Under the pieces are notes generated by a model. The model was not told where the DNA came from. It worked only from the letters and a program-made list of their open reading frames with translations, and searched no databases. Positions 1-48,492 of a stretch of 48,492 bases of DNA are shown here, in pieces. The position numbers and the translations under genes were made by a program. Source of the DNA: an uncultured bacterium (GTDB lineage Bacteria; Cyanobacteriota; Vampirovibrionia; Gastranaerophilales; Gastranaerophilaceae); contig CACWHC010000011.1 of NCBI GenBank assembly GCA_902760645.1, positions 1 through 48,492 on the forward strand, read 5' to 3'. Numbering within the stretch: position 1 is the stretch's first letter; each line of letters opens with the position of its first letter.

Positions 1-44
1 GAGATTTTTTCAGCTTTGTCATCCGAATTTTCAGCATTTTTCAT
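1..44 (-). CDS. N-terminus of an unidentified protein (partial)
   Basis: Only the first 14 codons lie inside the window (MKNAENSDDKAEKI), so no function can be given. The start is well supported: an AAGGAGG ribosome binding site sits just upstream on the minus strand at about 50-57. The upstream leader is the 72-bp repeat that recurs at 2110-2180, where the equivalent start codon opens only a three-codon frame (MLT, stop). The charged, small-residue N-terminus shows no signal peptide or recognisable motif. Confidence 0.55.
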   Translation of the reverse strand, partial: MKNAENSDDKAEKI

Positions 45-114
45 TTTAACCTCCTTTTTTATAATTCTGAACACTGAAAACTGCTGTTTTAAGCAGTATT
101 AATAAAGGTGAATT
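43..114. repeat. Direct repeat A, copy 1 (leader with hairpin)
   Basis: This 72-bp segment matches 2110-2180 except for a one-base difference in a T run and a two-base change. The last 44 bp are identical. It carries, in minus orientation, the 3' end of a small reading frame, a 6-bp hairpin (ACTGCT/AGCAGT) and an AAGGAGG ribosome binding site. The two copies bracket the lysozyme-LprI segment. Confidence 0.85.
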
Positions 115-182
115 TCCCACCTTTTAAATTTGTTTTATTACAAGACACAATGACGAAAATACACAGTCAGTCTTAAAATATT

Positions 183-1544
183 TTAATTTTTTGGGGCAGA
201 ACGATAATAACTTTTGACATGTGTTCCGTCACCTCTTGTGTAGGCACTTACATAAACAACTCCGCCATGGGATGAAATTCGTTTCATATCATTTTCTGTT
301 GGGATACCAACACTATTTCTCTGTACTTCTATCGCATGACGGTGATGATTATATTCCGCAGGTGTCATTCCATTCCGCAGGTGTCATTCCGTTTATTTCT
401 TCTTTTGTATACAATTTATCAGTCTTAGTTATTGGATTTGTGTATCCTTTAAACTTATCCGCATCAGATTTGGCTTTTAAATCTTAATGTCGTTCAAATA
501 TATCGGGATATTCTCTATTGGTTTTATTTTTAGCCACATTACGGATAAATTCATTCATCTTCTCTGATGAGTTCTTAGAATTTTCGTTTTCAAAATTTTC
601 ATCATTTATTGCTGTTGCATAACCTGTAATAACAGGCTCAAACGATTCTTTGTAAGTATCATCGTTTTTTGGAGTAATTTTAACAGAATCCGGTTCAGCC
701 ATTGGAATATCTTTAAAAAAATCTGAATACTCTGTGTAAATCGGCACCTCAGATTTTTCATTATTATCCGTATTATTTCTATTTATATTATATTTGTCAC
801 TTGATTCTGTCTGGTTATCTTGGTAATTTTTTTGAACATAATATTCATTATAATTATTTTCAATTTGTTCTAATCCATTTATATAATCATATTCACTAAT
901 GGTTGCCTTTATCAAACCAGAACCAATTTCCGATAAATCAATATTATCTTTAGGAATAGTTAAAACAATATCTGGTAAATTTTTAGAAATATCATTATTA
1001 ACGCTATTACTCGATTTACCATAAAAATTCTCTTTGTTAATTAAATCGTTTTCATTTTTTATTTGAGCTACCTTGTTTGTAAAAACACCTAAACGAATAT
1101 TTTTTCTCAAATTGTTCACTCTGTTATTCCAACCAACATAAAACCTTTCTTGTGTTGAATCACTGGCAACAATACTGTCATAACTTTTTGTCTAATATTT
1201 AAAAACTTATTGATATCATTACCACTCTTTACATAATACTGTTTAGCTCTAGCTGGTCCATGAAGAACAGCCGTATCAAACAAAAGAACTGCCATGTCAA
1301 CATCATTTACATCATCAGCACCAGAAGTTTTCCAATATTCTTCATAATATAGGTCTATAGCCTCATCTTTATTTATGTTTTTTACATCATTTAATGGTAA
1401 TCCTTTTTTCTTTCGCCAACTATTATAGGTAGCTTGTGTAACCCCCATATTAGTTGGTCCACCTTTATCATATTTATCATTGTTATAACCACCTTCTGAT
1501 GGAAATAAAAAATCTAGTGCAACTTTAAAGTTTTCTTTTGACAC
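183..1544 (-). pseudogene. GH108-type muramidase with C-terminal extension, broken by three lesions
   Basis: The N-terminal part (GTG at 1544, RBS AAGGAGG six bases upstream) matches glycoside hydrolase family 108 muramidases. It has the SEGGYNND motif with the probable catalytic Glu, GGPTNMGVT, and a DTAVLHGP segment. Around 1184-1188 an A5 run has lost one base; in the other frame the family's C-terminal signature continues as FYVGWNNRVNN into the long frame ending at 484. That frame then meets TAA at 484-486, and the same frame continues beyond it (DLKAKSDADKFKGY). A perfect 19-bp tandem duplication at 353-390 shifts the frame again before the end at 183, where the tail reads VYVSAYTRGDGTHVKSYYR. 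Adding one A and removing 19 bp gives exactly 448 codons, so one ancestral gene of about 447 residues is the simplest reading. The start codon seen near 1119 is internal. The extension between muramidase and tail is Asn-rich and unrecognised. Enzyme role: peptidoglycan cleavage in phage lysis or as an effector. Confidence 0.85.
353..390. repeat. 19-bp perfect tandem duplication inside the pseudogene
   Basis: The unit ATTCCGCAGGTGTCATTCC occurs twice head to tail (353-371 and 372-390). Nineteen is not a multiple of three, so it shifts the reading frame of the muramidase gene. Removing one unit joins EEINGMTPAE to YNHHRHAIEVQ. Confidence 0.95.
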
Positions 1545-1606
1545 AATATTCCTCCTTACTAATTCCAATAAAAAACCTCAAAAACTAATAAACAAGAAAT
1601 AATCTA

Positions 1607-2068
1607 CTAATTATTTAAACCTCTATAGTAATTTTTTAACATTAACGCACGTTGTTTTGTTAACTCATATATATAACCAATAGCAAACGTTGTATGAATA
1701 TCACCATCTGATTCTGATATAGCAGTATTTAAAAAATCTTTTTCTTTTTGATAATAAAACAACCAAGCATTTTGTGCTATTCTAAAACTATTTAACTCGG
1801 AAACCGGCAACGTATTTTCAATAGCAAAAACATTTTCCTTAATTACATTTAACCACGATTCGGTTGCGACATTGGTACAACTATTCATGCCTGATGTCAT
1901 AAAATTTTCGGCATTACAAACTTGCAATTTCTTATCTATATCAGAATATTCTCCGTTTGCAATTGCATTATGATTATTGCTGAATTGTGCATTTTTAAAT
2001 ATTAAAAAGCTACATAAAGCAAAAAGCAAAACTATTACTACAAATTGAATTATAATTAATTTTTTCAT
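1607..2068 (-). CDS. LprI/DUF1311-like envelope protein (possible lysozyme inhibitor)
   Basis: The 153-aa protein has an N-terminal membrane anchor or uncleaved signal (residues 1-25, KKLIIIQFVVIVLLFALC) and a periplasmic domain. The domain follows the DUF1311/LprI pattern: CNAENFMTSGMNSCTNVA, then regularly spaced Trp and Leu, an AQNAWLFYY segment and a final LTKQRALMLKNYY helix. Some members of this family (mycobacterial LprI) inhibit lysozymes; others are of unknown function. It lies directly upstream of the broken muramidase, 62 bp from its start, in the same orientation, so an enzyme-inhibitor pair is a natural inference. No clear ribosome binding site precedes the ATG. Family assignment is moderately sure; the inhibitory role is inference. 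Confidence 0.7.
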   Translation of the reverse strand: MKKLIIIQFVVIVLLFALCSFLIFKNAQFSNNHNAIANGEYSDIDKKLQVCNAENFMTSGMNSCTNVATESWLNVIKENVFAIENTLPVSELNSFRIAQNAWLFYYQKEKDFLNTAISESDGDIHTTFAIGYIYELTKQRALMLKNYYRGLNN

Positions 2069-2109
2069 AGATTAATTCTAGCTTATAATCAAAATTTTAT
2101 CAAGTTAAC

Positions 2110-2180
2110 ATTTTAACCTCCTTTTTATAATTCAAAACACTGAAAACTGCTGTTTTAAGCAGTATTAATAAAGGTGAATT
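2110..2180. repeat. Direct repeat A, copy 2
   Basis: This is the second copy of the 72-bp segment at 43-114. In minus orientation it still has the hairpin and the AAGGAGG site, but the following ATG opens only Met-Leu-Thr before a stop. The gene that followed this leader is therefore missing here and continues at copy 1. Confidence 0.85.
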
Positions 2181-2259
2181 CAGTATATTTATCAAATTCT
2201 TCCTGCATTTTCCTTGAAAATTCAATCTCTTCAATTAAATCAAAATTAATATTTGGCAT
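2155..2259 (-). CDS. 34-aa acidic small protein, unidentified
   Basis: A short frame starts at ATG 2259 behind a strong RBS (AAGGAGG, 2267-2273) and encodes MPNINFDLIEEIEFSRKMQEE and a short tail ending in FINTA. It is acidic and probably helical. Its stop codon lies inside the hairpin of repeat A, and its last codons are the part duplicated at 43-114. That suggests an original order of small gene, hairpin, then the gene starting at 44, later interrupted. Reality as a gene rests mainly on the RBS. Confidence 0.4.
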   Translation of the reverse strand: MPNINFDLIEEIEFSRKMQEEFDKYTEFTFINTA

Positions 2260-2287
2260 AATAACCTCCTTATGTTAAAATTCAACT

Positions 2288-2680
2288 ATGAAAAAATTTA
2301 ATTTAAGTAAATATCACACACTAAATTATTTGGCGTGGTTTTCAATTATATCCAATCTTTTATTTATACTTTTTCTTGTTTTAGAAATATTAAAAATTAA
2401 AAATAGCATAACGATTTTTGAAATAGCTTATAGTGTATTAAATGTAGCTATTTATCAAACAATTAATCTTTTTGTTATTTGCATTATGATTATTTCTACA
2501 TTTATAGAATTAATATTGAGAAAGTATAATAAGATAACAACATATAATGCATTGGAATTGAAAAAACTTTTTCGCTATATATTACTTTGTCTTGCTTTAT
2601 TTTTAATAGTTATTGATATTTTTATATTAAATTTTGCAATAAAATTTTATCAATTCATTTACCTGAAACTTGGGCTATAG
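2288..2680 (+). CDS. Small integral membrane protein, unidentified
   Basis: The 130-aa product is strongly hydrophobic, with three likely membrane spans (about residues 14-37, 52-74 and 93-118) and short polar linkers. I recognise no family. It runs divergently from the 34-aa gene with only 28 bp between the starts and has no visible ribosome binding site, so the start is uncertain. It is followed by a 10-bp hairpin at 2703-2726. Base composition is even more AT-rich than the core genes further on, in keeping with the accessory character of this end of the window. Confidence 0.5.
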   Translation: MKKFNLSKYHTLNYLAWFSIISNLLFILFLVLEILKIKNSITIFEIAYSVLNVAIYQTINLFVICIMIISTFIELILRKYNKITTYNALELKKLFRYILLCLALFLIVIDIFILNFAIKFYQFIYLKLGL

Positions 2681-2702
2681 ATATTAAAAGACAAAAGAAA
2701 CA

Positions 2703-2726
2703 GGAACCTGCATTTTTGCAGGTTCC
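2703..2726. terminator. Hairpin after the 130-aa membrane protein gene
   Basis: GGAACCTGCA and TGCAGGTTCC form a perfect 10-bp stem with a TTTT loop. There is no U tract on the plus side; on the minus side the stem is followed by a T-rich stretch, so it may act better in that direction. Confidence 0.55.
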
Positions 2727-2850
2727 GTTGTGAGTATGCACACAGATAATTGTCTAATTCAAGAAGCATACTGAAGGGAATTAAATGAACAAACATTGAT
2801 AATTGTCGGGACTAATAAGAATTACAATAAGGCAATAATACCATTGCGTT

Positions 2851-2900
2851 CTTATTAAGTTTATTCTTATCTATTTCCTTAACTCTTTTAATTTTTCTTT
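2851..2900. repeat. Direct repeat B, copy 2 (remnant of a duplicated gene junction)
   Basis: These 50 bp match 3411-3460 at about 46 positions. In minus orientation the segment holds the codons for KEKLKELRK, a stop, and then IDKNKLNKN, mirroring the junction at 3411-3460 (KEKLKELWK, stop, MEVDKNKLNKN). The frame runs on into a short decayed copy (NAMVLLPYCNSY, stop near 2808). Confidence 0.75.
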
Positions 2901-3440
2901 TATTTTAAAAAATAAATCCATCAGAAAATCAATTGACATATAGTATTCGATTTTTTCGAAATTTATTACGGAGTTTTTGGTAATGTATCCCCAAAATTTA
3001 TATATTAAAAAATATACAGGAAAAACCCAGAAGAAATAATCTTTTACAGCTTCAAGTAAGCTTACATGAGCATATAATTGCTGACCGTATATTTTGCCAA
3101 TACAAAAATAGTATAACCCTATATTGATTAAAAGAATAATTGATATTTTTTCATGTAGTTTTAAATTATTTATCTTTTTAAATATTCCACAAAATATTGC
3201 GGTTATATATATATATATATGGCGAATAATAAATACTAAAACAAGAAACGAAATTAAATCAGCATTTGTTTCTCTAATGTTTTGATTCAAATCTGAACAA
3301 TATAAGATTATATCAATTACAGGAATAGTAATAGGAACAAAAATTCTATGATTATTAAAAATTAAAAATAATAGAACCAAAAGGCAATATGTCAATATTG
3401 CCTTTGTATTCTTATTAAGTTTATTTTTATCTACTTCCAT
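2871..3440 (-). CDS. Four-span membrane protein; candidate immunity protein
   Basis: The 189-aa protein has about four hydrophobic spans (residues 12-30, 33-48, 60-87 and 97-116, with a further hydrophobic stretch at 130-150) and a charged C-terminal tail ending KEKLKELRK. I recognise no family. It overlaps the end of the 364-aa gene (3431-4525) by 10 bp, so the two are translationally coupled. Its last residues copy the last residues of that gene (KEKLKELWK), and a decayed second start of the same type follows its stop. A small multi-span protein tightly coupled to a possible toxin is the usual layout of a bacteriocin immunity gene, but this is inference. Confidence 0.6.
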   Translation of the reverse strand: MEVDKNKLNKNTKAILTYCLLVLLFLIFNNHRIFVPITIPVIDIILYCSDLNQNIRETNADLISFLVLVFIIRHIYIYITAIFCGIFKKINNLKLHEKISIILLINIGLYYFCIGKIYGQQLYAHVSLLEAVKDYFFWVFPVYFLIYKFWGYITKNSVINFEKIEYYMSIDFLMDLFFKIKEKLKELRK

Positions 3441-3460
3441 AATTCTTTTAATTTTTCTTT
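3411..3460. repeat. Direct repeat B, copy 1
   Basis: This copy spans the coupled junction between the 364-aa gene and the 189-aa gene, covering the C-terminal codons KEKLKELWK and the start MEVDKNKLNKN. The partner copy at 2851-2900 lies just after the 189-aa gene, so that gene is flanked by the repeat. Confidence 0.75.
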
Positions 3461-4525
3461 CGGTATGATTATATCATGGATTGTAAAAAAAGGTTTTAAT
3501 TCACCATCTAACATTTTATTTTTACCTGCTATAATTAGCGGAGAATCTTCCTTTGGATTAAAATCATAAGTGTCATACACTTTTACATGTAAATTCTCGT
3601 TTTTATCAATATAACCATTTCTAATATCTACATGTCCTAATGCAAAGTGTAGATTTGATTTTTTGTTATGCCCATAATTTGGGAATCCCATACTGGTACC
3701 TTTTGGATTGTTTAAGATATCATTTTTACTTTCTTTAATTTTCTTTAGAAAATCAGGGTCATTAGCAATTCTTTGAGATGGTTCAGAATAATTTTTAAAG
3801 AAATACCCAGGAATATTGTCCTCATCAAAATCATAGTAGCTGAATTGTTCCATTAATTTTTTCCTTAAATAATCTTTATCAGATGCAACTCTAGGGTCTT
3901 TCCAATTTGTAAGTTTTATGGCATCTTTTGTATAACTTAAATCATTTCTGTTTTCATGTGCCAAATCAAGCATACCGGCAGTATCAGGTCCATATTTATG
4001 TTTAGCATGATCATAAAAATCAGGATTATAATTATCACCAATTAATATTTCAGCAAGTTTCTGTTTGGCAAGATTTTCATATTTCTTTTCAAACTCTTTC
4101 TCATGATTTATATTTCTTGTATACATATCTAGAACATTTTGTATAGGTGAAGCTCCACCTGTAGCTATTCCATCTTGTTTTGACGGTTCTAATTTCAATG
4201 TTACTTTTTCATATATTGGCAATTTTGTTGAATTTAATCTACTTTGAAACCATTGAATATCACTATCTATGTTCATCCGACTGTTGTATTTATCCGCAAT
4301 TCGTTTTAAATCGTTATATAAGCTCATTGCTTTATCGTAAGATTCTTTTATTTCTTTTTCATATTTTTTTGTATTTTCAGTTTTTGTTATATTATAAGTA
4401 TTACTTTTTGAGCATAAATCTTTTAATGCCTTATTATAACTGTTGTTAAATTCTGCTATATGGTTTATATAATTTACTAACCGTTCCATTTCGTAATTTA
4501 TGTATTGAGCATAAGTCATTGTCAT
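3431..4525 (-). CDS. Cytoplasm-made 364-aa protein with a toxin-like C-terminal domain
   Basis: Residues 1-110 are predicted helical and charged (long Lys/Glu-rich helices, no signal peptide). A middle region follows, and the C-terminal 70 residues are beta-rich: SNLHFALGHVDI, LHVKVYDTYDFNP, then FFTIHDIIIPKEKLKELWK. The DTYDFNP core resembles the DxYD segment of colicin M-type lipid II phosphatases, but the His-Arg pair expected six and seven residues later in that family is absent, so the match is weak. The start at 4525 has an AAAGGAAA site. It is the third gene of a minus operon and overlaps the following membrane-protein gene. A contact or lysis toxin is the favoured guess; a phage structural or morphogenetic protein is the alternative. 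Confidence 0.55.
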   Translation of the reverse strand: MTMTYAQYINYEMERLVNYINHIAEFNNSYNKALKDLCSKSNTYNITKTENTKKYEKEIKESYDKAMSLYNDLKRIADKYNSRMNIDSDIQWFQSRLNSTKLPIYEKVTLKLEPSKQDGIATGGASPIQNVLDMYTRNINHEKEFEKKYENLAKQKLAEILIGDNYNPDFYDHAKHKYGPDTAGMLDLAHENRNDLSYTKDAIKLTNWKDPRVASDKDYLRKKLMEQFSYYDFDEDNIPGYFFKNYSEPSQRIANDPDFLKKIKESKNDILNNPKGTSMGFPNYGHNKKSNLHFALGHVDIRNGYIDKNENLHVKVYDTYDFNPKEDSPLIIAGKNKMLDGELKPFFTIHDIIIPKEKLKELWK

Positions 4526-4551
4526 AATTTCGTTTCCTTTCTTATTTATTT

Positions 4552-4986
4552 TTAAGCATGCCCTTTTCCTAAGTTTTTCATTGCATCAAGATAAGCCGTC
4601 CTGATATCCTCGAAATCATTAAGAACGGTTTCCTGTTTGTCTTTCATATCGGTAATATTTTTAGCAACAAAAATCGTATATGTCGGATTATAAAACCCTC
4701 GCATAGCAAGGTCATTTAGCATATCCTTCTGCAATTCCCGGCATTGAGTACACGCAAGTGCAAATTCTTTATATTTTTCACACCATTTATCCAGTACATC
4801 AGTACAAACTCCGATTTTTACGGCAAATTTTTCAAATGTCGGTAGCGGATTAGGTTTTTCAACACTTTTAACTTTTTCCCCGTTTTTATCGGTTGTTACT
4901 TCGTATTTTTCAACAGTATGCGGCACACTAAAAAATTCAACAATCAATTTACAATATTCCTTTTTATATTTTATTTCTTTAGCCAT
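4552..4986 (-). CDS. Terminase small subunit-like DNA-packaging protein
   Basis: The 144-aa protein follows the layout of P22 gp3-type DNA-packaging proteins. It has an N-terminal helical domain, the helix-turn-helix-like stretch FEKFAVKIGVCTDVLDKWCE with YKEFALACTQCRELQKDML after it, then the conserved FYNPTYTIFVAKNITDMKDK segment. In phages this subunit recognises pac DNA and hands it to the large terminase. No large subunit, portal or capsid gene follows; the next genes in the operon are the 364-aa and 189-aa proteins. It lies 9 bp after the zinc-ribbon gene, with an AAGGG site. Family assignment is fairly sure, but its role without a large subunit is open. Confidence 0.8.
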   Translation of the reverse strand: MAKEIKYKKEYCKLIVEFFSVPHTVEKYEVTTDKNGEKVKSVEKPNPLPTFEKFAVKIGVCTDVLDKWCEKYKEFALACTQCRELQKDMLNDLAMRGFYNPTYTIFVAKNITDMKDKQETVLNDFEDIRTAYLDAMKNLGKGHA

Positions 4987-4995
4987 ATAATACCC

Positions 4996-5388
4996 TTATC
5001 CGTTACTCAGCTTATAAACAACCGTATTTACTTCCCCTAAAATTTCAGCTTCATCATTGAAATTACGCCTCAGCTGAAGATAAACGGGATTACCGTTAGC
5101 ATCCTTCTTTTTAGTAACCTTATAATCCCCGAAATAAAAATTCTGATTAGTTTTAGTACCGCATTTTTCTGAACGAAGCGACCTTATAACTTTTTCAAAA
5201 GCTAATTCCGCATCTTTACCCGAAAGAAATTTACGTCTTTCTTTTCCCATCACAATTCTGAAATCAAGGAATCGGTAAACACCGCAACACGGACAAATCC
5301 CATATTCAATACGTCTGTAAAAGTCCTGCCGATTTGACAGCACACGATAATAGCCGCCTCTAAAATGGCGGTTGCAACATATTAACAT
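4996..5388 (-). CDS. Zinc-ribbon phage-type protein, function unknown
   Basis: The start at 5388 (MLICCNRHFRGGYYRVL) is chosen because GGGAGG lies just upstream; the frame extends further up without an RBS. The 130-aa protein has two cysteine clusters, LICCNRH near the start and YGICPCCGVYRF about 35 residues later, which look like a metal-binding ribbon. The C-terminal half is basic and mixed alpha/beta. It is the first gene of the minus operon with the terminase-like gene and follows a promoter-like sequence at 5477-5504. I recognise no named family. Confidence 0.65.
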   Translation of the reverse strand: MLICCNRHFRGGYYRVLSNRQDFYRRIEYGICPCCGVYRFLDFRIVMGKERRKFLSGKDAELAFEKVIRSLRSEKCGTKTNQNFYFGDYKVTKKKDANGNPVYLQLRRNFNDEAEILGEVNTVVYKLSNG

Positions 5389-5476
5389 AATACCTCCCAC
5401 CCCGTATTGCAAAACTTCAAAACAGAACACTACTTATGGACTTACATCTGTTCTACCGCTTTACCGGGCTATTCTT

Positions 5477-5504
5477 ATTATAACTCTTTGTACGCATTTG
5501 TCAT
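5477..5504 (-). promoter_or_regulatory. Sigma70-like promoter for the zinc-ribbon/terminase operon
   Basis: On the minus strand ATGACA (5499-5504) and TATAAT (5477-5482) are separated by 16 bp. The rest of the gene-free stretch 5389-5746 shows only a 14-bp palindrome (GCAAAAATTTTTGC, 5620-5633) and AT-rich sequence. Confidence 0.5.
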
Positions 5505-5746
5505 TACTTTTTGAGATTATAATTACATTTCGTAGTGTTATTTTTTGTTAAGTTCGCCGTTTTAATTACCCTGCAAGATTTTTCAGGATTTTTAAATCTC
5601 GATTTTGCAACGGTTTTTGGCAAAAATTTTTGCAAATTTATCGATAATCCGATAAAATAAATGCAAGAATGTTACTTTGAATTATTTTTTATAGTTCATG
5701 GAATTAAGATAATACGAATATATAGTTGGGGAAAGAGAAAGATTTT

Positions 5747-6040
5747 ATGATTAAAAACTTTAATATTTTATTTTCTGATACGAAAAACTTTATGATGAAC
5801 GAAGTCAACAGAGTTTTTGTACTGGTAATAGCAATGTTTATTGTCTTTGGAATATTTCTGCATTTCGAAATCACCAGCTTAAAAAAACAAAGCCGGGAAA
5901 ATACTGCAGAGCTTCTTGACCTGATTAACAAAACAAATAAAAAAATAGAACACAGATATTTCAATACTACAAAAAGCCTTGAAGAAATACACAAGGTCAA
6001 AATTGACACCAAAACCGGTGAAATAAAAGCATACAACTAA
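5747..6040 (+). CDS. Single-span membrane protein with coiled coil, unidentified
   Basis: The ATG at 5747 is preferred to an upstream TTG because of the GAAAGAGAAAG stretch before it. The 97-aa product has one clear membrane span (about residues 23-43, VFVLVIAMFIVFGIFLHF) followed by a polar, probably coiled-coil region (ITSLKKQSRENTAELLDLINK). The layout resembles small phage or bacteriocin accessory proteins, but no family is recognised. It converges on the repressor gene, and the two stop codons overlap. Confidence 0.55.
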   Translation: MIKNFNILFSDTKNFMMNEVNRVFVLVIAMFIVFGIFLHFEITSLKKQSRENTAELLDLINKTNKKIEHRYFNTTKSLEEIHKVKIDTKTGEIKAYN

Positions 6041-6507
6041 TCGCCATATAAAAGGTAGTCTACAGAAACCTTAAAATTTTGTTTTATTCTGTTCAATATT
6101 TCCAAATCGGGCATTTTGGAAGCTGCAACAAGAGAAATATACTGGCGTTCCGTAACACAAAGAAGTGTAGCCATTTCTCTGTCCAAAAAATTATGCTGAG
6201 CCTGCAATTTTGAAAGACGTTTTCCAAAACCGCTCAGTTTTTCCTCAATAGTTATATCATTCTGCCTGACACCGGAATTTGCTTCAGGATTATAAAACAT
6301 ATTGCCCTGTCCTGAATACAACCAATATGCATTAACTCTACACTGCATAACCAAAGCTTTAATTAACCTGCCTGAAGGTTTCTGTTCGCCTGTTTCATAT
6401 CTTAAATATGTAGGCTGAGGAATATTAAGCTTCTTGGCAAATGAATATCCACTTAATCCGAAAAATTTTCTAACTTCTATTAAACGTTCTAAAAAATCAT
6501 TATTCAT
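6037..6507 (-). CDS. Cro/CI-type helix-turn-helix repressor
   Basis: The 156-aa protein has an N-terminal XRE-family HTH (residues 5-60: IEVRKFFGLSGYSFAKKLN, then QPTYLRYETGEQKPS). A second HTH-like region follows at about residues 95-150 (LDREMATLLCVTERQYISL, ending VSVDYLLYGD). It lacks a LexA/CI-type peptidase domain. It is divergent from two small HTH genes across 210 bp containing repeated TTTGGTA motifs and a dyad, the usual layout of a lysogeny-type switch. Likely role: DNA-binding repressor of the accessory region, probably autoregulated. Confidence 0.8.
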   Translation of the reverse strand: MNNDFLERLIEVRKFFGLSGYSFAKKLNIPQPTYLRYETGEQKPSGRLIKALVMQCRVNAYWLYSGQGNMFYNPEANSGVRQNDITIEEKLSGFGKRLSKLQAQHNFLDREMATLLCVTERQYISLVAASKMPDLEILNRIKQNFKVSVDYLLYGD

Positions 6508-6549
6508 TTTGGTATTGCATTTTTATTCGCTTTGGTATATATTTGGTAA
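6508..6549. promoter_or_regulatory. Three TTTGGTA repeats, candidate operator
   Basis: TTTGGTAT at 6508-6515, TTTGGTAT at 6531-6538 and TTTGGTAA at 6542-6549 lie immediately upstream of the repressor start. Spacing of 23 and 11 bp is close to whole helical turns, so binding on one DNA face is possible. Confidence 0.45.
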
Positions 6550-6574
6550 TATAATTTGCGGATAAAAAAGACTT

Positions 6575-6600
6575 CAATTATCTACTCACATTGATAATTG
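6575..6600. promoter_or_regulatory. Dyad CAATTATC-N10-GATAATTG, candidate operator
   Basis: A perfect 8-bp inverted repeat separated by 10 bp sits midway between the divergent regulator genes, a typical position for a dimeric repressor site. Confidence 0.45.
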
Positions 6601-6717
6601 TAGCCTAAAATGAATAAACTGGCAAGTCATGCATTGCAAATATATTGCAACAATTTCAGTGCTATACTTACCCTGTTTCAAACTATCCGCTTAACCGGAT
6701 TAAGGAGGAAGAATTAA

Positions 6718-6909
6718 ATGGGATTAAAAAAATTATCAGAACGGGAAAGCACTATACTTAGTATGAAAATGAGAGGGATGGGAGATAAAGAAGTAGCAGA
6801 AAGTCTTGAAATAAGTTATTGGACCGTACGAAGCTATTTAAGCCGATTAAAAGAAAAATTTGAATGTCAAACGACATTACAGGTTATTGCTAAAAGCAGA
6901 GAAATATAA
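6718..6909 (+). CDS. Stand-alone LuxR/GerE-type helix-turn-helix protein
   Basis: The 63-aa protein is almost only a GerE domain: LSERESTILSMKMRGMGDKEVAESLEISYWTVRSYLSRLKEKF has the typical order (LSxRExxIL, G, KEVAExLxIS, TVRxYLxRLKxKF). There is no receiver or ligand-binding domain, as in GerE itself. The RBS is a full AAGGAGG. It faces the repressor gene and is 13 bp upstream of the next gene, so the pair is likely one transcript. Role: small transcription factor for the accessory region. Confidence 0.75.
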   Translation: MGLKKLSERESTILSMKMRGMGDKEVAESLEISYWTVRSYLSRLKEKFECQTTLQVIAKSREI

Positions 6910-6922
6910 GGAGTAACTGAAC

Positions 6923-7195
6923 ATGAAATATTATAAGAAAGCAATATCGGTAAAAGATTTGGCAAAAATAATAGAAATACATCACACAACTCTGCTATCA
7001 TGGCTATGCCATTACACTCTGTCAGCATACATGCAGGTAAAACCAATTGGCGATACTAAAAATGAATATTTATTTAAACTAAACAACGATTCAATCAACG
7101 CACTTAAAGAATATTTAAGTAAAAAGAATCAAAAATACCTGCATACACTTAAAAAGAAAATCCGCAAGCTTTATGAAAGGGAAGAACTGGAATAA
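6923..7195 (+). CDS. Small HTH (excisionase/MerR-like) protein
   Basis: The 90-aa protein begins with an ISVKDLAKIIEIHHTTLLSWLC helix-turn-helix-like segment (residues 8-30). It continues with a possible wing, and ends in a basic helix (KKNQKYLHTLKKKIRKLY). Small phage excisionases and recombination directionality factors have this kind of layout, but no diagnostic motif is present. RBS AAGGAG. The stop codon is one base away from the end of flgC on the other strand, so this gene forms the right edge of the accessory region. Confidence 0.55.
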   Translation: MKYYKKAISVKDLAKIIEIHHTTLLSWLCHYTLSAYMQVKPIGDTKNEYLFKLNNDSINALKEYLSKKNQKYLHTLKKKIRKLYEREELE

Positions 7196-7196
7196 C

Positions 7197-7640
7197 CTAT
7201 CTTCCGATTTCAACAGCCTTTTGAGCCATGGATTTACTGATATTAACAAGAGCAAGATTAGCTTCATAAGCTCTTTGAGCAAGTATTGCATCGGCAATTT
7301 CAACGGTAGGATTTACGTTTGAAGCACGAATATAGCCGTTTGCATCAGCATCAGGATGTCCCGGCTTATATATTTTATCACCCAAAGTCGGGTCTTCAAC
7401 ACTGCCGTTAAATACGACACCACCCTGTAAGTAAGGAAGTGTTCCTACACCAAAGACGTCTTCTTTCATTTCATTCATCAAACCATGAAATGATATATCT
7501 TCAGTTGCATTCAAAATAGGAATTTTACGGACATAATTCGGAGTATCCACATTTGCAATGTTCTTGGTATGAACATCCAATCTGTAACCGTGAGCTCTTA
7601 ATGCCCTGCCGCCTATGTTCATTGATTCAAGTATACCCAT
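7197..7640 (-). CDS. flgC: Flagellar basal-body rod protein FlgC
   Basis: The 147-aa protein shows the proximal-rod signature: N-terminal NIANVDTPNYVRK in the position of the family's NxANxxTxGYxR motif, and the C-terminal heptad region VNPTVEIADAILAQRAYEANLALVNISKSM that packs with the N-terminal helix in the rod. Length fits FlgC. It follows flgB by 20 bp with an AAGGT site. fliE, which usually follows flgC, is absent; the accessory region begins one base after the stop. Exported through the flagellar type III apparatus. Confidence 0.92.
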   Translation of the reverse strand: MGILESMNIGGRALRAHGYRLDVHTKNIANVDTPNYVRKIPILNATEDISFHGLMNEMKEDVFGVGTLPYLQGGVVFNGSVEDPTLGDKIYKPGHPDADANGYIRASNVNPTVEIADAILAQRAYEANLALVNISKSMAQKAVEIGR

Positions 7641-7660
7641 AATTATTACCTTATTTAACC

Positions 7661-8008
7661 TTACTTACCAACATTTATAACAGTTTTCATTTCCGTAATG
7701 ATATTTGACATTCTTCTGGTCGCCATACTGTAAAGGAGAGCATTATTCTGAATTTCCAATAACTCTTTATCAGGTCTTATTTGTTCCTGAAAATGTTCCT
7801 CAATTATGGCAGACGGACCCAATTTTTGAGATAATTTTGTCTCAAGAGGACTATTCATAGAGCTCAAATATTCTCCAAAATTAATATCACGTCTTACATA
7901 ACCCGGGGTATGAACGTTTGCGAGATTTGAACCCAAAGCAACTTGTCTTTGAGAAATCAAATCTAACATTAATTCTGTTCTGCCCATACTGTTTAACGGT
8001 GTATACAT
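7661..8008 (-). CDS. flgB: Flagellar basal-body rod protein FlgB
   Basis: The 115-aa protein has the rod motif QVALGSNLANVHTPGYVRRDINF at residues 22-44 and a C-terminal helix NALLYSMATRRMSNIITEMKTVI. FlgB is the rod subunit nearest the MS ring and works with FlgC, FlgF and FlgG. It is slightly short for the family. RBS GAGGT before ATG 8008. It is third in a minus-strand operon of four rod genes. Confidence 0.9.
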   Translation of the reverse strand: MYTPLNSMGRTELMLDLISQRQVALGSNLANVHTPGYVRRDINFGEYLSSMNSPLETKLSQKLGPSAIIEEHFQEQIRPDKELLEIQNNALLYSMATRRMSNIITEMKTVINVGK

Positions 8009-8020
8009 ATCATTACCTCA

Positions 8021-8737
8021 TTATGATTCTCTTATATTGATTGATTTGTTATACATATCATCAACAACTTTCATCATCTTTGTACTTGCAAGCATTGAAG
8101 CATTCAAACGCAACATATCAGTAACAGAACCAAATACGCTGACATTTGAATTTTCCAATTGATTTTGGCAAAATCTTTCATGCTTTTTAATAAGTACAGG
8201 TTCTCCGGATTCCTCCGTTGGCTGCAACTTGTTATTATCACACAAATCAAGTCCCTCCGGATTTGCGAATACTACAAGCGGGATTGTACCAAGTTTTTTA
8301 CCTTTAGACTCGCCTTTTTCATAAGAAAAAACTTCGCCGTTAGGCTTAATTTCAAATCTGTAAGCATTCGACGGAATTTGAATCCCATTACCGACAATCC
8401 ATCCGTCAGAAGTTACGAGGTATCCGTCTTTGCCCTGTTTAAAAGCACCATCACGGGTATAAGCTACTTTACCTGTTTCGGAAAATACAGGGATATAACC
8501 TTGTCCGTCAATTGCAAGGTCAAACGGATTACTCGTTACCTGTAAAGAACCCTGATGATAATCTGTTCTGACAGCACCTGTCAAATATCCGTCCTCGGAC
8601 AACAACTGTTCAAAACGAACATTCTTATAACCTTTGGTATTCATATTGGAAAAATTATTTGCGACATAACCCAAACGCTCCCATTGATTAAGTGCATTTG
8701 ATGTGCTTCTTCTAATTATTCCCTGTAAATTATGCAT
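8021..8737 (-). CDS. Flagellar rod/hook-basal protein, FlgG/FlgF type
   Basis: The 238-aa protein starts MHNLQGIIRRSTSNALNQWE and has the family segment NNFSNMNTKGYKNVRFEQLL, the central FDLAIDGQGYIPVFSETGKVAYTRDGAFK domain, and a C-terminal SNVSVFGSVTDMLRLNASMLASTKM helix. These are features of FlgF/FlgG distal-rod proteins. The product is short for FlgG (about 260 aa), so FlgF is equally likely. RBS GAGGT. It sits between another FlgF/G-like gene and flgB in one operon. Confidence 0.85.
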   Translation of the reverse strand: MHNLQGIIRRSTSNALNQWERLGYVANNFSNMNTKGYKNVRFEQLLSEDGYLTGAVRTDYHQGSLQVTSNPFDLAIDGQGYIPVFSETGKVAYTRDGAFKQGKDGYLVTSDGWIVGNGIQIPSNAYRFEIKPNGEVFSYEKGESKGKKLGTIPLVVFANPEGLDLCDNNKLQPTEESGEPVLIKKHERFCQNQLENSNVSVFGSVTDMLRLNASMLASTKMMKVVDDMYNKSINIRES

Positions 8738-8751
8738 ATGCTTTTACCTCA

Positions 8752-9447
8752 CTATTGCTGACCTAATTGGCTTATCAATTTCTGTAAATTTTGATTTTGT
8801 ATAAGAAACATCTGCCTGTTTGCCTCAAAATTTCTTATTATCGGCATCATTTCCATAAATTCATTTGCCATAGCGACATTGGAAAATTCACAATACCCCT
8901 GTTTTATAACAGGTTCTTCTACAAGCATACCGTGCGAATCAACTATTCCAAGTGTTGCTACTGCTTCCAGCTTTCTTGTTTTATCGTTAAAAACACTTAT
9001 TTTGCCATTATCTTTCACCTGAATTTTACTTATATCATCAGGTACAATATGCAATTTAATAGGAACACCGGATTCAGAAAGAACTTTGTGATCCTCAAGA
9101 CTCAAAAGATTACCGTCTTTGTCAAGTTTAAATCTTCCGTCACGTGTAAGTTTTACCCCGTTATCGGTTTGGATTTGGAAATAACCTTTAACCGCAATAG
9201 CCAAATCCAAAGGATTTTTTGTCATGGTAATACGTCCGACTTTATCATCCGTTGAAGTAGAAATACCATGCACTCCGATAAATTCTTTGAAAGAAGATAT
9301 GACAGCTTCCTGCCGCTGGTATCCAACTTTATCAAAACCGACAACATTGCCGTTATGAATACTCAAAAGCTGCTGCTGAACCTGCATAGCATATAAAGGT
9401 GTTCTTATCCCGTCCTGGAAATATTCAATTCCGCCGTTTAATTTCAT
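8752..9447 (-). CDS. Flagellar rod protein, FlgF/FlgG type (divergent N-terminus)
   Basis: The 231-aa protein has the central rod-protein domain (NPLDLAIAVKGYFQIQTDNGVKLTRDGRF) and the FlgF/G C-terminal pattern (CEFSNVAMANEFMEMMPIIRNFEANRQMF). The N-terminal motif is divergent, HNGNVVGFDKVGYQRQ instead of the usual NxANxxTxGYKRQ, which may alter assembly. It is the first gene of the operon. RBS AGAGGT upstream of ATG 9447. FlgF versus FlgG cannot be separated by eye, because both paralogues here are short. Confidence 0.85.
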   Translation of the reverse strand: MKLNGGIEYFQDGIRTPLYAMQVQQQLLSIHNGNVVGFDKVGYQRQEAVISSFKEFIGVHGISTSTDDKVGRITMTKNPLDLAIAVKGYFQIQTDNGVKLTRDGRFKLDKDGNLLSLEDHKVLSESGVPIKLHIVPDDISKIQVKDNGKISVFNDKTRKLEAVATLGIVDSHGMLVEEPVIKQGYCEFSNVAMANEFMEMMPIIRNFEANRQMFLIQNQNLQKLISQLGQQ

Positions 9448-9596
9448 TTATACTACCTCTACTTACTCATATATTTTAACGGATATTACACGATATTTAT
9501 AAGTAATAATGCATAAAATCATCCGTTCATATGAGATTTATTATTCATTTAATGATTATTTTTAAAAAGTCAACAAAATTATCGCATTTTACAGTT

Positions 9597-9624
9597 TGCA
9601 TAAGTTGAAATTTTCTGATAGAAT
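9597..9624 (+). promoter_or_regulatory. Promoter candidate for mtnP
   Basis: TTGCAT (9597-9602) and TAGAAT (9619-9624) are spaced 16 bp and lie 37 bp before the mtnP start. The rest of 9448-9660 is AT-rich and should also hold the flagellar operon promoter, which I could not place with confidence. Confidence 0.4.
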
Positions 9625-9660
9625 TATACCGACAAGAGATTAAGCAAGGAGAGCAAACCT

Positions 9661-10464
9661 ATGACAGATAAAAAACTAGCGTCAATCGGAGTATTTGGAG
9701 GTTCCGGATTTTATAAATTTTTAGATGATATTGAAGAAATAAAAGTAGAAACGCCTTACGGAATGCCTAGCGATAACCTGTTTATCGGTAAAATAGGTGA
9801 ACATAGCGTTGCTTTTATGCCAAGACACGGCAGAAATCATACCATACTCCCGCATTTGATTAATTATAGAGCCAATGTATGGGCTATGAAATCTGTAGGT
9901 GTTGAAAGAGTAATATCTCCTTGTGCTTCCGGCAGTTTGCAAAAAAATATAAAACCGGGCGATTTTGTAATATGCGACCAGTTCGTTGATTGGACAGACG
10001 GAAGAAAATCCACTTTCTTTGAAGGTCCAATAGTAACTCACCCATCATCTGCCGAAACTTACTGTCCTGAACTAAGACAAATCGCAATTGATACGGCAAA
10101 AGACTTAGGGATAACAGTTCATGAAGAAGGTACTATCGTAGTAATAAACGGACCAAGATTTTCTACTAAAGCAGAATCAAAATTTTTTACAAATCAAGGT
10201 TGGTCTGTTATTAATATGTCAGCTTTTCCTGAGAATTATCTTGTAAAAGAACTGGATATGTGCCCTCTTAACATTACTCTTGTAACTGACTACGATGCGG
10301 GATTAGTGGGAGATGTACCTCCGGTTTCACATCACGAAGTTATAGAAGTATTTAATTCTAACGTAGAAAATTTGAAAAAATTGTTATTCAAGATGATTGA
10401 GAAAATTCCTGCAGAACGCAATCACTGCGAATGTAAAAATACCAAAAAGAATTCTCAATTATAA
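9661..10464 (+). CDS. mtnP: S-methyl-5'-thioadenosine phosphorylase
   Basis: The 267-aa enzyme splits methylthioadenosine with phosphate to adenine and methylthioribose-1-phosphate, salvaging the by-product of polyamine and related pathways. Visible family motifs are IGVFGGSGFY (phosphate loop), FMPRHGRNHTILPH, VERVISPCASGSL, DQFVDWTDGRKSTF, GPRFSTKAES and LVTDYDAGL, the last carrying the purine-binding Asp residues. The MSAFPENYLVKEL stretch sits where family members differ in preference for methylthioadenosine or other purine nucleosides, so substrate is not certain. It leads a plus-strand run with yggT and trkAH. RBS AAGGAGAG. Confidence 0.9.
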   Translation: MTDKKLASIGVFGGSGFYKFLDDIEEIKVETPYGMPSDNLFIGKIGEHSVAFMPRHGRNHTILPHLINYRANVWAMKSVGVERVISPCASGSLQKNIKPGDFVICDQFVDWTDGRKSTFFEGPIVTHPSSAETYCPELRQIAIDTAKDLGITVHEEGTIVVINGPRFSTKAESKFFTNQGWSVINMSAFPENYLVKELDMCPLNITLVTDYDAGLVGDVPPVSHHEVIEVFNSNVENLKKLLFKMIEKIPAERNHCECKNTKKNSQL

Positions 10465-10482
10465 AAATGGAGATAGGCGATT

Positions 10483-10755
10483 ATGATGCTTGGAATACTT
10501 AACGGAATAAATGCAATATTTTCACTATACATAATAGTAATTATTATAAGATGTATATTCAGTTTTATTCCTCGTTTAGATTACAAAAAACAACCTTACA
10601 GAACTATAATGGAAATTACAGACCCATACCTCAACCTTTTCAGAAAATTTATACCGCCAATCGGGATGGTTGATTTATCGCCTACTGTTGCGGTAATAGT
10701 ACTTTTGATAATTCAAAACATAATACAAATAGTTCTCTCGGGAATTAATATATAG
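10483..10755 (+). CDS. YggT family membrane protein
   Basis: The 90-aa protein has two membrane spans (residues 5-26 and 66-87) separated by the family's conserved loop, FIPRLDYKKQPYRTIMEITDPYLNLFRKFIPP. YggT/YlmG proteins occur in bacteria and chloroplasts and have been linked to membrane and nucleoid organisation; the biochemical role is unknown. It lies 18 bp after mtnP and 17 bp before trkA, so it is probably cotranscribed. A GGAGATAGG site precedes the ATG. Confidence 0.88.
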   Translation: MMLGILNGINAIFSLYIIVIIIRCIFSFIPRLDYKKQPYRTIMEITDPYLNLFRKFIPPIGMVDLSPTVAVIVLLIIQNIIQIVLSGINI

Positions 10756-10772
10756 AGGACGAGGATTAGTTT

Positions 10773-12113
10773 ATGAAAATAGTAATCTTTGGTGCTACAG
10801 AAATAGGTTGTTTACTTGCAACAGAATTTTTTGAAGACCACGATATAACAATTATTGACAAAGAGGAAAATCGTAAGGAAGAATTTTCCAAACTTGATAT
10901 AAGTTTTGTTCAGGGAAATGCCTGCGATATGAAAGCTCTTAAACAGGCAGATATTCTTAATTCCGACATATTTATTGCCTGCACGGGAGTTGATGAAGCC
11001 AATATCGTAGCCTGCCTTGCTGCCAAAAAAATCAGCGGCATCAGGACTATCTGTTTTGTTTCAAAAGAAGAATATAAAAATACACTTTACTTTGAAAAAA
11101 ATAACGGTCTATACGGTGATTTTTTCATAGACTATATTATTTGGCCGGAAGAACTTCTTACACAGGAAATTTTCAGAATTGTTACAGTAGCTCAAGCACT
11201 CGATGTTGAAAATTTTGCAGACGGAAGGGCAAGATTACTTGAATATAAAGTTACATCAAATCTTCCGATAGTGGATAAAAAAGTCAAGGAGTGCGGTTTT
11301 ACCAATGATACCCTGATAGTCGGGATAACAAGAAACGGAAATTTGTTTATACCAAACGGCGAAACTGAACTTAAAGCCGAAGATAAACTTATATTTATGG
11401 GAACATCTCATTCTTTGGATATACTTGCCGGAACATTTTTCCACGAAAAAGAATATGTCAAAAATGTTGCTATCATTGGTGGCGGCAATGTCGGATTAAT
11501 GCTTGCACAAAACTTAGAGAAATTGAAAATCAAAACCAAAATAATAGAAGCAAATTACACCCGATGCGAAGAATTATCGGATGAATTGGCTCACACACTT
11601 ATAATACACGGTGACGGAACAGATTTAAAATTACTTGACAGCGAATCTATTAACGAATGTGATGTTGCAATCAGCGTTACAAATAATGATGAAAGAAATC
11701 TTCTATGCTCACTGATTGCGAAACAGCTTGGAGTCAAACGAGTTATAGCAAGAGTTTCCCAAGTATTAAATATTCCTTTATTTGAAAAAGTCGGAATTGA
11801 CATTGCTATTTCACCAAAAAATTCTGCTTTAAACGAAGTTAAAAATGATTTAGCGGAAAATGATGCTGACATACTTGCAACAGTAGAACAAGGGCAGGGA
11901 GAAGTCTTGGAAATACCTGTTAAGTCTGAATTTAGCGGGAAAAAGATAATGGATTTACATCTTCCGGTAGCTGCCATAATAGGTATAATCCAAAGGAACA
12001 ATAAAGTACTTATACCTAAAGGAGATACCGACATAAGATATGAAGACATCCTTATAATCTTTACAAAAGCAGAAGATGCCAACGCAATAAAAGAATTTTT
12101 TAAGGTAAGCTAA
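10773..12113 (+). CDS. trkA: Trk potassium uptake system regulatory subunit TrkA
   Basis: The 446-aa protein has two tandem RCK units, each a Rossmann nucleotide-binding domain followed by a TrkA-C lobe. The first nucleotide motif is IFGATEIG, a variation on GxGxxG (residues 4-11); the second is canonical, IIGGGNVGLMLAQNLE (about 233-248). It forms the cytoplasmic gating ring of the TrkH potassium channel, responding to NAD(H) or ATP/ADP. trkH follows after one base, so stoichiometric translation is likely. Confidence 0.93.
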   Translation: MKIVIFGATEIGCLLATEFFEDHDITIIDKEENRKEEFSKLDISFVQGNACDMKALKQADILNSDIFIACTGVDEANIVACLAAKKISGIRTICFVSKEEYKNTLYFEKNNGLYGDFFIDYIIWPEELLTQEIFRIVTVAQALDVENFADGRARLLEYKVTSNLPIVDKKVKECGFTNDTLIVGITRNGNLFIPNGETELKAEDKLIFMGTSHSLDILAGTFFHEKEYVKNVAIIGGGNVGLMLAQNLEKLKIKTKIIEANYTRCEELSDELAHTLIIHGDGTDLKLLDSESINECDVAISVTNNDERNLLCSLIAKQLGVKRVIARVSQVLNIPLFEKVGIDIAISPKNSALNEVKNDLAENDADILATVEQGQGEVLEIPVKSEFSGKKIMDLHLPVAAIIGIIQRNNKVLIPKGDTDIRYEDILIIFTKAEDANAIKEFFKVS

Positions 12114-12114
12114 A

Positions 12115-13581
12115 ATGAGAATAAGTTATATAGTAAATGCATTAAGTCTTATTATGATGTACATAGGTATTGTACTTGTAGCACCGGCACTTGTAGCAGT
12201 ATATTACCACGATTTTAATTCAATATTTCCATTCATCAGTGCTGCATTAATTTCAGCAGGAACAGGATATTTGCTCAGGAAAATTGTACCGTCATCAACA
12301 CAGCTTGAAAATCTTAATGACATAAAAAAATCTGAAGGACTTTTTATCGTAGCAGCATCGTGGGTAATTTTTGCTCTTATTGCCGCAATACCTTATCCGT
12401 TTTTTAATTTGTCAATAATTAACAGTCTTTTTGAAGCTACATCGGGAATAACAACAACCGGCGCAACAATACTGACACATTTTGACTACCCGAAAGCTTT
12501 TTTCTTTTGGCGAAGCTTCACACAGTGGATAGGCGGTATGGGAATTATAATCATGTTTATAGCCGTACTGCCGCAGTTTGCCGTAGCAGGCAGACAAATG
12601 TTTTTTGCGGAAGCTCCCGGACCTACAGAAGATAAATTTACCCCAAGAGTGAGAAATACCGCTTCTATACTTTGGAAATTATATTTGGGATTAACTATTT
12701 TATTAATATGTTTATTAAAACTTGCCGGAATGCCTCTGTTTGATGCGGTTTGCAATTCATTATCAACTATGTCTGCAGGGGGATTTTCTCCTCACCCGCA
12801 CAGCATTATGGGATACGATATGCCGCTTATAACCTGCATAATCACATTTTTTATGATTCTCGCAGGCACAAGTTTTAACCTCCAGTATAAAGCGTTTCAA
12901 CAGAGGAATCCTCTTGTACTGTTTAAAGATGAAGAATTCAGAGTATATATCGGAGCAATAATAATACTGTCATTAATCATAGCATTTCCGTTAATGTTTA
13001 CTAACTATTACTCAATAGGAGATGCCTTTAGACATGCAGCTTTTCATGTCGTAAGTTTGATGACATCATCAGGCTTTGCAAGCAGTAACTATGCTCAATG
13101 GGCATATTCAGCGCAAATTATACTCGTAATTGCAATGATACTAAGTTCCTGCTCCAGTTCTGCAGGCGGTGGAATTAAAATTGCGAGATTACTTCTTGTC
13201 TTTAAAGTATTAAAAAATGAAATATCGAAAGTATTACATCCTAATGCTGTTATACCGGTAAAACACAATGAAAAAGCTGTTTCTACAGAAGTTTTAAGAC
13301 AGGTTATAATCTTTGTATTACAATATCTGGCAATATTTGGAGTATCTGCAATTATAGTTACTTTAATTGAACACAGTCATACAATCGGCTTCACATCAAC
13401 CTTTGCAGCTATCGGGAATATCGGGCCTGCTTTTGGCGAAATTGGTCCGATGGGTTCTTTTGACGGAATGCAGGTATCTACAAAAATTATTCTTATACTA
13501 AATATGCTGGTAGGACGTTTAGAACTAATCCCATTTATAGTAATGCTTAATCCTGAATTTTGGAGTTTCAAAAACGAATAA
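12115..13581 (+). CDS. trkH: Trk potassium uptake system membrane subunit TrkH
   Basis: The 488-aa protein is an SKT-family potassium channel. The four pore-loop repeats are visible as TSGITTTGATIL, LSTMSAGGFSPHP, LMTSSGFASSNY and IGNIGPAFGEIGP. The third and fourth have the usual weaker filter sequences. The C-terminal GRLELIPFIVMLNPEFW is typical. It imports K+ together with TrkA, whose stop codon is one base upstream. The unit ends at a strong terminator at 13594-13632. Confidence 0.94.
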   Translation: MRISYIVNALSLIMMYIGIVLVAPALVAVYYHDFNSIFPFISAALISAGTGYLLRKIVPSSTQLENLNDIKKSEGLFIVAASWVIFALIAAIPYPFFNLSIINSLFEATSGITTTGATILTHFDYPKAFFFWRSFTQWIGGMGIIIMFIAVLPQFAVAGRQMFFAEAPGPTEDKFTPRVRNTASILWKLYLGLTILLICLLKLAGMPLFDAVCNSLSTMSAGGFSPHPHSIMGYDMPLITCIITFFMILAGTSFNLQYKAFQQRNPLVLFKDEEFRVYIGAIIILSLIIAFPLMFTNYYSIGDAFRHAAFHVVSLMTSSGFASSNYAQWAYSAQIILVIAMILSSCSSSAGGGIKIARLLLVFKVLKNEISKVLHPNAVIPVKHNEKAVSTEVLRQVIIFVLQYLAIFGVSAIIVTLIEHSHTIGFTSTFAAIGNIGPAFGEIGPMGSFDGMQVSTKIILILNMLVGRLELIPFIVMLNPEFWSFKNE

Positions 13582-13593
13582 TAATTTGCAATA

Positions 13594-13632
13594 AAAAATC
13601 CCGAAAAAGATTAAATCTGATTCGGGATTTTT
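13594..13632. terminator. Bidirectional terminator between trkH and the 112-aa gene
   Basis: AAAAATCCCGAA and TTCGGGATTTTT form a 12-bp stem around a 15-nt loop, with a T run on either strand. It serves convergent genes on both sides. Confidence 0.9.
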
Positions 13633-13649
13633 AAATTAAGAACTAAATC

Positions 13650-13988
13650 CTAATCAACACGTTTTAATATAATTCTGCCATTCTCTTTTACAAAATTTAT
13701 ATCCTGATTATAGCCGTTCATTTGGCTTTGATGCTGATTTTGAATCTCTCTGTAATTTTGTTCCAACTGAATTTTTTTGTTTCTTGCTTCTTTAACCTGT
13801 TTCATATCCTTAAATTCATTATATTCTTCTTTTCTGAATCTATCCTCTTGAAGCAATTTTAACTGTGATTCAGTATTCTGCATATTACCGACATCATTGA
13901 TTAACTGACCAACAGAAGGCGGAATATCCATTGCATACGCACCTAATCCAAAAGTCAATATAACTGACAAAATCGCAATCCTTTTCAT
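13650..13988 (-). CDS. Small secreted periplasmic protein, unidentified
   Basis: The 112-aa precursor has a clear signal peptide (MKRIAILSVILTFGLGAYA, cleavage probable after AYA). The mature part is Gln/Asn/Lys-rich and probably helical (KEARNKKIQLEQNYREIQNQ). No family recognised. It follows the SIMPL-domain gene by 10 bp on the same strand, with an AAGGAGG site, and ends at the shared terminator, so the two form an operon of exported proteins. Confidence 0.65.
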   Translation of the reverse strand: MKRIAILSVILTFGLGAYAMDIPPSVGQLINDVGNMQNTESQLKLLQEDRFRKEEYNEFKDMKQVKEARNKKIQLEQNYREIQNQHQSQMNGYNQDINFVKENGRIILKRVD

Positions 13989-13998
13989 ATAACCTCCT

Positions 13999-14724
13999 TT
14001 ATTTTACACTGAAAGTAACATTTGCGACAGAAGTAATTTTCTTTTCAATACTTGTAGTATCACTAATACCCATATCGGATACATCATTGGAATCAACAGG
14101 AGTAATCTGGAAAACTCCCATTTTGACAGACTGAATTTTTCCTACTCTGTTGTGAGTAGCTTTCAGCATGGCTGCAGCTCTGTTTTTAGCATCTTTAGTT
14201 GCTTCTTCCAACATTTTAACTTTTATATCCGATAATTTTGAATAGTAGTAATTCGGATTATAAACATCAATATCCAAACCTTTAGCAATCAAATTTGTAA
14301 TGTCATCTGCAACACTCTTTATCTTATCAACATCCTTTGATTTGATTTCAAATCTTCTTGACAGATTATAATACGCGATTTCGTTTGAAGAATTGCCGTT
14401 CGGATAAGATTTATAAGAATTATAACCATTTGGTGTTTTTACATCAATTTCGTCTTTTGAAAAACCTTTGTCCTCAAGATATTTTAAAACCACAGGCACC
14501 TGTTTGTTTAAAACTTCATACGATTTAGATTTTGTAGCTTCTCTGGCATTTAATTCAAATTCAAGTCTTGCACTATCCGAAACTACCGTTTGCGAATAAG
14601 AACCCGTAACAGTAACAGTATCCTTAGAAATAGCACTCGTTACGGAATTTGCAGCTATAACAACTCCGGCAGCAATCACGAATGACAATGCCAAAATTTG
14701 AAATTTTTCTAATTTTTCTAACAT
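13999..14724 (-). CDS. SIMPL/DUF541 domain periplasmic protein
   Basis: The ATG at 14724 (MLEKLEKFQILALSF) is chosen because AGGAGTG lies six bases upstream; a GTG nine bases earlier overlaps that site. The 241-aa product has an N-terminal hydrophobic export segment (residues 8-28) and a SIMPL domain. The domain shows the opening VTVTGSYSQTVVSDSARLEFEL strand, the middle RRFEIKSKDVDKIKSVADD and the AAAMLKATHNRVGKIQSVKMG strand-helix. SIMPL proteins (YggE, Omp26) are envelope proteins linked to oxidative stress, but their activity is unknown. It lies next to tRNA-Thr. Confidence 0.85.
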   Translation of the reverse strand: MLEKLEKFQILALSFVIAAGVVIAANSVTSAISKDTVTVTGSYSQTVVSDSARLEFELNAREATKSKSYEVLNKQVPVVLKYLEDKGFSKDEIDVKTPNGYNSYKSYPNGNSSNEIAYYNLSRRFEIKSKDVDKIKSVADDITNLIAKGLDIDVYNPNYYYSKLSDIKVKMLEEATKDAKNRAAAMLKATHNRVGKIQSVKMGVFQITPVDSNDVSDMGISDTTSIEKKITSVANVTFSVK

Positions 14725-14749
14725 AATATACACTCCTTCTTTTACAGAA

Positions 14750-14822
<73 letters not shown>

Positions 14823-14842
14823 GAATCGTTTCTTTGCATGAA

Positions 14843-14871
14843 ATTATAACATGAATTAGATAATTTAACAA
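14843..14871 (-). promoter_or_regulatory. Promoter of tRNA-Thr
   Basis: On the minus strand TTGTTA (14866-14871) and TATAAT (14843-14848) are spaced 17 bp, about 20 bp before the tRNA 5' end. Confidence 0.7.
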
Positions 14872-14921
14872 TCACAAATAATGTAAAAAATTATATAATA
14901 AATCACAAATTGTTAACCGGT

Positions 14922-14950
14922 TTGACATTATTCGCAAAATATTGTCTAAT
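14922..14950 (+). promoter_or_regulatory. Promoter of the smc-scp operon
   Basis: A consensus TTGACA (14922-14927) is followed after 17 bp by TCTAAT (14945-14950). The predicted start near 14957 gives a leader of about 25 nt before smc. Confidence 0.65.
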
Positions 14951-14982
14951 AGTAAAAAGGGATGTGTGAAAACAGGTAAATT

Positions 14983-17900
14983 ATGTACATAAAACAATTG
15001 GAAATAGATAATTTTAAGTCATTTGCAAACAAATCGGAGATTCCCCTTTTAAAGGGTTTTACTACGGTTTCAGGACCAAACGGCTCCGGTAAGAGTAACA
15101 TTATCGACAGTGTATTATTTGCTTTAGGATTAGCGAATGCAAGTGAACTTCGTGCTGAGAACCTTTCCCATTTCATATCGACTTACACAAAAAGAAATGA
15201 TGCGTATGTAAAAGTCACATTCGGAGATGTTGAAGGGGAAGGAGATTTAAGTATAGCAAGAAGAATCAGAAAATCTACTCAGGGTTACGCAAGCACATAT
15301 TACATAAACGACAGCGTTACGACAAGAGAAAATGTTCACACCTTACTTGAAAAATATAATGTTACCCCAAACAGCTATAACGTAATGATGCAGGGAGATG
15401 TTCAGGGAATTACCAATTGTACGCCTAAAGTCAGACGTAAAATTATAGATGAAATTGCGGGAATAGCAGACTTCGACCGCCGAATAGATCAGGCAACAAG
15501 TGAATTGGAGGATGTTGAACGCAGAGTAGAACGTTCTAATGTAATATTGACTGAAATTACAACCATGCTGGAACAGCTCAAAGAAGAACGTGAAGTCGCA
15601 ATTAAATACCAAAAACTTAGGGAAGAAAAGCAGGGTTTAGAAAGTCAGGTTGCAAAAGTTCGTTTCTTTGATATTAAAAGAAACCTTGAACAGGCACATG
15701 AAAATATCTTAGAGTTCACCAAGAAGAAAAAAGAAGAAGAACTTAAAACTAAAGATATTGATGAAAAAATCAAGCTAATACGAGAAAAATACGAACAAAT
15801 AAGAAAAGAAGTTGCTGAAAAAGGTGAAGCTCAACAAATAGAACTTAAAAGGCAGGAAGAAACCCTGAAAGGTGAAATTGACCGCAAAAATAATGCTATA
15901 AATTTTGCCGATAAACAGATTCACGATAATAAAAGAACTATTGAAAATGCTATTAACGGCATAGAAAATTTCAAGAAAAAAATTGAAGATACGAAACTTC
16001 AGATTACTTTAAAAATTGAAAATGCCCAGAAAATTGAAGAACAAATAAAAGGAAAAAATGCAGAGTTAAAGAAAATATTAGAGGATATGACAGGGCTAAG
16101 CAGTACGGCAGAACAACATATAGAAAACCGTAATAAGCTGAGAAAAGAACTGGAAACCTTACAAGATAAAGAGAATCAGCTGCTGAAAGAAAAATATCCG
16201 CTTGAAAGTGAACTGGAAAGCCTGCAGAAATCCGTTCGGGAAGCCAAGGATAAGGTTGTCGAACTTGAGGAAATGAAAGAAAATTATACCTCAAATTATG
16301 AGTTAAAAAAAGAACTTGTCGAACAGCTTTCAAAAGAAATGGATGATTTCAAATCTGTACAGCAAACCACTTTTCACGATTTAGATACCACAAATAATGA
16401 GATAAATGACTTAAATTACAATATCAGAATGGGATATGCAAAATTATCCAAGCTTGAAACCCAAAAGCAAGTTGCAAGTGCTTCTGCATCTAATATTGCA
16501 ATAGATACCGTTATGAATGCAAAATTAAAAGGTGTCCATGCTCCTCTTATGCAGTTGGGAACGGTTGACAAAGAATATTCAACAGCTATGGAAATAGCTT
16601 TTGGCGGCAGAATGGGGCATATTGTAGTTGAGGACGAGCATGTGGCATCTGTCGCAATTGAGTTATTAAAATCTTCTCATGCTGGCAGAACAACCTTTAT
16701 TCCTTTGAATAAAGTTGCAAAAGCACCGTCAAAACTGGCATTACCTAAAGATAAGGGCGTTATTGATTTCGCAATTAACTTAGTTGATTTTGATGATGAA
16801 TATATTAATGCATTTTTCTATGCGGTAGGCGATACTATCGTTGTTGAAGATATGGAATGTGCAAAACGCCTGATTGGTAAATATCGTATGGTTACATTAG
16901 CCGGTGAATTATTCGAAAAATCAGGTGCTATAACAGGCGGCTCGGCTAAAAAGACCGGCTTCTCATTTTCACAAAATGATGATAAGGAGCTTGAAGAATA
17001 TAAGAAAAAAGTTAAAGATATGGAAACCCAGCTTGGCAAATTAGATGCTAAAAAGGCATCTCTTGAGTCTAAGTTAAATACTGTCAGAACACAATATTCT
17101 GATTGTGTAACCGAACATTCAAAGGCAAAATTAGAGCTGGATAATATGTCTAAAAATTATGAAAACAGCGAAAACATATTGAAAGAAAAAGCTGAGTTCA
17201 TAAAAACATCTGAACCTCAAATTGAAACATTAAATAAAAAACTTGATAAACTTGAAGAAAAGAATATTGAAATAAATGACAGAATGCTTGAGATTAAATC
17301 TCAGATAGAAGAGATTGAAAAACTCATTAATGATAAAGATTTAAAAGATTTAAAGGAAAAAACGGAGGGTGTTGAAGCCGAAATCAAACGTTTACAAGCC
17401 AATTTAATGACAACAAATAATGATAAAAACGACTTTGAACGCCAAATCGTTTTTAATGAAGAATTGATTAAAACCAAGAAAGAAGAAATTGACGAAAAAG
17501 AAAAGGCAAATATTAAACTTGAAGAAGATAAACAGGCATTTAAAGTTGAGATAGACGGACTTAATAAGAAAGTTGAAGTTTTATCGGAACAAATCGAAGT
17601 TATTCAGGAAAAATTGGGCGAATTACTGAAGCAACGTGATGAGATAGCAAACGATATAAACAACTTAGAAAAAGAAAAACATATTAAATCATCCGATATT
17701 GAACGAATTGCAGAACAGATAGAATCTTTCAAAGCCAGAAGAAGAGAACTTGAACCTCAGCTTGACACGGCAAAAAAAGAATTGGAAGATACCGGAGAGG
17801 ATATTTCAAAACTGGAACCCGTTGAAATATCAATCGATGAAATCAATGCCAAAATTCAGCGTTTGGAAAAGAAAATGACGGAACTCGGCGATGTCAATAT

Positions 17901-18477
17901 GAGAGCATTGACTACATACGACGAAAAATTAGCTCGACAGGAAGAATTAAAAGAAAGAATAGATATTTTATCAAAAGAAAGAAAAGAAATTCTTGAACGT
18001 ATGAGCGGTTATGAACAGCAGAAAAAAGAAGCATTCATGATTTCATACAATAATATTAATGAAAACTTCAAAGAAGTATTCCATAATTTATCTGAAGGTG
18101 AAGGAGAACTTATACTTGAAAACCCTGAAGATCCTTTATCCGGCGGCTTGGATATGAAAGTAAGTATAAGAGATAAAAAACATCAAAGACTTGGCAGCTT
18201 GTCAGGCGGAGAAAAATCACTTACCGCATTAGCTTTTGTGTTCTCTATACAAAAATATTTACCGTCACCTTTCTACGCACTTGATGAAGTTGATGCAAAT
18301 TTAGATACAATGAATGTTGAACGTATCGCCCAAATGGTGCAGAAGCAAGCAAAAGATACGCAATTTATAGTAGTTAGTCACCGCAAACCTATGATAGAAT
18401 CAGCTAATAGGACAATAGGTGTAACTCAAAAAGAAAAAGGCATAACAAAAGTAACGGGAGTAAAATTAAGAGATTAG
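14983..18477 (+). CDS. smc: Chromosome segregation ATPase SMC
   Basis: The 1164-aa protein has the full SMC plan. The N-terminal Walker A is GPNGSGKSNIIDSVLFALG (residues 31-50); two long coiled coils flank a hinge at about residues 505-650 (AIDTVMNAKLKGVHAPL, GGRMGHIVVEDEH, GAITGGSAKKTG). The C-terminal head has signature LGSLSGGEKSLTALAF and Walker B FYALDEVDANLD. It dimerises at the hinge and extrudes DNA loops with ScpA and ScpB, encoded directly downstream. The start has only a weak AACAGG site, but the LEIDNFKSFANK opening confirms it. trkH and mtnP lie beyond tRNA-Thr and are not part of this unit. Confidence 0.97.
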   Translation: MYIKQLEIDNFKSFANKSEIPLLKGFTTVSGPNGSGKSNIIDSVLFALGLANASELRAENLSHFISTYTKRNDAYVKVTFGDVEGEGDLSIARRIRKSTQGYASTYYINDSVTTRENVHTLLEKYNVTPNSYNVMMQGDVQGITNCTPKVRRKIIDEIAGIADFDRRIDQATSELEDVERRVERSNVILTEITTMLEQLKEEREVAIKYQKLREEKQGLESQVAKVRFFDIKRNLEQAHENILEFTKKKKEEELKTKDIDEKIKLIREKYEQIRKEVAEKGEAQQIELKRQEETLKGEIDRKNNAINFADKQIHDNKRTIENAINGIENFKKKIEDTKLQITLKIENAQKIEEQIKGKNAELKKILEDMTGLSSTAEQHIENRNKLRKELETLQDKENQLLKEKYPLESELESLQKSVREAKDKVVELEEMKENYTSNYELKKELVEQLSKEMDDFKSVQQTTFHDLDTTNNEINDLNYNIRMGYAKLSKLETQKQVASASASNIAIDTVMNAKLKGVHAPLMQLGTVDKEYSTAMEIAFGGRMGHIVVEDEHVASVAIELLKSSHAGRTTFIPLNKVAKAPSKLALPKDKGVIDFAINLVDFDDEYINAFFYAVGDTIVVEDMECAKRLIGKYRMVTLAGELFEKSGAITGGSAKKTGFSFSQNDDKELEEYKKKVKDMETQLGKLDAKKASLESKLNTVRTQYSDCVTEHSKAKLELDNMSKNYENSENILKEKAEFIKTSEPQIETLNKKLDKLEEKNIEINDRMLEIKSQIEEIEKLINDKDLKDLKEKTEGVEAEIKRLQANLMTTNNDKNDFERQIVFNEELIKTKKEEIDEKEKANIKLEEDKQAFKVEIDGLNKKVEVLSEQIEVIQEKLGELLKQRDEIANDINNLEKEKHIKSSDIERIAEQIESFKARRRELEPQLDTAKKELEDTGEDISKLEPVEISIDEINAKIQRLEKKMTELGDVNMRALTTYDEKLARQEELKERIDILSKERKEILERMSGYEQQKKEAFMISYNNINENFKEVFHNLSEGEGELILENPEDPLSGGLDMKVSIRDKKHQRLGSLSGGEKSLTALAFVFSIQKYLPSPFYALDEVDANLDTMNVERIAQMVQKQAKDTQFIVVSHRKPMIESANRTIGVTQKEKGITKVTGVKLRD

Positions 18478-18478
18478 T

Positions 18479-19285
18479 ATGAGCACAGCGGTAGTAAACT
18501 ACAATATAGATTTACCTGAAATAGAAAAAAATGCAGAAAATGACGGTATCGGCATACTTGTTTCTATGGCAAAAGCCGGAAAAATAGATCCTTGGAATAT
18601 TGATATCATTGATATTACGGATAAATTTTTGGCACACTGCTGTGAAATGAAATCTGAAAATCTAAGAATTACAGGCAGAACATATTTGTTTGCATCAGTC
18701 CTGTTAAATATGAAATCAAAAATTTTAGATGGAATTGATGTTCTGCAATTTCAGGATGAACCTGAAGAAAATATTGAATATGATGATGACGGTTTTATTG
18801 TAGAATACCCTGAAGAAGATTATATTCCGACTGCAAACGTACAAACTATAGAAGATGTTTTACAAAGGAGAACAAGTGTAAGATTAAACCGTAATCGTGT
18901 TGTAACATTGCACGATTTAATCAGACAGTTAAAGTTTTACGAAAAATTAGACAGAACTCAGTCAATAAAGAATGCTCACGAACGTGCAAAACAACGTGTA
19001 ACATCATATAAAAGATTTACGCCTGACGATATCATAAATCTTGCTCACGAAGAATATATTGAAGATTGTGTACTTAGATTAAAAGATAATCTTCAACAAA
19101 TTTTTGAAAGTCAGGATAAGGTCGAATTAAATGAATTAACACTTTTGGGAATGGATAAAATAAGTGCATATATTGCGTTACTATTTCTCACTGTTGATAC
19201 AGATTATGATTTATATCAGAAAGAGTTTTACTCTGATTTATATGTTGTAAAAGGAACAAAAGCGAATGGAACAGTTGAAAGCTAG
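18479..19285 (+). CDS. scpA: Segregation and condensation protein ScpA (kleisin)
   Basis: The 268-aa kleisin bridges the two SMC heads. It shows the usual N-terminal segment (GIGILVSMAKAGKIDPWNIDIIDI, residues 23-46) and the RTYLFASVLLNMKSKIL helix. An acidic middle linker follows (EEDYIPTANVQTIED), then a C-terminal winged helix. The middle is acidic and probably disordered. It starts one base after the smc stop and overlaps scpB by 20 bp, so all three condensin subunits are translationally coupled. Confidence 0.93.
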   Translation: MSTAVVNYNIDLPEIEKNAENDGIGILVSMAKAGKIDPWNIDIIDITDKFLAHCCEMKSENLRITGRTYLFASVLLNMKSKILDGIDVLQFQDEPEENIEYDDDGFIVEYPEEDYIPTANVQTIEDVLQRRTSVRLNRNRVVTLHDLIRQLKFYEKLDRTQSIKNAHERAKQRVTSYKRFTPDDIINLAHEEYIEDCVLRLKDNLQQIFESQDKVELNELTLLGMDKISAYIALLFLTVDTDYDLYQKEFYSDLYVVKGTKANGTVES

Positions 19286-19802
19286 AATTGAGGCTGTTTT
19301 ATTTACTACAGCCAGAGCTCTTACAATAAAAGAAATTTCAGAAATACTTGAAGAAGAAGATGTGGAAAAAACAGAAGAAGCCATGTTAGAATTAATTATG
19401 GACTATTCTGCAAGACCGGGAGCACTGGAAATTGATGATGAAAACGGCTATATTCTTCAGGTAAAAGAAGAACATATGGATATTGTCGAAAAATTATGTC
19501 CCGTGGAATTAAAACCACCTGTTTTAAAAACCCTTGCAGTTATAGCTCTAAAACAGCCCATACGTCAAACAGACTTAAAAGAATTGAGAGGTTCTACAGC
19601 ATACGAGCATATTCAAGAATTACTTGAAAAAGAGCTTATTTCAAGAACAAAAGACAAAAATGGGAGAAGTTATAATTTAAAAACGACATCTAAATTTGCC
19701 GAATACTTTAAATTAAAAGGGGATACCCGTTCGTTGGAAAAACTTTTGGAAGCTGAAAAGGGGATTAAGGATAATGAAGAAGAGACACCTGTTCGGACTT
19801 AG
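19266..19802 (+). CDS. scpB: Segregation and condensation protein ScpB
   Basis: The 178-aa protein has two winged-helix domains. Family motifs include EAVLFTTARALTIKEISEIL at the start, YILQVKEEH, LKTLAVIALKQPIRQTDLKELRGS and LISRTKDKNGRSYNLKTTSKF. It dimerises and binds the ScpA linker. The 3' end overlaps the next gene (metzincin-TPR) by 29 bp. Confidence 0.93.
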   Translation: MEQLKARIEAVLFTTARALTIKEISEILEEEDVEKTEEAMLELIMDYSARPGALEIDDENGYILQVKEEHMDIVEKLCPVELKPPVLKTLAVIALKQPIRQTDLKELRGSTAYEHIQELLEKELISRTKDKNGRSYNLKTTSKFAEYFKLKGDTRSLEKLLEAEKGIKDNEEETPVRT

Positions 19803-21126
19803 TATTCTTGCTATTATAATATTTGCATTACTGGCAGCATTTATAGGACTACCTGCATATTTTTTCAAGATGGGTGTAAATGCTTTTAATAATAAAAAAT
19901 ACGCAATCGCATACGAAAATTTTTCACGTGCACTTTTATGGAATAAATCAAACTCCAATTACAGATATTATTATGTACAGACTTTAGCAAAATTCAAACC
20001 TACGTACAAGGTTCAAAAAGAGATGTGCGAAATTGCAAACGACATGTACAAAGATGGAGCACATGTTTTTGCGGGTATTCAAATTAATTTATGGAAAAAT
20101 AACATAAACAAACAATACGGAACGAACTACATTGAACAGGCACCTATGGGCAAAGATATTATTCGTTGGAATCCTTCAACGTTCCCGCTAAAAGTATATA
20201 TAGCGTTTGAACAAAACTCAATGTATCCTGAATGGTATAATTCGGAAATAATGAAAGCCTTTGGTCAATGGGCAGCATCATCGGGATTTATTCAATTTGA
20301 TTTTATTGATAAATCATCGGCTGCCGACATTGTAGTTGAATTAAAAGGTGCTCCTGACTCCGGTTGCAAAGAATCCGGTTGCAAATATGTAGTAGCTCAT
20401 ACCGAACCTGTTATTAAAAATAAAATACTTAAACAAATGATTATCACTATATATGATAAAGATGCTACCGGAGCCTTTTTCTCGGATAAACAATTGTATA
20501 ATACAGTGCTGCACGAAATAGGACATGCTCTTGGTATTATGGGACACAGCTACAGCACAGACGATTTAATGTATATGACAAACCAGACAGATGCCGGCTC
20601 TAACACTTTCTTTATTGAATACAGAAGTGATTTTCAATATATATCAGTAAAAGATATAAGCACACTTAAACTGCTGTATAATCTTGTCCCGACAATAACA
20701 AATACACCGTTGTCAGAGATTAACACATCCAAATTACTCGATCCTGCAGTAGTTTTGGGGGACATAAATGTAAGAACTTCACAAAAAATAAAAGAAGCCA
20801 AAAATTACATTTCAGAAGCACCTGATTTACCGAACGGATATATTGATTTAGGTATAGCATACGACGAATCAGGTAATATAGAAAAAGCTCTTGCGGCTTT
20901 TCAGGAAGGATATAATAAGGCGAAAACCGATTCCGACAAATACATTATTCTTTATGATATTGCAGCAATGTATTTGAATAACAATAATCCGGATTCCGCT
21001 CTTGAATATGCAAAACAGGCTCAGTCAATTAAAAATTCAGATGAAGTAATGGATTTATTGAGTAACATAGAACATGCAAAAAACACTAACACTAAACCAT
21101 TCTGGATGCCTAACATTACTCATTAA
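19774..21126 (+). CDS. Membrane-anchored metzincin-like zinc protease with C-terminal TPR repeats
   Basis: The 450-aa protein has an N-terminal membrane span (residues 8-30), a TPR-like pair (AFNNKKYAIAYENFSRALLW), and a protease domain with zinc motif LHEIGHALGIMGHS at about residues 246-259. That is HExxHxxGxxGH, the spacing of many bacterial matrixin-like enzymes. The Met-turn is probably LMYM a few residues later, and the upstream FPLKVYIAF strand fits the M10 fold. C-terminal residues 345-430 hold further TPRs (GYIDLGIAYDESGNIEKALAAF, NPDSALEYAKQAQSI). It overlaps scpB by 29 bp and ends at the operon terminator, so it is expressed with condensin. Function unknown; probably acts outside the inner membrane. 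Confidence 0.8.
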   Translation: MKKRHLFGLSILAIIIFALLAAFIGLPAYFFKMGVNAFNNKKYAIAYENFSRALLWNKSNSNYRYYYVQTLAKFKPTYKVQKEMCEIANDMYKDGAHVFAGIQINLWKNNINKQYGTNYIEQAPMGKDIIRWNPSTFPLKVYIAFEQNSMYPEWYNSEIMKAFGQWAASSGFIQFDFIDKSSAADIVVELKGAPDSGCKESGCKYVVAHTEPVIKNKILKQMIITIYDKDATGAFFSDKQLYNTVLHEIGHALGIMGHSYSTDDLMYMTNQTDAGSNTFFIEYRSDFQYISVKDISTLKLLYNLVPTITNTPLSEINTSKLLDPAVVLGDINVRTSQKIKEAKNYISEAPDLPNGYIDLGIAYDESGNIEKALAAFQEGYNKAKTDSDKYIILYDIAAMYLNNNNPDSALEYAKQAQSIKNSDEVMDLLSNIEHAKNTNTKPFWMPNITH

Positions 21127-21138
21127 TAACAAATTTAA

Positions 21139-21178
21139 AACCGTATGATAAGTTTTTTACCATACGGTTATCCTTTTT
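21139..21178 (+). terminator. Terminator of the smc-scp operon
   Basis: AACCGTATG and CATACGGTT form a 9-bp stem, followed by ATCCTTTTT. It closes the plus-strand unit before the convergent 79-aa gene. Confidence 0.85.
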
Positions 21179-21204
21179 GCTTCATTAATAAAGCTCTCGT
21201 GTTT

Positions 21205-21444
21205 TTACACCTCAACAAAAAGTCTTCTACCTACAATATTTTGTTTACCGTTGTAATAACCTGCAAAATACCCCCCGCTAACAGGTTTATTTTTAGCGTA
21301 AGTAGCACTATCGTAACGATAACCGTTGTAACTTACGAACGGATTATTTCCATAAGGATTAGCTGGTTTAGAAACTACAGGAGTAGTCGTCTGTACTCTG
21401 CCCGATGAAAACATTTGAGTTAATAAATTTACAACACTTGCCAT
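21205..21444 (-). CDS. Small Tyr/Gly/Asn-rich protein, unidentified
   Basis: The 79-aa product (MASVVNLLTQMFSSG, then NPYGNNPFVSYNGYRYDSATYAKN) has an amphipathic start and a low-complexity Tyr/Gly-rich body without Cys. No family is recognised. The ATG has an AGAGGT site within the 14-base string AGTAAGTAGAGGTA, which also precedes the first flagellar rod gene at 9447. The overlapping plus-strand frame lacks an RBS and is judged spurious. Confidence 0.55.
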   Translation of the reverse strand: MASVVNLLTQMFSSGRVQTTTPVVSKPANPYGNNPFVSYNGYRYDSATYAKNKPVSGGYFAGYYNGKQNIVGRRLFVEV

Positions 21445-21560
21445 AACGTTACCTCTACTTACTACATGTTTAAATTAATGATTTTAAATAACAAGTCATA
21501 ATTACATAACAATTATATAAATTTTTGTTAAGTAAAATCAATCCTCCCATGTGTTGATTT

Positions 21561-22586
21561 TTAGAACAACGGGATTGAAATATTTACAAGAAGTACAAGT
21601 AATGCTGAAAAAGCCAAAGCCGGTCCAAACGGTAAATACGTTAATTCATCTTTATGCTTTAAGCCTTTGATTATATTTATACAAGCAATAACAGCCAATA
21701 AAATTTCAACAAATATTGATATATACAAAATCAAATCATTATTAAACAGTTGAGTTTTGTGCTGTAAAAGGAGAAATACAACAATACTTCCGAGCAAAAG
21801 TAACAGAGAAATAACCGTTGAATACCTTTTCATTGAAATTTGTTTTTTAATAAACAACGGTAATAAACAAATTACCTGAAAAATAACACTCAAAATAATA
21901 ATTAAAATTACATTTTGCCAGCCAAAAGCCGCACCTAACCCTGCAGCTATGTAAGTATCTCCTTCGCCAAAGGCTCTTTCCCCTGCTACTAAATTACCTA
22001 TTCTTGCCGCAATTTCCATAATAACAGCACCAAGAATTAATCCTAATACAGACAAAGTCAGAGGATTATTTAATAAAAAATCTTTAGTTAAATGAAAGCC
22101 TGAAATAGTGTTAAATGCCTGATTATACACAATAAATGCAGTAAGAGCAAAATTATAAACCAGACCAACAAAAATAAGAGCATATGTATGTTTATCAAAA
22201 ACTATCTGCTCCTTTATGTCTGTAACAGATATAACTATCAGCAGGGAAACAATAACAAGTGCAAATAAAGTTTCCGGCATAATTCCATACTGTATAAATA
22301 CCAAAACAAAAAGTAAACCGGTAACAAATTCAATAATCGGATATTGAATACTTATTTTTTCATGGCAGAAATAACATTTTCCTCTGAGTAATAAATAGGA
22401 TAAAATTGGAATATTATGCCACCATTTAAGTTTATTCTGACATTTAGGACATTTTGACGGCGGCAGAACAATCGACTCACCGCTAAACGCTCTTAATATA
22501 ACTACATTTAAAAAACTTCCTATAATTGCACCAAAACAAAATACAATAAATAAAATTGCAATAAGTAATAAATAGGATTGTATCAT
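21561..22586 (-). CDS. Prepilin leader peptidase/N-methyltransferase (A24A)
   Basis: The 341-aa membrane enzyme cuts type IV prepilin-type leaders at Gly|Phe and methylates the new N-terminus. Visible are the N-terminal GSFLNVVILR motif, the zinc-binding methyltransferase loop CPKCQNKLKWWHNIPILSYL with a second CYFCHEK pair, and the two catalytic Asp sites: VTDIKEQIV and FGEGDTYIAAGLGA. It is longer than usual at the C-terminus, with extra spans. It overlaps the upstream sigma factor gene by 4 bp. Substrates in this window should include the pseudopilin at the right end. Confidence 0.94.
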   Translation of the reverse strand: MIQSYLLLIAILFIVFCFGAIIGSFLNVVILRAFSGESIVLPPSKCPKCQNKLKWWHNIPILSYLLLRGKCYFCHEKISIQYPIIEFVTGLLFVLVFIQYGIMPETLFALVIVSLLIVISVTDIKEQIVFDKHTYALIFVGLVYNFALTAFIVYNQAFNTISGFHLTKDFLLNNPLTLSVLGLILGAVIMEIAARIGNLVAGERAFGEGDTYIAAGLGAAFGWQNVILIIILSVIFQVICLLPLFIKKQISMKRYSTVISLLLLLGSIVVFLLLQHKTQLFNNDLILYISIFVEILLAVIACINIIKGLKHKDELTYLPFGPALAFSALLVLLVNISIPLF

Positions 22587-23368
22587 CTTTCATTCCTCAT
22601 AATAATCTCATACATTCTGTTCAAAGCCTTTTTAAGCCGGCGTGATACCTGCATTTGAGAAATATTCATTTTTTCGGATATTTCTCTTTGATTTAATTCC
22701 TCAAAAAAACTCATCGTTAATATTTTTCTTAACTCCTCCGGTAATCTTCTTATAGTATCTTCAATAAGAATTTTATTTTCATAAAAATCCTGAAATTCCT
22801 GATAATCTTCTGCCGGTATTCTGTCAAGCAAAGAAACATCTTCGTTATCGGAAGATATTGTCTGATCCAAAGAAATCATCGTCTTATATTGTTCAATCTT
22901 CATTACGTCTTCAATCTTTTCCACAGGAACATTAATACGTTCCGAAATTTGTTTTGTTGTGGGTTCTGCTTTCAACTCTTCCTTCAATTCTTTCTGGGTA
23001 GCGTATATTTTAAACAACAGCTCCTGAACTTTTCTCGGAGTTTTTATAATAGCAGCTTTATCCCTTATGTAATGACGAATTTCACCTTTTATAAAATAAT
23101 TCGCATAAGTTAAAAATTTTGCATTACGGTTTGGTGTATAAAAATCAATAGCTTTGATTAATCCAACGGCTCCGACCTGCATTAAATCCTCAATCGGAGA
23201 TAAATTCTGCATAGCAATCGGAGATGCGACTTTTTTAACAAGCTCCATACCAAGTTCGACTATTCTCAGGTGTATAGAACGTTTTCTCTTTTCGTCAGTC
23301 TCCCGCTTATACTTAATTACTAACTCATCTATATTATCATTATTAGAAACTCTTCTATTTTTACGCAA
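22583..23368 (-). CDS. RNA polymerase sigma factor, SigF/SigB type (group 3)
   Basis: The 261-aa protein contains region 2 (LSPIEDLMQVGAVGLIKAIDFYTP, then FLTYANYFIKGEIRHYIRD), region 3 (TPRKVQELLFKIYATQKEL) and region 4 with its HTH (LPEELRKILTMSFFEELNQREISEKMNISQMQVSRRLKKALNRM, given here in overlapping parts). It is close in layout to cyanobacterial SigF and Firmicutes SigB/F/G. In cyanobacteria SigF controls motility and pili; here the stop overlaps the prepilin peptidase start by 4 bp, which fits a pilus-linked role. RBS on the minus strand is a weak GGGAG before ATG 23368. Confidence 0.88.
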   Translation of the reverse strand: MRKNRRVSNNDNIDELVIKYKRETDEKRKRSIHLRIVELGMELVKKVASPIAMQNLSPIEDLMQVGAVGLIKAIDFYTPNRNAKFLTYANYFIKGEIRHYIRDKAAIIKTPRKVQELLFKIYATQKELKEELKAEPTTKQISERINVPVEKIEDVMKIEQYKTMISLDQTISSDNEDVSLLDRIPAEDYQEFQDFYENKILIEDTIRRLPEELRKILTMSFFEELNQREISEKMNISQMQVSRRLKKALNRMYEIIMRNER

Positions 23369-23467
23369 AACAAATCTCCCAAAAGATACTAAAATTATAA
23401 AGCATACAACGTACTTAAATCAAAATTTTAAATTTATGTAATATTTTGTTTTTTAATAAATCTTTCG

Positions 23468-23476
23468 TGCTATGAT
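23468..23476 (+). promoter_or_regulatory. Extended -10 promoter candidate for gatC
   Basis: TG at 23468-23469, one base, then TATGAT (23471-23476) lies 36 bp before gatC. A TTGTTT at 23446-23451 is 19 bp away, longer than ideal. Confidence 0.35.
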
Positions 23477-23512
23477 TGTTATAAGTTTTTAGATAAATGG
23501 AGAGAATTGTTA

Positions 23513-23794
23513 ATGATTACGATAAAAGATGTTGAACATGTCGCAAAGCTTGCAAGACTTGAATTAACAGAAGATGAAAAAGAACTTTATACAAAACAGC
23601 TTGGGGATGTTTTAAAATATGTAGACCAAATGAATGAAGTAGATACATCTAATGTAAAACCAATGACTCAGGTTATTGATTTTGTAAACGTAATGAGAGA
23701 AGACAAAGTTGTATATGAACAAACAAAAGAAGAATTAATGGCTAATGCACCGGAAGAAGAAAACGGTTTCTTTAAAGTGCCAAAAATTAATTAA
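23513..23794 (+). CDS. gatC: Aspartyl/glutamyl-tRNA amidotransferase subunit C
   Basis: The 93-aa protein is the small clamp subunit of GatCAB, which converts Glu-tRNA(Gln) or Asp-tRNA(Asn) to the amidated forms. The family signature is plain: KDVEHVAKLARLELTEDEKELYTKQLGDVL, given here as two parts, then VKPMTQVIDFVNVMREDKV and the terminal NGFFKVPKIN. The ATG at 23513 is chosen because GGAGAG lies nine bases upstream. gatA and gatB are not in the window. Confidence 0.94.
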   Translation: MITIKDVEHVAKLARLELTEDEKELYTKQLGDVLKYVDQMNEVDTSNVKPMTQVIDFVNVMREDKVVYEQTKEELMANAPEEENGFFKVPKIN

Positions 23795-23805
23795 TTTAAT
23801 TTTAA

Positions 23806-25458
<1,653 letters not shown>

Positions 25459-25537
25459 CGTGTTGTAAAAAATTCTCACTGAAATAACAAAAAAATTTAT
25501 TCACAGGGTTTAATACTTCGTGAAGGAGATTTATAAA

Positions 25538-26821
25538 ATGAATATATCCAAAATTTCATCTGTAACTTTTAGAGAAAATACGCAAGCTCCAAAAGTTGAA
25601 AACAGTAGTGTAAATAAGCCGACAGCAGAAAACAGTAAACATTCGGATGAAAAAGGATTCATTCATTCAAAAAATATGCCTTATGTTATAGGGGGAGTTG
25701 CCGTAACAGCAGCGACAGTACTTGGTATTATAGGCGTTAAAAAAGGATGGTTCAGCAAATCCGCAAAACAGGTAATCAGAGATGGCGAAAACCTTATATC
25801 AGGGAAAAATGAAACATCTCCAACAATAATAAAACCTGCAGATGAGCACATTCCTGAACCGAAACCCACAGTTAAACCTTCGGATGAACCTGCTATAGAA
25901 CCGGCTGCGGAAATTAAATCTGCTGTTGAACCTGAAATCAAACCTGTTTTAGAACCGACGCCGGAAACAGTCAACCCGAAATTAAATGAAGAAGCAGCAA
26001 TTATAGAAAAACCCGAAAAAAATGTAAAGATAGATTCTAATGCGGCTAAAGTTACGGATGATGATGTTATTGAGGCTCTTGATAACTTAGAAAAGATTGA
26101 AGCCTTAAAACGCGAAGAAAAACTCGCTAACATGCCGAAATATTTAACTAAATATATGACTCCGGAAGAAGCACTTAAAGGAATTGAAGATGGCTCAATT
26201 TCACCGCTTCAAAGGGCAAAAATGTTTATTAAAGAATTTGATAATAATATAGAAGACTTAGTCAGAAATTTAGACAATCAATATCCTGTCATTAATAACT
26301 TGAATAAAGGGTTAAGAAGATATAAAAAAGATTTTACAGCAGCCTTTGACAGTTGGATAGCAGACCCGAATTCAGGTTACAGAGGTACTTATAAAGTTAT
26401 AGGAAATACAATCCACGAATCCCGTCCTGACAGTTCAAAAGTTATTTATATTTTTGATAAAGGACCGGAAGGCGGATTAAGAACAATAAGGGATATTCCT
26501 GAAGATACCAACAGACTTACGGGCATTATGCACTTCAATCCCGAACGTTATAAAGATTTTGGAAACGGCATCGGGATACAGCATTTGGATAAAATGGAAT
26601 ATATTGATTCAAAGACCGGTAAACTCGTCCAAAGTATAGAAATAGACCCCGTTAACAGAAGTTTCCATAATGTTATCGTAAATAATCCAAAAACGGGTAA
26701 TCCGGTACTGACGTTAGAAAGAACAGCCGAACCAAATCATTTATATTATAATGTGGAACTGTTTAACTCCGAAAACGGAGAACGAATTTCAAAAATTAAC
26801 ACAAAAAATTTATCTGAATAA
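25538..26821 (+). CDS. Proline-rich membrane-anchored protein with a C-terminal alpha/beta domain, lineage type
   Basis: ATG 25538 has a strong GAAGGAG site, so the upstream in-frame ATG is rejected. The 427-aa product begins MNISKISSVTFRENTQAP, has one membrane span (about residues 49-70, YVIGGVAVTAATVLGIIG), a Pro/Glu-rich linker with EP repeats (about residues 100-150), and a C-terminal domain (residues 190-427) rich in turns, with SKVIYIFDKGPEGGLRTI and TGNPVLTLERTAEPN. I do not recognise the domain. The short opening with a Phe after a few Ser/Thr/Asn residues resembles that of the HExxH protein at 38254. Likely an envelope-displayed protein. Confidence 0.6.
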   Translation: MNISKISSVTFRENTQAPKVENSSVNKPTAENSKHSDEKGFIHSKNMPYVIGGVAVTAATVLGIIGVKKGWFSKSAKQVIRDGENLISGKNETSPTIIKPADEHIPEPKPTVKPSDEPAIEPAAEIKSAVEPEIKPVLEPTPETVNPKLNEEAAIIEKPEKNVKIDSNAAKVTDDDVIEALDNLEKIEALKREEKLANMPKYLTKYMTPEEALKGIEDGSISPLQRAKMFIKEFDNNIEDLVRNLDNQYPVINNLNKGLRRYKKDFTAAFDSWIADPNSGYRGTYKVIGNTIHESRPDSSKVIYIFDKGPEGGLRTIRDIPEDTNRLTGIMHFNPERYKDFGNGIGIQHLDKMEYIDSKTGKLVQSIEIDPVNRSFHNVIVNNPKTGNPVLTLERTAEPNHLYYNVELFNSENGERISKINTKNLSE

Positions 26822-26825
26822 TAAA

Positions 26826-26849
26826 AAAGCCTCATTTATATGGGGCTTT
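26826..26849. terminator. Terminator hairpin between convergent genes
   Basis: AAAGCCTC and GGGGCTTT form an 8-bp stem (one G-T pair). On the minus strand it is followed by six Ts, so it ends transcription of the cpaEF-side genes; it also closes the plus-strand gene weakly. Confidence 0.75.
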
Positions 26850-26887
26850 AAATGTTAGTGTTAGGTATGTGTAGGTAGTAAACTTAT

Positions 26888-27184
26888 TTAGAAATGCATA
26901 TCAAACGATGGCGGCATACCGTTAATTTTTTCATCTTCCATTCTCATTGCCGAACCAATCGTAAAATTCTGCGCAAATATTTTATTTAATTCGTGATTAA
27001 TATCTCCGTTAAATACCTGTTCATTTTCCTCCAGAAAATCAAACAGAGGTTCTACCGGTGATGCAACAATCCCCGTTAAAGTACCTTCTGCAAGTTTTAA
27101 TGTGTGTTCACCAATTTCGGGAACTTTTACATTAAATCCAAAAGGCTTATATGGTCTGTTAAATGATGCGCCTGTTTCGTTCAC
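26888..27184 (-). CDS. 98-aa protein, unidentified
   Basis: The only possible long start is GTG 27184 behind an AGGAAC stretch. The product has no signal or span; its sequence includes FNRPYKPFGFNVKVPEIGEH and ends MEDEKINGMPPSFDMHF. It follows the CpaF-like gene by 123 bp on the same strand. No family recognised, and the weak start keeps confidence modest. Confidence 0.45.
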   Translation of the reverse strand: MNETGASFNRPYKPFGFNVKVPEIGEHTLKLAEGTLTGIVASPVEPLFDFLEENEQVFNGDINHELNKIFAQNFTIGSAMRMEDEKINGMPPSFDMHF

Positions 27185-27307
27185 TTTTATCTGTTCCTAT
27201 CTAATAATTAATACATTTTATATATCGGAACAGATTTTAGAAAAATTTAGAGTTTTTAAACCAATTTTTACAAATGTTAATATTTTTATAAACTTTGAAA
27301 TAACAAA

Positions 27308-28600
27308 TTACTTGCCAAATCTTGCCTGAAAAGATACTTTTTTAGGAGTAATCTCTTTGGTTACTGCCGGCTCTTTCGCATTATTAACCTGCTCAACCTC
27401 AGTTTTATCAGAGACAAAATTATACTTATATTCACCTGACTTGAATGAAAGTTTTTCGGCAAATACAGGGGTACCGGCTTTATTTGTACTTACTTCGGTA
27501 ACGGAATTTATCACAAACAAATCATCATTCTTTTCGAGCTGTACTATATAATCATAATCTTTTGCAAACTGCATTTTAGCTAACTTTTCAGTACATTTCA
27601 GTCTTGATACAAGTACGGACGTATAAAAACTCAACGCCTCATTAGGAGAATTTGCCCGAACGGTAGACACAAAGCCTGTATCTCCTGACAACAACTCGGA
27701 AATTTCTATATTAAATCCGATACTGTTTATATCTGAAAAAATGTATTCAGGATTATAATATAATGCGGCAGTAATCAAATCTCTCTGTTCTTTTTCGGTT
27801 AAATCCTCCACGTCAAACCTGTTTATATCAGCTTTTTTTGTATTAATCAATGAACCTTCTTCAAATAATAACATTCTTGCATTATCATCCGCTTCATTTA
27901 TAAATGCATTCAGAAATGCTGTTTTACCGCACTGAACAGGGGAAGATATAAGGACTTTTTTCTTGTTTTCTATAAGCGTTTTTAAAAACTCGGAAATATT
28001 ACTATCCAGAATATCCCTTCTCTCAAAATATCCGAAATCAAACAACGTATCGGAAACCTTCTTTAAAATAAGCTTTGTTCTGCATACAGGCTCTCTGAGT
28101 ATTGTAACCAATAAATTATTCAGACGAAATGTAATAACCGAAGAAGATTTGCCAGACATTTCAATTAATCTTACAAGAAGTGTATCAAACTGTGTCTTGT
28201 CAATTACAACATCAGATTTTTCTATAATGCCGTTTTTTTCAACATATATATCGGCAGGCGAATTAACAAAGATTTTCGATACATCCTTTTGGGAAATCAA
28301 AAAATCCAAAGACCCAAATCCGTACACAGACGTAAAAAACATTGAACTGATACGTTCTTTTTCAGCAGAAGTCAATTTAATTTCGGAGAATTGCTCATTT
28401 AATTTTGAATTTAGAAAACTCATAATCAACTCTTGCTGTTCATCTTTTGAATAATCAAACCAAATAGGTATTGTCGCAATTTTCTGCGACAAAGCCTTTG
28501 TAAGCTCTGAACATAACGAAGCCAACTCCGGAGATACCGGATTACAGTTATCTTCCTCAGAATATAAATCAAATTTTTTTAATCTGTCTGTGATTGCCAA
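27308..28600 (-). CDS. CpaF/TadA-like secretion ATPase with degenerate active site
   Basis: The 430-aa protein has the CpaF layout: N-terminal helical domain, SVYGFGSLDFLISQKDVSKIFVNSP, then a RecA-like core. Canonical motifs are altered. Walker A is SSPVQCGKTAFL instead of GGTGSGKTT, the Walker B region is PEYIFSDINSIGF where active members have GEVRG, and the His box is STVRANSPNEAL where TIHANS is usual. GKT and the overall fold remain. It starts 3 bp after the cpaE-like gene, so both act together, but ATP hydrolysis is doubtful. The tail ends VSFQARFGK. Family sure, activity doubtful. Confidence 0.82.
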   Translation of the reverse strand: MAITDRLKKFDLYSEEDNCNPVSPELASLCSELTKALSQKIATIPIWFDYSKDEQQELIMSFLNSKLNEQFSEIKLTSAEKERISSMFFTSVYGFGSLDFLISQKDVSKIFVNSPADIYVEKNGIIEKSDVVIDKTQFDTLLVRLIEMSGKSSSVITFRLNNLLVTILREPVCRTKLILKKVSDTLFDFGYFERRDILDSNISEFLKTLIENKKKVLISSPVQCGKTAFLNAFINEADDNARMLLFEEGSLINTKKADINRFDVEDLTEKEQRDLITAALYYNPEYIFSDINSIGFNIEISELLSGDTGFVSTVRANSPNEALSFYTSVLVSRLKCTEKLAKMQFAKDYDYIVQLEKNDDLFVINSVTEVSTNKAGTPVFAEKLSFKSGEYKYNFVSDKTEVEQVNNAKEPAVTKEITPKKVSFQARFGK

Positions 28601-28603
28601 TTA

Positions 28604-29797
28604 TCAAATCTCCAATATATTTTCAATTTTTCTTTCCGATTCGGGAGTGAATTTCTTCACGAATTTATTTCTGAATACGGTATCTGCAACATTTATTGCC
28701 AATTCCTTGTAACTTGCGGCAACGTTTGAGGACGGATTATCCTCAGATACCAACACCCCTTTATTTATTGAAGCCATTAAGGCAAAATAGTTATTAGGGA
28801 TTTTCCAGTATATTTTTTTCTTTAACAGCGTTTCAACATCGGAAAGAGTAATCTCATCATTTTCCATATATCTGTTGATAATTATTTGAGCCTTATTCTC
28901 ATCATATCCGAGTTTTTCAAAAAGACCCAGACAACGCTGACAATTTCTTAATGCCGGCAAATTAACGATAGTAACCAAAAATATCATGTCGGAATAATCT
29001 AACGTAGTAATAGTTTTTGCATCAAGAGTAGTGTCAGTATCAACAATTATATACGAAAAACTTTCTTTCAAAACTTCAAAAAACTTAGTTACCTGCTTTG
29101 AAGATATTTGTTTGGACGGCTTAAAATACGGTGAATCAGCCAACACATAAAGACTTGTATCTTTATACTTTTCCATCGTACTTAACAAAAAATCTCTGTT
29201 TAAAATATTCAGATTATCAAACATATACGATATATCAAAAGATGGCTGAATATCCATAAACGCAGTTATGTCACCAAACTGAAAATTCAAATCTATCAGG
29301 GCAACATTTTCTTTTGTTATCTGAGCAAGCTCCAAGGCAAGATTTGCGGCTATTGAGGTTTTACCTATGCCACCCTTGTTTGAAAATACAGTAATCATCT
29401 TGCACTTATCATGTTTTTGGATATCAATAGAAAACTGTTCTTTTACACGTTCAAGCATATCAGATAATTCTGATTTGATAAACGGATAAGCCAAAATTTC
29501 TTTTGCACCTGCTCTGATAGCAGAAACGATAAAATTAACGTCAGGATTTTCTTTAATCGCAACTATTTTTAGCTTTGAATATTCCGATGTTATTTTTTCG
29601 ATAAACTTATGCCTGTCTTTTGCCATATCAACAAAAACAAGCACTTTATCCATATTTTTCAGTGAAGCAACAATATCAGCTTCGCTACTCCACGCATCAA
29701 ATATTTCGTAATCTGATAAATCCTTTATAAAACTGCAGAGAAGCTCTTTTAACCTGTCGTTATCGGTGAATATAATTGTAGAAATCTTCTCAGCCAT
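28604..29797 (-). CDS. CpaE-like protein (receiver-like domain plus ParA/MinD ATPase)
   Basis: The 397-aa protein has an N-terminal receiver-like domain (residues 1-125: TIIFTDNDRLKELLCSF, KVLVFVDMAK, AGAKEILAYPF) and a MinD/ParA ATPase with deviant Walker A FSNKGGIGKTSIAANLALEL (about residues 138-157), followed by DLNFQFGDITAFMDIQPSFD and IIVDTDTTLDAKT. CpaE places Tad pilus machinery at the pole. It forms an operon with the CpaF-like gene. No other tad gene (rcpA, tadB, tadC, flp) is visible in the window. RBS AGAGG, just after the structured RNA at 29809-29985. Confidence 0.88.
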   Translation of the reverse strand: MAEKISTIIFTDNDRLKELLCSFIKDLSDYEIFDAWSSEADIVASLKNMDKVLVFVDMAKDRHKFIEKITSEYSKLKIVAIKENPDVNFIVSAIRAGAKEILAYPFIKSELSDMLERVKEQFSIDIQKHDKCKMITVFSNKGGIGKTSIAANLALELAQITKENVALIDLNFQFGDITAFMDIQPSFDISYMFDNLNILNRDFLLSTMEKYKDTSLYVLADSPYFKPSKQISSKQVTKFFEVLKESFSYIIVDTDTTLDAKTITTLDYSDMIFLVTIVNLPALRNCQRCLGLFEKLGYDENKAQIIINRYMENDEITLSDVETLLKKKIYWKIPNNYFALMASINKGVLVSEDNPSSNVAASYKELAINVADTVFRNKFVKKFTPESERKIENILEI

Positions 29798-29808
29798 AGT
29801 ATCCTCTT

Positions 29809-29985
29809 AAAAAAGCTCAGGGAGTGTGATTTTGTTACCTGCTAAGCTCGCAGGTGGGTGAGTGCCTTTGACTATCCGTTTCCCACTGGCGAAATATATT
29901 CGGTGGGTATACTTCACGTCGCTTTGAAGAGCGGACTCTCCCTATTTAATTAAATGTAGGAACAAAATTGAACACCCCTCTGAGC
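29809..29985 (-). ncRNA. ssrS: Structured RNA of about 177 nt, probable 6S RNA
   Basis: On the minus strand a promoter places the start at 29985. The ends pair over 12 bp with one bulge (GCTCAGAGGGGTG with CACTCCCTGAGC), followed directly by six Us at 29809-29814. Further in, ATTTTGTT pairs with AACAAAAT after a small internal loop; next come a side hairpin ACCTGC/GCAGGT on the 3' side, a helix GGGAGAGT/ACTCACCC with one A-A mismatch, and an apical hairpin with CCCAC/GTGGG. A long rod with a bulged centre, this size and own promoter fit 6S RNA, which binds RNA polymerase. I cannot test it against a 6S covariance model. The alternative is an attenuator-type leader of cpaE, whose RBS follows within a few bases. 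Confidence 0.6.
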
Positions 29986-29991
29986 AATTAT

Positions 29992-30020
29992 AGTATAGCA
30001 GTTTTTTTTGAAAAAAACAA
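29992..30020 (-). promoter_or_regulatory. Promoter of the structured RNA
   Basis: TTGTTT (30015-30020) and TATACT (29992-29997) are spaced 17 bp. Seven bases past the -10 lies 29985, the exact first base of the closing stem. Confidence 0.7.
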
Positions 30021-30051
30021 TAGGCGACAAGACTAATATAAAAAAGAGGTT

Positions 30052-30480
30052 TTATGATCTCTCTTTTTCTTTATTTTCCGCATTTATTCTTGATTCAACT
30101 TCTTCAATTATATCACTAAAGCTGCCTGCCGGAGCAACTTCTTTATTATGCCAGCTTCCCACATGTCTTACGCTTCCGTCTTTATAGATTTCAGTCGTAT
30201 CATTTGTCATTGTCTGATTATTTATTACAACAGCACCGGAATTCGGGAAATATTCAATTGAATAACGAGGAACAAATGTTGCATACGCAGGATTTGGAAT
30301 ATCAGGTGCCTGAGTACCTATTCTTTTTAAAATACTTCTTAATTCTTTTTGAGAAAATAAGTCTGTAATATCGGTACAAACAGGTCTACCTGCCAAATTT
30401 GCAGATGCATCCTTTGTCGTTTGCACATTTGTATAATACTGTTGCGGATAAGCGGAATTAATCGGAGCTATAGTTGTCAT
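30052..30480 (-). CDS. 142-aa protein, unidentified
   Basis: ATG 30480 has an AAGGAAT site. The protein starts MTTIAPINSAYPQQYYTNVQ, with an N-terminal Tyr/Gln/Thr-rich stretch, a central FVPRYSIEYFPNSGAVVINN strand region, and an acidic end (EEVESRINAENKEKERS). No signal peptide or span. It sits upstream of the structured RNA, after a terminator that separates it from the TPR-retropepsin gene. No family recognised. Confidence 0.55.
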   Translation of the reverse strand: MTTIAPINSAYPQQYYTNVQTTKDASANLAGRPVCTDITDLFSQKELRSILKRIGTQAPDIPNPAYATFVPRYSIEYFPNSGAVVINNQTMTNDTTEIYKDGSVRHVGSWHNKEVAPAGSFSDIIEEVESRINAENKEKERS

Positions 30481-30501
30481 AATAAATTATTCCTTTCATA
30501 A

Positions 30502-30538
30502 AAATTGACTTCACAATATTTACAACGGAAGTCAATTT
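30502..30538 (-). terminator. Terminator of the TPR-retropepsin gene
   Basis: AAATTGACTTC and GAAGTCAATTT form a perfect 11-bp stem with a 15-nt loop; on the minus strand the stem runs into a TTTTT run. It lies just before the RBS of the next gene. Confidence 0.8.
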
Positions 30539-30586
30539 ATTTATTTGCCACTTTGTAAAAATTTTTATAAGAAATTTTACATTTTA

Positions 30587-31804
30587 TTATTTTACACTTT
30601 TAATAATAATTTTATTATTCTCTTTATCTATATAAAAATCTGTCTTTGAAAGAGTATCATTGCCGATAATCCCATCAACAAAAAATTTATCATCGTTCAC
30701 GATAAAGGCTCTTGTTTTGTTAAAAACGGAACGACCCAGTTTCAGACTTACCTCGGCAACGGGAACAACCGTTTTTGAGCCGTCTGCAACCTGAATTATT
30801 CCTCTTATATTTTTACTCGGAGCAATTCCGTTTGCTTTTGCAAACTTAGAATAAATTACGGTAGAATTTGCACCCGTATCAATCATAAAATCACCTGAAT
30901 AGCCGTTTGCCCAAGCTTTTACCACCATCAGACCTTTTCTCATTTCAAAAGGGATACCCGTACTTTCGACATCTTCCGAAATTTGATATGGTTTACCTGT
31001 AATTTCCTGATATTTTGATTTTGCATCAGTTGAATCATTTATATCAATTCTTGCCGTCTGAGCATAATATTTTACGGCCAAATCGGTTTTGCCGAGTTTA
31101 TTATACAATTCAGCAAGTTTATATAAATCATGAACATTATCACTAAATTTTGCAGCAGCTTCTTTACGGTATTTTAGAGCATTTTCATAATCCTCAATAT
31201 TTTCATATATATTTGCAGCACCTGCCCAGGCAACCTCATAAGATGCATCCTGCTTTATAACAGCTTTATAAAGTGCCAGAGCATCCTCATATCTCTCCGA
31301 TTTGTCATACAAATTTGCAAGAAACATTTTATAATCGACATTACCCGGCTCATATTTAATTGCCTTCAGAAGATATTTTTCCGTATTTACTTTATCACCG
31401 TCATTATTATACGCAAGCCCTGCCAAATAGTTACTAAACGCATCTTTTGGCTGAATTTTTACAAGTTTTAATGCGGTTTCAATCGATGCAGACACTTTAT
31501 TCTGATTAATCTGAACATTATATTTCAGGTTATAATAGTCTTTTGCAATATTTCGGGGGGGATTACCCTCTAACAAAGCCTCCGCTTTTTGCAAATCTCC
31601 GTTACGGAAAGCCTCCTGTGCTGCAACATAATTCGCTTTAATCTTTTTGTTATTATTTACTATATAAAAACCACTTAACACGCTTACTATGAGTATAGAT
31701 ACCGCACAGGCTATTATGACTGACTGTTTCACATTCAGCCCTGATGTTTTTTCCCTCCGGGCAAAAGGATTTGATGATTGAATCGGTGTTTGTTTCATAT
31801 CCAT
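30587..31804 (-). CDS. Membrane-anchored TPR protein with a retropepsin-like aspartic protease domain
   Basis: The 405-aa protein has an N-terminal membrane span (residues 28-48, IIACAVSILIVSVLSGFYIV), five or so TPR units (residues 55-265, for example FSNYLAGLAYNNDGDKVNTEKY, ALALYKAVIKQD, KTDLAVKYYAQTARI), and a C-terminal domain with the catalytic motif DFMIDTGANSTVIYSKFAKA followed by VDGIIGNDTLSKTDFYID. DTG plus the later GxxG-N flap-type motif fits the single-lobed retropepsin family (gag-polyprotein aspartyl protease type), active as a dimer. RBS AGGAG before ATG 31804. A C7 run in the coding strand near 31555-31561 is noted. Periplasmic processing role inferred. Confidence 0.85.
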   Translation of the reverse strand: MDMKQTPIQSSNPFARREKTSGLNVKQSVIIACAVSILIVSVLSGFYIVNNNKKIKANYVAAQEAFRNGDLQKAEALLEGNPPRNIAKDYYNLKYNVQINQNKVSASIETALKLVKIQPKDAFSNYLAGLAYNNDGDKVNTEKYLLKAIKYEPGNVDYKMFLANLYDKSERYEDALALYKAVIKQDASYEVAWAGAANIYENIEDYENALKYRKEAAAKFSDNVHDLYKLAELYNKLGKTDLAVKYYAQTARIDINDSTDAKSKYQEITGKPYQISEDVESTGIPFEMRKGLMVVKAWANGYSGDFMIDTGANSTVIYSKFAKANGIAPSKNIRGIIQVADGSKTVVPVAEVSLKLGRSVFNKTRAFIVNDDKFFVDGIIGNDTLSKTDFYIDKENNKIIIKSVK

Positions 31805-31906
31805 TTAAAAAATTTCTCCTAAAAAAATTATATAACAAATTGAAAAAACTCATTAAAATTTAATATGATTGTAACATTAAATCATATATTACTGCATTTA
31901 ATACAA

Positions 31907-31933
31907 AACGGGGTACAATTATCGCACCCCGTT
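31907..31933 (-). terminator. Terminator of the 333-aa secreted protein gene
   Basis: AACGGGGT and ACCCCGTT pair over 8 bp with an 11-nt loop; the minus strand continues TTTTG. It lies 34 bp after the stop at 31967. Confidence 0.7.
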
Positions 31934-31966
31934 TGTTATCACAAATAAATATGTTGTTAAATTTTA

Positions 31967-33013
31967 TTAGAACGCAATATTGCGTACGGTTCCGTTTGAA
32001 AATTTAATATTAAAATTCAAAGGCTTTGGATCATCTTTATATTTCAATACCAAAATTCTCATATCAGCTTGTTGTTTAAGTTCATAATTTTCAGGTAAAG
32101 CATTTGCAAATCTTTTTGATTCAGCCGTAATTCTTGCTAACCTTACCCAGTTAGGAACACTTAATAATGCTGATGTACCCGCTGTCAAAATCAGTACCGG
32201 AGGGAAAGTACCTACAGTATCAATCAAATCAAGTCTGTCTAAATCAACAAATGACTCTGTCGTAACATCTTTAAGAGCTGCAAGTCTTTCACTTGTTGCT
32301 GTTACCGAAGCATCATAATTGCTTTTATTAGTTAAAACATATTCATAAGCGTGAACATATTTGTTTTCTTTTTGTTTTAAACGATATTCTCTTTGTATAA
32401 TAGAAATTTTTGCATTTTCATCGTAGTAACTTGTTGTATCAACGCAATCAAGATTAATTGGCTCATTATCAGGTGTATACGGGAATACAGATGTCTTTTT
32501 ATTATCTTTTGCCATCTTATTATTTATCGCCTTCATCCCGGATTTTAAAGGTTTAACCAAATCAGGCGAAATGTAGAAATTACCCAATTCCTGTTTTCTT
32601 GCCAAAGTGAAGAAATCAAATTTGTATTCTTTTAATGCTGCATCGTCTTCCAATTCGCCAAACTGATAACCGCCGCGAGTCAATAATTCAGTCATTTCAT
32701 TATTTTCTACATCATATTTTTCATTTGAAACAACATAAATATTGGTATTTTGATTTGCAGGATATAATCTTATGAAATAAGTGCAATTTGGGTCCGTATA
32801 TATATAGGCATTACTAACATTTTCTAAAGGTTTAAATTTGTCTTCACCTTTATATGCCGCAATAGCACTGTCTATTTCATACACAAGCTGTCTAATGTTA
32901 ACATTTTTTACCTGATAACCAAAGAAATTCTTTGTAATTTCAGCTGAAACAATACCTGAATTTGCGAATGTTATCAGCAACACCAAAACTAATAACTTAA
33001 AAAATCTTTTCAT
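31967..33013 (-). CDS. Secreted protein of about 348 aa, unidentified
   Basis: ATG 33013 is preferred because AAAGGGT precedes it and it opens a proper signal peptide (MKRFFKLLVLVLLITFANSG, cleavage near VSAEI); a longer frame would overlap the AI-2E exporter gene. The mature part starts TKNFFGYQVKN. It has no membrane span except a weak hydrophobic stretch (TFPPVLILTAGTSALLSVP). It lies 23 bp after the exporter gene, probably cotranscribed. No domain recognised; envelope location is the only safe statement. Confidence 0.6.
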   Translation of the reverse strand: MKRFFKLLVLVLLITFANSGIVSAEITKNFFGYQVKNVNIRQLVYEIDSAIAAYKGEDKFKPLENVSNAYIYTDPNCTYFIRLYPANQNTNIYVVSNEKYDVENNEMTELLTRGGYQFGELEDDAALKEYKFDFFTLARKQELGNFYISPDLVKPLKSGMKAINNKMAKDNKKTSVFPYTPDNEPINLDCVDTTSYYDENAKISIIQREYRLKQKENKYVHAYEYVLTNKSNYDASVTATSERLAALKDVTTESFVDLDRLDLIDTVGTFPPVLILTAGTSALLSVPNWVRLARITAESKRFANALPENYELKQQADMRILVLKYKDDPKPLNFNIKFSNGTVRNIAF

Positions 33014-33035
33014 TTTTACCCTTTCTTTACTACCA

Positions 33036-34013
33036 TTATTCACTCTTTTCATCCATATTTTTTAAATATAATTCTTCAATAAATACGCAGGCATCAGCAG
33101 CAATTGCCGGAGCAAAAATTGCACCAATTACACCAAAGTATTTTGCACAAACAAATAAAAATATATAAATAACAATCGGATGAAGATCCATAAATTTACC
33201 AAATACATATGGTTTTACAAAATTATTTTCCGCAAATTGTGCGAACAGAAAAATTACTGCTGTTAATATAACCACGGTCCAGCCTAATTTGTATGTTACA
33301 GCTAAACAAACGACTAAAGCCAGAGCAGGTCCAACGATAGGAACTATATCCAATACGGCAGAAACACATCCTAATATGACCGCAGAATCAACTCCCAATA
33401 TCAAAAGACCAATAAGTACAATCAGACCTACACTTGCTGACGCAATAAACTGACCTGATACAAATCTGCTCAATTTTTCTTCAGAAATAACAAATATTTC
33501 TTTCATTCTGTCCCTTGAATTACTTGGGAAAAATCTTAGAACAGCACCCAGAATTTTATCTCTGTCCACAATTAAGAAATATGTAAAAATCAGTGCTACA
33601 AATAAATAAATTCCGCCTTTAGAAATACCTGAAATGGATGCAAGCAAACCTCCCGAATTTGCAAATTCCTGAACAACAGGTGAATGCATAACAAAATCTT
33701 TTATTTTATCTACATATTGAGGATATTGTGCCGCAAGATTTGCAAGTTCATGACCCCCAATAATTATAATCGGCAGGAACATAAGCAACAAACCTGCTAT
33801 AAATCCGCCAAATACTATCGCAGCAGCAGCACCTCGGCTGCATTTTTTTTCTAACTTATCTACTACTGGATTTAATGCACAAGCTACAACATAAGTTGCA
33901 AAAAGCATTAAAGCAATATCAGTTATCGTAAATAAGCATACAATGTAAACTGCAATACCCAACAAAAAAATCAGATTTTGCGAATTGCCTATTTTTTGAA
34001 AAACTTTATCCAT
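33036..34013 (-). CDS. AI-2E family transporter (PerM/YdiK type)
   Basis: The 325-aa membrane protein has seven to eight spans and the family signatures AACALNPVVDKLEKKCSRGAA in the first loop, VLDIVPIVGPALALVVCL near the centre, and LHPIVIYIFLFVCAKYFGVIGAIFAPAIAA near the end. Members export small molecules such as AI-2 or act as Na+/H+ antiporters; the substrate cannot be told from sequence. RBS AAAGGTG before ATG 34013. Confidence 0.9.
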   Translation of the reverse strand: MDKVFQKIGNSQNLIFLLGIAVYIVCLFTITDIALMLFATYVVACALNPVVDKLEKKCSRGAAAAIVFGGFIAGLLLMFLPIIIIGGHELANLAAQYPQYVDKIKDFVMHSPVVQEFANSGGLLASISGISKGGIYLFVALIFTYFLIVDRDKILGAVLRFFPSNSRDRMKEIFVISEEKLSRFVSGQFIASASVGLIVLIGLLILGVDSAVILGCVSAVLDIVPIVGPALALVVCLAVTYKLGWTVVILTAVIFLFAQFAENNFVKPYVFGKFMDLHPIVIYIFLFVCAKYFGVIGAIFAPAIAADACVFIEELYLKNMDEKSE

Positions 34014-34157
34014 AATAACACCTTTCTTTATCTCAACACTTTATTAATAAACCTGATAAAAACTTATATGTCCTTTTTTATATACATCTTTTTCATTTTC
34101 TAAACTTTTGTATTTTAAATTATACTACATAATTTTACATAATGTAATTACATGTAA

Positions 34158-34192
34158 TAATATAATATACTATAATATAATATACTATAATA
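34158..34192 (+). repeat. 15-bp tandem repeat carrying doubled -10-like elements
   Basis: The unit TAATATAATATACTA occurs twice exactly (34158-34172 and 34173-34187), with a partial third copy. Each unit holds TATACT and TATAAT -10-like hexamers. It ends 10 bp before the AsmA-like gene, so copy number could change promoter strength. Confidence 0.8.
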
Positions 34193-34201
34193 CAAGAGAA
34201 T

Positions 34202-36799
34202 ATGTCTATGAAAAAATTTATTACAATAACATTTTGCACCATATTTGCATTCGTAATTATTTTATACGGCGGAATTGTATTTTTACTGCCTAAAATTGTA
34301 AACAGCAAAACTGTACAGAAAGCATTAACTTCCTTTATATATAAAAAAACCAAAATAGAAACAAATATAACCGGTCTAAATTTAGAAATAACTCCAAAAC
34401 TTACAGTTGTTTTGAATGTTGATGACATTGATGCAAAAAGCAATAATATTACCGTTGTTGGGATTAAAAAGGTTTTGCTTAATTATAAATTATCAGAAAA
34501 CCGCATGACATCAATCAACGTGGACGACGTGTATATTGACGGGAATATACTGAAACAATTTAAAAAAAGTCCACGCAAAAAACGTAAAAATAATTTTGAA
34601 CTCAGCAAATTTCCCGAAATTCACATCAATAACGTTACTTTTAAATCTGATATTGTAAGTATCTTTGCAAAAGACATTAATGCAGAAAATAATATTATAA
34701 GATTAAAAGCAGATATAAAAACCAAAGTTTTGAAAGAAACCGTAAAATTAGGCTATTCCGGAGCATTCCAAATTATAGAAAACAATCTGAAAGCAAATCA
34801 ATTTGAAATAAAATTAGGAAATTCAAAATTACACGCTGACGGATACTTAATTAATGACAATAAGACCTATGACTTTGCATTAAAAGGCGAAAAACTTCCT
34901 GTTGCAGAAATCATGCCAATGGTATTACATATACAAAAAACGTTGGATCCTTCTAAAAAATTTATTGAAAATTTTAAGAATTTTAGCGGTACAGCCAATG
35001 TTGATTTAAAAATCAATAAGGACGGATTATTTGGCAAATGTATCGGAAACAATTTAAGTGCAAAATTTGTATGGTTCGATATTCCGGTATATTTTAAAGA
35101 AGCAGTTTTCAATTTTAAAGGACAAAAAATCGACTCTGTTGCAGAAGGAATATTGGGAAAAGAAAAAGTTACACATACCCTGAACATGACAGATTTATTA
35201 ACTCCTCAAAGAGAAGCTGTCGGAACGGTAAAAACAACCGTTACCAAAAAATTTGATTACGTCCCGAATCTCACCGTTTTAAATTCCGTTAATCTCAGCT
35301 TAATTTATAAGGTAAAGTATAAAAAACCTGATGTGTACTACTATGTAGACATTCCTAAAAACAGCGATTTAATTTATAATTCTTTTTATCTTGGATTAAG
35401 GGATTATCAAAGAAAAATATATGGTAATACTTTTAAAGATGATGATGATTTGTATATAAAAGAGTATAAATATTTTTATTTGGATTCTAAAAAAGAAAAT
35501 ACTGTTATTTCAGGTGACGGTTTATTTGTAAAAAATATTGATAAAATTGACCCTGATAAATTTATACCCCAATATATAACCTGCCACACAAACGGATATG
35601 CACCGATTTCCGTATTGGGTTCATTCGGTGAAAAGGTGAGAGGCGGCAAGTTCAGCGGTGATTTAAAATATGACTTTAAAAATAATCAGGTACTTGGAAC
35701 TTTTGATATAGTAAATGCAAGACATAAAGCATTCCATATTGAAAAAGCCCATGTCGCATCAAAAAACGGAGTATTTAATGTATCTTCGCACGGATTGTTT
35801 AAAGGTGAAAAATACACGGCAGAACTTAATATGAAAAATAATATCATAGGTGAAACACTAATTTATGATATGAAGCTGTTTTTAGATAAACTCATTATTG
35901 ATGCAACCCCTGACACAAATAACAACAAGAATATAAACATTGATTCAAATGAAATTTCAAGAAAAGTTAAAGATATTGCCGCTACTGTTAATAACTTAGA
36001 AATAGCTGTTAACGAAATTCGGAGGGATAAATTTGTACTTCAAAATGCAAAACTGTTAGGCAGTATGAAAAATGATATATTCAATTTCAACATGAAAGAT
36101 TTGAGTTTTGCAGACGGAACAATCCACGCAAAGGGACTCTATAACTTTACCAAGAATACATCAAAAATGACTTTTGAAGCTAACAATATCAATTCAAACA
36201 GAGTAGCGGAAATGACACTTAACCTTCAAGACCAAATAGAGGGTATTGCTAACGCTAAAGTAGACATTGATGCAAAGGATATGTTTAAGTTTTTAGATGC
36301 ACATGTCGTCTTTGATGTTAAAGAAGGCTTTCTGCCAAGACTTGGCGATACTGAATTTATGATTAAAAATTCAAAATACAAATTATCACAGATAACAAAC
36401 TTTGATTTAACACAAAAAGACCTTATGAAAGACGATATAAAAGGTTCTTTTGACGTTCATAATACCGAGCTGAAAAATATTCACATAACTACATGGCACG
36501 AATTGTCTGCAATGTATCTTGAAGGCAATTACGAAATGGAAAAACAGTATGCGGATTTGCAGCTGTTCTGGCATTACAGCAAGGAAGCTCCAAAAGGAAT
36601 ACGAATATTTTGCGTTCCTTTAAGTCTGATTTTAAAAGTAGTATTCAGACCCGAAAAAACAAGAGAACTATATCAGCCTAAGTTATCACAAATACCAAAA
36701 ATTAAAGCTGATGACAAGCATTCAAGTTATTACAGAATCCACTTAAAAGGTGATATTAATCACAACAAGACAAGCTTTAAACTAAAAGAAATAAGATAA
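34202..36799 (+). CDS. AsmA-like inner-membrane protein
   Basis: The 865-aa protein has one N-terminal membrane span (residues 6-30, ITITFCTIFAFVIILYGGIV) followed by a long repetitive beta-strand body. It opens with the AsmA N-terminal pattern (TGLNLEITPKLTVVLNVDDI) and closes with a second AsmA-type segment (NMKDLSFADGTIHAKGLYNF and IKGSFDVHNTELKNI). AsmA/YhdP/TamB proteins form hydrophobic grooves that carry phospholipid between the membranes. Two in-frame ATGs (34202, 34208) follow an AAGAGA site. No neighbouring envelope gene shares the transcript. Family assignment rests on overall layout. Confidence 0.75.
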   Translation: MSMKKFITITFCTIFAFVIILYGGIVFLLPKIVNSKTVQKALTSFIYKKTKIETNITGLNLEITPKLTVVLNVDDIDAKSNNITVVGIKKVLLNYKLSENRMTSINVDDVYIDGNILKQFKKSPRKKRKNNFELSKFPEIHINNVTFKSDIVSIFAKDINAENNIIRLKADIKTKVLKETVKLGYSGAFQIIENNLKANQFEIKLGNSKLHADGYLINDNKTYDFALKGEKLPVAEIMPMVLHIQKTLDPSKKFIENFKNFSGTANVDLKINKDGLFGKCIGNNLSAKFVWFDIPVYFKEAVFNFKGQKIDSVAEGILGKEKVTHTLNMTDLLTPQREAVGTVKTTVTKKFDYVPNLTVLNSVNLSLIYKVKYKKPDVYYYVDIPKNSDLIYNSFYLGLRDYQRKIYGNTFKDDDDLYIKEYKYFYLDSKKENTVISGDGLFVKNIDKIDPDKFIPQYITCHTNGYAPISVLGSFGEKVRGGKFSGDLKYDFKNNQVLGTFDIVNARHKAFHIEKAHVASKNGVFNVSSHGLFKGEKYTAELNMKNNIIGETLIYDMKLFLDKLIIDATPDTNNNKNINIDSNEISRKVKDIAATVNNLEIAVNEIRRDKFVLQNAKLLGSMKNDIFNFNMKDLSFADGTIHAKGLYNFTKNTSKMTFEANNINSNRVAEMTLNLQDQIEGIANAKVDIDAKDMFKFLDAHVVFDVKEGFLPRLGDTEFMIKNSKYKLSQITNFDLTQKDLMKDDIKGSFDVHNTELKNIHITTWHELSAMYLEGNYEMEKQYADLQLFWHYSKEAPKGIRIFCVPLSLILKVVFRPEKTRELYQPKLSQIPKIKADDKHSSYYRIHLKGDINHNKTSFKLKEIR

Positions 36800-36851
36800 T
36801 TTATGAACATGCTTAAACCAATTTAGAAAAAACTTGCAAACACTAAAAAAA

Positions 36852-36865
36852 TGGGCATGAAGAGA
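36852..36865. repeat. 14-bp copy of the tRNA-Leu 3' end (att-like)
   Basis: TGGGCATGAAGAGA here equals the 3' end of tRNA-Leu at 39181-39194, same orientation. It lies at the far side of the variable 36.9-39.2 kb segment, as expected for the distal attachment site of an element integrated at the tRNA 3' end. Confidence 0.5.
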
Positions 36866-36975
36866 GTTTCTTGGATTTTTTGCCTTAAACGAGTCTTCGG
36901 ATTTTCTTTTTGCAAACGAGTTTGCTGCTGCAAAATATCAGTCTGTTTGAGAAGAAAGAACAGATAGTTTTATAA

Positions 36976-37278
36976 TTATAATTCTGCACAAATATCTTGA
37001 TAAGTTGTTAATACTCTCAATATTCTTAATGTTTTATCATCAATAATCCTATATACAATCAGATAACTCTTTTTAACAACGTAAAATTTTACATCCATAT
37101 ATGTAAAATCTTTTCTTGCTTTTCCAATATTTGGATGAGTTAATAACATCTTAAAAGTTTTATAAAATAATTTCATCATTAAATTTGCTGCAGGTTTATT
37201 ATCTTGTGCAATAAATTCAGAAATTATTTCCATATCATTATATGCTTTACTTGTAATTTCAAGTTTTAAATTATTCAT
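36976..37278 (-). CDS. parE: ParE/RelE-family toxin
   Basis: The 100-aa protein fits the ParE/RelE fold: LKLEITSKAYNDMEIISEFIA at the start, the MLLTHPNIGKARKDF loop, then KFYVVKKSYLIVYRIIDDKTLRILRVL strands. ParE-type members poison gyrase and RelE-type members cut mRNA; the sequence leans to ParE because of its ParD-like partner. The final helix (TTYQDICAEL) is unusual, as HxARD is more common there. It overlaps the antitoxin gene by 8 bp and is translated from the same mRNA. Confidence 0.85.
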   Translation of the reverse strand: MNNLKLEITSKAYNDMEIISEFIAQDNKPAANLMMKLFYKTFKMLLTHPNIGKARKDFTYMDVKFYVVKKSYLIVYRIIDDKTLRILRVLTTYQDICAEL

Positions 37279-37507
37279 ACTTCTTTATTAATTTTTGCAT
37301 TGCGGAATGACCTTCTAAAATGGCAGTATCATTCCAACCTTCTTCAATATCTCTGTTTAATTGTGCGATTCTTTCTTGTGAAATAGAGTCTTTTGAAGCT
37401 AGAAGTCTTAAAGCTTCTCTAATAACTTCGCTAACAGAATTATAAAGTCCTGATGCAACCTTATCCTGTACAAATTTTTCTAAAGTCGGTGTTAAAGAAA
37501 TGTTCAT
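37271..37507 (-). CDS. parD: ParD-family antitoxin
   Basis: The start MNISLTPTLEKFVQDKVASG is chosen because ParD proteins open with this strand; an in-frame ATG lies 12 bases upstream. The 78-aa protein has a ribbon-helix-helix DNA-binding domain (residues 2-45, with SVSEVIREALRLLA) and an acidic C-terminal toxin-binding tail (RIAQLNRDIEEGWND). It should neutralise the ParE-like toxin and repress the operon through the palindrome at 37542-37560. Confidence 0.85.
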   Translation of the reverse strand: MNISLTPTLEKFVQDKVASGLYNSVSEVIREALRLLASKDSISQERIAQLNRDIEEGWNDTAILEGHSAMQKLIKKYE

Positions 37508-37541
37508 ATTATACCCCATTTATAACAAACTATATATATAT

Positions 37542-37560
37542 AATAACAAATTTTGTTATT
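37542..37560. promoter_or_regulatory. Palindromic operator of the parDE pair
   Basis: AATAACAAA-T-TTTGTTATT is a perfect 19-bp palindrome 35 bp upstream of parD, flanked by TA repeats. A ribbon-helix-helix antitoxin would bind such a site. Confidence 0.6.
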
Positions 37561-37634
37561 TATATCAAGATAATAGCTGTAAATATTTACAAATTAGCAA
37601 ATTTTATTTTTCATAAAAATTTTAATTAATTTTA

Positions 37635-38126
37635 TTAACAACGATGACCTCCATTCGTTAATAAATCTCTCAACATATTTTTTGCCTCATATAATCCAGA
37701 ATCATGAGTTCCGTCTGCAAACTTTTTACACTCGTCTAAGATTTGTGTGCATATTTTTCTCATATCGGTATAGTGTTCACGCTTTTTATTTTTACCGAAT
37801 TTTTTAAGAATAACATCAAAGAATGTGCCTATATCTTCACCCTCACGCCATACAGCACATCTAATCCATTCAGCTCCTAAATTCCTTTTATTACTGTTAA
37901 AATGACTGACGACTTCAAGATTAACTAAACCCCAATGCTTGTTTTTATTAACAGGTGTTTCATTTAATACAACGAAAAACCCTTCAACACTTTTTTCTAA
38001 ATTCTTTTTTCGCAAGCAATTTCTTAATGCTTCTAACTCTCTATTATAAACAATATTTATACCCGATTGTGTTAAATGGTCATATAAATATTGTTTAGGT
38101 TTTGAATCTATAAATGAAACTTTCAT
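37635..38126 (-). CDS. 163-aa protein of the variable segment, unidentified
   Basis: The protein begins MKVSFIDSKPKQYLYDHLTQ and has no signal peptide or span. It contains KHWGLVNLEVVSHFNSNKRN, the Trp-rich AEWIRCAVWREGED and a basic helical C-terminus. Composition is Lys/Asn-rich. No family is recognised. The nearest genes are parDE downstream on the same strand and a divergent protease gene upstream, 127 bp away. Confidence 0.5.
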   Translation of the reverse strand: MKVSFIDSKPKQYLYDHLTQSGINIVYNRELEALRNCLRKKNLEKSVEGFFVVLNETPVNKNKHWGLVNLEVVSHFNSNKRNLGAEWIRCAVWREGEDIGTFFDVILKKFGKNKKREHYTDMRKICTQILDECKKFADGTHDSGLYEAKNMLRDLLTNGGHRC

Positions 38127-38253
38127 AACTTTCTCCGCATTAATCTATTATTTATACATAAAACTCAAAAAAAATTTTTTTGCCAATACAAAATAGCAAA
38201 AAATATTTTTAGGAGTTTTGTAGTTACATATAGCACAGAATCGAGGTATATTA

Positions 38254-38955
38254 ATGCGAATTCAAAGAGTACAAAACAATAATTATAATACTAACTTCGG
38301 GATGAAATATCCTATTTATAGGACAAAAAATGTAAGTTCTGAATTTGTCAAAAAAGTAGATAACTGTTTGGAATCATTGCCTGACGAATGGCAAGAGCCA
38401 TTAATGAAAAATAAATATAACCTTTTCTGTTCAGAATCTATACAAGATACATTTGACCGTCTTTCAATTCCTGATATGGCACCAGATTGGGATGCAGTTA
38501 CATGCGGTCATCCTATGTTCAAGTTTTTTGTTTTTACACCGAAAATAGAAGATAATGATTTGCAAAGAGTTATTAATCACGAAATCTCGCATGGAATAGT
38601 TAACAGCGAAAAACTTGCAGATAAATTTGATTATGTTCAGCATATATTTGAAGACGGTGCAAAATTTCCGTATGAAGAACCTAACTACAAAAATCTTTAT
38701 GACTTAAAAAATCTCTTAATAAACCCTATTGATGATTACAGGATTAATGAAGTTTTTGCGGATATTATTGCGTGGGCTCAAAAAGACGGCGGTTTATGGG
38801 GTAGCGGATATAAAGGCAGTGCGAAGAACCCGAATTTCTTTAAGGAAAACTATCCTTCAACTTATGCGAAACTAAAAGATTTTAAACCAAATCAGCAGGA
38901 AATTGAACCGAAGAATGAATTTGAATGGGGAAATGATGATGATTTGCCGTTTTAG
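38254..38955 (+). CDS. Zinc metalloprotease of the HExxH gluzincin type, unidentified family
   Basis: The 233-aa protein has HEISH in VINHEISHGIVNSEKLADKF (about residues 110-114) and, some 60 residues on, NEVFADIIAWAQ, a helix that offers the third zinc ligand Glu. The start MRIQRVQNNNYNTNFGMKYP has no signal peptide and shares the Asn/Thr-then-Phe opening seen in the protein at 25538. The tail is acidic (EWGNDDDLPF). RBS is a weak CGAGG. It lies inside the variable segment next to tRNA-Leu, so it is likely accessory. Substrate unknown. Confidence 0.65.
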   Translation: MRIQRVQNNNYNTNFGMKYPIYRTKNVSSEFVKKVDNCLESLPDEWQEPLMKNKYNLFCSESIQDTFDRLSIPDMAPDWDAVTCGHPMFKFFVFTPKIEDNDLQRVINHEISHGIVNSEKLADKFDYVQHIFEDGAKFPYEEPNYKNLYDLKNLLINPIDDYRINEVFADIIAWAQKDGGLWGSGYKGSAKNPNFFKENYPSTYAKLKDFKPNQQEIEPKNEFEWGNDDDLPF

Positions 38956-39143
38956 TATGTAGGGTACTATTATGTGTACCAAAATCCTTTATTGCGACAT
39001 TTTGTTACCAAAACCGGACATTTCGGACATTAATACTCAACTTATTTCCGACCTTTTTAAATCGGTAAAGGCTGGATTGCTTCGCCTTCACAGACTTGCA
39101 ATGATATGGAATCCTTACGACCAAATGCCCTGTTAAAAAGTAA

Positions 39144-39178
39144 TATAGCCTCTTTGGAAAACTTCCAAAAAGGCTATA
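39144..39178 (-). terminator. Terminator after tRNA-Leu
   Basis: TATAGCCTCTTTGGAA and TTCCAAAAAGGCTATA pair over 16 positions with one mismatch and a 3-nt loop. On the minus strand the hairpin follows the tRNA by 2 bases and leads to an ACTTTTT run. Confidence 0.8.
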
Positions 39179-39180
39179 AT

Positions 39181-39259
39181 TGGGCATGAAGAGATTCGAA
39201 CTCCCACGCTTTCGCACTAGTTCCTAAGACTAGCGTGTCTACCATTCCACCACATGCCC
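39181..39259 (-). tRNA. tRNA-Leu (anticodon TAG)
   Basis: A 79-nt class II-type cloverleaf folds on the minus strand: acceptor GGGCATG/CATGCCC with discriminator A, D arm with GGTAGACAC, anticodon stem CTAGT/ACTAG and loop CTTAGGA (anticodon TAG, reading CUA/CUG), an 11-base extra arm TGCGAAAGCGT, and T loop TTCGAAT. The T stem has two G-T pairs. The extra arm is short for leucine. Confidence 0.93.
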
Positions 39260-39274
39260 ATATTTAATTGTCAA
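39248..39274. repeat. 27-bp repeat at the tRNA-Leu 5' end, copy 1
   Basis: This stretch covers the first bases of tRNA-Leu and its upstream flank TTGACAATTAAATAT (minus strand). It recurs at 39450-39476 with one mismatch. Confidence 0.85.
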
Positions 39275-39275
39275 A

Positions 39276-39295
39276 AAGATTTCTTCCGAAATCTT
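39276..39295 (-). terminator. Hairpin with U tract upstream of tRNA-Leu
   Basis: AAGATTTC and GAAATCTT form a perfect 8-bp stem with a TTCC loop; on the minus strand it is followed by TTTTT. It could end transcription from the ABC ATPase gene. The 39260-39554 stretch holds no gene: besides this hairpin it shows TACCCCT/AGGGGTA (39305-39333) and is more GC-rich than its surroundings. Confidence 0.6.
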
Positions 39296-39449
39296 CGGCG
39301 TGTCTACCCCTCTCACAAAACCTACAAGGGGTACTGCACCTCGCATTAAACGCCACCGCTCACAACAACATCGAAAACTCAACGTTTCCGCTGATTGTTG
39401 TTCGACTCTCAACCTCGCTACGCTCGGTTTCGTGGCTCTGCTCGGTTTG

Positions 39450-39476
39450 CACCACATGCTCATATTTAATTGTCAA
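39450..39476. repeat. 27-bp repeat, copy 2 (truncated tRNA-Leu 5' end)
   Basis: This copy preserves the 5' bases of a tRNA-Leu and its upstream flank but the tRNA body is missing. Between the copies lies about 175 bp of GC-richer sequence. Confidence 0.85.
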
Positions 39477-39554
39477 TCGGATTTCATCTAAAACCCACAA
39501 GCCAATAATATGCTAAACATGTTTCTCAGTCAAATGTTTTGTCTTTATAATAAA

Positions 39555-40508
39555 CTACTTCACTAAATGACACGCACATAAGTGCTGCGGCTCAATTTCC
39601 CTTAACTCAGGAACATTATCCGAACAAGGCTCAAAAACATTTTTACATCTCGGATGAAAACGGCATCCCATTATAATTTGGTCAATAGAAGGAGGTTGCC
39701 CCTGTATAGTTTCCAAAAGTTTCCCCCTGTTTGCCGGTAATGAATTTAACAATGCTATTGAATACGGATGCGACGGATTTGCAAAAAATTTATCCGCCGG
39801 AGCCGATTCGGCAATCCTGCCCGAATACATTACACAAACATTATCCGCATTCTCTTTCACCAATGCTAAATCATGCGTAATTAACAATATCGCCGTGTTA
39901 TTTTCCTGCTTGATATTCCGCATTAAATCCATAATCTGTGCCTGTATAGTTACATCCAACGCAGTAGTCGGCTCATCCGCTATTAAAATTTCTGCCTGAC
40001 ACGCCAATGCCATAGCTATTATTGCTCTCTGTTTCATTCCGCCGGAAAATTCATGCGGATAAGATTTTAATCTTTCCTTTGCTGACGGAATCTGCACCGC
40101 ATCAAATGCCTCAATTGCCTTTTGTAGTGCCTCTTTACCTGTTAATCCCTGATGGATTTTTATAACCTCTAATAACTGGTTTCCTACTGTATATAACGGA
40201 TTCAATGAAGTCATAGGATCCTGAGGAATTAATGCAATCTTTTTCCCCCTTATCCCCTGCATAGACTTGTCATCTAAATCCAATAAATTTTTTCCACGAT
40301 ATATTATGCTGCCGGAAGTTATTTTTGCAGTTTTCGGAAGCAATTTCAATATACTCATGGCACTAACACTCTTGCCGCAACCGGATTCTCCGACTAACGC
40401 CAAAGTTTTTCCCTCCTCAAGAGAAAAAGAAACATCCCACAAGGCTTCCTTAAAACCATTTTCCGTGTTAAATCCTAAACTGAGATTATTTATATCTAAT
40501 ACTTTCAT
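39555..40508 (-). CDS. ABC transporter ATP-binding protein, OppD/DppD type
   Basis: The start at 40508 (MKVLDINNLSLGFNTENG) is where family members begin. The 317-aa protein has Walker A GESGCGKSVSAMSIL, Q-loop ALIPQDPMTSLNPLYTVGNQL, signature FSGGMKQRAIIAMALA, Walker B ILIADEPTTALDVTIQ and the His switch LLITHDLALV. The C-terminal GCRFHPRCKNVFEPCSDNVPEL is the OppD/DppD four-cysteine region. It energises oligopeptide, dipeptide or nickel uptake. No permease, binding protein or OppF partner is present on either side, so it must act with components encoded elsewhere. An extended -10 lies directly upstream of the ATG. Confidence 0.92.
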   Translation of the reverse strand: MKVLDINNLSLGFNTENGFKEALWDVSFSLEEGKTLALVGESGCGKSVSAMSILKLLPKTAKITSGSIIYRGKNLLDLDDKSMQGIRGKKIALIPQDPMTSLNPLYTVGNQLLEVIKIHQGLTGKEALQKAIEAFDAVQIPSAKERLKSYPHEFSGGMKQRAIIAMALACQAEILIADEPTTALDVTIQAQIMDLMRNIKQENNTAILLITHDLALVKENADNVCVMYSGRIAESAPADKFFANPSHPYSIALLNSLPANRGKLLETIQGQPPSIDQIIMGCRFHPRCKNVFEPCSDNVPELREIEPQHLCACHLVK

Positions 40509-40514
40509 ATAAAA

Positions 40515-40523
40515 ATTATACCA
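40515..40523 (-). promoter_or_regulatory. Extended -10 promoter abutting the ABC ATPase start
   Basis: TGGTATAAT on the minus strand leaves six bases before ATG 40508, so the expected first transcribed base is the A of the start codon. No Shine-Dalgarno sequence is visible. This suggests a leaderless mRNA. Confidence 0.5.
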
Positions 40524-40711
40524 TGTATCTTGTTTATCGCTATAAGCTTGTTGACTACATTTTATATTACTTACCATGTTTGCAATTTAATACTTAAATT
40601 ACATATGTAACATTTCTTTACAAAAGGGTCTTAAATATTAAAGATTTAAAGAATATCAGCCGTAATAGTAGGTAAGAATAAGTACGAAATTAAAAGGAAA
40701 GGCAGCAAACA

Positions 40712-43174
40712 ATGGGATTGGCAGCATCACAAGCCAGATTATTATCAATAACCGCTCGTATGTCCGACAACGAACTACGTTCGCAGTTGATTAATAATGC
40801 CAAAATGCGTCTGACTGCTGACACATCAAGAGTCAGTGATGAATACATTGATGCTTTAAACAAAACCCAATTGATGTTCACTAACTTTGATAATCAAGGT
40901 AATGAAATTTATCAGGATTTAACGTTCAGTTCGTTAACTGCATACAGTGCATACAATGACCAATATGGTATCGTTAACAGTGCCGGTCAGCTCATTGTTT
41001 CCACTACTGATGCAAATAATTTTGAACAATCTGCAAGTCTTGATCAATTCCTTGAAAAATACGGTCTTGAGAAGACTACTGATTACTTTGAAACTTTGAA
41101 AACTTCATTAGAATTTAATGAAGTAGACCCTGAAACAAATATTCAAAAAGGTATCGGCTACTACGACCCATACGGCAAATGGCAGCCAATGAATATTAGT
41201 GCAGAAGAAATGCAGGCTATTTATGAAGCTGAAACATTTAACGGCATCACTCACTATGGCAAAACAGATTCACTAAATTCTATTGAATATGGTGATTATC
41301 AACAATTAGTACTTGAATACAGAAATGCAAGATCAGAATATAAATCAACTGTTGAAACCCGCATGAAAGCATGGTTATCAGGTAAAGAAGTAGAAGCCGG
41401 AGGTGTAGACCTTACACCACCTGCTACTACAGGAGTTTTACCTGATAGCGGTCGTTTCGCCGTTTCTAACCAAGGAACAGGAACAGACGCTCAATACTGG
41501 AGATTTACAGATTTTGAATCTTACTACGGTTGGGCAATGAGATATTCTGAAAACAACGCTGCGGATAACTTACCAAGCCATGATGTGAACTGGTACAAAG
41601 ACAGATTACTTGATTTTGCTGAGTTGGTAGGCTTAACAAGGAGTTTCACGATTAACGAAGGTGCAAAACCTGAAAACAGGATGTTGAAAGACCATTTCCC
41701 AACTACTGATGCAAATGGAAATGTACTTAAACTGAATGAACCATGGTTAATAATTTTGAGAGCTAACCTTGGAGTCCTGGATGGCACTATTGGTGATACT
41801 TACCATGACTATTCTTATAATGCAAACGGAGCAGGTGCATACATTGTTACATATCCTGATGGACATCAAGATTTACTTCGTGGAGACAATCATATAACAA
41901 CTATTGGTACAACAGCACAAAATCCGAATCAGGAATTACTTGATGTTGACGGATACCCTCAGAATAATAATAGAGCTTATATCCCTGCCACAGGCGGTGA
42001 AACCGTATATTTCTATGAATTTGACGATAAAAATACATATACACCGGCTTATGAAAGAACCTTAGAGGATGGTACTGTAGAATATTCTATTGAGGGCGGT
42101 GAAGGTTGGAGAATATCCACCGGACATCCGGTCGTTACAGACGATCAGACTGAAATTACAGAGCAATCACAAGCAGAAGCATTGAAATTCTTATATACCG
42201 CATTCAGAGATGGTTTATTGGGCAATATGACAGACCAAACCATGATTATGAAAGATACAGAAGTAAGAAAAGCTCTTGATGCATACCTTAAAGCAGCAGA
42301 AAATCTTGCAAAATTCATTTGGGGCGACGCTAACGGCGAAGCTATAGTTAGTCAGATGAATCCTGACCCCTTAAATTTTGGACAATATGCAAAATTAGAT
42401 ATGATAGATTATCTTGACAATGAAGCCTGGGTACTATCAACAAATGCTTATGAAGATCGCAATAACGGAGCAGCACATATCGGAAACGGATACTTTGATG
42501 TTACATGGGACAAAACTGAAGACGGAGTAACTGATGATTTGCTTATAGATTCACTGAATAAATGTTTGGTAAATCCTTTTGCAACACAATATCCTACAAC
42601 AACAGCAACTCCGGGCGGCTATGCTACCATGAATATTAGCTATGAAAACAGAACTCAAACTTATTCTGAAAACTATCAGGTAGTTAAAGATTTATTCTTG
42701 ATTGACTGTATGTTAGAACACTACGGTGAACCTGTATACACCTGGATTGATCAGGCTAACAAAGGTGAAGACGGTACAGCTAAAGCTGCTTGGTATACCA
42801 ATTTATGGGAAAGAATGCAGGAAGGATACCAAAAGATTGGTGCAGGTTTGGGCAACAATCAGGAATGGCTGCAATTTGCATTCGAAAGCGGACTTGTACA
42901 TATGGAACAAGTTAACAGAAATAAAGAATGGGTTCCGACATTGTATTCTAACTGTGCAAAAATCACTGAAAGTACCGTTGATGTTGATGTTACCTTAGCA
43001 GAAGCAAAATATAAACGTGAAATGGCTAAAATTGAAGCTAAAGATAAACAATATGACATTGAATTGAAAAATATAGATACCGAACACGAATCACTAAAAC
43101 AAGAATACGAATCTATAAAAGGTGTCATAGACAAAAATATTGAACGTAATATGAAACTTTTTGTCCAAAGTTAA
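40712..43174 (+). CDS. 820-aa protein with LAASQARLL N-terminus and C-terminal coiled coil
   Basis: The protein begins MGLAASQARLLSITARMSDN and LRSQLINNAKMRLTADTSRV, an N-terminal helical pattern reminiscent of flagellar or hook-associated rod helices. It has no signal peptide. The long middle (residues 60-750) is acidic, Tyr/Asn/Thr-rich and shows no repeats I can define. The last 60 residues form a charged coiled coil (ISO: EAKYKREMAKIEAKDKQYDI, then ESLKQEYESIKGVIDKNIER). From memory such N- and C-terminal segments recur in Gastranaerophilales and related lineages as large proteins of unknown role; this could not be searched. The RBS is AAAGGAAAGG. Export through the flagellar or a similar type III route is a guess based on the N-terminus. 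Confidence 0.7.
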   Translation: MGLAASQARLLSITARMSDNELRSQLINNAKMRLTADTSRVSDEYIDALNKTQLMFTNFDNQGNEIYQDLTFSSLTAYSAYNDQYGIVNSAGQLIVSTTDANNFEQSASLDQFLEKYGLEKTTDYFETLKTSLEFNEVDPETNIQKGIGYYDPYGKWQPMNISAEEMQAIYEAETFNGITHYGKTDSLNSIEYGDYQQLVLEYRNARSEYKSTVETRMKAWLSGKEVEAGGVDLTPPATTGVLPDSGRFAVSNQGTGTDAQYWRFTDFESYYGWAMRYSENNAADNLPSHDVNWYKDRLLDFAELVGLTRSFTINEGAKPENRMLKDHFPTTDANGNVLKLNEPWLIILRANLGVLDGTIGDTYHDYSYNANGAGAYIVTYPDGHQDLLRGDNHITTIGTTAQNPNQELLDVDGYPQNNNRAYIPATGGETVYFYEFDDKNTYTPAYERTLEDGTVEYSIEGGEGWRISTGHPVVTDDQTEITEQSQAEALKFLYTAFRDGLLGNMTDQTMIMKDTEVRKALDAYLKAAENLAKFIWGDANGEAIVSQMNPDPLNFGQYAKLDMIDYLDNEAWVLSTNAYEDRNNGAAHIGNGYFDVTWDKTEDGVTDDLLIDSLNKCLVNPFATQYPTTTATPGGYATMNISYENRTQTYSENYQVVKDLFLIDCMLEHYGEPVYTWIDQANKGEDGTAKAAWYTNLWERMQEGYQKIGAGLGNNQEWLQFAFESGLVHMEQVNRNKEWVPTLYSNCAKITESTVDVDVTLAEAKYKREMAKIEAKDKQYDIELKNIDTEHESLKQEYESIKGVIDKNIERNMKLFVQS

Positions 43175-43177
43175 AGT

Positions 43178-43822
43178 TTAAATATTGAAGCTCTTTATTG
43201 AACCTTCTTCGTGGTAGAAACCTCCGCCGCACACTGTTTCAACAACTTTCAGGACAAATTCTCTCGGGGCATCAATTTGGTTTAACAGAAGTTCTCTGCT
43301 TCCCAAATGACGAATTTTAAGAATTGCATTATGAGTATTTTCCGCAGGGACAAACAATGAAGCAATTTCATTATCCAATAATCTTGCCATTTCCTCGGCA
43401 TGGTCTTTTACACCAACCATAATTTCGTTATAATTTCCGCGAATAGCCATTATCCTTGTTGAAAAAAGATGATTTAAATTTTCTCTGTACAAAACCTGAG
43501 GCTGAAAATTACAGCGGGTAGTGAAACTAATTTTTTGCCACAATATATTCATGATTATTACAGAATTTTGGGCATCAGTATCTATATATATATTTTGGGT
43601 AGTTACGCCCCTTGACGAAAAAGATTCCTTCAGAATATCTATTACTTCCTGAATATTCTCTATCATTTTTGTAAAAATTTCGTTTGTATTAATTGTCGCA
43701 TGCTGATAATCAAGAAACTGCTTATACATATGCGTAGAAACAAGACCCATCCTCTCCTGTATAAGTGCAGATTTTCTTGATGATGTTTCCGAGTTATCAA
43801 AACTTTCGTAATTATTTAGCAA
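43178..43822 (-). CDS. 214-aa protein, unidentified
   Basis: The frame can start at TTG 43822 behind AAAAAGGAC or at an internal ATG after residue 24. The product has no signal or span; it is mixed helical with RMGLVSTHMYKQFLDYQHAT, NILWQKISFTTRCNFQPQVL and REFVLKVVETVCGGGFYHEE. No family recognised. It converges on the 820-aa gene with only three bases between stops. Its position may link it to that gene, but transcription is opposite. Confidence 0.6.
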   Translation of the reverse strand: MLNNYESFDNSETSSRKSALIQERMGLVSTHMYKQFLDYQHATINTNEIFTKMIENIQEVIDILKESFSSRGVTTQNIYIDTDAQNSVIIMNILWQKISFTTRCNFQPQVLYRENLNHLFSTRIMAIRGNYNEIMVGVKDHAEEMARLLDNEIASLFVPAENTHNAILKIRHLGSRELLLNQIDAPREFVLKVVETVCGGGFYHEEGSIKSFNI

Positions 43823-43963
43823 TTTTAATTCGTCCTTTTTATATCATATTTTAATAATAAACATATCTGTATGTAAAGATTTTAAAATTATTCTTTACAA
43901 AAATGAATACATTTAGCGGATTATTTGTCCAAATAAATATTTTAAATTATATTTGAATACTTA

Positions 43964-46561
43964 TTATTTTTTCACTTCCGATAAAATATAATTGTTTGTG
44001 CCGAAATATTTATTTGCAACACGCATTATATCGCTTTCTGTCACAGAATTAATAAGTTCCTCATATTCTTTTGAGAATTTAAAATTATTTTCTGCCGTTT
44101 CATGCCAGCCCAAATTAGAAGCCTTATCCATATTGGTTTCAAGAGATATTACAAAATGGCCGACCAATTTATCTTTTGCTTCCTGCAACTCTTTAGTACC
44201 GACAAATTCTGTTTTCAAAACATTAATTTCTTTCCACAAACCTTTTAACGCCTGCTCATGAGTACCGGGATTTGTACCGATATAAACAAGGAAAGCACCT
44301 TTTAAAGCATTTGCAGAATAACTTGTACCAAGCTGATATGCAAGTCCCTCCTGATCTCTCAGGTTTTTAAACAGTCTTGAACTCATGCCTGTACCCAATA
44401 AAGAATCTATTACCTCTAATGTTGCATAATCTTTTTTGTTATCCAGACCTGCAACCTGCCAGCCTAATAAAATCCAATCAGTATTTGTAGATGGAACTGT
44501 TTTTGTAATCTTTTTTGGCTCTGTAATGTTTTTTATACTGTTTTTGTAATTATCAAAGCTGAATTTTACCCCGTTCTTTTCACTAAACAAATTTGACATA
44601 TCTGTTAACAACTTGTTTTTATCAACATTTCCGTTTACTGATATGACGATATTTTTCGGGTTAAAAATCTTATTGTAATATTCAACAATATCTTTCTGTT
44701 CTATACCCGGAATGGCTTTTTCCAAAGCTATTGTCGAATTTGAATAAGGTGTATTTGAAAATATAATATCCCGATACCCCTCAAGTGCCAAATTCAAGGG
44801 TATATCACGGGAACTTTTTATAGTATTAAGCTTTTCATTCTTAACTTTCCCTATCTCAGCTTCAGGAAATACAGCATTGTTCAGAATTTCCTTAACTAAT
44901 TCCATTGTTTTTTCATATTGCACAGAAGTAGTCAAAACAGATATAATAAATGCATCGGAACGTGCTGCAGGGATAACTTTAATACCGTTATCTTCAAGTA
45001 CTTCCGATAATTCCTGTGCCGAATAATTTTTTGTACCCTTTAATATTGAAGAAGCTGTTATATTTGCAACCCCAAATTTATTTTGAACAAAATTACCGCC
45101 TTTTGCATAAATACTTATGGCAACAATTTCATTTGAAGGATTAGGCGTATATAAAAGAGTAGCTCCATTCGCCAATATCCACTTTTCGGTATCATCTGAA
45201 CTTTCTTTTAGCACCGCCGTACTATAATCGTTGTTAATTACATTTTTTGAAGATGCCTTGACCTCTTTTGAGGTTTCCGGCAAAACGATTGATACTGCAG
45301 ATTTATTCTTTCCCAAATATTTTTCCGCAACTCTTTTTACATCCTGCGGAGTAACCTTCTTTATATTTTGAACATAATTGTCATAAATTTTCAAATCACC
45401 GGAAGTTACCATAACATAACCGATTTGCTCTGCAATATTTGAGATAGATTCTCTTTCATAATATGTATCCCGTTCAAGCACATTTTTAGCAAGATTAACC
45501 TGCTCCTCAGTTACGCCTGACTTTTGAATTTCCGCAATTTCCTTAAATATTTCTTTTTCAAGTTTATCTAATTTATCCGGAACAAAATTCGCAGACACAT
45601 AAAAAATACCGTCATCTCTAAAATTGCTGTTGGAAGCACTTATAGAAAAAGCAAGCTGTAATCTGTCTTTTATATTTTTATAAAACACGGAAGAACGTCC
45701 TTCTCCTAATATTGTAGCCAAAACATCCAACGCATAGGAATCCGTATTATTTATATCGGTTCCTCTGAAACCTATAAGCATATATCCGCTTTGAGCATCC
45801 AAATATTCTACCTTTCTTTTTTGGGCAGTAAGCGGTTTTTCTTTTGCAAAAGCTAATTTTTCCGTTTTTTGAATACTACCGCTAAAATCCTTTTTTACCT
45901 TTTCAAGAGCTTCTTTAGTATCTACATCGCCTACAACAACAGTAACCATATTAGAAGGAGTATACCATTTATTATAATACTCCATTATTCTTTCTCTCGG
46001 TATAGTTTCAATAATATTTTTCTTTCCTATGACTTTTCTTTTATAAGGATGAGAAGAATATATCATTGAAACAAGGTTATCATAGACAACACTTTTTGGA
46101 GAATTTTCGTCCTTAGCAATTTCCTCCAAGACAACTTTTCGTTCTTTTTCAAGCTCTTTCCTTGGCAATAGCGGATTTAAAAGCATATCTGCATGCAATT
46201 CCAAAGCCTCATCAAAATATTTGGAAGGAATAGTTATATAATAATGAGTAAAATCTTTACTTGTAGCTGCATTAGTAATAGCACCTTTGTTCTCTAAGAT
46301 TTTGTCGAACTCACCAGGAGCATGATTTTTTGAACCTCTGAAAAACAAATGCTCCAAGAAATGAGAAACCCCGTTATTTTCATCATTTTCATTTATTGAA
46401 CCTGTTTTAATCCAAGTATCAACAATTACAATAGGATTTGAACGAACTTCCTGTATTATAACTGTCTGACCGTTATCAAGAACAAATTTTTGAATATTAT
46501 CAGAAGCAAAAACACTGCATCCTGCTATAAATAACGCAATAACTATAAAAAATTTTTTCAT
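43964..46561 (-). CDS. Secreted M16 zinc peptidase, two fused M16 units
   Basis: The 865-aa precursor has a signal peptide (MKKFFIVIALFIAGCSVFAS; the GCS could also be a lipobox). The N-terminal M16 unit (about residues 25-430) has the inverted zinc motif HFLEHLFFRGSKN, with the third ligand in the ELEKERKVVLEEIAKDENSP helix. The C-terminal unit (about 450-865) lacks the zinc motif but keeps LFKNLRDQEGLAYQLGTSYS, the R/Y pair that supports catalysis. Fused active and inactive halves are known in several M16 peptidases. RBS AGGGG before ATG 46561. Confidence 0.93.
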   Translation of the reverse strand: MKKFFIVIALFIAGCSVFASDNIQKFVLDNGQTVIIQEVRSNPIVIVDTWIKTGSINENDENNGVSHFLEHLFFRGSKNHAPGEFDKILENKGAITNAATSKDFTHYYITIPSKYFDEALELHADMLLNPLLPRKELEKERKVVLEEIAKDENSPKSVVYDNLVSMIYSSHPYKRKVIGKKNIIETIPRERIMEYYNKWYTPSNMVTVVVGDVDTKEALEKVKKDFSGSIQKTEKLAFAKEKPLTAQKRKVEYLDAQSGYMLIGFRGTDINNTDSYALDVLATILGEGRSSVFYKNIKDRLQLAFSISASNSNFRDDGIFYVSANFVPDKLDKLEKEIFKEIAEIQKSGVTEEQVNLAKNVLERDTYYERESISNIAEQIGYVMVTSGDLKIYDNYVQNIKKVTPQDVKRVAEKYLGKNKSAVSIVLPETSKEVKASSKNVINNDYSTAVLKESSDDTEKWILANGATLLYTPNPSNEIVAISIYAKGGNFVQNKFGVANITASSILKGTKNYSAQELSEVLEDNGIKVIPAARSDAFIISVLTTSVQYEKTMELVKEILNNAVFPEAEIGKVKNEKLNTIKSSRDIPLNLALEGYRDIIFSNTPYSNSTIALEKAIPGIEQKDIVEYYNKIFNPKNIVISVNGNVDKNKLLTDMSNLFSEKNGVKFSFDNYKNSIKNITEPKKITKTVPSTNTDWILLGWQVAGLDNKKDYATLEVIDSLLGTGMSSRLFKNLRDQEGLAYQLGTSYSANALKGAFLVYIGTNPGTHEQALKGLWKEINVLKTEFVGTKELQEAKDKLVGHFVISLETNMDKASNLGWHETAENNFKFSKEYEELINSVTESDIMRVANKYFGTNNYILSEVKK

Positions 46562-46640
46562 TATATCCCCTTAATTAAACTCTTCTGAATAAATAATACC
46601 CTAAACATTATTATATTAAAATAGGTCAGCTTAGTAATTC

Positions 46641-46669
46641 TTGACTTTTAGCTTACCGCATTATAAAAT
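46641..46669 (+). promoter_or_regulatory. Promoter of the 210-aa secreted protein gene
   Basis: TTGACT (46641-46646) and TAAAAT (46664-46669) are spaced 17 bp, 30 bp before the start. GGAGG precedes the ATG. Confidence 0.5.
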
Positions 46670-46699
46670 CAAAGCAAGTTTAGGTTTTGGAGGTTAAAT

Positions 46700-47332
46700 A
46701 TGAAATCAAAAATTATTGTTTTATCAGTATTAATTGCATTGATTAGCGGAATCGGATTTGCTTATGCCGAATCAAAAACATCAACAAAATTATCACCAAA
46801 AGTTCAGCAATTAATTGATTTTTCGGAAAAGAACGAAGCTTCCGAAGCTGCAAATCTGCTTGCACAGCTTTCCACAAAAGAAAAAGACGAACTTGCAAAA
46901 TATATAGAATTTAACTCAGAAAAAGTACCACCCGTATACTTTATAATAATGGCTGACTACATTTATAAATCAAACAAAGACAAAGCCGCATTATGGTACT
47001 ATATCGGCAAATTCCGTTCATATCAGGATACACTTATGTGCAAAGACAAAACAACCCAAAGCCAACTGGAAGTTTATCCGATGTTAGCACCTAAAACCTT
47101 AAAATATGTAGCGACAAAAGTTAATGATAAAAAATATATTGCGAACCTGATGCAAAAAGCATTAGACTGGGATGTTGCACATCCAAACAGAGTTAATCCG
47201 GTATGGGCTTGCTATCACGGAATAAGTGCGTTTGTGTCAAAGCCGGAACTATTACCACAAAAGGAATACACTAATATTCAGAATAAAGTCCGTAACGAAA
47301 TTAAAGAATCTATAAATAAATACAAACAATAA
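46700..47332 (+). CDS. Secreted protein of 210 aa, unidentified
   Basis: The precursor has a clean signal peptide (MKSKIIVLSVLIALISGIGF, cleavage after AYA). The mature domain is helical, with an opening SPKVQQLIDFSEKNEASEAA and a KVPPVYFIIMADYIYKSNKD segment, then Cys-bearing turns (DTLMCKDKTTQ, VWACYHGISAF). No family recognised by eye. RBS GGAGG. It is monocistronic, closed by a strong terminator shared with the pseudopilin gene. Periplasmic location is inferred. Confidence 0.7.
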   Translation: MKSKIIVLSVLIALISGIGFAYAESKTSTKLSPKVQQLIDFSEKNEASEAANLLAQLSTKEKDELAKYIEFNSEKVPPVYFIIMADYIYKSNKDKAALWYYIGKFRSYQDTLMCKDKTTQSQLEVYPMLAPKTLKYVATKVNDKKYIANLMQKALDWDVAHPNRVNPVWACYHGISAFVSKPELLPQKEYTNIQNKVRNEIKESINKYKQ

Positions 47333-47333
47333 A

Positions 47334-47363
47334 AAAATCCCTCAATTATGAGGGATTTTTTTT
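47334..47363. terminator. Bidirectional terminator between convergent genes
   Basis: AAAATCCCTC pairs with GAGGGATTTT around AATTAT, with long A/T runs on both sides. It ends both the 210-aa gene and the pseudopilin gene. Confidence 0.92.
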
Positions 47364-47367
47364 ATAA

Positions 47368-48193
47368 CTACCACGGATAATCCGATTTCATTTGCCAACT
47401 GTCATTGATAATCAGAGTTGCACACTCTGTACCGTTAGCACCTGCTTGCAGTTTACTGCATTTTTCTTTTGCCTGAGCTCTTGTTTTGGTTTCACCATTA
47501 GTTCTTCCCGGAAGTATACTTCTTCCATGAGTTCCGAAAGGAGCAGCACCGCCATTAGTTACGTAAGAAAAGAAAAACACATCTTTCCCGGAACTGTTAA
47601 ACCCTGCATCAGAACCATCAACATCAATAATCAAAGAACCGCCTGCATCATGACTGCCTATTGCAGGATGCCAAACAACGCAAGCACCGTTTGGAAGTTT
47701 TGCTGAATAGCCTCCTGTATGCAACAAATTACCATTAGTTTGCCACCGGACATTTCTATCACCATTTATATCAGTATATGGTCTGTATTCTCTTCCTTCA
47801 TAACAAAAAGCGTGACTTACATCATCGGGGCGCGGATACATTTTAACGGCAATCTTTTTCATTGCCATATAAAAACAGGCCTGAGTCCACGGCATCCAAT
47901 AGGTTATTCCCGTATCAGGGTCAGTATAATCCATCTGCGGACATCCCCACTGATTCATTGGGTTGCCATCATTTTCTGAGGCAACAAGCTCAACCGCATT
48001 TTGAATTTGCGAATAAGTTTGTTTCAATCTATTCAAAGCAACACCTTTTTGATAATTTTGAATCAATGTCGGTAAAGTCATTGCGGCAACAACACCGATT
48101 ATGCCCAAAGTAATCAGAACTTCAGCTAACGTAAAACCCTTACTATGAGAGGATTTTACCCCCCCCCCCTATGTAAAATGCAGTCATATTCAT
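47368..48193 (-). CDS. Type IV pilin-like protein, leader out of frame through an 11-G tract (phase OFF)
   Basis: The body encodes the prepilin motif KGFTLAEVLITLGIIGVVAA (cleavage after Gly, Glu at +5) and a long helix continuing MTLPTLIQNYQKGVALNRL. The globular domain follows, with several Cys (NQWGCPQMDY, WTQACFYMAM, HAFCYEG, PNGACVVWH) and an FGTHGRSILPG loop. Upstream are a promoter at 48220-48248, an AAAGGAT site and ATG 48193. From that ATG the frame runs MNMTAFYIGGGG and stops at TAG shortly after the G tract. With 10 Gs the same ATG would read through VKSSHSKGF into the body, giving 274 residues. The family is sure; the frame state is seen directly; phase variation is inference. Sequencing error in the homopolymer is the alternative. 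The prepilin peptidase at 21561-22586 would process it. Confidence 0.88.
48159..48169 (-). repeat. Poly-G tract (11 G on the coding strand)
   Basis: Eleven consecutive C on the plus strand form the longest G/C run of this AT-rich window. It lies between the start codon and the prepilin motif of the pseudopilin gene, the classic position of a slipped-strand contingency tract. Confidence 0.9.
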
Positions 48194-48219
48194 ACTTTTA
48201 ATCCTTTCCTTTTTTTATT

Positions 48220-48248
48220 ATTGTAACATATTTTTTACAACAACGCAA
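48220..48248 (-). promoter_or_regulatory. Promoter of the pseudopilin gene
   Basis: On the minus strand TTGCGT (48243-48248) and TACAAT (48220-48225) are spaced 17 bp, 27 bp before ATG 48193. Confidence 0.6.
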
Positions 48249-48275
48249 TACATACGAAAACCCGATGATAAAAAT

Positions 48276-48317
48276 AAAAAAACGGAAATTCCAGACAAAC
48301 TTGCGGAAATTCTGGTG
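48276..48317. repeat. Tandem imperfect repeat, copy 1
   Basis: About 42 bp beginning AAAAAAACGGAAATT and containing ACAAACTTGCGGAAA; the next copy begins 50 bp later at 48326. CCAGA/TCTGG inside copy 1 can pair. Nothing else is seen in the gene-free 48249-48392. Confidence 0.7.
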
Positions 48318-48325
48318 GCTAAGTC

Positions 48326-48367
48326 AAAAAAACGGAAATTCTGAACAAACTTGCGGAAAATGTGGTA
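48326..48367. repeat. Tandem imperfect repeat, copy 2
   Basis: Second copy of the 42-bp unit with a handful of substitutions. A separate palindrome GCAGGCTTAGCCTGC follows at about 48378-48392. Confidence 0.7.
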
Positions 48368-48392
48368 GCGAAGAAGAGCAGGCTTAGCCTGC

Positions 48393-48420
48393 AAAAAAAA
48401 AACGACTTGGGTAAGTCGTT
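48393..48420 (-). terminator. Terminator of the gene entering from the right
   Basis: On the minus strand AACGACTT and AAGTCGTT form an 8-bp stem with an ACCC loop, followed by a run of ten Ts counting the last stem bases. It closes a minus-strand gene beyond the window edge. Confidence 0.8.
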
Positions 48421-48441
48421 AGGGAAATTAAAAGGGAAATT

Positions 48442-48492
48442 TTATTGTATATTTATAAATCTTGTTCTTTTGGGCAAAGATATTCCCTCCGG
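48442..48492 (-). CDS. C-terminus of an unidentified minus-strand gene (partial)
   Basis: One frame reads PEGISLPKRTRFINIQ and stops at 48442, 21 bp before the terminator. The other two frames also stay open for a dozen codons, so the frame is chosen only by plausibility. A gene must end here because the terminator at 48393-48420 faces this way. Confidence 0.3.
   Translation of the reverse strand, partial: PEGISLPKRTRFINIQ

Follow-up and report, generated by a model that had tools for sequence, protein, structure and literature searches.

A 48,492-nt stretch of DNA from an uncultured Gastranaerophilaceae bacterium (contig CACWHC010000011.1; hereafter the window) carries a rod-shaped RNA on its minus strand, between an open reading frame at 30052-30480 and a cpaE/tadZ-like ATPase gene, raising the questions of what this RNA is and how the cpaE gene behind it is transcribed. 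6S RNA is a well-known bacterial small RNA that throttles the main RNA polymerase, and a first-pass annotation had called the RNA a probable 6S RNA, describing a promoter-driven 177-nt rod with a closing stem and a U6 run and giving no strand. All of these elements are present, on the minus strand (Table 1). The best explanation, which we regard as nearly certain, is that a Gastranaerophilales bacterium here carries its single-copy 6S RNA gene, of the ssrS/ssaA type, whose RNA would act by the mechanism proposed below. Though diverged, it is an ordinary gene of this sort, a new member of a kind already known. The lineage of the window consists of non-photosynthetic gut relatives of cyanobacteria, and its version of 6S RNA is diverged.

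Table 1. Positions of the 6S RNA gene, its structural elements and the adjoining cpaE gene in the window
Feature	Position	Strand	Remarks
cpaE/tadZ-like ATPase gene	28604-29797	minus	Pfam CbiA/AAA_31, weak TadZ_N; Shine-Dalgarno AAGAGG at 29808-29803
6S RNA gene	29809-29985	minus	177 nt; 5′ end at 29985; U6 run at 29814-29809
σ70 promoter	29992-30020	minus	−35 TTGTTT at 30020-30015; 17-nt spacer; TG at 30000-29999; −10 TATACT at 29997-29992
Closing stem, 5′ arm	29972-29985	minus	Pairs with 29827-29815; compensatory changes in 9/12 consensus pairs
Closing stem, 3′ arm	29815-29827	minus	U6 directly after; from fold, covariation and locus comparison
Helix P2, 5′ strand (AUUUUGUU)	29961-29968	minus	Predicted part of pRNA template; 8/8 pairs invariant in 47 sequences
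Helix P2, 3′ strand (AACAAAAU)	29829-29836	minus	From covariation alignment
Central bubble, 5′ side (CCUACAUUUAAUUAAAUA)	29943-29960	minus	Contains near-invariant CCUACAUU; predicted pRNA start opposite C at 29956
Hairpin in central bubble, 3′ side (ACCUGC-GAGCUUA-GCAGGU)	29837-29855	minus	Pairs invariant
Apical (internal) stem and terminal loop	29857-29942	minus	Compensatory changes in helices 3, 4, 5 and 7

The transcript comprises 171 nt plus the U6 run (29985 to 29809), and no open reading frame of at least 50 codons lies over it. Its minimum free energy (MFE) fold reaches −60.4 kcal/mol, compared with −39.9 ± 3.9 kcal/mol for 200 shuffled sequences, none of which folds as well (z = −5.2). 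This fold contains all the helices named in the first-pass annotation: besides the closing stem, these are AUUUUGUU/AACAAAAU, ACCUGC/GCAGGU and GGGAGAGU/ACUCACCC. The closing stem has 13 pairs and one bulged A in the MFE fold and 12 pairs in the alignment consensus. The rod architecture, with a closing stem, a central bubble, and an apical stem capped by a terminal loop, is found in the window fold, in the consensus fold of 47 sequences and in the covariation. A scan for an intrinsic terminator at the RNA 3′ end found none, the U run being without a compact terminator hairpin; the closing stem and U run may act as the terminator.

The promoter of the RNA gene is of the extended −10 type, with TG one base upstream of TATACT, and its inclusion explains why the first-pass span reached 30020. 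The usual σ70 spacing from TATACT makes the first nucleotide of the closing stem the transcription start, as had been claimed. Nearly all relatives keep this arrangement, with a TG-N-TATAAT-like −10 element at an unchanged distance from the RNA; the TG motif is present in 85 of the 91 upstream regions compared. The TATAAT nearest the start, which overlaps the −10 element five bases downstream and was picked by a promoter scan, was rejected because relatives keep TG-N-TATACT/TATAAT further upstream. To judge by its sequence, the 6S promoter of the window is strong and conserved, consistent with an abundant stationary-phase transcript. The open reading frame upstream (142 aa) has no Pfam match, and in relatives the upstream neighbour of the 6S gene belongs to a different gene family.

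The 6S identity follows from a unique full-length match, orthologues above the Rfam cut-off, reciprocal detection of cyanobacterial 6S genes and strong covariation, and the earlier assignment is borne out. Specifically, cmscan at a relaxed threshold aligned RF00013 over its full length (model positions 1-187) to 29811-29988 (31.7 bits, E = 7.3e-5). The end-to-end match is the sole one in the 1.96-Mb genome (E = 8.6e-5). This is the Infernal check that the first-pass annotation had proposed, but the score is below the gathering cut-off of 46.4 bits, and homology was therefore tested by bridging through relatives. RF00013 matches occur in 86 of the 116 family genomes sampled, 10 of them over the cut-off, and in 19 of 22 genomes from other families of the order, at 38-62 bits and mostly over the cut-off; scores reach 115 bits in Cyanobacteria (photosynthetic and other phylum members). 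A covariance model that we built from 47 family sequences (R1) matches the window at 29807-29988 with 169.5 bits (E = 1e-36) and has exactly one copy in 111 of the 116 family genomes (98 of the 99 near-complete ones), with E-values down to 5e-44. Applied outside the family, R1 gives 83-125 bits in the order's other families and recovers cyanobacterial 6S genes at E-values down to 4e-5. Many of the records carrying near relatives are named Candidatus Gastranaerophilales or Melainabacteria. The other Rfam families in the region (STnc40, MicX, RT-8 and mir) were rejected, being far below their cut-offs (E = 0.24-9).

These results fill an annotation gap, in that 106 of the 116 family genomes have no 6S RNA over the Rfam cut-off though nearly all carry the gene. 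The orthologues missed at that cut-off, together with the promoter loss before cpaE proposed below, are what is new here. An incomplete literature search found no paper joining 6S RNA with Melainabacteria or Gastranaerophilales.

Covariation supports the structure in detail. In the consensus structure of the 47 sequences, 96.3% of cells are paired; 18 of 44 pairs are doubly changed, in 163 cells, compared with shuffle means of 14.1 pairs and 52.1 cells. The covariation score is 0.287 and falls to 0.05-0.10 when the partner is slid by 1-3 columns. Compensatory changes, which the first-pass annotation had proposed to look for in relatives, are found in nine of the 12 closing-stem pairs (Table 1). 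In helix P2 (AUUUUGUU/AACAAAAU) no pair varies, nor does any in the 3′-bubble hairpin, although the closing stem varies freely. Aligned pairs include 208 G-U and only 16 A-C combinations; since G-U is frequent and A-C mispairs are rare, the minus strand is the transcribed strand, and an RNA from the plus strand was rejected. Canonical 6S RNA is described as having G-C pairs flanking the central bubble on both sides. Here, the apical side has an invariant GGG/CCC, but the P2 side ends in U-A pairs instead, with the first G-C as the third pair.

The cpaE start codon of the window lies 12 nt after the U run, and promoter scoring of the 75 nt before cpaE revealed no promoter between the RNA and the gene. 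The best promoter-like site there scores 7 and has no extended −10 element, compared with 8.5-12.5 in all relatives outside the window's clade, where 68 of 70 cpaE genes have their own extended −10 promoter. The promoter-less cpaE genes form one branch of the cpaE tree with 100/100 support, pointing to one origin; this window clade comprises 13 rows, of which two duplicate other rows exactly. Only 31-42 nt separate P2 from the start codon in the window and its nearest relatives, where a Shine-Dalgarno-like sequence follows the U run; in other near loci the figure is 52-109 nt. Because cpaE of the window clade has no other visible promoter, co-transcription with the 6S RNA is expected, and the promoter comparison leads us to propose, at a moderate level of confidence, that read-through from the 6S promoter drives cpaE in this clade. 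On such a transcript, the 6S RNA would be cut out or terminated at the U run. For the same lack of another visible promoter, and contrary to what the first-pass annotation had supposed, transcripts running into cpaE do not refute a 6S RNA; they are what we expect in the window's genus. We lean slightly towards a history in which, within this genus-level clade, cpaE lost its promoter and the 6S gene became its leader, leaving one promoter for a polymerase regulator and a pilus-assembly ATPase. If true, this would be a case of a 6S gene taking over as the leader of a protein gene, and pilus assembly would possibly be coupled to nutrient state.

Alternatively, cpaE could be transcribed, instead of by read-through, from a promoter hidden towards the 3′ end of the 6S gene. 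Throughout the window clade a U run (3-7 U) persists, which suggests continued termination of the RNA, and in one clade member (L040) a TATAAT comes right behind the stem; however, the low score of the best site before the window's cpaE argues against such a promoter, and we regard this alternative as possible but rather unlikely.

A second alternative is that the RNA is a cis-acting leader, a riboswitch or an attenuator, regulating only cpaE. In its favour, the window and 39 related loci have the RNA on the cpaE strand, no more than 110 nt ahead of that gene, and within the window clade cpaE mRNA has no other visible source. More broadly, we fetched 80 cpaE loci and found the RNA in the fetched flank of 55: intact, on the same strand and within 110 nt upstream in 39, cut by a contig end in two more, and 0.2-2.1 kb away in 13. 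In one locus, from a roe deer reticulum genome (L100:2735-2914), the 6S gene is divergent from cpaE, unlike every other close locus. Elsewhere, the RNA precedes other genes (the recA region, a CpaF-like gene, a TsaE-like gene in other families). The suggested synteny marker thus holds for the place upstream of cpaE in many loci and fails where the RNA is distant, divergent or beside other genes. Since the RNA is conserved without an adjoining cpaE, and constant linkage is not found, the leader reading is largely refuted; the separate promoters of cpaE genes outside the clade also speak against it, as does the fact that no alternative terminator/anti-terminator pair was seen in the RNA. We consider it very improbable.

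Even less credible is a different polymerase-binding rod that only resembles 6S RNA: Ms1 of actinobacteria is reported to be a 6S-like rod that binds core polymerase instead of the holoenzyme (PMC9130861), but the score gradient to cyanobacterial 6S is continuous, the RNA occurs as one copy per genome in place of 6S, no other Rfam family matched meaningfully, and cyanobacterial 6S RNA has been shown in vitro to bind E. coli polymerase, to inhibit transcription and to serve as a template for pRNA (PMC5721685).

For the 6S RNA of the window, we infer polymerase binding, growth-phase control and pRNA synthesis by analogy with the 6S family. The 177-nt rod would be made from the extended −10 σ70 promoter, and its central bubble would mimic an open promoter. 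The RNA would bind the housekeeping RNA polymerase holoenzyme and block it under nutrient shortage. During recovery, the polymerase would copy a short pRNA from the 5′ bubble into helix P2, thereby opening P2 and releasing the enzyme. In 6S RNAs generally, pRNA synthesis begins in the 5′ bubble and the product invades P2 (PMC8876501), and Synechocystis 6S RNA supports σ-factor exchange on recovery from nitrogen starvation (PMC5721685).

The position at which pRNA would start was mapped through the RF00013 alignment from the E. coli pRNA start position. Specifically, synthesis is predicted to begin opposite C at 29956, giving 5′-GUAGGAACAAAAUU..., and the pRNA of the 177-nt RNA is predicted to begin GUAGGAAC. 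That P2 is absolutely invariant and CCUACA nearly so, beside a freely covarying closing stem, appears to fit a template role. When a pRNA mimic was imposed in silico (9-20 nt blocked), the RNA was predicted to lose P2, together with some of the closing stem once 20 nt were blocked, the rest of the rod staying essentially unchanged; no new collapse helix was predicted. The diverged yet strictly conserved set of sequences can serve for testing which 6S positions matter in pRNA-driven release.

Compared with the cyanobacterial 6Sa/SsaA/Yfr7 branch of RF00013, the window RNA agrees in length, in its rod architecture (closing stem, central bubble, apical stem) and in being single-copy in each genome, and it shares the conserved UUUUGAUC-like junction of P2 and bubble and the GGGA and CACCCACCUG blocks. 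It differs in a shorter closing-stem region (model positions deleted), in GUUCCUACA for GAUCUAU at the pRNA region, in the stable hairpin of the 3′ bubble, and in a sub-cut-off Rfam score in most family genomes. A small hairpin on the 3′ side of the central bubble is also present in B. subtilis 6S-1 RNA, where it is already formed in the free RNA (PMC8876501); in contrast to 6S-1, no collapse helix on pRNA binding is predicted for the window RNA. A 6S gene placed as leader in front of a protein gene is reminiscent of ssrS-ygfA of gamma-proteobacteria such as Coxiella, in which the 6S gene lies within the 5′ untranslated region of the protein gene (PMC4064990), except that here the downstream gene is cpaE, for a pilus-assembly ATPase, and the arrangement probably arose within Gastranaerophilales.

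Several observations in relatives stand apart. In many relatives outside the window clade (L058, L065, L069, L079, L085, L088, L090, L098 and L110), only about 6 nt lie between the cpaE −10 hexamer and the start codon, a placement from which the cpaE mRNA would be leaderless. In one genus, two genomes contain longer 6S candidates of 240-256 nt (G008:C13:28061-28316 and G046:C11:25480-25719), and another genome gives only a weak match of 54 bits (G012:C56:24095-24270); in these genomes the RNA may be extended or degenerating. Finally, assemblies break inside or at the 6S gene in G059:C10:1-182, G030:C82:1-96, G071:C11:19-200, G141:C17:12-149, L036, L084 and L086, perhaps owing to a conserved 6S core common to co-assembled species.
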